Source: a virus. Taken from it: a stretch of DNA of 33,927 nucleotides. The position numbers and the translations under genes were made by a program. Position 1 is the first letter of the stretch. Each line of letters opens with the position of its first letter. Positions 1-33,927 of the stretch are shown piece by piece. The stretch is taken from positions 1 through 33,927 of IMG/VR virus record IMGVR_UViG_3300037882_004424; one strand, 5' to 3'. A model generated the notes under the pieces. It was not told the DNA's origin, ran no database searches, and worked only from the letters and a program-made list of their open reading frames with translations.

Positions 1-377
1 AGTTGCTGCGCCTCGTCCTCACGAGCCTCACGATGCGCCTTGATGATCCGATCTATCTGGGTTAAGGACATTTCAAAGTGCTCTGACAAAACCGATACGG
101 GAAAACCCGCATAGTGAGCTTTCAAAATCTCTTCGTTCCGAACACTACGCTCAAGGTGAGTTTGAGGAGATATGGTAATCAGCTCCCCCGCAAAGGCAGC
201 ACACAGCTCATCGGCAAGTGCTTGGCCAACACAGTCGACGAGGCGCCGATAATACTTTCCTCTTTTTCGCTTGGGCATGTAGATTTTCCTCTCGGGAAAA
301 GCGTTAGCCAGTTCAAGTGCGTAGGTGTCGCCAACAATTGCAGCGACCTCCGCCAGCATCCCTGTTAGTTTGATCAT
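1..377 (-). CDS. Mor-like late transcription activator (partial, runs off left edge)
   Basis: The reading frame opens at ATG 375-377, with a GGAG ribosome site 8 bases upstream, and is still open at base 1, giving 125 residues without a stop. Its layout resembles the Mor/C activators of Mu-like phages: an N-terminal helical part, then a KIYMPK stretch (residues 31-36) matching the VYIPR-type strand of Mor, and a C-terminal helix-turn-helix beginning VRNEEILKAHYAG and ending TQIDRIIKAHRE (about residues 79-116). Mor proteins are about 130 residues, so only a few residues should be missing. It is the last visible gene of the early operon, three bases after the preceding stop, which is where phages often place their late-gene switch. 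I infer that it activates the terminase-to-lysis unit; a simple HTH regulator is the alternative. Confidence 0.7.
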   Translation of the reverse strand, partial: MIKLTGMLAEVAAIVGDTYALELANAFPERKIYMPKRKRGKYYRRLVDCVGQALADELCAAFAGELITISPQTHLERSVRNEEILKAHYAGFPVSVLSEHFEMSLTQIDRIIKAHREAREDEAQQ

Positions 378-379
378 GT

Positions 380-736
380 CTATTCTCCATTGGTTGGCGG
401 GTGGAGATCGAATAAGCGATGCGTTTTTGCCTCCCAGATAGCAATGCGGCGCGCGTGCGCTCGCAATTGAGCATTACGAATGGATTCCTTGGCACTTAAT
501 GGCGACATCGAACCAAGGCCGTGAGGATTAAAGTGTGGGTGCTTGGCAGCAATCGTTGCCCATTGGTGAGCAAGTTGGTGATGTCGCTCTGTCACGCTAG
601 GTGCTGGGGTTGAAGATTGCTTTGGGGCGGGTTGATAACAGCCTACGTTCTGCGGGATGCGCTTGCTCTTAGACCGTTCGTGATCCGTTATCTGGTAGGG
701 ATTGCCGCGACACCAGACCGTTTTTTTTGCGTTCAT
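380..736 (-). CDS. Hypothetical early protein, 118 aa
   Basis: I do not recognise this protein. The frame stays open to 934, but the start at 736 is chosen because GGAGGACAATCC sits directly before that ATG and the upstream extension overlaps the replication gene. It is basic and rich in His, Arg and Pro, with a KSKRIPQNVGCYQP segment near the N terminus and a helical Arg/Ala-rich C-terminal third (residues about 80-108). No membrane segment or known motif is visible. It lies between the replication initiator (23 bases upstream) and the Mor-like activator (2 bases downstream), so it is co-transcribed with them. A nucleic-acid-binding or regulatory role is possible from the charge, but this is only a guess. 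Confidence 0.6.
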   Translation of the reverse strand: MNAKKTVWCRGNPYQITDHERSKSKRIPQNVGCYQPAPKQSSTPAPSVTERHHQLAHQWATIAAKHPHFNPHGLGSMSPLSAKESIRNAQLRAHARRIAIWEAKTHRLFDLHPPTNGE

Positions 737-758
737 GGATTGTCCTCCACGGGTTGTG

Positions 759-1736
759 TTAAGCACACTGAATGTACTGCTCGGGCACCTGCTGACCATC
801 GGGTAGGATAAACTCACTGGACTCAGGGACGTATTGAATGGCCGATGTCGAGTACAGCTCCTTGGTGACGATGTGACGGCAGGTTGGCCGCGCTTTGATC
901 TGCTCGACGTGGCTGAGGGTCTTGGGGGTTGCATTCACAAATTCTTCCCAACCCTTACTTTCAATCCAATCCGACGCTTTGAGCGCATAGACTGGTTTGA
1001 GTTTGGCTTTACGACGAGACTCGCTGTAAGCGAACGCCCCTGCGTTGATGTCTTCGTAGGATGCGCCATCTTTGCGCGCTTGAACGTAAGCGGCTTTGGC
1101 TCGTTTGTCGGTGGCTTTGGGGTAATAGTCTTGAAAGGCTTGAAATTCGGACGCATAGGCATCTGCTTGGGGGTTCTTCTCTTTTTTCTCAAAACTTTTT
1201 TGAACACACACCGGTGCCTTGGGTGTGTTGAATGGTTGAGTAATATGATTATTGAATTGTTCACATTTCCTGATTTCAGGAACTCCATTTCCTGATTTTA
1301 GGAAATCGACTTCCTGAATATCGGAACTGGAAATGTCAGGGCTGTTCAAAACTGGTGCGTCCTCCATTTCCTGATTTCGGGAACTGGCATCAATAGCGGG
1401 TTCAGCGGGTTCTTGATTGTAAATCTCCCACCCTTTGATGGTGAAGGTGTACCAGCAGGTTTGATTATTCTTCTGCTTGTTATGGTTGCTTTTGATGATG
1501 ATGTCGTTATCAAGCAGTTTTTTGAGTATCGTTTCTATTTGCCCTTTCGACCAAAATGGAAAGCGGGTGCAAAACTGTTTCAGCGTATACCATACCCAGT
1601 AGTGACCATCGGTGTAGTTCTGCTCTTTGTCCATATTCATCTCTAAGCAGTACCCGATAAACTCCATCAAAATGGCTTGAGGAACATCTAAGGCTGACGC
1701 GATCTCGGGGTGGAATTGGTAGGTTTGACGTCTCAT
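759..1736 (-). CDS. Phage replication initiator, lambda O-like
   Basis: The 325-residue protein starts at ATG 1734-1736; an extension to 1910 is low-complexity and overlaps the OB-fold gene, so it is left out. The N-terminal ~110 residues look like a winged-helix domain of the type in phage O proteins (FHPEIASALDVPQAILMEF, later FWSKGQIETILKKLLDND). A Ser/Asp-rich linker (about residues 117-157) is encoded by DNA carrying four palindromic iterons. The C-terminal part has the replication-protein module F-x2-YYPKATDKRAKAAY ... YALKASDWIESKGWEEF, which parallels the YPRK ... P-x-TWLN-x-GRWED pattern common in phage initiators. The role is to bind the origin and recruit the host helicase. No helicase or loader gene follows, so host DnaB/DnaC-type functions are probably used. 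Confidence 0.8.
   Translation of the reverse strand: MRRQTYQFHPEIASALDVPQAILMEFIGYCLEMNMDKEQNYTDGHYWVWYTLKQFCTRFPFWSKGQIETILKKLLDNDIIIKSNHNKQKNNQTCWYTFTIKGWEIYNQEPAEPAIDASSRNQEMEDAPVLNSPDISSSDIQEVDFLKSGNGVPEIRKCEQFNNHITQPFNTPKAPVCVQKSFEKKEKNPQADAYASEFQAFQDYYPKATDKRAKAAYVQARKDGASYEDINAGAFAYSESRRKAKLKPVYALKASDWIESKGWEEFVNATPKTLSHVEQIKARPTCRHIVTKELYSTSAIQYVPESSEFILPDGQQVPEQYIQCA
1231..1383. other. Candidate replication origin: four palindromic iterons plus AT-rich block
   Basis: Four 16-bp near-palindromes share the frame TTCCTGA-N-N-GGAA: 1267-1282 (TTCCTGATTTCAGGAA, perfect), 1289-1304 (TTCCTGATTTTAGGAA), 1311-1326 (TTCCTGAATATCGGAA) and 1368-1383 (TTCCTGATTTCGGGAA). The first three are spaced exactly 22 bp, about two helical turns. 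An AT-rich stretch at 1231-1262 flanks them on one side. The arrangement, iterons plus an AT-rich unwinding region inside the initiator gene, is that of the lambda origin inside gene O. The origin function is inferred; the repeats are seen directly. Confidence 0.78.
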
Positions 1737-1755
1737 GGGTGGCTTTATCTCGTGG

Positions 1756-2211
1756 TTAGGGGTGGGTGTGAGTGGCAAGGGTCTGGTCGATAATGTCAGG
1801 CTCGTCGACAGGAGGAGGAGCCAAAGGCGGTGGAGCCTCGTGCGCTGGTGATGGTGGGGCTTGGCCTGTGGCTTTCTCAAAGTGGTCGGCTGGGCTGGTG
1901 TTGGGCGCAACCATGCTCCACGGCATCAGGGGGTAAATCTCCGTCATCCGCACGTAGGTGCTCACCTGCTTTTTGGTGCCTGTGGCGTAGTACATCTCGC
2001 CTTTAATGAGGCAACGCTTAACGCTGTTTAGCCGATGCATCCACAAATTCACAAAGTCAGGATGAGGGGCGTACGTCACCAGCCAAAAGCGTTGCATGTT
2101 TGGGTTTTGTCGGTCCCGACAAATAAAAGTGAACTCAATGCCGTCTGCTCCGTTGGGGAGCAGCTTAAAGTGGGGGTTGCTCACAACCCCCGTCAGGGTG
2201 ACGGTATCCAT
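1756..2211 (-). CDS. OB-fold ssDNA-binding-like protein
   Basis: The 151-residue protein starts at 2211 after AAGGACACCACACA. The first ~105 residues have the layout of a single OB fold as in SSB or PriB: VTLTGVVSNPHFKLLPNG, then EFTFICRDR, FWLVTYA, then KGEMYYATGTKKQVSTYVRMTEIYPL. The C-terminal ~45 residues are Pro-rich and disordered-looking (PPPLAPPPVDEPDIID). They lack the DDDIPF-type tip by which bacterial SSB recruits partners, so it may be a PriB-like or phage-specialised version. It sits directly upstream of the O-like initiator (19-base gap), which supports a role in origin opening or fork protection. The call rests on pattern and context, not on a diagnostic residue. Confidence 0.55.
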   Translation of the reverse strand: MDTVTLTGVVSNPHFKLLPNGADGIEFTFICRDRQNPNMQRFWLVTYAPHPDFVNLWMHRLNSVKRCLIKGEMYYATGTKKQVSTYVRMTEIYPLMPWSMVAPNTSPADHFEKATGQAPPSPAHEAPPPLAPPPVDEPDIIDQTLATHTHP

Positions 2212-2232
2212 TGTGTGGTGTCCTTACTTTCC

Positions 2233-2748
2233 TTAGGGGGTGTTCTTTCTGAACCCCTCTTGTGGCGCACGGGTAGGCAGGCTAAAGCGATCGAGCAACG
2301 TCAACACGACATTCGGGACGTTGCATGGTTGATCGGGCAAACTTTCAAGAGGTAGCGTGGCGATTGGGCAACCCATGCAAGACTCTCGACGCGCATAACA
2401 GGTCATCGCATCGTGAGACCAGCCCCGCCTAGAAACAGGAATGTTGACTCTGTCCCACTTTTCCAGACGTTCCACCCAATAGGGGTGAACGCGCTGGTTG
2501 GGCTTAGGAGGCTCTGAGCGGTTGGTGTCTTTCGTTTTGGGCTGTGGGGCAGGGGCGTGGTAATCGATCAAATCATCGACGGTGCATCCTAAGGTGGCGG
2601 CCACTTTGTCCAGTTGCTTAGGGGTGGGGAATGATTTTCCGTCGCGCCAATTGTAGAGGGGCGTCGAATACATCCCCATTTCCCCCGCTAGGCGATAGAG
2701 CGTCCAGCCTTTGAATCGTCGTGCCGCTTCGGCAATGGTGTATCGCAT
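2233..2748 (-). CDS. HTH regulator with C-terminal cysteine cluster
   Basis: The start at ATG 2746-2748 follows TTGGAGAACTTT; a longer frame would need a TTG start at 2760 inside a terminator T-tract. Residues ~3-60 form a Cro/CI-type HTH (AEAARRFKGWTLYRLAGEMG, then LYNWRDGKSFPTPKQLDKVA and a CTVDDLIDY tail). After a Lys/Pro-rich linker come four cysteines in the order C-x6-C-x2-C-x16-C (CYARRESCMGC ... DQPCNV), spaced like a metal-binding site. The gene begins immediately after a strong terminator and is followed 21 bases later by the OB-fold gene. It probably regulates, or takes part in, replication-block expression; a metal- or redox-responsive role is only suggested by the cysteines. Confidence 0.65.
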   Translation of the reverse strand: MRYTIAEAARRFKGWTLYRLAGEMGMYSTPLYNWRDGKSFPTPKQLDKVAATLGCTVDDLIDYHAPAPQPKTKDTNRSEPPKPNQRVHPYWVERLEKWDRVNIPVSRRGWSHDAMTCYARRESCMGCPIATLPLESLPDQPCNVPNVVLTLLDRFSLPTRAPQEGFRKNTP

Positions 2749-2758
2749 AAAGTTCTCC

Positions 2759-2787
2759 AAAAAAAAGGAGGCCTGTTAAAGGCCTCC
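2759..2787 (-). terminator. Strong intrinsic terminator upstream of the replication block
   Basis: Read on the minus strand, GGAGGCC - 7-nt loop - GGCCTCC (arms 2781-2787 and 2767-2773, perfect 7 bp) is followed directly by eight T (2766-2759). The T-tract ends 10 bases before the ATG of the HTH/Cys gene. The position, between small early genes and replication genes, parallels tR1 of lambda. Confidence 0.88.
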
Positions 2788-2833
2788 GTATTGGCCTGCT
2801 CGGCGTGAACAGACTCCCTCAACGAAAGACGTG

Positions 2834-2944
2834 TTAAAAGGGGGCTTGGTCAATTAAGTGCATGATGATTTGGATGGTGGCACCAATGGCCGCGAGAGCA
2901 GTTCCAATCACAATAAAGTCCTTCCAGCCAAGCAACTTAAGCAT
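2834..2944 (-). CDS. Very small membrane protein, 36 aa
   Basis: The frame runs from ATG 2942-2944 to TAA 2834-2836 and is preceded by a clear site, AAGGGAGTTCCTT. The start overlaps the end of the 71-aa gene by 8 bp, as expected for translational coupling. The peptide begins MLKLLGWKDFIVIGTALAA and continues as one hydrophobic helix to about residue 28, followed by a short polar tail. It is the last gene before the terminator at 2759-2787. Function is unknown; a single-helix membrane peptide in a phage early operon could be an inhibitor, a pinholin-like peptide or a superinfection factor. Confidence 0.6.
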   Translation of the reverse strand: MLKLLGWKDFIVIGTALAAIGATIQIIMHLIDQAPF

Positions 2945-3152
2945 AAGGAACTCCCTTTTGTTGATAAAGAAGGCGGACGGGCGTGGCACCCGAAGTGGGT
3001 TTGCAATCGGGTGGGTGGATCACCAGCCATAGGATAAGCCCAAGGCTTGCGATAATCGCACCAAGCAGCATGACGCTTCCTAGCGCCACCAGCCCCCTCA
3101 CTGATTCACCGCTGAAGGCTCTGCGGATTTGTCGTTCGGGTTCGCGATCCAT
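2937..3152 (-). CDS. Small single-helix membrane protein, 71 aa
   Basis: I do not recognise the family. A basic/acidic N terminus (MDREPERQIRRAF) is followed by one long hydrophobic helix (about residues 19-46, LVALGSVMLLGAIIASLGLI region) and a short C-terminal tail. The start at 3152 has a weak AGGT-type ribosome site and lies inside the 3' end of the upstream 90-aa gene (55-bp overlap). The 3' end overlaps the 36-aa gene. These three overlapping small membrane genes look like one translationally coupled unit under the operator-controlled promoter at 3429-3457. Confidence 0.55.
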   Translation of the reverse strand: MDREPERQIRRAFSGESVRGLVALGSVMLLGAIIASLGLILWLVIHPPDCKPTSGATPVRLLYQQKGVPYA

Positions 3153-3370
3153 TTGTGAACCTGCGAGCCAAGTTCCATAAGTGCATAAGCTCGACTGGGG
3201 TTGTTCTGCTTTTCGTACAGCTCGTAGGCAATCGGCTGCAGCTTAGCAGGCATGAAGTAGTACGGTTTGGCCGTCATCTTTTCATAGCCGATACCACTAA
3301 ATACGCCAATCGTGAGGCAAAGGCCAGACACCACGATGACACTAATCCATTCACTCGGTTTTAAATGCAT
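3098..3370 (-). CDS. Small membrane-anchored protein, 90 aa
   Basis: The start at 3370 (MHLKPSEW) is preferred because GGAG lies 9 bases before it; starts further up, at 3385 or 3505, lack a ribosome site and would run through the operator DNA. Residues ~8-31 are a hydrophobic N-terminal segment (ISVIVVSGLCLTIGVFSGIG) that could be an anchor or uncleaved signal. The rest is a soluble, Tyr/Lys-rich domain (YYFMPAKLQPIAYELYEKQ). It is the first gene after the promoter and triple operator, so it should respond directly to the regulator. Function unknown. Confidence 0.6.
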   Translation of the reverse strand: MHLKPSEWISVIVVSGLCLTIGVFSGIGYEKMTAKPYYFMPAKLQPIAYELYEKQNNPSRAYALMELGSQVHKWIANPNDKSAEPSAVNQ

Positions 3371-3428
3371 TGCATTGGTCTCCATTGATGGTTGAGGGAA
3401 AAAGGACGTAAACACAGGCAAAACCCGC

Positions 3429-3457
3429 GTTATAACTACATGGTGACAAAATGACAC
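3429..3457 (-). promoter_or_regulatory. Candidate operator-controlled early promoter
   Basis: On the minus strand a TATAAC -10 (3429-3434) is separated by exactly 17 bp from GTGTCA (3452-3457), which matches 4 of 6 bases of the -35 consensus. The -35 lies inside the first operator (3441-3459), so bound repressor would block it. It would drive the small membrane genes and, past the terminator, the replication block. Confidence 0.55.
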
Positions 3458-3505
3458 CACGCGGTGACAAATCGACACCAAGCCGTGGTGACATTTTGTC
3501 ACCAC
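3441..3505. promoter_or_regulatory. Array of three related operators
   Basis: Three dyad sites share the half-site GGTGACA: 3441-3459 (TGGTGACAAAATGACACCA), 3463-3479 (GGTGACAAATCGACACC) and 3485-3505. The third is a perfect palindrome with 9-bp arms GTGGTGACA and TGTCACCAC around TTT. Centres are about 21 and 24 bp apart, so all sites sit on nearly the same helix face, as in the OR1-OR3 array of lambda. The sites graduate from imperfect next to the promoter to perfect furthest from it. The likely ligand is the HTH protein encoded just upstream (3521-3820). Confidence 0.8.
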
Positions 3506-3520
3506 TGAAAACAGGGCGTT

Positions 3521-3820
3521 TTAGCCACGTAAGACGACGGAAAGTTGAAGAATCTCTTTGGCGTCTTCTTTTAAGTCAAAGGACAAATCCACGCAGGCAA
3601 GCCCGAGCTTCTCGACAGGAATGGGACGCTCGCCCTTGAGCATTTCGCTGACGTTTTGCTTTTGACATCGCATGTACTTGGCTATCTTGGTCTGTGAAAT
3701 ATCCTTACTGTGGTGAAGATAATTCAGCGCATCGAGAGCCTGCTGTTGAAGCGCTTTTGCTTCTTCGTTGACGGTTGTCACGTCAGGCCGTCGAAAGAGT
3801 TTGCTAAGATCAAAGGGCAT
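3521..3820 (-). CDS. HTH transcription regulator (repressor/Cro-like), 99 aa
   Basis: Two ATGs are adjacent (3823 and 3820); the second is better spaced from AAGGAG. Residues ~38-72 form a lambda-repressor-type HTH: ISQTKIAKYMRCQKQNVSEMLKGERPIPVEKL, where QTKIAKYM is the first helix and QNVSEML the recognition helix. A short N-terminal helical stretch and a ~20-residue C-terminal tail complete it, so there is no room for a LexA-like cleavage domain. It is the only repressor-like protein near the triple operator, which begins 16 bases past its stop. It is encoded in the same direction as the genes it would control. Whether it is the lysogeny repressor or a Cro-like switch cannot be decided from sequence. 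Confidence 0.7.
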   Translation of the reverse strand: MPFDLSKLFRRPDVTTVNEEAKALQQQALDALNYLHHSKDISQTKIAKYMRCQKQNVSEMLKGERPIPVEKLGLACVDLSFDLKEDAKEILQLSVVLRG

Positions 3821-3843
3821 CATGATCTCCTTGTTGAGGGGTT

Positions 3844-3887
3844 AAAAAAGCCCCGCCCTCTAGGTGGTCGAAACATAAAGGGTGGGG
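3844..3887 (-). terminator. Intrinsic terminator upstream of the HTH gene
   Basis: Minus-strand hairpin with arms CCCCACCCT (3887-3879) and AGGGCGGGG (3859-3851), eight Watson-Crick pairs plus one non-canonical A/C position, 19-nt loop, then GC and TTTTTT (3849-3844). It separates the first early genes from the regulator. Confidence 0.75.
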
Positions 3888-3940
3888 TGGTTGTTCACAA
3901 TGTGGCTTCTGTGTGAGTCGCCACGCTCTTATGCAAAGAC

Positions 3941-4159
3941 TTAATCAAAAAAATATGTCTTGGGTCGAAGGGGAATGACCTTCTCGCGTGCCCGACGCCG
4001 TTCTATCGATTGGCGGTACTGGGGCTTAATCTCTTGCAGGAGCCGATCCCCCTGCTTGGCCGTGCGGATGAACCACATCAGCATGAGGGTGGCCAAGAAT
4101 CCAAGGGTAAGAAAGGTGGGAATGGCAGCAATAGGAACAGGTGGAGGAGGAATAGGCAT
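3941..4159 (-). CDS. Small membrane protein, 72 aa
   Basis: Not a recognised family. The N terminus is Pro-rich (MPIPPPPVPIAAIPTF), followed by one hydrophobic helix (about residues 13-31, TFLTLGFLATLMLMWFI). The tail is a strongly basic cytoplasmic-looking stretch (IERRRAREKVIPLRPK). The start at 4159 follows AAAGGACGCACGCA. It lies 12 bases after the 101-aa gene and ends before the terminator at 3844-3887, closing the first early block. Confidence 0.55.
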   Translation of the reverse strand: MPIPPPPVPIAAIPTFLTLGFLATLMLMWFIRTAKQGDRLLQEIKPQYRQSIERRRAREKVIPLRPKTYFFD

Positions 4160-4171
4160 TGCGTGCGTCCT

Positions 4172-4477
4172 TTAATGTTTTCGGGGCGAAATGTATGGGG
4201 GAGACTCAGGGGGTTCTTTGGCTTTGTACGCCCATTGAAACCACTCTTTGGGCGTACCGTCTCGGTAGCAAATACGATCAACAAACTCTTCATTCGGATC
4301 GTCCACTCGCCACAAAAAAGGCCTGCTCGTTTCGGGAGCAGGCGGCGGGGGAAGTGGATCTTGCTTGAGGTGAATAGTCAGGTTGACATCACGATGAGGC
4401 ATACATCGTGCAAGGCTTTGAAGTATGCCGTCGACGAGTCCCCACCCGAATCCAAACAGAAAGGAGAGACTGCTCAT
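4172..4477 (-). CDS. Hypothetical early protein, 101 aa
   Basis: No family recognised. The start at 4477 follows GTGGAGGGTTTGC and shares the ATGA overlap with the stop of the 67-aa gene. The N-terminal ~20 residues are hydrophobic (SSLSFLFGFGWGLVDGI). The middle carries an acidic, Pro-rich stretch (LKQDPLPPPPAPETSRPF), and the C terminus has several Trp residues (EWFQWAYKAKEPPE). It could be peripheral to the membrane. The tight coupling with neighbours shows it is a real operon member. Confidence 0.5.
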   Translation of the reverse strand: MSSLSFLFGFGWGLVDGILQSLARCMPHRDVNLTIHLKQDPLPPPPAPETSRPFLWRVDDPNEEFVDRICYRDGTPKEWFQWAYKAKEPPESPPYISPRKH

Positions 4478-4677
4478 GCAAACCCTCCACGATGTTGAGG
4501 GGTCGGGTGGGGAATATGTTGGCTGGTGTCTGCCATACCCATGCGCTCAAGGTGAATCTGTAAAGCGTCTGGGGCGGAAATGGGCTGGGAGGTAGGCATC
4601 ATCCGATGGTGTGGCGGAACAGCCACTCGTCCCACCCGCGCTTCAGGGGGACGCTCAAAAGGGCTAGCATGTTTCAT
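4474..4677 (-). CDS. Hypothetical early protein, 67 aa
   Basis: Unrecognised, Pro/His/Arg-rich small protein without membrane segment or known motif. It overlaps the upstream 210-aa gene by 14 bp and the downstream 101-aa gene by 4 bp (ATGA), the spacing typical of coupled phage early genes. The composition (MKHASPFERPPEARVGRVAV, then several His-Pro pairs) suggests a largely disordered peptide. Its reality rests on gene packing rather than on protein features. Confidence 0.45.
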   Translation of the reverse strand: MKHASPFERPPEARVGRVAVPPHHRMMPTSQPISAPDALQIHLERMGMADTSQHIPHPTPQHRGGFA

Positions 4678-5296
4678 GTGTCGACTCTCTTTCTTGGGTT
4701 GGGATGCCGTGAAGGGTATTCATGTCGTAAAACTGTTTGAGAAGATCAATGCTGACGGCCACAACTGGCCAAGCTCGACTCCCTGTTGAAATCAGAACTT
4801 TCTCAGGCGAGAGGGTACAGGATGCGTGACTGCCTCTTTTGTAGATAATGACGTTCTCATCTTTTACGGTGTACACGATCTTTAAAGAGAGATGTTTATT
4901 CTTTTCATGAATAAACGCAAGTGCCTTATCTATGTTTGAACCGTCGTAATACAAGTAGTCCCGTATGGCAGGAACCGCCGTATCGTCGCCTAAAAACGTA
5001 AAGAGGATGTCGTGATGCTCCCTATCGAACACACCTACCTTTGAAGCATCGTGAGAGATCACATAATTGCCGGGGTCGCAGGTGTGAAACTTTAGATCAT
5101 TGGGTTCTGCGAATTGAGGCATAGAAGACGTTCTGAAGATGAGGCAATCGGCTTCAAACCTTGATGTGTTACGAATCTCTGAAGATAAATAATCAATCTT
5201 ATGGTGTTCGCATTCTTGTTTGATGAAGGCAATCACCTCAGCTGTATTTTGGCCTGTCCAGCGCATACAGCGTAGTGGGTTAAGGGTGAGTGGCAT
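4664..5296 (-). CDS. Two-module early phage protein, 210 aa
   Basis: Internal comparison shows two divergent copies of one ~90-residue module. Copy 1 (residues ~10-103) has RWTGQNTAEVIAFIKQECEHH and later PGNYVISHDASKVGVFDREH. Copy 2 (~114-193) has YYDGSNIDKALAFIHEKN and later PEKVLISTGSRAWPVVAVS. The same module occurs once in the preceding 100-aa gene. The pattern, aromatic-x-G-x-N then a helix ending FI, followed by a GDYI-like strand and a final F-x-x-LY, resembles a widespread small phage protein family seen in many temperate phages, whose function is not known to me. The gene starts in a TAATG overlap with its relative upstream. Confidence 0.65.
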   Translation of the reverse strand: MPLTLNPLRCMRWTGQNTAEVIAFIKQECEHHKIDYLSSEIRNTSRFEADCLIFRTSSMPQFAEPNDLKFHTCDPGNYVISHDASKVGVFDREHHDILFTFLGDDTAVPAIRDYLYYDGSNIDKALAFIHEKNKHLSLKIVYTVKDENVIIYKRGSHASCTLSPEKVLISTGSRAWPVVAVSIDLLKQFYDMNTLHGIPTQERESTHETC

Positions 5297-5598
5297 TAGA
5301 GTAAAGCCTCCTGTTTCAAGTCGTCATACAGCAATTCAAAGCGTTTCTTCGTCATAACCTCGAGCGTCCCACAGTAGTGAGCCACCAGATACTCATTGCA
5401 GCGCACCAATTGGTGGTGGGGTTGATTGTCCGTGGCAAAGCGATAGGTGGAGAAGACAGGGTTGATACTGGGCGCCCAGTTCAAGAGAGTGGGTGAATCG
5501 TGATGTCGGGCGCAATGGTCGGCGATAAAGGATTCCAGTTCTTTGGGGTTTTCGCCTGTAAACAGGCAGGCTTTCACCTGCTTGGCAATATAGATCAT
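5296..5598 (-). CDS. Single-module early phage protein, 100 aa
   Basis: The frame extends to 5739, but the start at 5598 has a good site (TGGAGACCCCTC) and the extension runs through a terminator hairpin. The protein is one copy of the module described for the downstream 210-aa gene: VKACLFTGENPKELESFIADH at the N-terminal half and CNEYLVAHYCGTLEVMTKKR with FELLYDDL at the C-terminal end. It is the first gene of the early operon, directly behind the leader terminator at 5621-5656. Function unknown. Confidence 0.65.
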   Translation of the reverse strand: MIYIAKQVKACLFTGENPKELESFIADHCARHHDSPTLLNWAPSINPVFSTYRFATDNQPHHQLVRCNEYLVAHYCGTLEVMTKKRFELLYDDLKQEALL

Positions 5599-5620
5599 GA
5601 GGGGTCTCCAGTATTGAGGG

Positions 5621-5656
5621 ATAAAAGAAACGCCCCACACGGTGAAGTGTGGGGCG
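5621..5656 (-). terminator. Leader terminator at the head of the early operon
   Basis: A perfect 10-bp hairpin, arms CGCCCCACAC (5631-5640) and GTGTGGGGCG (5647-5656) with a 6-nt loop, is followed on the minus strand by TTTCTTTTAT (5630-5621). It lies between the presumed promoter region and the first early gene at 5598, so early transcription must pass it. Confidence 0.8.
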
Positions 5657-5969
5657 GGTTTGTCTTGGGAGAGAGGCGAGCGGTTTAAACACATGCTCAG
5701 GTGTTTCTGGCAAAAGAAAGATATGCGAATATCGGCCAAGTTAATTAGCCGATGGAGTGAGGGATATTAGGAATGTAACAAGCGAATTAAAAAGGGGTTT
5801 GAATATATAGAACAAATCTGAATGTTACAAAGCTATTCGATATGAAGTGATCGGGATCCGATATTATATGACGATTTGATGAATAAGATGCTTTTGTTAC
5901 ATGTGAGGTATAACGAAGGGAGAGAAGGCAATAAAGTGTAGTAGTTGAGGCTAGAAGTTTGGTAGAGTA

Positions 5970-6016
5970 TCTGCCTTCCAAGCAGACTGTCGCGCGTTCG
6001 AGTCGCGTCGCCCGCT
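5970..6016 (+). other. tRNA-Gly(TCC) 3' half, candidate attP core
   Basis: From the anticodon stem onward this is a good tRNA 3' half. The anticodon stem TCTGC/GCAGA (5970-5974, 5982-5986) encloses loop CTTCCAA with anticodon TCC; the T-arm is GCGCG-TTCGAGT-CGCGT (5992-6008); the 3' acceptor strand is CGCCCGC with discriminator T (6009-6016), followed by a T-run. The 5' half does not match: the bases before it cannot pair as GCGGGCG with the acceptor, although a D-loop-like TTTGGTAGAG remains. This is how phages carry the end of their target tRNA gene next to int. Confidence 0.72.
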
Positions 6017-6160
6017 TTTTTAAACCCTTGGTATGAGAGACTTTTGGGAGAATATAGCCAAGGGTTGGAATGTACCTTGACATCAAAAAATATCGTATTG
6101 TATCGATTAGCCATATCGAATACATTGTAAAGTTTTGAGCTATTGTTTATTTATTATAGC

Positions 6161-6175
6161 TATACATAATGTATA
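6161..6175. promoter_or_regulatory. Palindrome in the integrase promoter region
   Basis: TATACATAATGTATA is a perfect palindrome (7-bp arms, central A). It ends 8 bases before the integrase ATG at 6184 and overlaps plausible -10 sequences (TATACA or CATAAT). It could be an operator or part of the promoter. No Shine-Dalgarno sequence fits between it and the ATG. Confidence 0.45.
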
Positions 6176-6183
6176 TTTGACTT

Positions 6184-7326
6184 ATGGCTAACCTTCTCTC
6201 TCTTGCGGATGCCGCGAAGCATCTCAACATCAATGCGAATACGCTGAAGAAAATGGCACAATCTGGAGAAGTCTCTGGAGTGAAGAAGCTAGGCTATAAA
6301 AGCCGTCTTCAGTGGTTTGTTGATGTTCAGGAAGTCGACAGCGACCCGCCTGCTATTTTAGAGAAGAGCTATCGCGCTTGGTATGAGGACTGGATGAATG
6401 CTCTCAAGTGGGGGTATGATTACGGTCAGCCGTATTCCACAAAGACGATTGCGGAGATGGTCTACGGATTGCAAAAGTATTGGCAGTGGCTGGGGGAACC
6501 CATGACACTCGGCAATATGAGTGTGGATCACTTGCGTCTGGCTTTCATGCGTAAGCCTGAGGGGAAAATATGTCAGTTTTCTCAGCGCATTCAGTGCTAC
6601 AAAGCGTTTCGGAAGTTCATGAACTACCTGATAGAGCATTCGGCCAAAGAGGCGGATGCGCTGCTAGGGGTTGAGCGATGGAAGCCGAAGCGAAAGACAC
6701 CAGAGCGGCGGCCAAAAATCAGTGAGCACGAGTTTTCTCGGCTGGTGAAGGCGACGCAGGGAAGGCATAACGTCGAGTATTACAACGTTCGCTTGCGCCT
6801 GTTATTGGCCTTGGTCTTCGGTTCAGGGCTACGAATAGGGGAGGCGCTCAGTATTCGTCTCAATGATTTTGAAGATGATTTGAGCGAGGTTTACGTGGTT
6901 GGGAAGGGAGACAAACCCCGATACACCATTGTCTCACCTGCCACGCGGGTGTTGCTAAAGGATTGGTTTGAGAATCATTGGCGTTTAAAGACGTCTTCCA
7001 CCATCTTTGATGACTGGACGTATGGAGCCGCGCACGGAGCCTTGTATAAGCTCTGCCGCGAAAAGAAAACGAAGGAGAACCCAAAACCCGCCGTGCTCTT
7101 TGATGTGCACTGGCATGGATTGAGACATTCCGCTGCGACCAATTGGGTTGAAAAACACGTGCCCTTGCCGCACGTGCAAGAATTACTGGGGCACAGTCGC
7201 CTGAAGACCACGGCCATCTATGTGAAAATCGATAATCGAAAAGCGGTGCAGTTTGCAAATAAGCAACTGTACGGTACTTCGGAAATTGGCATAGAAAGCG
7301 TCGTCGATCAGACGAACCGAGCCTAG
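6184..7326 (+). CDS. int: Tyrosine integrase with N-terminal excisionase-like HTH
   Basis: The 380-residue protein carries the full tyrosine-recombinase set: R217 (SGLRIGEAL), K241 (VGKGDKPR), H311-x-x-R314 (HGLRH), H337 (LLGHSRLKTT) and nucleophile Y346 (AIYVKI). Residues ~65-160 are the core-binding SAM-like domain. Residues ~5-46 (LADAAKHLNINANTLKKMAQ, then GEVSGVKKLG) look like a MerR/excisionase-type helix-turn-helix that would contact arm DNA. It catalyses integration and excision at the tRNA-Gly-type core 170 bp upstream. No separate excisionase gene is visible nearby. The ATG at 6184 has no Shine-Dalgarno sequence, so translation may be leaderless or weak. Confidence 0.93.
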   Translation: MANLLSLADAAKHLNINANTLKKMAQSGEVSGVKKLGYKSRLQWFVDVQEVDSDPPAILEKSYRAWYEDWMNALKWGYDYGQPYSTKTIAEMVYGLQKYWQWLGEPMTLGNMSVDHLRLAFMRKPEGKICQFSQRIQCYKAFRKFMNYLIEHSAKEADALLGVERWKPKRKTPERRPKISEHEFSRLVKATQGRHNVEYYNVRLRLLLALVFGSGLRIGEALSIRLNDFEDDLSEVYVVGKGDKPRYTIVSPATRVLLKDWFENHWRLKTSSTIFDDWTYGAAHGALYKLCREKKTKENPKPAVLFDVHWHGLRHSAATNWVEKHVPLPHVQELLGHSRLKTTAIYVKIDNRKAVQFANKQLYGTSEIGIESVVDQTNRA

Positions 7327-7736
7327 TGATAACATTCTGGGGGTTTGAAGGGCAAAGTTACCGTCGCTCCGCAACGTGTGATAGTGCCGACAGTCAACAG
7401 CCTGTATTTTATAGGGTGTCACAGCAAAGGGCTACAATCGGATTAACCTTCACCTACCAGAATGATTATGCAGTTGTCAAAGAGCAGGTTTGGTATGTTC
7501 TTTGCTCCCGTACCTAACGTAGGACGTTAAGCGGGGGATTGATGTTTTGGAAGAACATCAATCCAATCGGTCGCAGGCCAACAAGTGCCTATCGGCAATT
7601 GAGCGATTTCCCCCACGCACAACGTTTGTGCAAAAAGGGGGAGTGGTCTCGTTCGCCGATGTGTAGCACTATACATGTTTTTTTAATGAATGGCAAGAAT
7701 GATCTTATTCTTGTCAAGTGTTGAGAGGAGAGAACC
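7327..7736. other. 410-bp non-coding, hairpin-rich region
   Basis: No frame here has a credible ribosome site. Several inverted repeats stand in a row: TAACGT-AGG-ACGTTA (about 7515-7529); GATTGATGTT and AACATCAATC around a 7-nt loop (about 7537-7563); a nested structure in which CCCCC ... GGGGG encloses GCACAA-CGT-TTGTGC (about 7609-7641); and CAAGAAT-GATCTT-ATTCTTG (about 7693-7712). The last lies between a possible -10 (TATACAT, near 7670) and the ribosome site of the 92-aa gene. It could be a structured RNA, a control region or both. Confidence 0.5.
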
Positions 7737-8015
7737 ATGCCAATGGAAACCTTAGCAGAACTTGCAAAACGCGACACAACCGATACCGTAATAAACGGTG
7801 TTCGAGAGTATCGCGATTCACAATCTGGCGAAGTAATTAGTATTGAACGTGCTCAAAAAATAAACCACGCGAGGCTATCTGATCTTACTGGGAAGAACAT
7901 TTCTCACCTTTTGTTGAATGAGCCTGACTCTCCTGCAAAGGATATTCTTTTTCAGAAGTTTGAGCTTGCAATTGCTGAATACGAAGCGTTAAAGCATCTC
8001 TCTTCGCAATCATAA
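7737..8015 (+). CDS. Hypothetical accessory protein, 92 aa
   Basis: Unrecognised. A strong site (GAGAGGAGAGAACC) precedes ATG 7737. The protein is soluble, charged and mostly helical by eye, with a GVREYRDSQSGEVISIERAQ segment and a C-terminal helix (KDILFQKFELAIAEYEALKH). That last helix resembles the C terminus of the next gene's product (LLYQHVVKAMHEYETSKE), so the two may share a domain end. It is first of three small plus-strand genes that run against the late operon, as lysogen-expressed accessory genes often do. Confidence 0.6.
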   Translation: MPMETLAELAKRDTTDTVINGVREYRDSQSGEVISIERAQKINHARLSDLTGKNISHLLLNEPDSPAKDILFQKFELAIAEYEALKHLSSQS

Positions 8016-8081
8016 GGCTCAGGTTTAGGTCTTGTGATGTGGTCATGGTTAAGTTCCTTAAATACAAAATGAGGGAATCGA

Positions 8082-8291
8082 ATGCGGTTTACCTTTCCAA
8101 ACTTCTTTGCCTTTCTGGATGAGCCACCCCCTGCCCCACCGCCCAAAAAAGAACTTCGGGAGATGCTTTATAAGCAAACAGTCGATGAGTTGGGCGCTCA
8201 TTTTCAGGATGGTGACATGAGTCACAATAAAGAACTGCTTTATCAGCACGTGGTGAAGGCCATGCATGAATACGAAACCTCTAAAGAATAG
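8082..8291 (+). CDS. Hypothetical accessory protein, 69 aa
   Basis: Unrecognised small protein preceded by GAGGGAATCGA. The N terminus is aromatic (MRFTFPNFFAFLDE), followed by a Pro-rich linker (PPPAPPPKKE) and a helical C-terminal half whose end (LLYQHVVKAMHEYETSK) resembles that of the 92-aa protein upstream. No membrane segment is clear. It belongs to the plus-strand micro-operon 7737-8422. Confidence 0.55.
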   Translation: MRFTFPNFFAFLDEPPPAPPPKKELREMLYKQTVDELGAHFQDGDMSHNKELLYQHVVKAMHEYETSKE

Positions 8292-8305
8292 GAAGCAACA
8301 AATCA

Positions 8306-8422
8306 ATGTCAGATAAGAAACAAACCCCTCCTCCCAAACCAGTCGTTGTGACGACAAATCGTGATGGGCAGGGTGTCAAAAGCCTAACAACAATAGCGAA
8401 GCCAGATAGCCAAAAAAAATAA
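8306..8422 (+). CDS. Very small accessory protein, 38 aa
   Basis: The frame runs from ATG 8306 to TAA 8420-8422 with AGGAAG upstream and only 14 bases after the previous stop. The peptide is basic and Pro/Thr/Lys-rich (MSDKKQTPPPKPVVVTTNRD), probably disordered. Its 3' end overlaps by 47 bp, in antisense, the 3' end of the membrane-protein gene on the other strand. Evidence is the ribosome site and the packing; the function is unknown. Confidence 0.45.
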   Translation: MSDKKQTPPPKPVVVTTNRDGQGVKSLTTIAKPDSQKK

Positions 8423-9014
8423 ATAGAATTACTGTCAACGCAAGTTGATAAGCATGTCGTAATCTACGAGATGCCTCATGGTTGTATGCCTCCTCTAAAT
8501 CAATGTGATCCTGATAGGTACTTATACAGCCTAAGACAAAGTCTTTATCCTTTGCTGAAAACATTTCCTCTGTGATAAGAATGCGGGGTTGTAATCCGAT
8601 GCTTGCCCCCTTGCGTTGTTGGATATTTTGATAAACAGGAACAACAATGGAAAACAGGATGAGTGCTGTTGCAAAGCTCCATAAGCAGTTTATTAAAAGC
8701 ATTTTGGAAAAAGAGGTTTGCAGTTGGCTGAGCATTGATGCACCTGTACCAATCAATGCCAGTTGAAGGCCGAGAATCCAAAAAAGGGTATGATGACTAC
8801 GGTTCGCAATAGTGAGGTTGGCATCAATATAGTTTTGAAGCGATGCCTTTGCCTCTTCTAATGTAAAGCGTAATTTAGCTTCAGAAAAATAGTCTTCTGA
8901 GAGTTCGGGAATGGTATAGCCTTTAGATTTATCTAATACGTCAGTCACAGTGCTACCTCCCTGAACAAGTATCTCATAAAGAAACAGGCGCTTTCTCGGT
9001 TCCACGGAGTCCAC
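8376..9014 (-). CDS. Three-helix membrane protein, 212 aa, unknown
   Basis: The start is a GTG at 9014 (a second GTG at 9005 is possible); neither has a strong ribosome site. Residues ~45-75 form a charged helix ending NYIDANLTIANRSHHTLF. Then come two hydrophobic helices (~77-97 and ~104-127), a cytosolic segment of ~60 residues (PRILITEEMFSAKDKDF region) and a third helix at the extreme C terminus (~190-212). The pattern, a coiled cytosolic part plus a tight helix pair, is reminiscent of SLATT-like effector proteins of defence systems, but I see no diagnostic motif. It is divergent from the TerB/BRCT gene across a 94-bp gap, so the two may be co-regulated. Confidence 0.65.
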   Translation of the reverse strand: MDSVEPRKRLFLYEILVQGGSTVTDVLDKSKGYTIPELSEDYFSEAKLRFTLEEAKASLQNYIDANLTIANRSHHTLFWILGLQLALIGTGASMLSQLQTSFSKMLLINCLWSFATALILFSIVVPVYQNIQQRKGASIGLQPRILITEEMFSAKDKDFVLGCISTYQDHIDLEEAYNHEASRRLRHAYQLALTVILFIFFGYLASLLLLGF

Positions 9015-9108
9015 GCCTGATTAAAAATATCGCATATTCACTTTAGCAGTGGAGACTAAGCAAAACCATCCCAAAAAAGGGACTTTCCAACCAACAAGGA
9101 GACAAATC

Positions 9109-9807
9109 ATGTCTTATATCGAAAGAATCTGTGCTTTAGATGATGCTGATCGCGATATTGCTCACTTACAGGGCTTGGTGATGGGCATAATGGCCGATGG
9201 AGTTCTTCAGGATGCAGAGATTTCATTTCTGCATCAGTGGTTTCTTAATCTGCATAATCATTCTGGCTGCAATGGCTTTACTAACCTTGAGTTTATCTTG
9301 GCCGATGCCGTGGCAGATGCATTGGAAGATGGAGTCATTACTCAGGAAGAACGCTTGAAATTGTTACAACTGTTTAAAAAATATGTGGGCGAAGACGAAA
9401 CCAATGTGGGGATTGTCGAAGCAAAACCGTGCTTGCTCCCGATTCATGAAGATGCTGTCATTACTCATGAAGGGCAAACCTTTGTGTTTACAGGTGTGTT
9501 TACCTACGGTGAACGAAAAGAATGTCATGAGAAAGCATCAAGCCTAGGGGCAAAAGTAGTGACGGGCATAAGCCCAAAAGTTACTTTTTTGGTGGTGGCC
9601 GATTCCGCTTCTCCTCACTGGATACACACCAACTATGGACGCAAAATTCAGAAAGCCCTTGATCTCAACAAGGGTGGAAGAGCTAGAATTAAAATTGTCA
9701 CAGAAAAAATGTGGGTAGATACTCACGAAAAAGAAGAAGAAGCACTCTTTGCCAAAATGGCGGATAGCTTGCAAGCCTATCAAAATCGAAAAGTCTTAAG
9801 CGACTAA
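9109..9807 (+). CDS. TerB-like plus BRCT domain protein, 232 aa
   Basis: The start at 9109 follows AAGGAGACAAATC; an extension to 9049 is not needed. Residues ~15-95 hold two similar acidic helical motifs (MGIMADGVLQDAEISFLHQW and LEDGVITQEERLKLLQLF), a TerB-like arrangement. Residues ~121-205 are a BRCT domain of the DNA-ligase type: GQTFVFTGVFTYGERKEC, SLGAKVVTGISPKVTFLVV, and the conserved Trp at 202 (EKMWVD). BRCT domains bind DNA ends or phosphorylated partners; TerB-like domains sense metal or stress. The role in the phage is unknown; DNA-damage sensing or defence is conceivable. Confidence 0.78.
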   Translation: MSYIERICALDDADRDIAHLQGLVMGIMADGVLQDAEISFLHQWFLNLHNHSGCNGFTNLEFILADAVADALEDGVITQEERLKLLQLFKKYVGEDETNVGIVEAKPCLLPIHEDAVITHEGQTFVFTGVFTYGERKECHEKASSLGAKVVTGISPKVTFLVVADSASPHWIHTNYGRKIQKALDLNKGGRARIKIVTEKMWVDTHEKEEEALFAKMADSLQAYQNRKVLSD

Positions 9808-9835
9808 AAACCCCCGAGCGGTGAAGCATCGGGGG
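9806..9835 (-). terminator. Intrinsic terminator after the NYN gene
   Basis: Minus-strand hairpin CCCCCGA - 11-nt loop - TCGGGGG (arms 9835-9829 and 9817-9811) followed by TTTTT (9810-9806). It ends transcription of the NYN gene 22 bases after its stop and lies against the 3' end of the convergent TerB/BRCT gene. Confidence 0.85.
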
Positions 9836-9857
9836 CTAAAATACTTCTTCAGAAAGC

Positions 9858-10544
9858 TCAAAAGACTTGCACCCAAGGGTTCAACAACTTGTGTCCCGAA
9901 GGCAAGTTGATTTCCGTAGGGTATTGATGGGTGGCTATGTCACTTACCCCCATCCCAATATGAGCATGACTGAGGGATTTTAACTTATGAAATTTGGCCT
10001 TACTTGGCGGTGTTACTAGCACAATTTTAGTGTCTGGTCTGATCCGCTTTAAACTTTCAATAGCAGGCACAAGGTCGCTATCCGCAGATAGAAGATAAAG
10101 CACATCGTAAGGATACAACGTCGCAAGCTCCAGTACCTTGCACGCAATACGAACATCTGTTTCTTTCTCTTCCCAGCTTTCAAGGGTCAATTGGCAGGAG
10201 GACTCCGCAGGCACTCGGTTCTCACAACGGTTTAAACGATAAGGCTTTTGATGCCTTTTAAAGTTGCCCATCTCAACATGCACACCGCTATGTTTAAGGG
10301 CGTTAATGTAGGTGATGTGTCGATCGGTTGTGCCAGGGTATTTCGCATCGCGATGCTTGGCAAGAGCTGTAAAGAAGTGAACATCCTCAATGGTGTGCGC
10401 TGGGATGTCTCTCACACGTTTTGCGTAATAGTGCAAAAGGCTTGGGTAATCAAGCCACTGCAAGGATTGTTTCAGCCTGCGTTGATGATGACGTATGGGA
10501 TGATAAAAATTGAAACCGTCAATGACAGCAATGGCGCGAAGCAT
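9858..10544 (-). CDS. NYN/PIN-like nuclease-family protein, 228 aa
   Basis: The start at 10544 is preferred (CAGGA 7 bases upstream) over 10559. The protein has the three acidic signatures of the NYN (LabA/Limkain-like) branch of PIN-fold nucleases: D9 in AIAVIDGFNFYH, D130 in EEKETDVRIACKVLELA, and D155/D157 in YLLSADSDLVPAIESL. Family members are metal-dependent ribonucleases or regulators. The gene lies after the late operon and before a strong terminator, with a hairpin directly upstream. It may act in RNA turnover, toxicity or defence during lysogeny; the active-site set looks intact. Confidence 0.82.
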   Translation of the reverse strand: MLRAIAVIDGFNFYHPIRHHQRRLKQSLQWLDYPSLLHYYAKRVRDIPAHTIEDVHFFTALAKHRDAKYPGTTDRHITYINALKHSGVHVEMGNFKRHQKPYRLNRCENRVPAESSCQLTLESWEEKETDVRIACKVLELATLYPYDVLYLLSADSDLVPAIESLKRIRPDTKIVLVTPPSKAKFHKLKSLSHAHIGMGVSDIATHQYPTEINLPSGHKLLNPWVQVF

Positions 10545-10560
10545 CAAAAAATCCTGCATA

Positions 10561-10600
10561 TAATAAAGAGCTGGGGAGCCTACAAGAGGGAACCCAGCTC
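10561..10600 (-). terminator. Hairpin/terminator between the late operon and the NYN gene
   Basis: Arms GAGCTGGG (10568-10575) and CCCAGCTC (10593-10600) form a perfect 8-bp stem; on the minus strand it is followed by TTTATTA. It probably ends the late operon. Because a minus-strand TATAAT lies at 10624-10629, it could alternatively be an attenuator in the NYN leader. The 157 bases at 10601-10757 hold no convincing gene; a second dyad (CCCCGACA near 10706 and TGTCGGGG near 10736) is seen there. Confidence 0.6.
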
Positions 10601-10757
10601 AAGTCATCCGTTTCCAGATAACGATTATATGATCATTATGACAAGAATAATGGATTTCGCAAGTGGTTTTAACGATTCATTTACAACATCCATTAACCAG
10701 ATGACCCCCCGACACCACGCTAGGCGGGGGGATGTTGTCGGGGTGTTGGGCATCGAG

Positions 10758-11060
10758 TTAATCGGTTTGGGCAGGGATGAAGACATCGCAGGCGGCCACA
10801 ATATCATCTAAAAAGGCGCGTTCGGCTTTGGCGTCGCCAAGATGCTCGATCAACGCCGTAACGCGCGCCTTGATAAAAAGGGCTTCAATCTCATTGGGTA
10901 GGGGCGATTGAATAATAATGGATTCAAACGTCTTTTGCACCATGCCATCGATGAACCCTTCAGCGAATCCGCTATGGGAAAACAAGTCGTGGTTTTGCGG
11001 AAATTTCGCTTTCCAGTGCTCTTTAATCTCGTTCAGCTTATCTGTAAATGCGTTTGTCAT
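10758..11060 (-). CDS. Hypothetical late protein, 100 aa
   Basis: Unrecognised. The frame reaches 11108, and an ATG at 11099 overlaps the stop of the preceding gene (ATGA); I prefer 11060 (MTNAFTDK), which gives a cleaner soluble protein, but the start is uncertain and its ribosome site is weak. The product is helical and charged (KLNEIKEHWKAKFPQNHDLF, then IEALFIKARVTALIEHLG) without signal or membrane segment. It is the last gene of the late operon, next to the putative lysis genes. No lysis motif is visible in it. Confidence 0.5.
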   Translation of the reverse strand: MTNAFTDKLNEIKEHWKAKFPQNHDLFSHSGFAEGFIDGMVQKTFESIIIQSPLPNEIEALFIKARVTALIEHLGDAKAERAFLDDIVAACDVFIPAQTD

Positions 11061-11095
11061 CGTCTTTATCTTTCTGCTCATTGAGCGTTTCAATA

Positions 11096-11626
11096 TCATC
11101 CAACCCACATTTCTATCAGTTTCACACCCTGCTTCCGCAGTTCATCAAGCCACGCATTGAGAGCAATTACCCCCGCGCGTTCTTCGGCGAGATTGCGTCC
11201 ATCGCCTTGGCCATCGTGTCGCAAACCCACGCAACCATTTGTCCCATCAAACGCATTTTCGGCGTGGATGCCGATAAATGTACGCTTGCCACTTGAGTCA
11301 ACGTCTGAAATTGTCCAAGGGTCTGTCGGGCTAGATGATATAGGCCAGAACCAGCCAATGCCATTAGGCTTTCGAGAGATGGGAGAGGCCTCACCGTTCT
11401 TGTTGACGGATTGGAGGTGGACATAGTAAACACGTCTCCCCGAGGCTTCCAGTGTGGGAATGGGGGACTTTCCCACGATCCAGTCGGTGCTGCCGTATCC
11501 TGCAAGGCCTGTGCGAAATCGGAGCTTTTCAAAGACCCAACGGCCTTCGGAGTCACGGATCGACATCACGCCGTTATGGCCGTTTTCGCCGTCGAAGCGA
11601 TCGACGAATATCTTAATCTCACTCAT
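11096..11626 (-). CDS. Putative peptidoglycan-acting L,D-transpeptidase-like protein
   Basis: The 176-residue protein contains FIGIHAENAFDGTNGCVGLR (residues 117-136). This parallels the catalytic H-x(n)-S/T-x-GC-x-R signature of YkuD-type L,D-transpeptidases and related DUF5675-like phage proteins; H121 and C132 would be the key residues. No signal peptide is seen. It overlaps by 8 bp a single-helix coiled-coil membrane gene and lies after the tail fibres, the usual place of a lysis cassette, and no conventional lysozyme or amidase gene is present in the window. I infer that it is the endolysin or a cell-wall-modifying protein; this assignment is tentative. Confidence 0.5.
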   Translation of the reverse strand: MSEIKIFVDRFDGENGHNGVMSIRDSEGRWVFEKLRFRTGLAGYGSTDWIVGKSPIPTLEASGRRVYYVHLQSVNKNGEASPISRKPNGIGWFWPISSSPTDPWTISDVDSSGKRTFIGIHAENAFDGTNGCVGLRHDGQGDGRNLAEERAGVIALNAWLDELRKQGVKLIEMWVG

Positions 11627-11942
11627 GACTGAGTACCCTTTCTTCGATGTCGTCGGTGCGTCGCCTCAATAGGTGCGACATCACCAGTTGATTGGTTTGC
11701 AAAGTGGTTTGGTGGATTTGAGCAAGGTGGTGTCCTTGCTCATCCATGCGTTTATCAATGGCGAGCAGACCATCCGTAAAGCCCTTCATTCGTTGCTCGG
11801 ATGAACTGACCAGTCGGTCCATGTGCTTGAACGATTCGCGCAAGAACACGCATCCAAGGACAAGCATTACGATGCCTAGCGTCAGGGCATAGGGTGCATT
11901 GTCCGCTAGGCTTTTGACGGCTTCTGGTGAAATGTCAATCAT
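11619..11942 (-). CDS. Single-helix membrane protein with coiled coil, lysis-cassette candidate
   Basis: The 107-residue protein starts at 11942 after AGGAGCAGGTGTA. Residues ~15-36 are a hydrophobic helix (PYALTLGIVMLVLGCVFLRE). The rest is a charged, heptad-like helix (HMDRLVSSSEQRMKGF, DKRMDEQGHHLAQIHQ) ending in basic residues. One N-terminal helix plus a long coiled coil is the shape of an inner-membrane spanin or of some holin-like proteins. Its 3' end overlaps the transpeptidase-like gene. No partner outer-membrane spanin lipoprotein is embedded here, so the exact lysis role is open. Confidence 0.5.
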   Translation of the reverse strand: MIDISPEAVKSLADNAPYALTLGIVMLVLGCVFLRESFKHMDRLVSSSEQRMKGFTDGLLAIDKRMDEQGHHLAQIHQTTLQTNQLVMSHLLRRRTDDIEERVLSHE

Positions 11943-11957
11943 TACACCTGCTCCTGT

Positions 11958-12182
11958 TTATTCGTGAGGGGTGTAGCCAAGAATATCCGCATCATCTGGG
12001 CAGTCTGGCTGATTTGGATCGGGCGTGAAAGAATAAGTTTGGGTCGATGGATCGGGGTTGCCATTCTCGTCGAATCCATCTACAGGGGTTTTGAAACCAA
12101 GCTGGGATTGACGCTCGCCAGCAACGATAAAGACTTTACTTAACAGTGTGCCATCGGGGGCTTGGTCGAAGGGTAAAAGCAT
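11958..12182 (-). CDS. Hypothetical protein after the tail spike, 74 aa
   Basis: A short acidic, Pro/Asp-rich protein (MLLPFDQAPDGTLLSKVFIV, then FDENGNPDPSTQTYSFTPDP) whose start lies 7 bases after the stop of the large spike gene. There are no membrane or catalytic features. Its position immediately behind a tail-spike gene is where fibre chaperones or small spike-associated proteins are commonly found, but it does not resemble known Tfa-type chaperones. Listed on the basis of packing and reading frame. Confidence 0.5.
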   Translation of the reverse strand: MLLPFDQAPDGTLLSKVFIVAGERQSQLGFKTPVDGFDENGNPDPSTQTYSFTPDPNQPDCPDDADILGYTPHE

Positions 12183-12189
12183 GGTGGGG

Positions 12190-14916
12190 TTATCCTAAGC
12201 GTTTGTGAGTGACTAATAAACGTTCGTATCCGTAGGTGTAGGTCGTGTTTGCGGCGGGATTAGGGATGCAGAATCCGCGAGTAAACCCTGAAAACGGCAT
12301 AAATCGGTTGTTCACGCTGGGCATCCGCTCAAAAGTGAGTTGAGTGGGTGCTGCGCCTAAGCTCGTGAAGCGTGCGGCTTCGGTGGCATCCCACGTCGCG
12401 CCCGTGGTCAAGCCTGCGGGTGTCCAGTAACGAGTCAGGGCGCCACCCACAGGGGCGGCTTGGTGAATCACGCTACCCGCCGCCAACACCGTATTGGCTG
12501 ACCATGCGGGCGTGGCGTTCAAAGTCAACGGGGTGGTGGAATCCCCCGCGCACACGCTGATAAACTGCTGACGGCTCAGGCCGTTTGGAGCCGTTCGGCG
12601 CAAGATCACCGTGCAGTCAATCACGCCGTTGGAGGACATGCCTGGCAAATCCGCGACCAGCAAGCTGTTCTCCGTTAATCCACCTGTCGCAAACTCAATC
12701 AACTCCACAGCACTTGCGCTTTTGCGAAGCAAGGCCGCGCCGTAGCCATTTTGATTGGGCAGCAGGCTTGAATTATTTTGCTTGAAGCGTCCGCAGGTCA
12801 ACGGAATGGCGGCACCGATAGGCCAGTTGGGCATGGTTCTAATCCGAACGTGAACCTCATCTCCCTCGACGCAAAAATCAACCAGATTGGCCAAATCAGC
12901 GCGTTCTTCAAACTCGATAGCCCCTGTGGTCAGCGCACCCGTCGTGAAGTTGCGATACATCCCACCCGTGCTTTCTAGGGCATCGGTCGTCAATTCTCGG
13001 CTAGGCACAGCACCGCCAGCCGTCAATCGACGGCTCAGGCGAGGATACAGGCTGTTGATCTGGTAATGGGGGTTGTAAAAGAACGTCTGGGGTGTCGCGG
13101 GTGCGACCAATCGAATGCGAACAAGCCCCATCGGGAGTTCAATAATTCGCTGGAAGCGATCACAGGCCTCGCGCAAACGTGCAGTCGTCCCGCTCGCGCC
13201 CACACGTTGGCGTGTGTTGATGGGGTTCACGTAATCATGGTTGGCAAATACCTGCACCAAGGGGTAAATGTCCGACGCTGGGTTAAACGTGTTTGTGACT
13301 GTTGTCCCAAAGTTCAACAGGAAGAGGGTGCTGGGGCGATCGTTCCACAACCAAATATCATTGAGTACTTGCCCACCTGAGTAGGCCGCCGCCGCGAAGT
13401 TGATAAAGCTAATATGCCGAGACATCGTCGTGTCCCACGTCAATTCGGCTTCTGTAACACCGTTCACCGTCTGGTTATCTGGAAGCAGGAAAGCGTTACC
13501 AGCTGTTTCGCTGTAGTAAGGCAAGACATAGTTGGTGACGGCATTCTTCGCATCAATATCGGTAATCGGCTGATTGTGGGTAACCAAGTTGGGGATGAAG
13601 GCACGAGCCACCAAAGAAGCCTTGTAGCGGTAGCCCAGCTTGTTAAAATGCACCCCGCCGTTTTGCACACGTGCCAAGGTTGCCCCGTCTTCGTTGGTCA
13701 TGAGCCAGTGGTCTTGAAGTGCTTCCATATCAAGGAAGGGCACGTTGTAGGCCGCGCACAAATCACGTGCCCGCCCTTTGAGTTCGTGGGCATAATAGGA
13801 GCCGTCATAGCTTACGCCTGTGCCTGAGTTGTTTCCGCCTTGGTTGCGAAAAATGCGATCCGCCCCCAAGAAAATCGGCAGAATCCCAAGAGCCAGACAC
13901 TGATTGATGAGTAGTTCCATCTCGCTCACGGTAGCATCGGCCACATTGGTGTTGGGCAACATACAATTGAGGCCAAAGTTAAAGATGATGGCCTTAAGCT
14001 TGTTGGCGTTAGCGCCTGCGTTGTAGATGCTCAACACCGCACGATCCAAGAAGGTACGCGCCCACTCATTGGCCAGCGATTGCCCCGCGTAGCCGCAGTT
14101 CTTGGTTTTGACGTGCGTCCCGAATTTTGCTTGCAGCACGCGCTGAAGGTATTCGGGGTAGGTCTCGTCATAGGGGTGTGCATCGCCGTGGCCTGTGTAG
14201 GCGGGGTCAGGAATTTGAGAGTATTGCGGAAAAGAAGGGTGGCCAATCAACACAGGAATAGCGCGCGGTTCCGCGTTCAGGTCATTATCCACGGCGGCCA
14301 CACCGATGCCTAGCGTGGTGGAATCGCCGAAACAAGCAATAAGTGTTTCCAAGCCCGCGACCAGGCGCCCCTGCAACTGTTCTATGAGTTTTAGCCCATC
14401 AAGTCGCAACGCGCCGCTGGTGGTGTTTTGAGTTACAAGGCTAATCGTACCTTCGGCGGTAACGGTAATGGCTGGACGCGTGAAAGTGCCAGCGTTTGAA
14501 ATGGTTTGCTTGGCGGCCTTCGCATCCAGTGCCGCCTGAGTGGCAGCACTAACGGGCTTGGCCACGTCACTGGTGTTGTCTACGTTTCCTAGGCCAACAC
14601 TAGTCTTAGTCAGCGCGCCAATGGCCACGCCGATATCGGCGGGCGTTGCCTTGGTATTCAGTGCGGCTTGCGTGGCCGTACTAATCGGCTTGGCCAAGTC
14701 GCTGGTGTTGTCAACATCGGCCAGCCCAACATCCGCTTTGGTGAGCGGCTCGGTCGAGATGTTCTGTAGCTTTTCCAGCTGAGCATCTGTCAATACGTTG
14801 GTGTCTTCATTCTCCAAGAGCTTACTTTTCACCAGCTCAGCGGAAATAGACCCGCTGGAGACGCTGGGAATCGCAGGACCTTGGTAGCCACTATTGACGC
14901 AATTTTCGTTACTCAT
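12190..14916 (-). CDS. Large tail spike with SGNH/GDSL-type esterase domain
   Basis: The 908-residue protein is the largest in the window. Residues ~60-134 contain two copies of the typical fibre repeat (KADVGLADVDNTSDLAKPIS and TSVGLGNVDNTSDVAKPVS, each followed by ATQAAL). Residues ~191-440 form an SGNH hydrolase: block I CFGDSTTLGIG with S199, block II Gly in GYAGQS (275-280), block III FNFGLNC with N317, and block V GVHFNKLGY with H423. The usual Asp three residues before that His is Gly here. The last ~450 residues are beta-rich and probably receptor-binding. It would bind and de-esterify host surface polysaccharide. The ATG overlaps the preceding gene by 8 bp. Confidence 0.82.
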   Translation of the reverse strand: MSNENCVNSGYQGPAIPSVSSGSISAELVKSKLLENEDTNVLTDAQLEKLQNISTEPLTKADVGLADVDNTSDLAKPISTATQAALNTKATPADIGVAIGALTKTSVGLGNVDNTSDVAKPVSAATQAALDAKAAKQTISNAGTFTRPAITVTAEGTISLVTQNTTSGALRLDGLKLIEQLQGRLVAGLETLIACFGDSTTLGIGVAAVDNDLNAEPRAIPVLIGHPSFPQYSQIPDPAYTGHGDAHPYDETYPEYLQRVLQAKFGTHVKTKNCGYAGQSLANEWARTFLDRAVLSIYNAGANANKLKAIIFNFGLNCMLPNTNVADATVSEMELLINQCLALGILPIFLGADRIFRNQGGNNSGTGVSYDGSYYAHELKGRARDLCAAYNVPFLDMEALQDHWLMTNEDGATLARVQNGGVHFNKLGYRYKASLVARAFIPNLVTHNQPITDIDAKNAVTNYVLPYYSETAGNAFLLPDNQTVNGVTEAELTWDTTMSRHISFINFAAAAYSGGQVLNDIWLWNDRPSTLFLLNFGTTVTNTFNPASDIYPLVQVFANHDYVNPINTRQRVGASGTTARLREACDRFQRIIELPMGLVRIRLVAPATPQTFFYNPHYQINSLYPRLSRRLTAGGAVPSRELTTDALESTGGMYRNFTTGALTTGAIEFEERADLANLVDFCVEGDEVHVRIRTMPNWPIGAAIPLTCGRFKQNNSSLLPNQNGYGAALLRKSASAVELIEFATGGLTENSLLVADLPGMSSNGVIDCTVILRRTAPNGLSRQQFISVCAGDSTTPLTLNATPAWSANTVLAAGSVIHQAAPVGGALTRYWTPAGLTTGATWDATEAARFTSLGAAPTQLTFERMPSVNNRFMPFSGFTRGFCIPNPAANTTYTYGYERLLVTHKRLG

Positions 14917-15283
14917 TGATCTGTGTCACCCCTTGTTTGACAAATACCGTGCCTTCAAATTCTGTGAATCGTCCGCCATCCGCATACTGAATCACTAAAT
15001 CGTATTTCGCTTCTTTAAACGTCCATGCGGCCGTCATGCTGTAGGACGCGCTCGCAATAATGCTCGCGGTGGCAGAATCGACCACAAGCGTCAAGTCTTC
15101 TTCTTTAAATTCAAAAAGAAGGACGTTTGTTTTTGGGTGGCGAAACTGCATCCACACGTTTGCCCCTAATAAATTCTTAGGCGCCAATGTTTGGAACTTC
15201 GGCATGAAGGTGTAGACAAAATCCCGACCGCTGTAGGCGATCAGATTTGCGTGCCGCACGTTGTCGTCGTATCGAAAGGTCAT
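14909..15283 (-). CDS. Small baseplate or fibre-attachment protein, BppU-like
   Basis: The start at 15283 (MTFRYDDN) is chosen for its site AAGGACGCAGGT; an ATG at 15298 lacks one. The 124-residue protein has the features of an N-terminal baseplate-upper-protein-like beta domain: FVYTFMPKFQTLAPKNLLGA, VWMQFRHPKTNVLLFEF, then a GRFTEFEGTVFVKQ end with an aromatic-Gly-strand rhythm. In some phages such domains connect fibres to the baseplate. It overlaps the start of the spike gene, supporting a joint role. A similar beta-rich N-terminal part occurs in the gpW-like protein at 30463-31017, though the resemblance is loose. Confidence 0.5.
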   Translation of the reverse strand: MTFRYDDNVRHANLIAYSGRDFVYTFMPKFQTLAPKNLLGANVWMQFRHPKTNVLLFEFKEEDLTLVVDSATASIIASASYSMTAAWTFKEAKYDLVIQYADGGRFTEFEGTVFVKQGVTQINE

Positions 15284-15350
15284 ACCTGCGTCCTTCATTT
15301 ATGGGGGTTGGCTTTATTATGGAGGCTCTGGAATAAGCAATCTTTCCCAA

Positions 15351-16385
15351 TTAGGCGCACAAATTGTAACCTCTTCCACGGCCACGTGTAGTAACGCTAG
15401 AACCACCTAGATTTCGAAGGTGGACGTTACGCCCCGTGGGGCGCAAGAAGAAATCATCATCTGGGTATTCAAGGCTAACGTTATCGTTGCCCGATGTTGC
15501 TCCAAAAGATGTCCAAGTGACTTGATCATCCGTGGATTTTTCAAAGAACGTTTGAAAGCCAGAATTAACGTCCCCGACACTGTAAAGTAGCAAGCTGGCC
15601 GTACACGTGGATCCATTTTCACCAAAGGGGATAATCTTGGAGAAGTTCACAAGTGTTCCAGTGCTACTCAGATTGGTAAATAGTTCGAGTTCGCTAACCC
15701 CTGACGTGATGGGGTCTTCGATAAATCGGCAGCGCGTGATGCCGTTGGAGCGCACCATCTGGAACTTGAGAATATCCGTAGTGGCCGCGCGTGTACGGAA
15801 GGGAAACGGCAACTTGCGATACACCGTAAACCCAGAAGGCAAAACAGGCGCACTGGTACTGGTCGACAAAATGACATCCACGGCATTACTGACCGTATTC
15901 TTAATGGCATACGGCCAGTACCACGTATCGGCAGCCACGGTGCCTGTATCCAAATCCGTGGCCAAGCTCACCGTGGTATTCGCAGGCACAATGATCTCGT
16001 GCATGTCGCTGGCATCTTTGCAAATCACTTCAGCAGGAAAGCTGACTTGGCTCGTGCTGTCATATTTCAAAGCGCGCGTGGTGTAGAGATGCCCCTTCGG
16101 CAAGCTGCTAGCACTGTTGGCCGAGATCATCCCCAAAATCGTATCGTAAAGCTGGCGGGAATTGCCCAAGCTAATCGTTTCGCCTTCCAAGATCATGATT
16201 TGGCGCAACATGTCCACATGAGGCTTGAGCCATTCCGTCCGATCTCCCAATTGCTTCGCCTGCCAATTGTCCACGCCCTGCTTCGTGGGGGAACCCACAA
16301 CAGGGGTACCGCCTAAGACGGGATCGGTTTGCTCCAGTTGATAAACGCCTGATGCCCACGTTTGCGCCAGTGTGATGTTTGCCAT
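15351..16385 (-). CDS. Tail fibre protein, 344 aa
   Basis: The start at 16385 (MANITLAQT) follows the stop of the gpI gene by one base; upstream starts overlap that gene. Residues ~1-90 resemble a fibre N terminus that docks on the baseplate (TWASGVYQLEQTDPVLGG ... RTEWLKPHVDMLRQIMILEG). The remainder is Ser/Thr-rich, beta-strand-like sequence ending in an Arg/Gly tail (TTRGRGRGYNLCA). The position directly after gpI is that of P2 gene H, the side tail fibre. No enzymatic motif is visible. It probably forms one of two receptor-binding structures together with the large spike. Confidence 0.7.
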   Translation of the reverse strand: MANITLAQTWASGVYQLEQTDPVLGGTPVVGSPTKQGVDNWQAKQLGDRTEWLKPHVDMLRQIMILEGETISLGNSRQLYDTILGMISANSASSLPKGHLYTTRALKYDSTSQVSFPAEVICKDASDMHEIIVPANTTVSLATDLDTGTVAADTWYWPYAIKNTVSNAVDVILSTSTSAPVLPSGFTVYRKLPFPFRTRAATTDILKFQMVRSNGITRCRFIEDPITSGVSELELFTNLSSTGTLVNFSKIIPFGENGSTCTASLLLYSVGDVNSGFQTFFEKSTDDQVTWTSFGATSGNDNVSLEYPDDDFFLRPTGRNVHLRNLGGSSVTTRGRGRGYNLCA

Positions 16386-16386
16386 G

Positions 16387-16947
16387 TTATACGGTGCCTC
16401 TTGTGATTGTGCCATTCCGCATTTGCACGCCATTGTGCAAGTGCGCGGCTTGGTTGTAAATAATGTCCGTCAAAACGGATCGAGCAGGGGCGATTTGGGT
16501 GACCCATTCTTCTAACTGGTTACGCTGTGCGATGCTGATCGGGCGGGGAATTGTCAAGGTGTATTCAAAGGATGCGCTTGCGCCTCCTCGCGTGTAGCTG
16601 TCGTCGCGCATAATCGAGCCGTCACGAAAGGCATCGCTCGTGCCTTCATCAATCACCGCGTCACCATAGCCAATACTGGCCAAAAAACGTTTGAGGCTTC
16701 CGACGCTGCCCTTTTGTCGATGTTGCATGATGGAATTGGCAATAGCGGCTCTTTTAACATCCTCCCCCCACAGCTCGTCCCATTCGTCAAGGCTGACAGA
16801 CCATGCCAGCCACGGCAAAAACGCCACAGGGCAAGCGCTAGGATTGATCACGGCAGGCAAATCAAAGGGAAAGGGTAATCGACTATCAACAGTGCTTTCC
16901 AGTGCGCGTTCAAAGCGGGTGGAGTTGAGTGGCATTAAATCCGTCAT
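16387..16947 (-). CDS. I: Tail protein I, baseplate wedge
   Basis: The 186-residue protein starts at 16947 (MTDLMPLNSTRFERALE), 2 bases after the gpJ stop. It has hallmarks of the P2 gpI family: an N-terminal ALE helix, NPSACPVAFLPWLAWSVSLDEW, and AAIANSIMQHRQKGSVGSLK, followed by a C-terminal strand-rich part (ISIAQRNQLEEWVTQIAPAR). In P2 it joins gpJ in the baseplate wedge and is close to the fibre attachment point. P2 gpI is about 176 residues, so the length fits. Upstream frame extension to 16983 lies inside gene J and is not used. Confidence 0.9.
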   Translation of the reverse strand: MTDLMPLNSTRFERALESTVDSRLPFPFDLPAVINPSACPVAFLPWLAWSVSLDEWDELWGEDVKRAAIANSIMQHRQKGSVGSLKRFLASIGYGDAVIDEGTSDAFRDGSIMRDDSYTRGGASASFEYTLTIPRPISIAQRNQLEEWVTQIAPARSVLTDIIYNQAAHLHNGVQMRNGTITRGTV

Positions 16948-16949
16948 AC

Positions 16950-17849
16950 TTACGCCGCCTGTGTTAATGTGATCGCTGTGCAAAAGGGAGCTTGCACATC
17001 GCTAGCCACGACGTTTCCCGTGGGCGCGGTCAAGGTCACTTTTTCAACGCCTGCTTGGTGCAAGGCGTGATAGATGCCTGAAATGGCCACCGTGCCCCCC
17101 ACCAGATGTTGATCGCGGGTGTATTGCTCAATGGCGGCTTGTGCGCTGGCCATCACGAGACTCGCATCAGGCCCCGCCCCAATGGTGAGACTGGCCGTCA
17201 CGGCGTAGTTGATATTCGTTACAGCAATCACCTGAACCGTGTCATTCAGTGGCCGAACGTCTTCATCATTGAGGGCGTTTGCCACGTCCAGCAACACGCC
17301 CGCCGTGGGGATGCCCTCCGCGTCAAGGTCTCGGGTCAATACGACGACTTCTACGGTTCCGCCACTGGGCGTGTTGATGCCCACGTCTTTAATAATCCCG
17401 TTTGCACTCAAAGCAAAAAACCGATATGCGCCACGGCTTCCTGCGGTGCTGAATCCTTCGGGGGCTAGTTGAATGCGAGCGCGAAAGGCGTCATCACTTT
17501 CCATTGTAGGAGGGATCGGCGGAATCGCGAGCGGATCGCCTTCATCAACCACCAAGCGCGCAACACCAAGCAACGCCCCATGATGATCCAAATTGCTCCC
17601 TGTGGCATAAGCGAGCATACACTGCTTGGCGGTCTCGTTCACACGGTGACGTAATAATAATTCACGATACGCGCAGGTTTCCAGCACCTTCATTGCGGGG
17701 TCGCTTGGGTATAACTCCGCAAATGTCTCAGGATCATCCGCTTGCAAAGCGGCGACCATCTCGGCCAGTATCGTTTCAAAGCTCAAGGCCTCCACCAAGT
17801 CAGGCGGAGGCAGTTGGCTTAGATCAATGGCGGTAAAGCGGGTGCTCAT
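16950..17849 (-). CDS. J: Baseplate assembly protein J
   Basis: The start at 17849 (MSTRFTAIDLSQLPPPDLVE) follows AAGGGA and overlaps the gpW stop by 4 bp; the frame's extension to 17975 is gene W in another frame. The product is 299 residues, close to P2 gpJ (302). Family features: LSFETILAEMVAAL, YPSDPAMKVLETCAYRELL, ATGSNLDHHGALLGV and the ESDDAFRARIQLAPEGFSTA core of the baseplate-J fold. It forms the baseplate periphery that transmits the signal for sheath contraction. Confidence 0.95.
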   Translation of the reverse strand: MSTRFTAIDLSQLPPPDLVEALSFETILAEMVAALQADDPETFAELYPSDPAMKVLETCAYRELLLRHRVNETAKQCMLAYATGSNLDHHGALLGVARLVVDEGDPLAIPPIPPTMESDDAFRARIQLAPEGFSTAGSRGAYRFFALSANGIIKDVGINTPSGGTVEVVVLTRDLDAEGIPTAGVLLDVANALNDEDVRPLNDTVQVIAVTNINYAVTASLTIGAGPDASLVMASAQAAIEQYTRDQHLVGGTVAISGIYHALHQAGVEKVTLTAPTGNVVASDVQAPFCTAITLTQAA

Positions 17850-18178
17850 GTCAGTTGTATCCCTTCGTAGTTGACCGATTCGCCCGTGGCCAAAATCGTG
17901 CAGCGAATACTCACAGCAATTGTGCCAAGGGCTTGGGCAACACCCACGGACGAGACAGCAATGCGCGGCTCCCATTGCGCGAGGGCTTGCCCTGTTTCCG
18001 CAATAATGGCCAAGCGTGTTGAATCGTTGAGAGGCGCATCCACAAGGTAAAACAAGCGACTCCCATAGGATCGGCGCATGACGCGCTGGCCGATGGGAGT
18101 CGTCAGGATATCCACGATAGACTGGCGAATATGGTCGTACTCGCTTAAGCGCTTGCCCGTTGTTCGACTCATGCCCAT
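17846..18178 (-). CDS. W: Baseplate wedge protein W, gp25-like
   Basis: The start is ATG 18178, with AAAGG eight bases upstream; a GTG at 18181 is too close. The 110-residue protein is a gp25/lysozyme-like baseplate component: IRQSIVDILTTPIGQRVMRR with SYGSRLFYLVD, then RLAIIAETGQALAQWEPRI. These proteins share a name with lysozyme but act structurally, nucleating sheath assembly at the wedge. It lies in the conserved V-W-J-I order of P2. Confidence 0.93.
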   Translation of the reverse strand: MGMSRTTGKRLSEYDHIRQSIVDILTTPIGQRVMRRSYGSRLFYLVDAPLNDSTRLAIIAETGQALAQWEPRIAVSSVGVAQALGTIAVSIRCTILATGESVNYEGIQLT

Positions 18179-18252
18179 CACAAAAACCTTTCTGTACTAT
18201 TCAGCAAGCATATAAGGCTTTTTGGGGTGTTTCTTTCCTTAAAAAGAAACCT

Positions 18253-18783
18253 TTATGCATTGACAGGTCCCGTAAAGCCAGTACCTGTTTCAACGCCGCT
18301 GTGGCCGTGATCCATGAAATTGACTCCGTTGATCGTGGCACCGCCTGTTACGGCAAGGCCTCCAGAAATCGTCACGGCGCCTGCAAGCGCAATAGCAGGA
18401 GCTGTCACGGCTACCTTGGCAATCGCCGCAATGTCTAACACTTGTGTGGTTTCGTTGTAATAAATCTGTGTGCCGTCTTGGAACCTGATGAAGTGCTCCG
18501 TTGCTGTGCCTGCGGGGGTTGAAAGCGCGGGCATTGCCACTGCTTGCGACAGTTCTGCTTCAGGGCACAACACCAAGCAGGTACTGCCAACTTTCGGCAA
18601 GCTCCATACCATCACCGCGCCCGCACGTGGGGTGACAAACGGCATCCAGTCACTTTCAGGCACATCATCATCGGTAATCACTTTGACCAGCGCATTCACC
18701 GCATCCACGGCAGAAATGATCCCCATCCCAATGCTTTGGCTTAATCGTCGTTGCGCTTCCGCAAGATGATATTCGTTACTCAT
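18253..18783 (-). CDS. V: Baseplate spike protein V
   Basis: The start at 18783 (MSNEYHLAEAQRR) has GAGGTG upstream and overlaps the preceding gene by 8 bp. The 176-residue protein has an OB-like N-terminal domain (GIISAVDAVNALVKV, then TPRAGAVMVWSLPKVG), a beta-helical repeat (AVTAPAIALAGAVTISGG) and the apex motif H159-G-H161 in NFMDHGHSG. In P2-like spikes that motif binds an iron ion at the tip that pierces the outer membrane. Length is close to P2 gpV (about 211), slightly shorter. Between it and W lies a 71-bp gap with an 8-bp hairpin (GTTTCTTT/AAAGAAAC). Confidence 0.92.
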   Translation of the reverse strand: MSNEYHLAEAQRRLSQSIGMGIISAVDAVNALVKVITDDDVPESDWMPFVTPRAGAVMVWSLPKVGSTCLVLCPEAELSQAVAMPALSTPAGTATEHFIRFQDGTQIYYNETTQVLDIAAIAKVAVTAPAIALAGAVTISGGLAVTGGATINGVNFMDHGHSGVETGTGFTGPVNA

Positions 18784-19312
18784 TGGGATGCACCTCAATT
18801 TCATCGTCGCCGTAAACCGCCTTTAATATGGCAATATGTTGGTCACTCTCTTTCTCCCACACGTCCAGCCCTAAGGTCACTTCCGTGGTGGCCGTTATCA
18901 ACATAATGTGATAGCGTAGTCCGTCGTTGTTGCGGTAGCGTTCATCGGCAATCGCCGTCACCTCAAACCCTTTAATGGGCTGATCAAATTGATTAAGATG
19001 CAAGGCCTTGGCCACCTGCAAGGCCAACGATCGGCATTTCATGCCCGCGCTGGGAGCAGCATTCATCACAAGTCTGAATTCAAAATCCAGCATCATTCGC
19101 AATTGCTCTGTTCCCGATTGATCGTCCGAGGGCTGCGCCTCGTTCATTTCAATGAACAAGGCAGGCATGGGCAGGAGTTCCCACTCATCAATATGGGTAA
19201 TATCGTAATCGGCTTTGATCGTCTGAAGTACGGGCACGGCCAATGCCAAGTGGGCACAGATGTTCTCGTGCAAACGTTCAAGATGTATCGGGTGGGCTTC
19301 GTTTGGGTTCAT
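18776..19312 (-). CDS. Probable tail terminator / tail completion protein, 178 aa
   Basis: The start at 19312 follows AAGGAATTAGAT. The protein has the rough make-up of tail-terminator proteins: an N-terminal helix (HLERLHENICAHLALAVPVL), strands around LPMPALFIEMNEAQPS, a helix with KCRSLALQVAKALHLNQF, and an aromatic strand VTAIADERYRNNDGLRYHIM ending in a VTLGLDVW-like segment. This matches proteins found with gpZ- and gpFII-like genes in many phages. The terminator caps the tail tube and joins it to the head. Identification is by context and pattern; no single residue is diagnostic. Confidence 0.55.
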   Translation of the reverse strand: MNPNEAHPIHLERLHENICAHLALAVPVLQTIKADYDITHIDEWELLPMPALFIEMNEAQPSDDQSGTEQLRMMLDFEFRLVMNAAPSAGMKCRSLALQVAKALHLNQFDQPIKGFEVTAIADERYRNNDGLRYHIMLITATTEVTLGLDVWEKESDQHIAILKAVYGDDEIEVHPNE

Positions 19313-19341
19313 ATCTAATTCCTTGCTGGATGTGTGACTGT

Positions 19342-19836
19342 TTAAGATTGGCCACTAAAATAGTACAGATGGTGCTCGAGGCGCTTAAAGAAATACGCCT
19401 CCATTTGGTTGTAGGCAATTTCTACGGCGCGTTCGCCTTCAGGGATGAACCCAACCACCTGCCGTGCAATCGGGAAGCGCTTCTTTGTCTTCCGATAAAA
19501 AGCTTGGCCGCGAACCAAAAACGTATCAGGATATAAGTCTCCACCTGCCATTAACCCGCCGTTGGTGCGTGTTAAGCTAGGGTAAAAATACTCTAAGGGC
19601 GTTTCATTTAATCCTGTAAACACATAGCCTCGGTCTTTTTCAAACCTGCTTAAAATCCGACGTTTGATCAGCGCAGGGGTCAATACGCTCCGTAATTCTT
19701 TTTTAACGCGCGCGGCACCAAACCGTAGAGTTTCGCGCATTGCGCGCGCAACGGCTTTGTTCACGGTTGGGATATCTGCCTGAAGATGCTCAATGAGGGC
19801 TTTCAAAGAATCAGCGCTAACGTCAATCATTGCCAT
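19342..19836 (-). CDS. Minor tail protein Z-like head-tail connector
   Basis: The start at 19836 (MAMIDVSADSLKALIEHL) has AGGAG upstream and overlaps the gpFII-like gene by 10 bp. The 164-residue protein is basic and helical at first (NKAVARAMRETLRFGAARVKKELRSVL), then strand-rich (YVFTGLNETPLEYFYPSLTR, RFPIARQVVGFIPEGERA). The order of helix, R-x3-L, then P-L-x-x-F resembles the lambda gpZ/HK97-gp10-like family that matures the tail end for joining to the head. Its placing between gpFII-like and terminator-like genes supports the call. Confidence 0.6.
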   Translation of the reverse strand: MAMIDVSADSLKALIEHLQADIPTVNKAVARAMRETLRFGAARVKKELRSVLTPALIKRRILSRFEKDRGYVFTGLNETPLEYFYPSLTRTNGGLMAGGDLYPDTFLVRGQAFYRKTKKRFPIARQVVGFIPEGERAVEIAYNQMEAYFFKRLEHHLYYFSGQS

Positions 19837-20192
19837 GCGTAGTAGTCTCCTGAAACGTTTTCGCCCGCCGTACCGAGCATGACGCGAGACATCCCAAAAT
19901 GATTGCTAGTGATGGCCAGTACGCGAAATTCCTCATCGTTGATCGTCACCAGCGTTCCTGTGTGCGTGGTGCTTTTCGGCGTAAGATGCCTAGTGCTGGC
20001 GGTATCGATCAGCGCGTAACGTTTAGCATCATGGATTTCCTGAACGCCTAACATCACCAGCTGTTCGGGGTAGCGCAGAATCACCCCTGCTTCGCACGGC
20101 GTGCCGTCATCCAGCTGCCACTGCATCGTGTCGCTCAATTCGCCATTGTCAAAAATGGCGGCCAAATCGGACTCTTTAATCAACTTGGGCAT
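19827..20192 (-). CDS. gpFII-like head-tail joining protein
   Basis: The 121-residue protein begins after AAGGAGTGTAAGGT, 3 bases from the gene D stop. Its strand pattern follows lambda gpFII (117 residues): C-E-A-GVILRYPEQLVMLG, an intervening YALIDTASTRHLTPKST, then TLVTINDEEFRVLAITSNHF with a final RVMLG. In lambda the corresponding stretch is AVIRGVFDDPENISY ... DTLTIGEENFWV ... LWLG. It forms the ring at the bottom of the connector that receives the tail. It is unusual that this head-side gene is located after D rather than next to the capsid genes. Confidence 0.65.
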   Translation of the reverse strand: MPKLIKESDLAAIFDNGELSDTMQWQLDDGTPCEAGVILRYPEQLVMLGVQEIHDAKRYALIDTASTRHLTPKSTTHTGTLVTINDEEFRVLAITSNHFGMSRVMLGTAGENVSGDYYAWQ

Positions 20193-20195
20193 ACC

Positions 20196-21173
20196 TTACA
20201 CTCCTTCGCAGGTTAGGGATGTCGTCCATCCGTTCGTGCTGTAACGATGTGTCACGCGAACAATTTTCCACGCAGTACCGCTCACAGGCTCAGACGTATC
20301 CGTCAACACCAGCCGATGAAGCGCAAAAATATCAAAACGAGGCACGGCCAAGTTGACCGTCAGGGTTTTGCTCTTGTTTTGCTGTCGCGTCAATTCCGCT
20401 TGGGCGGCCTGCTTGGCTTGCGCTTCGGTAGGAAACATTTGTTTGAGGGCGTGGCTAGGAGGGTCGTTCCCCACGGTGACCGTATTGCTTTTAGCGGTTT
20501 TGGCTTTGGGGTCGCGCCACTTGGCCGTGACGGTGCCAATTTCGCTTCGGCCGCCGTCCTGCCAGTCAATGCCCATCGTGTTCAGCTCGCTAATCGTGTG
20601 CGTGGGCAGGGGTTGCCCGTTAGCCGTCACGACGTCGTCGTAGTGATGCAGCACCAAGGTGTTGCCGTTAATCTTGAAATACGCACCGTTGTCTTGGCTC
20701 ACGCGCTGAATGAAGTGCAGATCGCTCTCGTCTTTTTGCGTCAGTCCTTCCACGTTCAGTGTTTTGAGTTTGGGGGAGACGGCGGATGCCAAACCGCTTG
20801 CTTTGGCAATCGTGGCTAACACGTTGACGAGTGTGGTATTTGCAGGCCATTTGCGCGTCCGCTGGGTTTGGAGGGGCGATTGCTTGCCACCATTCTGATT
20901 AAAAGGTGTTCCGCTGGCTTCCAGCGTCAAGGAATACGCAGGCGTGCTCAAACGTCGGCCATCGACCAGATAATTCCCTAACGGTACACCGTCAGCAGAA
21001 AAAGATAAAAAAGCGCCGCGCGCAGGAATCTGTAAGGCAGGCGTCAGGGCAAGCATCATGCTCAATTGGTCGCTGTCATCCTTTGCATCATCGCTGATCG
21101 TGATGTCTTCGACGATGTTCCGAATGCTGTCTGTAATGTCAACGCCATTCGCCGTGAGTGTCCAAGTTACCAT
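20196..21173 (-). CDS. D: Late control protein D / baseplate hub
   Basis: The 325-residue protein has gpD/VgrG-N-like features: TLTANGVDITDSIRNIVEDI, SMMLALTPALQIPARGAFL, GNYLVDGRRLSTPAYSLTLE, KWPANTTLVNVLATIAKASG, SDLHFIQRVSQDNGAYFKIN, and the C-terminal PRFDIFALHRLVLTDTSEP. P2 gpD is 387 residues, so this is a somewhat short version. It forms the central hub on which the tape measure and spike V meet. It overlaps gene X by 7 bp at its start and precedes the gpFII-like gene by 3 bases. Confidence 0.93.
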   Translation of the reverse strand: MVTWTLTANGVDITDSIRNIVEDITISDDAKDDSDQLSMMLALTPALQIPARGAFLSFSADGVPLGNYLVDGRRLSTPAYSLTLEASGTPFNQNGGKQSPLQTQRTRKWPANTTLVNVLATIAKASGLASAVSPKLKTLNVEGLTQKDESDLHFIQRVSQDNGAYFKINGNTLVLHHYDDVVTANGQPLPTHTISELNTMGIDWQDGGRSEIGTVTAKWRDPKAKTAKSNTVTVGNDPPSHALKQMFPTEAQAKQAAQAELTRQQNKSKTLTVNLAVPRFDIFALHRLVLTDTSEPVSGTAWKIVRVTHRYSTNGWTTSLTCEGV

Positions 21174-21379
21174 AGCATCACCACGTTTCGTTTGCTGTCC
21201 TGCACAGCCAACTGTTCAGGTAGGAGAATGGTCACACCGTAGGGAAGTGTTGCGCCGTAATTCACCAAGTGCGGATTGATGGCCAATATCTGCTCCACAA
21301 TCCCCAGTTCGTTGCCGTATTCCAAAAACGCGACATAATCCACGGTGTCGCCGTCACGAGTCACATACTCACGTGCCAT
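21167..21379 (-). CDS. X: Tail protein X
   Basis: A 70-residue protein of the P2 gpX family: YVTRDGDTVDYVAFLEYG at the N terminus, then VEQILAINPHLVNYGATLPYG and the ending LPEQ. This is a LysM-like fold that likely binds the hub or peptidoglycan during baseplate assembly. P2 gpX is 67 residues, so the length agrees. Start and stop overlap U and D, as in P2 (U-X-D order). Confidence 0.93.
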   Translation of the reverse strand: MAREYVTRDGDTVDYVAFLEYGNELGIVEQILAINPHLVNYGATLPYGVTILLPEQLAVQDSKRNVVMLW

Positions 21380-21906
21380 TAGTCTGTCCTTTCTTTAGCA
21401 AATTCCAGCTCAATCGTGAACGATTGCTTTTGCAATCCACCGCGGCGTGTGAAATTGTCGCCGTCACGGTCGATACTTAAAATATGCACCCGCCCTAAAA
21501 GCGTGCCGTCCCCTTGATAAAGGTCATGCGCCTGCCCACTTTCGGCAAGGCGCTCTAAATCTTCCAGCGGGTTAATGTGCTTGTTTTCCAACACCTGATT
21601 ACCCTTGTTTTTCAAGCGCTTGATGAACGCATTCGGTGCACCACGCAAGGCCGCGACTCCCCCTTTCATCAACTCCGTGGGAGGCAAGCCTGTCAACTCT
21701 TCCGCATTTAAGGGAAACAAATAGGGCGCGTAAATAACACCCTGTAAACTAATGGTATGCTTCCCAACCCCGAGATACGTATGCAGGGGCGCACCCGCAA
21801 TAGGTTGATTGGTGGCGTATCGATAATCCTGCGATCGCTTTAGGCTTTGAATCGTGAGGGCAGGCACCGTAAACTGTACCGATCCAATTTGCAACATGAC
21901 ATCCAT
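21379..21906 (-). CDS. U: Tail protein U
   Basis: A 175-residue member of the P2 gpU family (P2 gpU 159): MLQIGSVQFTVPALTIQSL, SQDYRYATNQPIAGAPLHTY, GVGKHTISLQGVIYAPYLFP, followed by the C-terminal LLGRVHILSIDRDGDNFTRR and QKQSFTIELEF. This family belongs to the inner baseplate/initiator complex next to X and D. It starts 2 bases after the tape-measure stop and shares one base with gene X. It is in the canonical T-U-X-D order. Confidence 0.93.
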   Translation of the reverse strand: MDVMLQIGSVQFTVPALTIQSLKRSQDYRYATNQPIAGAPLHTYLGVGKHTISLQGVIYAPYLFPLNAEELTGLPPTELMKGGVAALRGAPNAFIKRLKNKGNQVLENKHINPLEDLERLAESGQAHDLYQGDGTLLGRVHILSIDRDGDNFTRRGGLQKQSFTIELEFAKERTD

Positions 21907-21908
21907 TG

Positions 21909-23957
21909 TTAATACCTCGGTGCATCGTGCATACGACGGCTTTGCTGTTGCGCCACACCACGAATAAACGCATCAATCTGGGACTGACTGGGCAAGCTGT
22001 TCACGTACACCTGAACGATGCTCGTGCCGCCGCCATTGCTCAACGTGCGATTGGGGTGCACATAGCCCCCACTGTTTCCCATGTGAAGAATTTCAGGGCC
22101 TTGCTCCCCCACAATCACGGAACGGTCTTTAGGCACTGAACCGCCCTGAGCCAATTTGGGGAGTGGTATGTTCGCATATAGTAAATTTCGTTGGTTCTTT
22201 GTGCCTACAAAAGGTGATCCGCCTGTGTAGGGCTTCTTTGGGCGTGTAGCCCCATAAGGATCAGAAATCCCTTCAATCTTAAGATTTGCTTTTATCTTGA
22301 TCCCTGCGCTAACAGAGGCATTGATCATGCTTGCCAGCATATTGTTAAACCCAATGGCTAAGGGTGCGAACAACTTATCCAGCCCAGTAAAGGCACGTGT
22401 CCACGCCGCATTGAGGCGCTGGGTAGATCGTTCCATTTCGCTCACGGCGTTGTTATGGTCGGCGGCAATCGTGCCGTTGGCGGTTTTAGCAATTTGGGCT
22501 TTGTAATCTTGGTAGGCCTTCCAGTTGGTCATCAAGGGCAGAATCGCATCTTTTACCTGTTGATCGCCAAAGAGCTGGTTCAGCGCGAAGCTATCCTTGC
22601 CATCCTTGGTCAATTCTTTTACTTTCATAATGAAGGCTTCTACTTTGTTCTCCGCTTGAGGCATCTCCGTTTCCCAGCTCTTAAAAAAGCCCTGAAGATT
22701 CACACCTTTTTTGGCAAACGCGGCCGCCGTCGGCCCCGCTGTCATTTTGGAAAGCAGGTTCTCTAAGTTGTTTGCGGCTTGTGCGGGGTCTTTCGCCCCT
22801 TTCTTCACGATCTGCAACATTGCCGCGACCGAGCCAAGGCTATTGCTGTTGCCCATGCCGTGCATCTGGAATTTCGCACCCAAGGCAGGCATGTAAGCGG
22901 CCATGTCTTTTAGCTCGAACGAGCCGAGCTTTCCGCCTGTGGCCAGCTTGTCCAAAGCGGATTCAAAGGTTTTGGGCGTAATACCGAAGTTGTTTTTCAG
23001 GCTGGCCGTCAAGGCGGCCAAATCGCCAATTTCAGCACCACTCCCCACGGCGGCTTTGGCCACGGTCTCAATCATCTCCTGCGAGTTCTTCAGATCAATC
23101 CCTTCCGCGATTAGGGTTTGCAGTCCTTCTAGCAAGGCCTCTTCCGTTTTGCCTGTACGTCCACTAATGCCCCGCACACGGTCTTTAAGGGCTATGCGCT
23201 CTCTGTCGCTAAACCCGCCCGTATTCTGCATCAATCGGTATTGATATTCATTGGCGCGCACTTGGCCGATACGTTGCTGATACTCACCCATCAGCGCCCC
23301 ACCTGCTAGGCCAATGCCTGCACCGATTACGCCTCCTGCCGCACCAATCATCGCACCGCGTGCACCACCCATAATGCCGCCCAATCGGCTCCCGATGGCA
23401 ACGGAAGGGCTACCCATTAAGGCGGCGCCAATGGGCAATTCGCGGCCAAGTTGAGCGAATTGAGAATAGCGATCACGTTTTTTCTGCAGTGCAGCCATCC
23501 GCTGTTCACGACGCGCCAGCATGGACTCGTACTGGCCTTCTTTTTGCATCATCTCGACGAGGGCTTTGGTATTGCCCCCCAGTGCTTTTTTCTTCGCCGC
23601 CAAGTGCGTAATTTCACGCTTGCGTTGACGCTCCATCGATTTTAAGCGATTGCTTAAATACGCCTCTTTATCGGCCTGCTCTTTTGTTTTCTCCGTGACA
23701 CCTTCAATGGATTTTTGATACCCTTTCAGAGCAGCGGAAGCCGTTTGGACTTCACCCGTCAGCCGCTTTACTTCGGTGACCGAATTTTTGAATTGGTTGC
23801 GTAGCTTGGTGCCCTTGTCAATGCCGTTAATGCTTTTGTCAAATTTCTTGAGACAGTCGCTCGAACTATTCAGGGCAGTATTCAAGCCCTTAAAGCTCTT
23901 CTCTACATCTTTCGTATCCGCATTGAGGCGAATGGTACTGCTATAATTCTTCTTCAT
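21909..23957 (-). CDS. T: Tape measure protein T
   Basis: The 682-residue protein starts at 23957 after AAGGGATTTTTGA. Residues ~1-150 are charged coiled coil (GEVQTASAALKGYQKSIEGV, ERQRKREITHLAAKKKALGG). Around residues 170-215 is a Gly/Ala-rich hydrophobic segment (GGVIGAGIGLAGGALMGEY). The 230-500 stretch has the phage tail tape-measure signature (RVRGISGRTGKTEEALLEGL, KAAVGSGAEIGDLAALTASL, MAAYMPALGAKF). Near the C terminus is GEQGPEILHM, common in tape measures. At roughly 0.15 nm per residue it implies a tail of about 100 nm. P2 gpT is 815 residues, so the tail should be somewhat shorter. Confidence 0.95.
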   Translation of the reverse strand: MKKNYSSTIRLNADTKDVEKSFKGLNTALNSSSDCLKKFDKSINGIDKGTKLRNQFKNSVTEVKRLTGEVQTASAALKGYQKSIEGVTEKTKEQADKEAYLSNRLKSMERQRKREITHLAAKKKALGGNTKALVEMMQKEGQYESMLARREQRMAALQKKRDRYSQFAQLGRELPIGAALMGSPSVAIGSRLGGIMGGARGAMIGAAGGVIGAGIGLAGGALMGEYQQRIGQVRANEYQYRLMQNTGGFSDRERIALKDRVRGISGRTGKTEEALLEGLQTLIAEGIDLKNSQEMIETVAKAAVGSGAEIGDLAALTASLKNNFGITPKTFESALDKLATGGKLGSFELKDMAAYMPALGAKFQMHGMGNSNSLGSVAAMLQIVKKGAKDPAQAANNLENLLSKMTAGPTAAAFAKKGVNLQGFFKSWETEMPQAENKVEAFIMKVKELTKDGKDSFALNQLFGDQQVKDAILPLMTNWKAYQDYKAQIAKTANGTIAADHNNAVSEMERSTQRLNAAWTRAFTGLDKLFAPLAIGFNNMLASMINASVSAGIKIKANLKIEGISDPYGATRPKKPYTGGSPFVGTKNQRNLLYANIPLPKLAQGGSVPKDRSVIVGEQGPEILHMGNSGGYVHPNRTLSNGGGTSIVQVYVNSLPSQSQIDAFIRGVAQQQSRRMHDAPRY

Positions 23958-24055
23958 TCAAAAATCCCTTCACGCGCGTGGTTAATCAAGCGTAAAGGGA
24001 TGAGAGTCTTAAGTCTTTCTCAAAAAAGCATCTGGGGGCTGTTTGCAAACAGTCC

Positions 24056-24199
24056 CTAGCCTTTAGGGCAGTATTTGAGCATCAACCAAGTGAACACGCC
24101 GTAAAGACAAAGAGGCGCACCGACAATGGCTGCCACAAAAAAACAAAGCAACATAAATCCTTCAAGTTGCTCTCCAGCGGTGTACACATCCATTGGCAT
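24056..24199 (-). CDS. Small membrane protein between E' and T, 47 aa
   Basis: The frame is open up to 24322, but the start at 24199 (MPMDVYTAGEQLEGF) has AAGGA upstream and the longer version lies over the E' extension. One hydrophobic helix spans about residues 16-40 (MLLCFFVAAIVGAPLCLYGV). The tail KYCPKG is short and basic. P2 has no such gene between E' and T. Downstream there is a dyad (GGGACTGTTT/AAACAGCCCC, around 24034-24055) and a T-run at 24021-24026. Function unknown; a lysis or exclusion peptide is possible. Confidence 0.45.
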   Translation of the reverse strand: MPMDVYTAGEQLEGFMLLCFFVAAIVGAPLCLYGVFTWLMLKYCPKG

Positions 24200-24291
24200 C
24201 AGGCGAGTTCCTTTTTTTACCGTGTTTCCCTTGGAGCCTAAGGGTGAAAGATACCGAGATGCTATCAGTATAGCAAACGAGGAACAGGCGT

Positions 24292-24722
24292 TCAAGCCTC
24301 TTCCTCTAGGGTGTTTAGCCACTCAATCACATCGGCAGGTGTCATTTCAATAACCTCATTTAGTGGCCATCGTGATTTTGACGTCAACTGGCAGGCAATG
24401 CGGCGGAGGTCGTTGGGGTGGTAGCATCCCCCGTCTTGGGCAAAAAAGAATCGACCGCCTTAATCAGCTTCTCGTAATCCGCAAATTCGTCCAGCTCGTA
24501 AATCACCTCTTCGGGCACATCGCACAAGGCCGCTACAAAGCGAACGTTGCACGCACGTTCCACAGGCTCGGCCAGCGCGTGTTTTTCCTTGTTCAAAAAA
24601 TCGATAATGCGCGGACGACGAATCGTCAACGTCTTAAACGTCTCCGTTGTGAAATTGGGTAACTTAACGGTCACAGGGTAATCCAGTGTAATTGTGGTTG
24701 TGGTAGGGGTGATGGGGGTCAT
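24292..24722 (-). CDS. E: Tail assembly chaperone E+E' (-1 frameshift product), 143 aa
   Basis: Two products come from one start at 24722. Gene E alone is 112 residues (stop 24384-24386), with the PVTVKLPNFTTETFKTLTIR and ALAEPVERACNVRFVAALCD features of the P2 gpE/Mu gp41 chaperone family. At codons 92-94 (TCT TTT TTG) lies the slippery heptamer T-TTT-TTG (24447-24441). A -1 shift there continues AQDGGCYHPNDLRRIACQLT, then WPLNEVIEMTPADVIEWLNT, to a TGA at 24292-24294. The extension is the E' domain, which binds the tape measure. The total of 143 residues nearly equals the P2 E+E' length (142). The chaperone loads tail-tube protein on the tape measure and is not in the virion. Confidence 0.92.
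24441..24447 (-). other. Slippery heptamer for programmed -1 frameshift
   Basis: The minus strand reads T-TTT-TTG in the phase required for tandem slippage in gene E, the same heptamer known from phage P2 gene E. The shifted frame is open for 49 further codons and encodes a family-typical E' domain. A second short element, a GC-rich stretch, follows within 15 bases, but no clear hairpin was identified. Confidence 0.9.
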
Positions 24723-24747
24723 GTCGCTTCTTTCTTTTAGATCGCTT

Positions 24748-24780
24748 CCCTCTCCTTCATGGAGAGGGGTAGGGAGAGGG
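24748..24780. repeat. REP-like palindrome between tube and chaperone genes
   Basis: CCCTCTCC-TTCAT-GGAGAGGG is a perfect 8-bp stem (24748-24768), followed by a second G/A-rich half (GTAGGGAGAGGGG to 24781). Such C-rich/G-rich palindromes occur as dispersed intergenic repeats in many gammaproteobacterial genomes. A related hairpin lies on the other side of the tail-tube gene, at 25339-25359. Confidence 0.6.
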
Positions 24781-24806
24781 GCGCAAGGTTAAACGAGTCT
24801 TTTAAA

Positions 24807-25319
24807 TCAAATCCCAATCGCGTTGCGGATCGCTTCGTTCTGATCGATGCCACCGATCACGCGAATCATGTTCGGAAGATCAATCTCATGCACGATGCGT
24901 GAATCGTGCTCTTCGCGGAAACGTAGTAAGTTGAATCTAAAGGTCAGGCGGTTGGTTTCCCCAACCTTGTGCTCGCCAGGATCCACTTCAAAGCCTTTTC
25001 CGTAGCACGTGTATTTGAGCTGGGTCACGGTATCGCCGTTTTCATCCTGAAGCGCCCCGCGAAACACCAGCGATTTATAACTGGCCAAGCGCAAACCCAC
25101 CAGCTTGATCGTGTCTTCGTTGTAGCCAACAAGGGTAAACATCACATCGAGCTTTTCCATCCCCATGTCAAGATCGTGAGGAGCATCTTGGCCACCGAGC
25201 CGTACCTCTTCTGCCTTCACAGATACCTTGGGTGGCGTGAACGATTCCACAACGCCCTGCATGGATACACCATCGACGGTTAAGTTAAAATTGCGTAAAA
25301 TCTTTCGTGCCATTTTCAT
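24807..25319 (-). CDS. FII: Major tail tube protein FII
   Basis: The 170-residue product (start 25319, or 25313 at the second ATG) matches the P2 FII tube family (172 residues). Typical features are ILRNFNLTVDGVSMQGVVES, PPKVSVKAEEVRLGGQDAPH, DLDMGMEKLDVMFTLVGYNE, and the C-terminal NRLTFRFNLLRFREEHDSR with the characteristic V-HEIDLPNMIRVIGG. It polymerises into the inner tube of the contractile tail on the tape measure. It is flanked on both sides by REP-like hairpins (25339-25359 and 24748-24780), which may stabilise its message. Confidence 0.95.
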   Translation of the reverse strand: MKMARKILRNFNLTVDGVSMQGVVESFTPPKVSVKAEEVRLGGQDAPHDLDMGMEKLDVMFTLVGYNEDTIKLVGLRLASYKSLVFRGALQDENGDTVTQLKYTCYGKGFEVDPGEHKVGETNRLTFRFNLLRFREEHDSRIVHEIDLPNMIRVIGGIDQNEAIRNAIGI

Positions 25320-25338
25320 AAACCTTTTTTGCTATACT

Positions 25339-25359
25339 CCCTCCCCATTAGGGGGAGGG
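25339..25359. repeat. REP-like palindrome between sheath and tube genes
   Basis: CCCTCCCC (25339-25346) and GGGGAGGG (25352-25359) form a perfect 8-bp stem with a 5-nt loop in the 51-bp gap between sheath and tube genes. The minus strand continues AGTATAGCAAAAAAGG, with no T-tract, so it is not an intrinsic terminator. It has the same C-rich/G-rich composition as the repeat at 24748-24780. Confidence 0.6.
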
Positions 25360-25370
25360 CGGTGGATTTT

Positions 25371-26507
25371 CTAGCCAATAGTCACAATTTCATCGAGGTA
25401 GCCATTGTTGATGGAGACCTCGGCGATAATGCGCTCGGCAGGATACACAGGCCCGAAATCAAAGGACATCTTGAAAATGCCTTGGGCGATTTGTGACGGG
25501 GTATTTTTGGCAGGATCCGCCCATGCCTTACCATTGATGATCGCGCCTTGGGTTTTCAGATCGGCCAAAAAGTCGTTGACTGATTGAACCACGTCTTCCA
25601 CCAAGGTCTTGGTGATGCCACGGTCAACTGCCCACAGCAACGCCTTCTGAGCACTTTGGGCAATGACATCTGTCGTGCGACGCACACTCAAAAACGCATA
25701 GCGACTATCGCTCGAGGTCGTGCGGTTGCCCCACAGGCGAAAACCCTCGTAGCGAATAATGGTGGCCACGTTCTGCTCATTCAGGAGGTTGGCCGTCGTC
25801 GTCGAATCACCCATGCGGAAATCAATGGGGCGATCCGTCCCAATAATGTTATAAACAGGCTTGTTGGAGAGGGATACCCAAAAACCTTCCTCGTTATCAA
25901 CGCGCGCTTGTACCCCCGCAGCAACAGAACTGGCAGGCATCGCTGTGGGAACCCCATTCTTGCTTTTGAGGACAAACGGATCCACAACATAGGCGCGGCC
26001 TGTACTAAAATCATCCGCGTATAATGCAGCGGCGGCGTTGTCAACATTGGGCGCATCCAAGAAAACAACAGCGGGCAACTTGGGGGCGACGCTTTCGAGT
26101 TTCGCAGCCACAGGGTTCTTCGTACCTGATCGTTGATGCGTAAATCCCGGTGCAATGAGAATATCGGGGGTGTACCCAAGAACGCTTTGAGCGTCACGCA
26201 AGTGCTCGCAGGCGGCAATGACATTGGATGTCGTCTCGCCGTCGGTCTCGCCTTCTTCGGCCACAATGGCAATCACAAGGCTTGCACCTTGGTCGTAGAT
26301 CAATTCGATGGCATCGGGCAAAGTGCCCGTACCGCCCAGCAACGCCGCTGCTTCTCGCGTGTTGATGAGCATAGGTGTATTGGGTTCGACTGAAACATCT
26401 GCATCGGGAGCCGTGCCCACGATACCAATGACACCCGACCGTGTGACAGGTATCGGGCGTTCGCCGTTCAGTTGTTCGACCACTTCCACGCCGTGATAGA
26501 AAGGCAT
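25371..26507 (-). CDS. FI: Tail sheath protein FI
   Basis: The start at 26507 (MPFYHGVEVVEQLNGERPIP) follows AGGAGAACCCAT; the extension to 26558 is unsupported. The 378-residue product is a P2 FI-type sheath protein (396 in P2). It has the N-terminal HGVEV-strand, GVIGIVGTAPDADVS, ASLVIAIVAEEGETDGETTS, LIAPGFTHQ, YAFLSVRRTTDVIAQSAQKA and the C-terminal AERIIAEVSINNGYLDEIV. It forms the contractile outer sheath whose contraction drives the tube through the envelope. Confidence 0.95.
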   Translation of the reverse strand: MPFYHGVEVVEQLNGERPIPVTRSGVIGIVGTAPDADVSVEPNTPMLINTREAAALLGGTGTLPDAIELIYDQGASLVIAIVAEEGETDGETTSNVIAACEHLRDAQSVLGYTPDILIAPGFTHQRSGTKNPVAAKLESVAPKLPAVVFLDAPNVDNAAAALYADDFSTGRAYVVDPFVLKSKNGVPTAMPASSVAAGVQARVDNEEGFWVSLSNKPVYNIIGTDRPIDFRMGDSTTTANLLNEQNVATIIRYEGFRLWGNRTTSSDSRYAFLSVRRTTDVIAQSAQKALLWAVDRGITKTLVEDVVQSVNDFLADLKTQGAIINGKAWADPAKNTPSQIAQGIFKMSFDFGPVYPAERIIAEVSINNGYLDEIVTIG

Positions 26508-26590
26508 ATGGGTTCTCCTAAACATTATTAAACAGAAATCAAAAAGATGGAGAGCCAATCAAGATCGACTCCCCTATAGGGTCAGCAGTG

Positions 26591-27019
26591 TTAAGAGGAG
26601 TAGCGCTTGGCGTAACCGTGCAACGTCGCGGATCCAAACACAGGTGCATCAACTGTTTCCGTCAACTTGAGATGCAAAAAGTTTCCATACTTCCCGATCG
26701 CTTCGGTACTGGGTTCCAAAACAACCACTTGGTTCACGGCGGCTTCGGTGGTGTAACCCGTGGCCTCGACATCCAGCAGGGTGGCGGAATTATTCACGCG
26801 CGCCTTGTAGGGAATGGCTGTCGCTCCAGCACCGTTGCTGGCCGCGCCCGCAAACAACTGTAGACGTCCGCGGCCTGTTCCACCCGCCCCTGTTTGTAGA
26901 GACACCGCTACTTTCTGAAAGGGCGTAATGTCAATGACAGCGGAATTTGGGCTGGTGTTAAACACATCGGCCTGCGGGGCAAAAAGAATGGTGTTGTCCA
27001 CTTGTTCTAAATAAAACAT
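26591..27019 (-). CDS. Capsid-associated structural protein (possible head decoration), 142 aa
   Basis: The start at 27019 (MFYLEQVDNTILFAPQ) follows AAGGATATTCCCG and excludes a poorly supported N-terminal extension to 27091 that overlaps the capsid gene. The protein is beta-rich and Gly/Ala/Thr-rich, without membrane or enzymatic motifs: PNSAVIDITPFQKVAVSLQT, GRGRLQLFAGAASNGAGATA and GNFLHLKLTETVDAPVFGS. It sits between the capsid fusion and the sheath. In that place many phages encode a decoration or head-completion protein. I do not recognise a named family, so the role is inferred from position and composition. Confidence 0.6.
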   Translation of the reverse strand: MFYLEQVDNTILFAPQADVFNTSPNSAVIDITPFQKVAVSLQTGAGGTGRGRLQLFAGAASNGAGATAIPYKARVNNSATLLDVEATGYTTEAAVNQVVVLEPSTEAIGKYGNFLHLKLTETVDAPVFGSATLHGYAKRYSS

Positions 27020-27065
27020 CGGGAATATCCTTATACATTTAATGAATTGATCTGCGAGGGGCTTT

Positions 27066-28907
27066 TTATGCGCGAGCGTCCAGCACCACAAAGGGAGACA
27101 TTTTGAAACCGCTCGTCGCGTTGCGCGGCTTCAGGGAATCAGGCCACAACGATTGGCCACCCACACGCGAGCGAATCTTAAAGACCTGCTGGTCGCTTAA
27201 AAATTCCACGTGAATAGATTCCGACATCTGCGCCTGCTCTTTCATGACCAAACGGTACTGGGAGAGGTTCAGTAACATCAAATCGCCCTTGCCGCCTTTG
27301 GCCGAGGCTTGATCGGTAAAGATCACGGGCGTGTTGAAAATGGTCGCAAACGGTGCACCTGCAATCCCACCCGCAGGCATAAAGACGGGCTGGTTACCCA
27401 GTTGCAACTTTAGCAAATCCACAAACAGCTCGTCATTGGCAAGCCACACCATGTTAGCCGCGCCCTGTTTATACGCAGCCGCATACATTTTCGTGATGTT
27501 GTCGAGGACTACCGACCCAGCCGCTTGGCCTGACTCCTTGGCAATCGTCACGGTTGCTTTGGTATTGGTATTGAGAATACCTAAGGGCTTTCCAACGCCA
27601 TTACCGCGCAACACCGCTTCTTCAATCGCAAACTCCAGCGCAGAAGACATTTCCTGTTGTGCAAAGGCGGAAAGCGCACTCGCATCTTCTAGGATCTCTT
27701 CCGTGGCGTAAAAAACGCCACTCACCTTGGAAGCGCGGGTCTCCAAGCGAATAAGCTCAGGCTTGGTTTTATTGATGACACCGCCTTCTTCCGTCCACTC
27801 GACGGTCATACCACTAAAGGGTTTAGTGCTGCGGTCAAAATTGTTGCCCATGTTTTCAACAAGGCTGTTTTTGCCAACGCTCAACGGGATGCTAGCGCAG
27901 CGCGAAACGATTTGTCCTGTTTCGTAAATGTTTTTCATGATCCCTTGTGCAAATTCGGGTTGAAGCAAGAATCCGCCGTCCTCACCCGTGGCGGTATTCG
28001 CCCCCTGAATCGCACGGAGACGCTCATCCATGCCTAGCCCGCGTTGATGACGCGCAATCGCCTGCAACTGCTCACCCATGTTGCGAAATTGGCTTTTTAC
28101 TTGGGCAGGGGGTTGCAGGGGCAAGGTGTTATCCAAGGTCGTATTCCCCGCGGCATTACGCGCCAAAATGAAGGATTGCAAGTCTTCAACGCTTTTGTTT
28201 TCTTGAACAAAACGCATTGCATCGTCTAAGGCGTTGTGAGCTTTTCCAAGCTCCATCATCCGCAGTGTGCGGGCTTGCGCCTCTTGCAGTGCGCGTGTTT
28301 TTTCGGCTTCAGCAACGTCAGGTGTTAGGGTTGGGATCATCGGGTCAGGCTCCTTTTCAGCATCGGGGTGTGTTTCTTCAGAAGATAGTTCAGGGGGTAT
28401 AGGGCTATTATCAACTTTTTCTAAAGCGCGTCCTTTCCCAACAGTGGGGTCTGCAGCCACGCTCACCAAGCTGATTTCGTGAGGCTCCCAATCCGTGCAC
28501 AACGTATCCCCGTTTGCGGATTGAGACTCAGCATGAACGCGATAGCCGATGGATACTTGGTGAAGCACACCATCGAGCACTTGCTGCCAGCGCATTTCGG
28601 ATTCGGCATCTTTGGCAAAGCGCACAACCGCACGAAGCACTTTGTCCGCATCGAGTCGCACGCTTTCCACCACGCCAATCAAGGCGTTATAGTTGTGATT
28701 GAATAAAAGAGAGGCCTTATTTTTTAGGCGCTCTAGGCGCACATTTTCTGCGCCGTGCAACAAGATTTCGCTACCCATCCAGCTCGGCACGGGAAACTCG
28801 CTAGAACAGGCAATCTCAACGGTGCGCGCGTCGGTGTTGATGGTTCGCGTATCCAGTTGGCCAAGTTGACGTTGGCGCATGGTATCAGGAGAAGTCACGG
28901 CGGACAC
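27066..28907 (-). CDS. Fused HK97-type prohead protease and major capsid protein
   Basis: One 613-residue frame, starting at a GTG in a TAGTG overlap with the portal stop, joins two proteins that are separate in HK97. Residues ~25-165 are an HK97-family prohead protease with H71 in LLFNHNYNALIG and S119 in HQVSIGYRV. A charged helical linker (~185-285, KTRALQEAQARTLRMMELGK) is probably the scaffold/delta part. Residues ~290-613 are an HK97-fold capsid: ATGEDGGFLLQPEFAQGIMK, PFSGMTVEWTEEGGVINKTK, KVSGVFYATEEILEDASALS, AVLRGNGVGKPLGILNT, and a SESIHVEFLSDQQVFKIR end. The protease would cut itself free during maturation. Confidence 0.93.
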   Translation of the reverse strand: MSAVTSPDTMRQRQLGQLDTRTINTDARTVEIACSSEFPVPSWMGSEILLHGAENVRLERLKNKASLLFNHNYNALIGVVESVRLDADKVLRAVVRFAKDAESEMRWQQVLDGVLHQVSIGYRVHAESQSANGDTLCTDWEPHEISLVSVAADPTVGKGRALEKVDNSPIPPELSSEETHPDAEKEPDPMIPTLTPDVAEAEKTRALQEAQARTLRMMELGKAHNALDDAMRFVQENKSVEDLQSFILARNAAGNTTLDNTLPLQPPAQVKSQFRNMGEQLQAIARHQRGLGMDERLRAIQGANTATGEDGGFLLQPEFAQGIMKNIYETGQIVSRCASIPLSVGKNSLVENMGNNFDRSTKPFSGMTVEWTEEGGVINKTKPELIRLETRASKVSGVFYATEEILEDASALSAFAQQEMSSALEFAIEEAVLRGNGVGKPLGILNTNTKATVTIAKESGQAAGSVVLDNITKMYAAAYKQGAANMVWLANDELFVDLLKLQLGNQPVFMPAGGIAGAPFATIFNTPVIFTDQASAKGGKGDLMLLNLSQYRLVMKEQAQMSESIHVEFLSDQQVFKIRSRVGGQSLWPDSLKPRNATSGFKMSPFVVLDARA

Positions 28908-30466
28908 TAGGCAGTCTCACTTTCTGCATCGGCATTGATAATAACGGTGTCGGGTTGCTGGAACAGCTTTAAAAACAAGGCTTCCATGCCCAGCCCTTTA
29001 AAAGTGGCGTGATCTTTCGCAAGCTGTGCAAATACATCCGCGGGGTCGTTGCCTGCTTCTCGGATGGCTTGAGTAGGACTCATGGTCAAATTGCGAATGT
29101 TGATGGCCGTGGCTTCGGCATCTTTTTTCGGATCCACCCATGCCCATCGGCGGGCTTGCCAGTGTGTATAGGTTTTTAAGGACTCTATGGTTTTCGCATC
29201 CAGTGTGTTTTGTGGATTTAACATCAAGCGATCCAGCCACGCCTCAAAAAGAGGCTGAACCACGTGATCAATCATGAATTGCTGCAAGCACTTGTTCGAT
29301 TCCCGCGCGTCAATTTCAAACTGACGCATAGTGCTAAAATTCATGCCTTCGCCATCATTGGCCAGCAGTGCATACGGCACATCCATCCCAGACGCCGCCA
29401 ATTGCATCATGCTTTTGTGAAAGGTCGAAAATTCACCCGATGGGTAATTGGGAGAAAACTCATGGGGCTTGTAGCCAAAGGGAAGGGTCGTAATGCCCAT
29501 CTCATTGAAATCAATCGTTTCGGTACGCTCTTCCACGGCCTGATCGCCAGCTTCTGTAGGCGACAAAGGATTGCCGTCATCGTCCACGTGTGCATCGCCA
29601 GCTTGATGTCCATAATCTTCAATCTGGGCAGGCGTTTGGGTGTCTTCGAGAAGCAATGTCGTTTTTTGCGCCATTCGCGCCGCGGCTTGGGCAGAGTCTA
29701 CATAATCGTTATCTTGATACAAAACACCTAAGGTTGAAGACAGCGCAGGAAACCCGCGCCGTTGACCTACAAATTCTTCATCATACACATGATGCACCCG
29801 ATGGGCAGGAATCCGATCGTAATGGGCGGGAGAGGCGAAATGCAGATAAGAGGTCGTGGGGGCAGTGCTTTTGATGAAATAGTAGGCAAGCGGCTTCCCA
29901 AGCCTGTCAAACTCAATCCCGTTGATGATGGTGGTTTTTTGATCGCTTGATTGATACATCAACGAAGCAGGGCATCGCTGAGCATCCACCAATTCTAGGC
30001 GCAACCCCGTGAGTGTATCGTGCTCCAAGATAAACGCTTCGCCATCAATCAGCAAGCTCCGCAACACCGATTTCAAAATATCGAGAAGGGTTTTTTGGGC
30101 GGTAACGTCGCAGTAGCCTTTTTGCCCCCATTGGCCATAAAGGCGCTCGCCCAGTGCATTAACATCTGCGCTCGGATGCGTCAACTGTAACGAAAAGCCT
30201 GTGTGGCCAATCACATTACGGATCATCATCTTGACGTAGCGAACGACAATCGGATTGTCGCTGTAGGCATCCCGCGACCGAGCAACGAGAACACGCTGAG
30301 AATGCGCCACCACGCGATCAATTTTTTCTAGGCTAGATGTCCAGCCAAGCGTGACATTGCTCGTTTTTGCATTTTTGAACATCCGCGCCTGCGCTTTGAT
30401 TTTAATACGCTTCTTCTCAGGCGTTGCCGCTTTTTTTTGGAAGAAGGGGGGAAGAAACCAATTCAT
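28907..30466 (-). CDS. Portal protein, lambda GpB family
   Basis: The 519-residue protein starts in a 4-bp overlap with the gpW-like gene. Family features of the lambda-type portal are an N-terminal NWFLPPFFQKKAATPEKK leader, SRDAYSDNPIVVRYVKMMIR, NVIGHTGFSLQL, SVLRSLLIDGEAFILEHD, VHHVYDEEFVGQRRGFPALS, and a DVPYALLANDGEGMNFSTMR region followed by EIDARESNKCLQQFMIDHVV. It forms the dodecameric ring through which DNA enters and leaves the head, and to which terminase docks. Lambda GpB has 533 residues. Confidence 0.95.
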   Translation of the reverse strand: MNWFLPPFFQKKAATPEKKRIKIKAQARMFKNAKTSNVTLGWTSSLEKIDRVVAHSQRVLVARSRDAYSDNPIVVRYVKMMIRNVIGHTGFSLQLTHPSADVNALGERLYGQWGQKGYCDVTAQKTLLDILKSVLRSLLIDGEAFILEHDTLTGLRLELVDAQRCPASLMYQSSDQKTTIINGIEFDRLGKPLAYYFIKSTAPTTSYLHFASPAHYDRIPAHRVHHVYDEEFVGQRRGFPALSSTLGVLYQDNDYVDSAQAAARMAQKTTLLLEDTQTPAQIEDYGHQAGDAHVDDDGNPLSPTEAGDQAVEERTETIDFNEMGITTLPFGYKPHEFSPNYPSGEFSTFHKSMMQLAASGMDVPYALLANDGEGMNFSTMRQFEIDARESNKCLQQFMIDHVVQPLFEAWLDRLMLNPQNTLDAKTIESLKTYTHWQARRWAWVDPKKDAEATAINIRNLTMSPTQAIREAGNDPADVFAQLAKDHATFKGLGMEALFLKLFQQPDTVIINADAESETA

Positions 30467-31017
30467 CGCAAAGTGGTTCCAATCCGTTTAATTGTGGATC
30501 GGCCTTCGCGCAAGCATTTTTCACGATACACCTTGGCCTCGTAAAGCTGAACCAAGGGTGCCAATTTGTCCACGTCGTAACGCTTAATTTCCAGTCCGTC
30601 GATTAGATAGCTCAATTGATCATCTGTTGCTTTTTTAAGCAGGGTAGCGTTCAGCGCGTCTAAAATCTTTTCGTTGTTCGTTCGCGCATCCATACGTTTC
30701 ATTGAGGCGACATCGGGCAAGAGATCAACCCGACCGCGCTCAAGGTAAGTGGATTCATTGGCACGTGAGGCCTCAATGCTGTAGCGGGTGGCTATTTTAT
30801 CGTTGCTCACCAAAGTAAGCAACGTTTCGGGAAGGAGAGGCAATACCCAACGCTGGTTCAACCAGCTCACATCGACCGAGACCACGGAAAGCTGGTTTGA
30901 AAACACAACTTTCAGCGCCCAATTGTTGTCCGATGAAAATCGGGTTGACCAGAACGCAGGCAACACCAAGTTGATCTTGGTGTTGCTGGTGATGGTAAAC
31001 GGCAAACTTTGCTTCAT
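30463..31017 (-). CDS. gpW-like head-tail connector with an extra N-terminal domain, 184 aa
   Basis: Residues ~112-180 resemble lambda gpW (68 residues), the protein joining portal and head-tail rings: KILDALNATLLKKATDDQLS, DGLEIKRYDVDKLAPLVQLY, YREKCLREG. The first ~105 residues form an unrelated beta-rich domain (PFTITSNTKINLVLPAFWST, WALKVVFSNQLSVVSVDVSW). This looks like an accessory domain fused upstream, with some resemblance to baseplate-upper-protein N-terminal folds. A free-standing gpW would be expected here, so this is a two-domain variant. It overlaps the portal start by 4 bp, and a perfect 11-bp inverted repeat precedes it. Confidence 0.7.
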   Translation of the reverse strand: MKQSLPFTITSNTKINLVLPAFWSTRFSSDNNWALKVVFSNQLSVVSVDVSWLNQRWVLPLLPETLLTLVSNDKIATRYSIEASRANESTYLERGRVDLLPDVASMKRMDARTNNEKILDALNATLLKKATDDQLSYLIDGLEIKRYDVDKLAPLVQLYEAKVYREKCLREGRSTIKRIGTTLR

Positions 31018-31023
31018 ATAAGG

Positions 31024-31060
31024 CCTGTTAGATTAAAGGGGATATCGTCAATCTAACAGG
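31024..31060. repeat. 11-bp perfect inverted repeat before the gpW-like gene
   Basis: CCTGTTAGATT (31024-31034) and AATCTAACAGG (31050-31060) are perfect complements around a 15-nt loop. It lies in the 83-bp gap between the lipoprotein and gpW-like genes. There is no T-tract downstream on the minus strand, so it is more likely an mRNA stem than a terminator. A shorter stem CTTTCT/AGAAAG is found at about 31077-31094. Confidence 0.55.
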
Positions 31061-31100
31061 TGTTTGCGCGCTAAACTTTCTCAAAAAAGAAAGAGGCTTT

Positions 31101-31391
31101 TTACTCGCCTGCTTTCTTTTGTTTTGGTAACAGCATAAAAGCTTTGTAGTTGGCAATTGTACAAGAATCTTCTGGGAAAAGACCAATCTGTACAAGATCC
31201 ACTACAGGGTGTTTGTTCTTGTTTCTAATGACAACCCTGCAACTATTTCTTTTAAATCCACTGTCGACATATTCGCCTTTTTGCTCATAGGTATAGCCAT
31301 CTGGAAGCGTCGGCTCTTCGTAAGAATCGCAACACCCTGACAGGGCCAAAATACACATCACAACAATTAAACCCAATAATTTTTTGCTCAT
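31101..31391 (-). CDS. Small lipoprotein moron, 96 aa
   Basis: The N terminus is a lipoprotein signal: MSKKLLGLIVVMCILALSGC, with lipobox LSGC and cysteine at 20. The ~75-residue mature part is soluble, with further cysteines (CCDSYEE, NSCRVV, DSCTIA) that could form disulfides. The start lies in a 4-bp ATGA overlap with the terminase stop and has AGGAA in front. Such lipoproteins inserted in late operons can block the receptor or alter the host surface (as Llp of T5 and Cor-like proteins do). Target and location (inner versus outer membrane) cannot be settled; residue 2 after the Cys is Asp after a second Cys (CCDS), so the usual Asp+2 rule does not apply simply. Confidence 0.7.
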   Translation of the reverse strand: MSKKLLGLIVVMCILALSGCCDSYEEPTLPDGYTYEQKGEYVDSGFKRNSCRVVIRNKNKHPVVDLVQIGLFPEDSCTIANYKAFMLLPKQKKAGE

Positions 31392-33286
31392 ACTTTCCTG
31401 CCTTTCACAACTACTTTTCGCGAAACGCGACGCGGTGCTGTTCCAGTAACTTTTTTAGGGGTCGTGGGGATTGGCTCAGGCAAAACGGGCAAGCCCTTTT
31501 GCACAGGTTTAACCGCTCTGCTAGCGATCCATTCTTCAATGCTCCTGTCTAGCTTTTGCCAATTCGGATCCATGCTCTCGGCAGCGGCCAATGCATACAC
31601 CATCGTATCCAGTGCCTCGTTCCTATCGCGTTTCTTGATCCATTGAAACGCATTATTCCCTTTCTTGTCCTTTACCTCTACACGGGCTTCCGCTGTGAGT
31701 TGGGCAAAGAACTCTTTGTCATGCAAACCGTCTTTGAAGTGGCAGTAGCCATACCCTTCATCCTGAATATTCAGATAAGCGTACACATAACTTTTCCCTT
31801 CATCCACGCCCAGCATAAACGGCTTTTGCCGCGGCAACGTGAGGCGTTGATACTTAGAAAAATCGGTGACAAACGGCTTGGTTTCACCGCCTTGCCCTTT
31901 AATAGCGTACGTTTTGCGACGGCTATTCACATAACTCATCACAGTGGCCTGCATAAATCCAGCATCTACAAAGGTTCGGGCAATGCCCATGCTCATTCCG
32001 CAGGCGTGGGTGTAGGTTTTTCGCATCTTTCTGTCTAATGCTTCCCACGTTTCACGATGTTCGGGCTTGCCTACAATCACGTGATAATCCAAGCCCCAAC
32101 TCTCATACCCAACGCCCCATCCGATAACAGCCACTTCAAGGCGATCAGGCTGAACATCCACGCCCGCCGTGATGAAGCGCACACCCATCGGCGCATCGGC
32201 TTCGTACTCTTCCAGCCGTTTCTCTAGGCCTTCCCGATCCACTTTTTCCAGTGCATCATCCCACGGTAAACCTTCCGTCGTATTGCGAAAGGTCTTTTGT
32301 GCGTTGCGGGATCCCTCCATCGCCTTTTTGTACTTTTCAGCGATGCGTGTCCAGCTCAAAAACGGAGAAACCCATGCGTTCAGGTGAAAACTTCTGGTGA
32401 CTATTTTGGAATCAAAGGCTTCAGGATTGTCGGCCACAAATCGCCCTGACTGTTTCTTCCAGTCGTATTCATCGTGCGCCGCCCCGCAATGCTCGCAGGA
32501 CATCGTGCAGGTATCCGCATTAAATCGTTCTAGCGCGTAAACGCTGGGTTCGCCACAGCTCGGGCAATCAATACGCCAGCGCTCCTGTGTCCCTTCGAGA
32601 TATTCACGGTTGATAACAGACGTTTGCAGGTTTACGGGCGTAGAGGCTAACATTTCGTGGAAGTTCCAGAAGCTGTTTCCACGCTCACGAGCAATATCTA
32701 GCGGAGCGCCTTCGTCGCCCACGCTTTGCTCAAAACGATCCACTTCATCCGCAGGCAAAAACCCGATCGATTCCGAGGCCAAATCACTGGTCGCATTCGT
32801 TCCCGCTGTGGTCAAGAATCCGCCAGGAAACGAAATATAGCGTACGCTATTTTCGCTGTGAGCGCCTGAAAGAGACCCCGTCAACGCAAGAAGGTTTTTG
32901 TTTTTCTCAATGGCGGGGCGCAACTTGGATTTCATGAAGCGGTTGGCAATCCCAACGTTAGGCATCAGGAGCATCATGGGAGTCGGCTTGTGCTCAATGT
33001 GATACCCAATGGAGGCTTGGATAATAAACGTTTTTCCGATTTGGGCGCTACTCATGATCACCACTTTGGCAACTTCGGGATCAGAAACGGCGTCTAAAAT
33101 ATCGGCTTGATAGGGTGCGGTCTCACGTTTCCAGCGACCAGAGACAGCGGTATTGTCGGGCAAAACAAAGCTGCTTTCGACCCAATCGCTCAGGTTGTAG
33201 CGAGGCTTAGGGCGAAAAGCAGAAATGAGGGTGTTGGAAAATTGGACAAAGTCAGAATCGCAATGATTTTTCAAAAGGGCATTCAT
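31388..33286 (-). CDS. Terminase large subunit, GpA family
   Basis: The 632-residue protein has the ATPase and nuclease of lambda GpA-type terminases. The Walker A-like motif is SSAQIGKT (residues ~79-86), followed by GYHIEHKPTPMMLLMPNV. The Walker B/DE is FLPADEVDRFEQ. A Cys-rich insertion, CPSCGEPSVYALERF ... CEHCGAAHDEYDW, looks like a Zn site. The C-terminal nuclease contains AGVDVQPDRLEVAVIGWG with its acidic pair. Lambda gpA has 641 residues. It cuts and pumps the genome into the head; such terminases usually act at cos sites. It overlaps the small subunit by 4 bp. Confidence 0.96.
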   Translation of the reverse strand: MNALLKNHCDSDFVQFSNTLISAFRPKPRYNLSDWVESSFVLPDNTAVSGRWKRETAPYQADILDAVSDPEVAKVVIMSSAQIGKTFIIQASIGYHIEHKPTPMMLLMPNVGIANRFMKSKLRPAIEKNKNLLALTGSLSGAHSENSVRYISFPGGFLTTAGTNATSDLASESIGFLPADEVDRFEQSVGDEGAPLDIARERGNSFWNFHEMLASTPVNLQTSVINREYLEGTQERWRIDCPSCGEPSVYALERFNADTCTMSCEHCGAAHDEYDWKKQSGRFVADNPEAFDSKIVTRSFHLNAWVSPFLSWTRIAEKYKKAMEGSRNAQKTFRNTTEGLPWDDALEKVDREGLEKRLEEYEADAPMGVRFITAGVDVQPDRLEVAVIGWGVGYESWGLDYHVIVGKPEHRETWEALDRKMRKTYTHACGMSMGIARTFVDAGFMQATVMSYVNSRRKTYAIKGQGGETKPFVTDFSKYQRLTLPRQKPFMLGVDEGKSYVYAYLNIQDEGYGYCHFKDGLHDKEFFAQLTAEARVEVKDKKGNNAFQWIKKRDRNEALDTMVYALAAAESMDPNWQKLDRSIEEWIASRAVKPVQKGLPVLPEPIPTTPKKVTGTAPRRVSRKVVVKGRKV

Positions 33287-33804
33287 GCGTGATCAATCTC
33301 CGTGGGGTCGTCTTGGCCAAGATTCATAACCTCAAATAGGCCGTTAGCAATTTCTTCAAGCGCGCTATCAATATCTTTTTGGGCAACGGCTGCTAGGTGT
33401 ATGGGGGATTCAGCCTTAAACCAGAAAGGCGCTTGCGTTTTTGGGACATCTTGAACACGTTGAACACCCGCTTGAATGGCTGGCAAGAGCATCCTTTTAA
33501 TATCCGAATACTTGACCAGTTTCTTTCGGCGTTCATCAAGATCCATCTGCTTTTCAATAACGCGAATTTCATCCAGCTGGGTTCTCGGCGATTTGCTTGC
33601 ATTCAAATCTTTGTAATCCTGATACCGCCTTATATTTTCAATGTGATACCCTTGCGCGGTTTTCTCAAACACTACGCCGTCACGCAAGGTTTCCCGCTCC
33701 AACTGATACACGCGCTGAACGGATAGTTTCAACAAATACGCTAGGGTCTTTGCATCCACGTATTCGCATCCGCCAGAAACACCAAGGCTCATTTGCTCTT
33801 CCAT
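33283..33804 (-). CDS. Terminase small subunit, Nu1-like
   Basis: The 173-residue protein begins at 33804 after AGAGGTGACGC and overlaps the large subunit by 4 bp. The N-terminal part (CEYVDAKTLAYLLKLSVQRV, YQLERETL, then GYHIENIRRY) looks like a winged-helix DNA-binding domain as in lambda Nu1. A helical region follows (LDEIRVIEKQMDLDERRKKL), then a C-terminal part with LPAIQAGVQRVQDVPKT that would contact the large subunit. It recognises the packaging site, which is likely in the 123 bases between 33805 and 33927. The first gene of the late transcription unit. Confidence 0.85.
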   Translation of the reverse strand: MEEQMSLGVSGGCEYVDAKTLAYLLKLSVQRVYQLERETLRDGVVFEKTAQGYHIENIRRYQDYKDLNASKSPRTQLDEIRVIEKQMDLDERRKKLVKYSDIKRMLLPAIQAGVQRVQDVPKTQAPFWFKAESPIHLAAVAQKDIDSALEEIANGLFEVMNLGQDDPTEIDHA

Positions 33805-33927
33805 GCGTCACCTCTTGATTTCATAGCCGTTTCACAACCTCCCGATTTCACCCCTTTAAAATCTCGTGAAATTAAAGGGATGAAAAAAAATCTACATTGC
33901 CACACCCCTCGGGGTTGTTTGCCCACC
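33805..33927. promoter_or_regulatory. Late-operon start region with long inverted repeat
   Basis: A 14-bp inverted repeat (TTTCACCCCTTTAA 33846-33859; TTAAAGGGATGAAA 33872-33885; one mismatch, 12-nt spacer) lies just upstream of the terminase small-subunit gene. It is a candidate activator-binding or packaging (cos/pac) site; there is also a CCCCTCGGGG dyad near 33906-33915. No standard -35 is obvious, as expected for an activator-dependent late promoter. Nothing coding is visible. Confidence 0.5.

Follow-up and report, generated by a model that had tools for sequence, protein, structure and literature searches.

Four palindromic repeats lie inside a phage gene for a replication initiation protein. 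It is very probable that the encoded protein binds them and that the segment holding them is the origin of replication. The gene was found in an IMG/VR virus record, IMGVR_UViG_3300037882_004424, which was analyzed in its entirety (33,927 bases; hereafter, the window). This reading is drawn from comparison: in related genes the iterons keep their place and spacing, their arms covary, the half-sites track residues 65 and 68 of the initiator, and the window fits the resulting rule. We consider it highly probable that positions 1231–1383 are a theta-type origin within the initiator gene, with palindromes bound by initiator dimers, an AT-rich block that is opened, and a C-terminal domain that recruits. 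The N-terminal winged helix would bind each palindrome as a dimer, one per 22-bp iteron (two helical turns) and all on one face of the helix, with residues 65 and 68 of the recognition helix reading bases 5 and 6 of the half-site. Once assembled, the complex would open the AT-rich block beside it; recruitment of a helicase or another part of the replisome would fall to the C-terminal domain. The plan itself is already known, and the window segment appears to be a real, functional-looking intragenic origin built on it.

The initiator gene and its iteron array

The features of the gene and of the segment within it are as follows.

759–1736, minus strand: initiator gene for a winged-helix replication initiation protein of 325 aa (phrog_11233 match and AlphaFold2 model)
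1407–1736, minus strand: N-terminal winged-helix DNA-binding domain, residues 1–110 (pLDDT mostly >90; fold matches)
1509–1547, minus strand: predicted recognition helix, residues 64–76, with covariation between the iteron half-site and residues 65 and 68
1173–1406, minus strand: linker, residues 111–188, predicted to be disordered (pLDDT about 40–60) and encoded by the iteron region
927–1172, minus strand: C-terminal helical domain, residues 189–270, candidate for replisome or helicase recruitment (pLDDT about 74–85 to residue 240, lower beyond)
1368–1383, plus strand: iteron copy TTCCTGATTTCGGGAA, first in gene order, 1 mismatch
1311–1326, plus strand: iteron copy TTCCTGAATATCGGAA, 3 mismatches
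1289–1304, plus strand: iteron copy TTCCTGATTTTAGGAA, 1 mismatch
1267–1282, plus strand: iteron copy TTCCTGATTTCAGGAA, last in gene order, a perfect palindrome with 7-bp arms and a 2-bp spacer
1231–1266, no strand: AT-rich block (25% GC) directly 3' of the iterons in gene sense, candidate unwinding element

The 325-aa protein was assigned by a PHROG profile search, in which residues 5–197 matched phrog_11233 ("replication initiation protein"; E 9.8e-21), as relatives of the protein also do. It also matched phrog_270, another replication initiation family, and phrog_678 ("replication initiation O-like"; E 1.1e-9). A Pfam search with the protein returned zero matches at E 0.1 and a PDB sequence search zero relatives; a weak PDB match to a ribosome biogenesis protein (E 0.43) was not taken as a relative. 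As a single query against viral and genome contigs the window protein also found zero relatives, and no close relative of the entire protein turned up in those searches. The AlphaFold2 model, built on a 61-sequence alignment, consists of a confident winged helix, a disordered linker, and a helical C-terminal domain that starts at residue 189. The top fold matches of the N-terminal domain were RepA_N initiators (4PQL, 4PTA, 5KBJ, and 4PT7; Z 9.1–10.0), with MarR-type domains less than 1 Z unit behind. The C-terminal domain had weak matches only, to phrog_2598 and phrog_9474, and the C-terminus showed zero similarity to that of one Oscillospiraceae relative.

When the whole 33.9-kb record was scanned for TTCCTGA-NN-TCAGGAA at up to 3 mismatches, the only matches were the four plus-strand copies listed above. 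All of them fall inside 117 bp, with start-to-start distances of 22, 22, and 57 bp; 1.28 such matches would be expected anywhere in a shuffled record. The copies sit at codons 118–157 of the minus-strand gene and use all three reading frames, so repetition at the protein level cannot account for the array. A motif-agnostic 22-mer repeat score gave 55 for the gene and a mean of 20.5 for synonymous-codon shuffles (maximum 47; 0 of 2000 reached 55). Three palindromes at 22-bp spacing scored 15/18, against 12.2 ± 0.8 in shuffles, none of 60 reaching 15. The adjoining block at 1231–1266 has 25% GC compared with 50% for the record, a value equaled or undercut by 147 of 33,892 windows of the scan. 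The array and its palindromes are thus confirmed as real, and both the four intragenic iterons described by the first-pass annotation (three at 22 bp, the first by coordinate perfect) and its AT-rich block were borne out.

Other parts of the record were also inspected. Gene 380–736, considered as a possible P-type helicase loader gene downstream of the initiator gene, had no meaningful match in Pfam and PHROG searches, and the record ends at position 1. A minus-strand ORF at 1–376 reads by eye like a small HTH regulator and runs off the left end, which may thus reflect a cut or a circular permutation of the record. Three further palindromes at 3442–3503 (GGTGACAAAATGACACC, GGTGACAAATCGACACC, and GGTGACATTTTGTCACC, spaced 21 and 24 bp as read by eye) lie directly downstream, in gene sense, of an HTH gene at 3521–3823 and resemble a triple repressor operator. 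One ORF of 613 aa at 27066–28907 resembles, again by eye, a prohead protease fused to a major capsid protein. A tRNA and Rfam search of the window returned zero matches.

Linker palindromes among relatives

Homologues were gathered by protein similarity alone, which makes the sample blind to DNA repeats. The earliest matches came from Lactobacillus, Listeria, Vibrio, and Flavobacterium phages. A repeat finder run on the replication genes of seven phages showed, in four of them, copies at 22–24-bp distances within this linker, the palindromic motif differing from phage to phage. We extended the viral list to 80 contigs with 87 genes. Most viral and prophage relatives carry palindromic iterons of their own in the same linker place and at 22-bp spacing, with a conserved A-tract between arms that differ and with an AT-rich block just downstream. 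A typical family array is ATTTGCCC-AAAA-GGGCAAAT-GG. Compared with these the window array is less regular, with a 57-bp gap separating the first copy in gene order from the second.

A whole-gene palindrome comb score was too weak for many single genes, and we therefore used a test anchored on a Pro-Ile-Pro codon triplet that follows the linker in 64 of the 87 genes; the window gene lacks this triplet. The anchor was picked after some arrays had been seen. Among the 47 anchored genes that were non-redundant (<85% identity over the 100 nt upstream), dyad centers peaked at -53, -20, -9, -31, and -42 relative to the anchor, where 3.3–3.6 of 6 pairs were complementary against a background of 1.56. 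These maxima form two interleaved 22-bp ladders, as expected where every 22-bp unit is itself symmetric. The same top center was recovered from 18 independent prophage genes of bacterial genomes (<70% identical to the viral set). The central AA was kept in 36–37 of the 47 genes while the arms varied. AT content reached its maximum of 77% at 10–40 nt past the anchor (gene mean 62%), which indicates that the order of iterons and AT-rich block is general in the family.

The two halves of each palindrome change together. Complementarity between half-sites was found at 56–60% of position pairs at centers -9, -31, and -53, compared with 37–41% when right halves were dealt to other genes (z 10.0, 8.8, and 7.9, respectively). 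The covariation persisted at a 60% identity cut (28 genes; z 7.1–7.7) and was absent at control centers. Selection thus acts on the palindrome itself even as the letters vary, which is the expectation for sites of a symmetric dimer. A search of relatives for spaced palindromes had been suggested at the outset, with loss of the palindromes beneath a conserved linker protein as the outcome that would count against an origin. The pattern found is the reverse: the palindromic layout is kept, and the linker protein and the motif both change.

Not every homologue has an evident array. A plasmid copy in Ligilactobacillus salivarius (L291:1159-2130) is among those without clear iterons, so the protein domain can occur without the array. 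This copy has a Phg_2220_C domain, an adjoining helicase gene, and a low-complexity linker, and the origin of that plasmid may lie outside the linker. The cleanest array in the family was seen in Oceanicola sp. S124 (L228), where three near-identical 22-bp units (GCTGGCCCAAAAGGGCCAAGGG) stand just before the Pro-Ile-Pro codons. Closely similar copies of the initiator gene, their linkers holding TTTGCCC-type palindromes, occur in many Rhodobacteraceae genomes (L270-L289), possibly as one widespread prophage family. Phg_2220_C, DnaB_2, DnaT, and DnaA_N domains were found among the C-termini of the 61 family members, and by this domain content the C-termini are exchangeable.

Searching viral contigs for the exact window motif as an array yielded one unrelated array (contig L002, IMGVR_UViG_3300048583_000551), and a looser triple TTCCTGA pattern yielded, apart from that contig, codon repeats and low-complexity sequence. 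The L002 array (4970–5115) repeats TTCCTGAGGTCGGGAAACAGG, which closely resembles the window motif, about seven times in 21-bp copies; it lies near a large ORF that resembles a P4-type primase/helicase, and a recognized O-like gene is absent nearby.

Recognition-helix residues, half-sites, and competing readings

We compared the columns of the N-terminal domain with half-site sequence across 66 training genes, the window included, after removing the effect of overall divergence. Residue 65 ranked first among the scanned columns (r 0.41, z 9.4) and residue 68 second (r 0.32, z 6.7); the two are one turn apart on the predicted recognition helix. Residue 65 explained 68% of the variance at half-site position 5, with the pairings Lys65-C5, Arg65-A5, and Asp65-G5, and residue 68 explained 47% at position 6, with Arg68-G6 and Glu68-C6. 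Chemistry was not among the inputs, and the pairings make chemical sense: Lys65 goes with C (G opposite), Asp65 with G (C opposite), Arg68 with G, and Glu68 with C.

These rules were then applied to a held-out set of 28 genes (<70% identical to the training set) from two scans with other query sequences. The residue-68 rule was well confirmed: 17 of 19 genes followed it, and so did 92 of 114 half-sites, where permutation gave a mean of 65 (z 3.8). The residue-65 rule was confirmed less sharply (66 of 114 half-sites, 13 of 19 genes; z 3.8), Arg65 pairing with either A or C. Position 3 also carried a signal for this rule, in 14 of 19 genes (z 2.3). Across all N-domain columns in this set, the top-ranking one was residue 65 for position 5 and residue 68 for position 6. 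Permutation tests model the tree only in part, and phylogeny was controlled by pairing 94 genes as disjoint closest relatives, a moderately significant test: changes at residue 68 accompanied changes at position 6 (p 0.019) and changes at 65 accompanied those at position 5 (p 0.011), while the crossed controls (65 with position 6, 68 with position 5) gave p 1. The window gene, part of the training set and not of the held-out one, encodes Glu68, and all 8 of its half-sites have C6 in agreement with the rule; its Gly65 is covered by no pairing rule.

The form of the sites would also suit transcription operators of the initiator or of a phage repressor, with replication beginning elsewhere. Palindromic sites for a winged-helix dimer are the usual form of an operator, and MarR-type repressors are among the top fold matches. 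We nevertheless consider this improbable, since the sites lie within the coding region about 350–470 bp past the start codon with no obvious promoter there, the protein matches replication initiation families, some relatives have helicase-loader-type C-termini, and an AT-rich block follows the array. It is more improbable still that another protein, such as a phage HTH regulator, binds the array and that the linker is merely a convenient site; further HTH proteins are encoded close by (2233–2745 and 3521–3823), but in the training and held-out sets alike the half-site varies with residues 65 and 68 of the initiator encoded by the same gene. Although low-complexity linkers do contain short repeats, an array due to chance or to protein-level repetition is statistically refuted by the synonymous shuffles, the use of three frames, and the family-wide spacing and covariation. 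On comparison of sequences, the residue tracking, taken with the place, the spacing, and the covariation of the arms, strongly supports the proposal of an intragenic origin with dimer-type palindromic iterons in the linker.

Relation to known replicons

In fold and iteron style the RepA_N initiators are a closer parallel than lambda O, although MarR-type domains come nearly as near in fold. RepA_N plasmids such as pSK41 and pTZ2162 have iterons in the central linker of rep that are semi-palindromic around an A-tract (PMC5703833, PMC7145576), and in pSK41 the four Rep boxes bound by the N-terminal domain lie mid-gene in rep, and the linker they encode is dispensable (PMC5703833). The initiators of pSK41, pTZ2162, and pLS32 (RepN) have an origin inside rep, as the window family probably does, and share with it a winged-helix N-terminal domain and a modular C-terminus; the RepA_N layout of semi-palindromic linker iterons around an A-tract in a rep-type gene is found in the window family as well. 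As to the DnaD-like or primase-interacting C-terminal domain of RepA_N proteins, the window C-terminus offers no more than its weak PHROG matches, and some of its relatives have the DnaB_2, DnaT, Phg_2220_C, or DnaA_N domains noted above. As a yardstick we used pLS32; its first CDS proved to be the wrong gene for rep, and the gene with the RepA_N domain was located by family search. That gene has GGTCAAATTGAACC-type palindromes 23–24 bp apart at about codons 155–170, the same layout as in the window family. The window family differs in being of phages rather than plasmids, in its strict 22-bp spacing, and in having an N-domain family of its own without a Pfam model. Pfam RepA_N (PF06970) gave the window protein no match at E 0.1 or E 10 and matched 0 of 61 family members at E 0.01.

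A precedent for an intragenic origin is oriLambda, in which iterons within the initiator gene are followed by an AT-rich tract (PMC7466680). The four annotated iterons of lambda O start at codons 117–139 with spacings of 20, 24, and 23 bp, and all show dyad symmetry about a core rich in A (TCCCTC-AAAAC-GAGGGA). Lambda O thus resembles the window in its mid-gene iterons and downstream AT-rich block, and the earlier label of a lambda-like origin holds for layout. Direct sequence homology was not detected: Pfam Phage_rep_O had zero matches to the window protein or the 61 members, and hhalign against the single lambda O sequence aligned nothing (probability 0.1%). The only bridge is phrog_678, which both proteins match, so a remote homology to lambda O is possible. 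No lambda P-like gene was recognizable in the stretch examined. Because neither Pfam family was matched and lambda O did not align, we claim membership in neither family for the window system, which probably works like both.

The RepA and origin of PLE, a Vibrio cholerae satellite, likewise combine a RepA_N-type domain with semi-palindromic iterons, and in that system the DNA-binding domain changes together with the origin, the two forming a swappable module (PMC8263062). The PLE origin is intergenic, unlike the probable origin of the window family, and the covariation described for it is at the level of the module and not of single residues. A literature search with limited coverage of subscription journals returned no account of iterons, and none of a residue-level code, for the present initiator family.

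The family-wide match between initiator and origin at the level of residues is of more interest than a single origin. We think it somewhat probable that this large, unnamed family of phage initiators is self-addressed, with residues 65 and 68 setting the specificity and the linker iterons carrying it. The N-terminal domain and origin would then form one cassette in front of exchangeable C-terminal domains that load the replisome, and the origin would be largely predictable from the protein across bacterial phyla. For most phages known only from metagenomes the origins are unmapped; in this family the origin and much of the binding-site sequence could be read from the initiator gene. With the two-residue rule, initiator-origin specificity, replicon compatibility, and the swapping of replication modules among phages become open to direct test.
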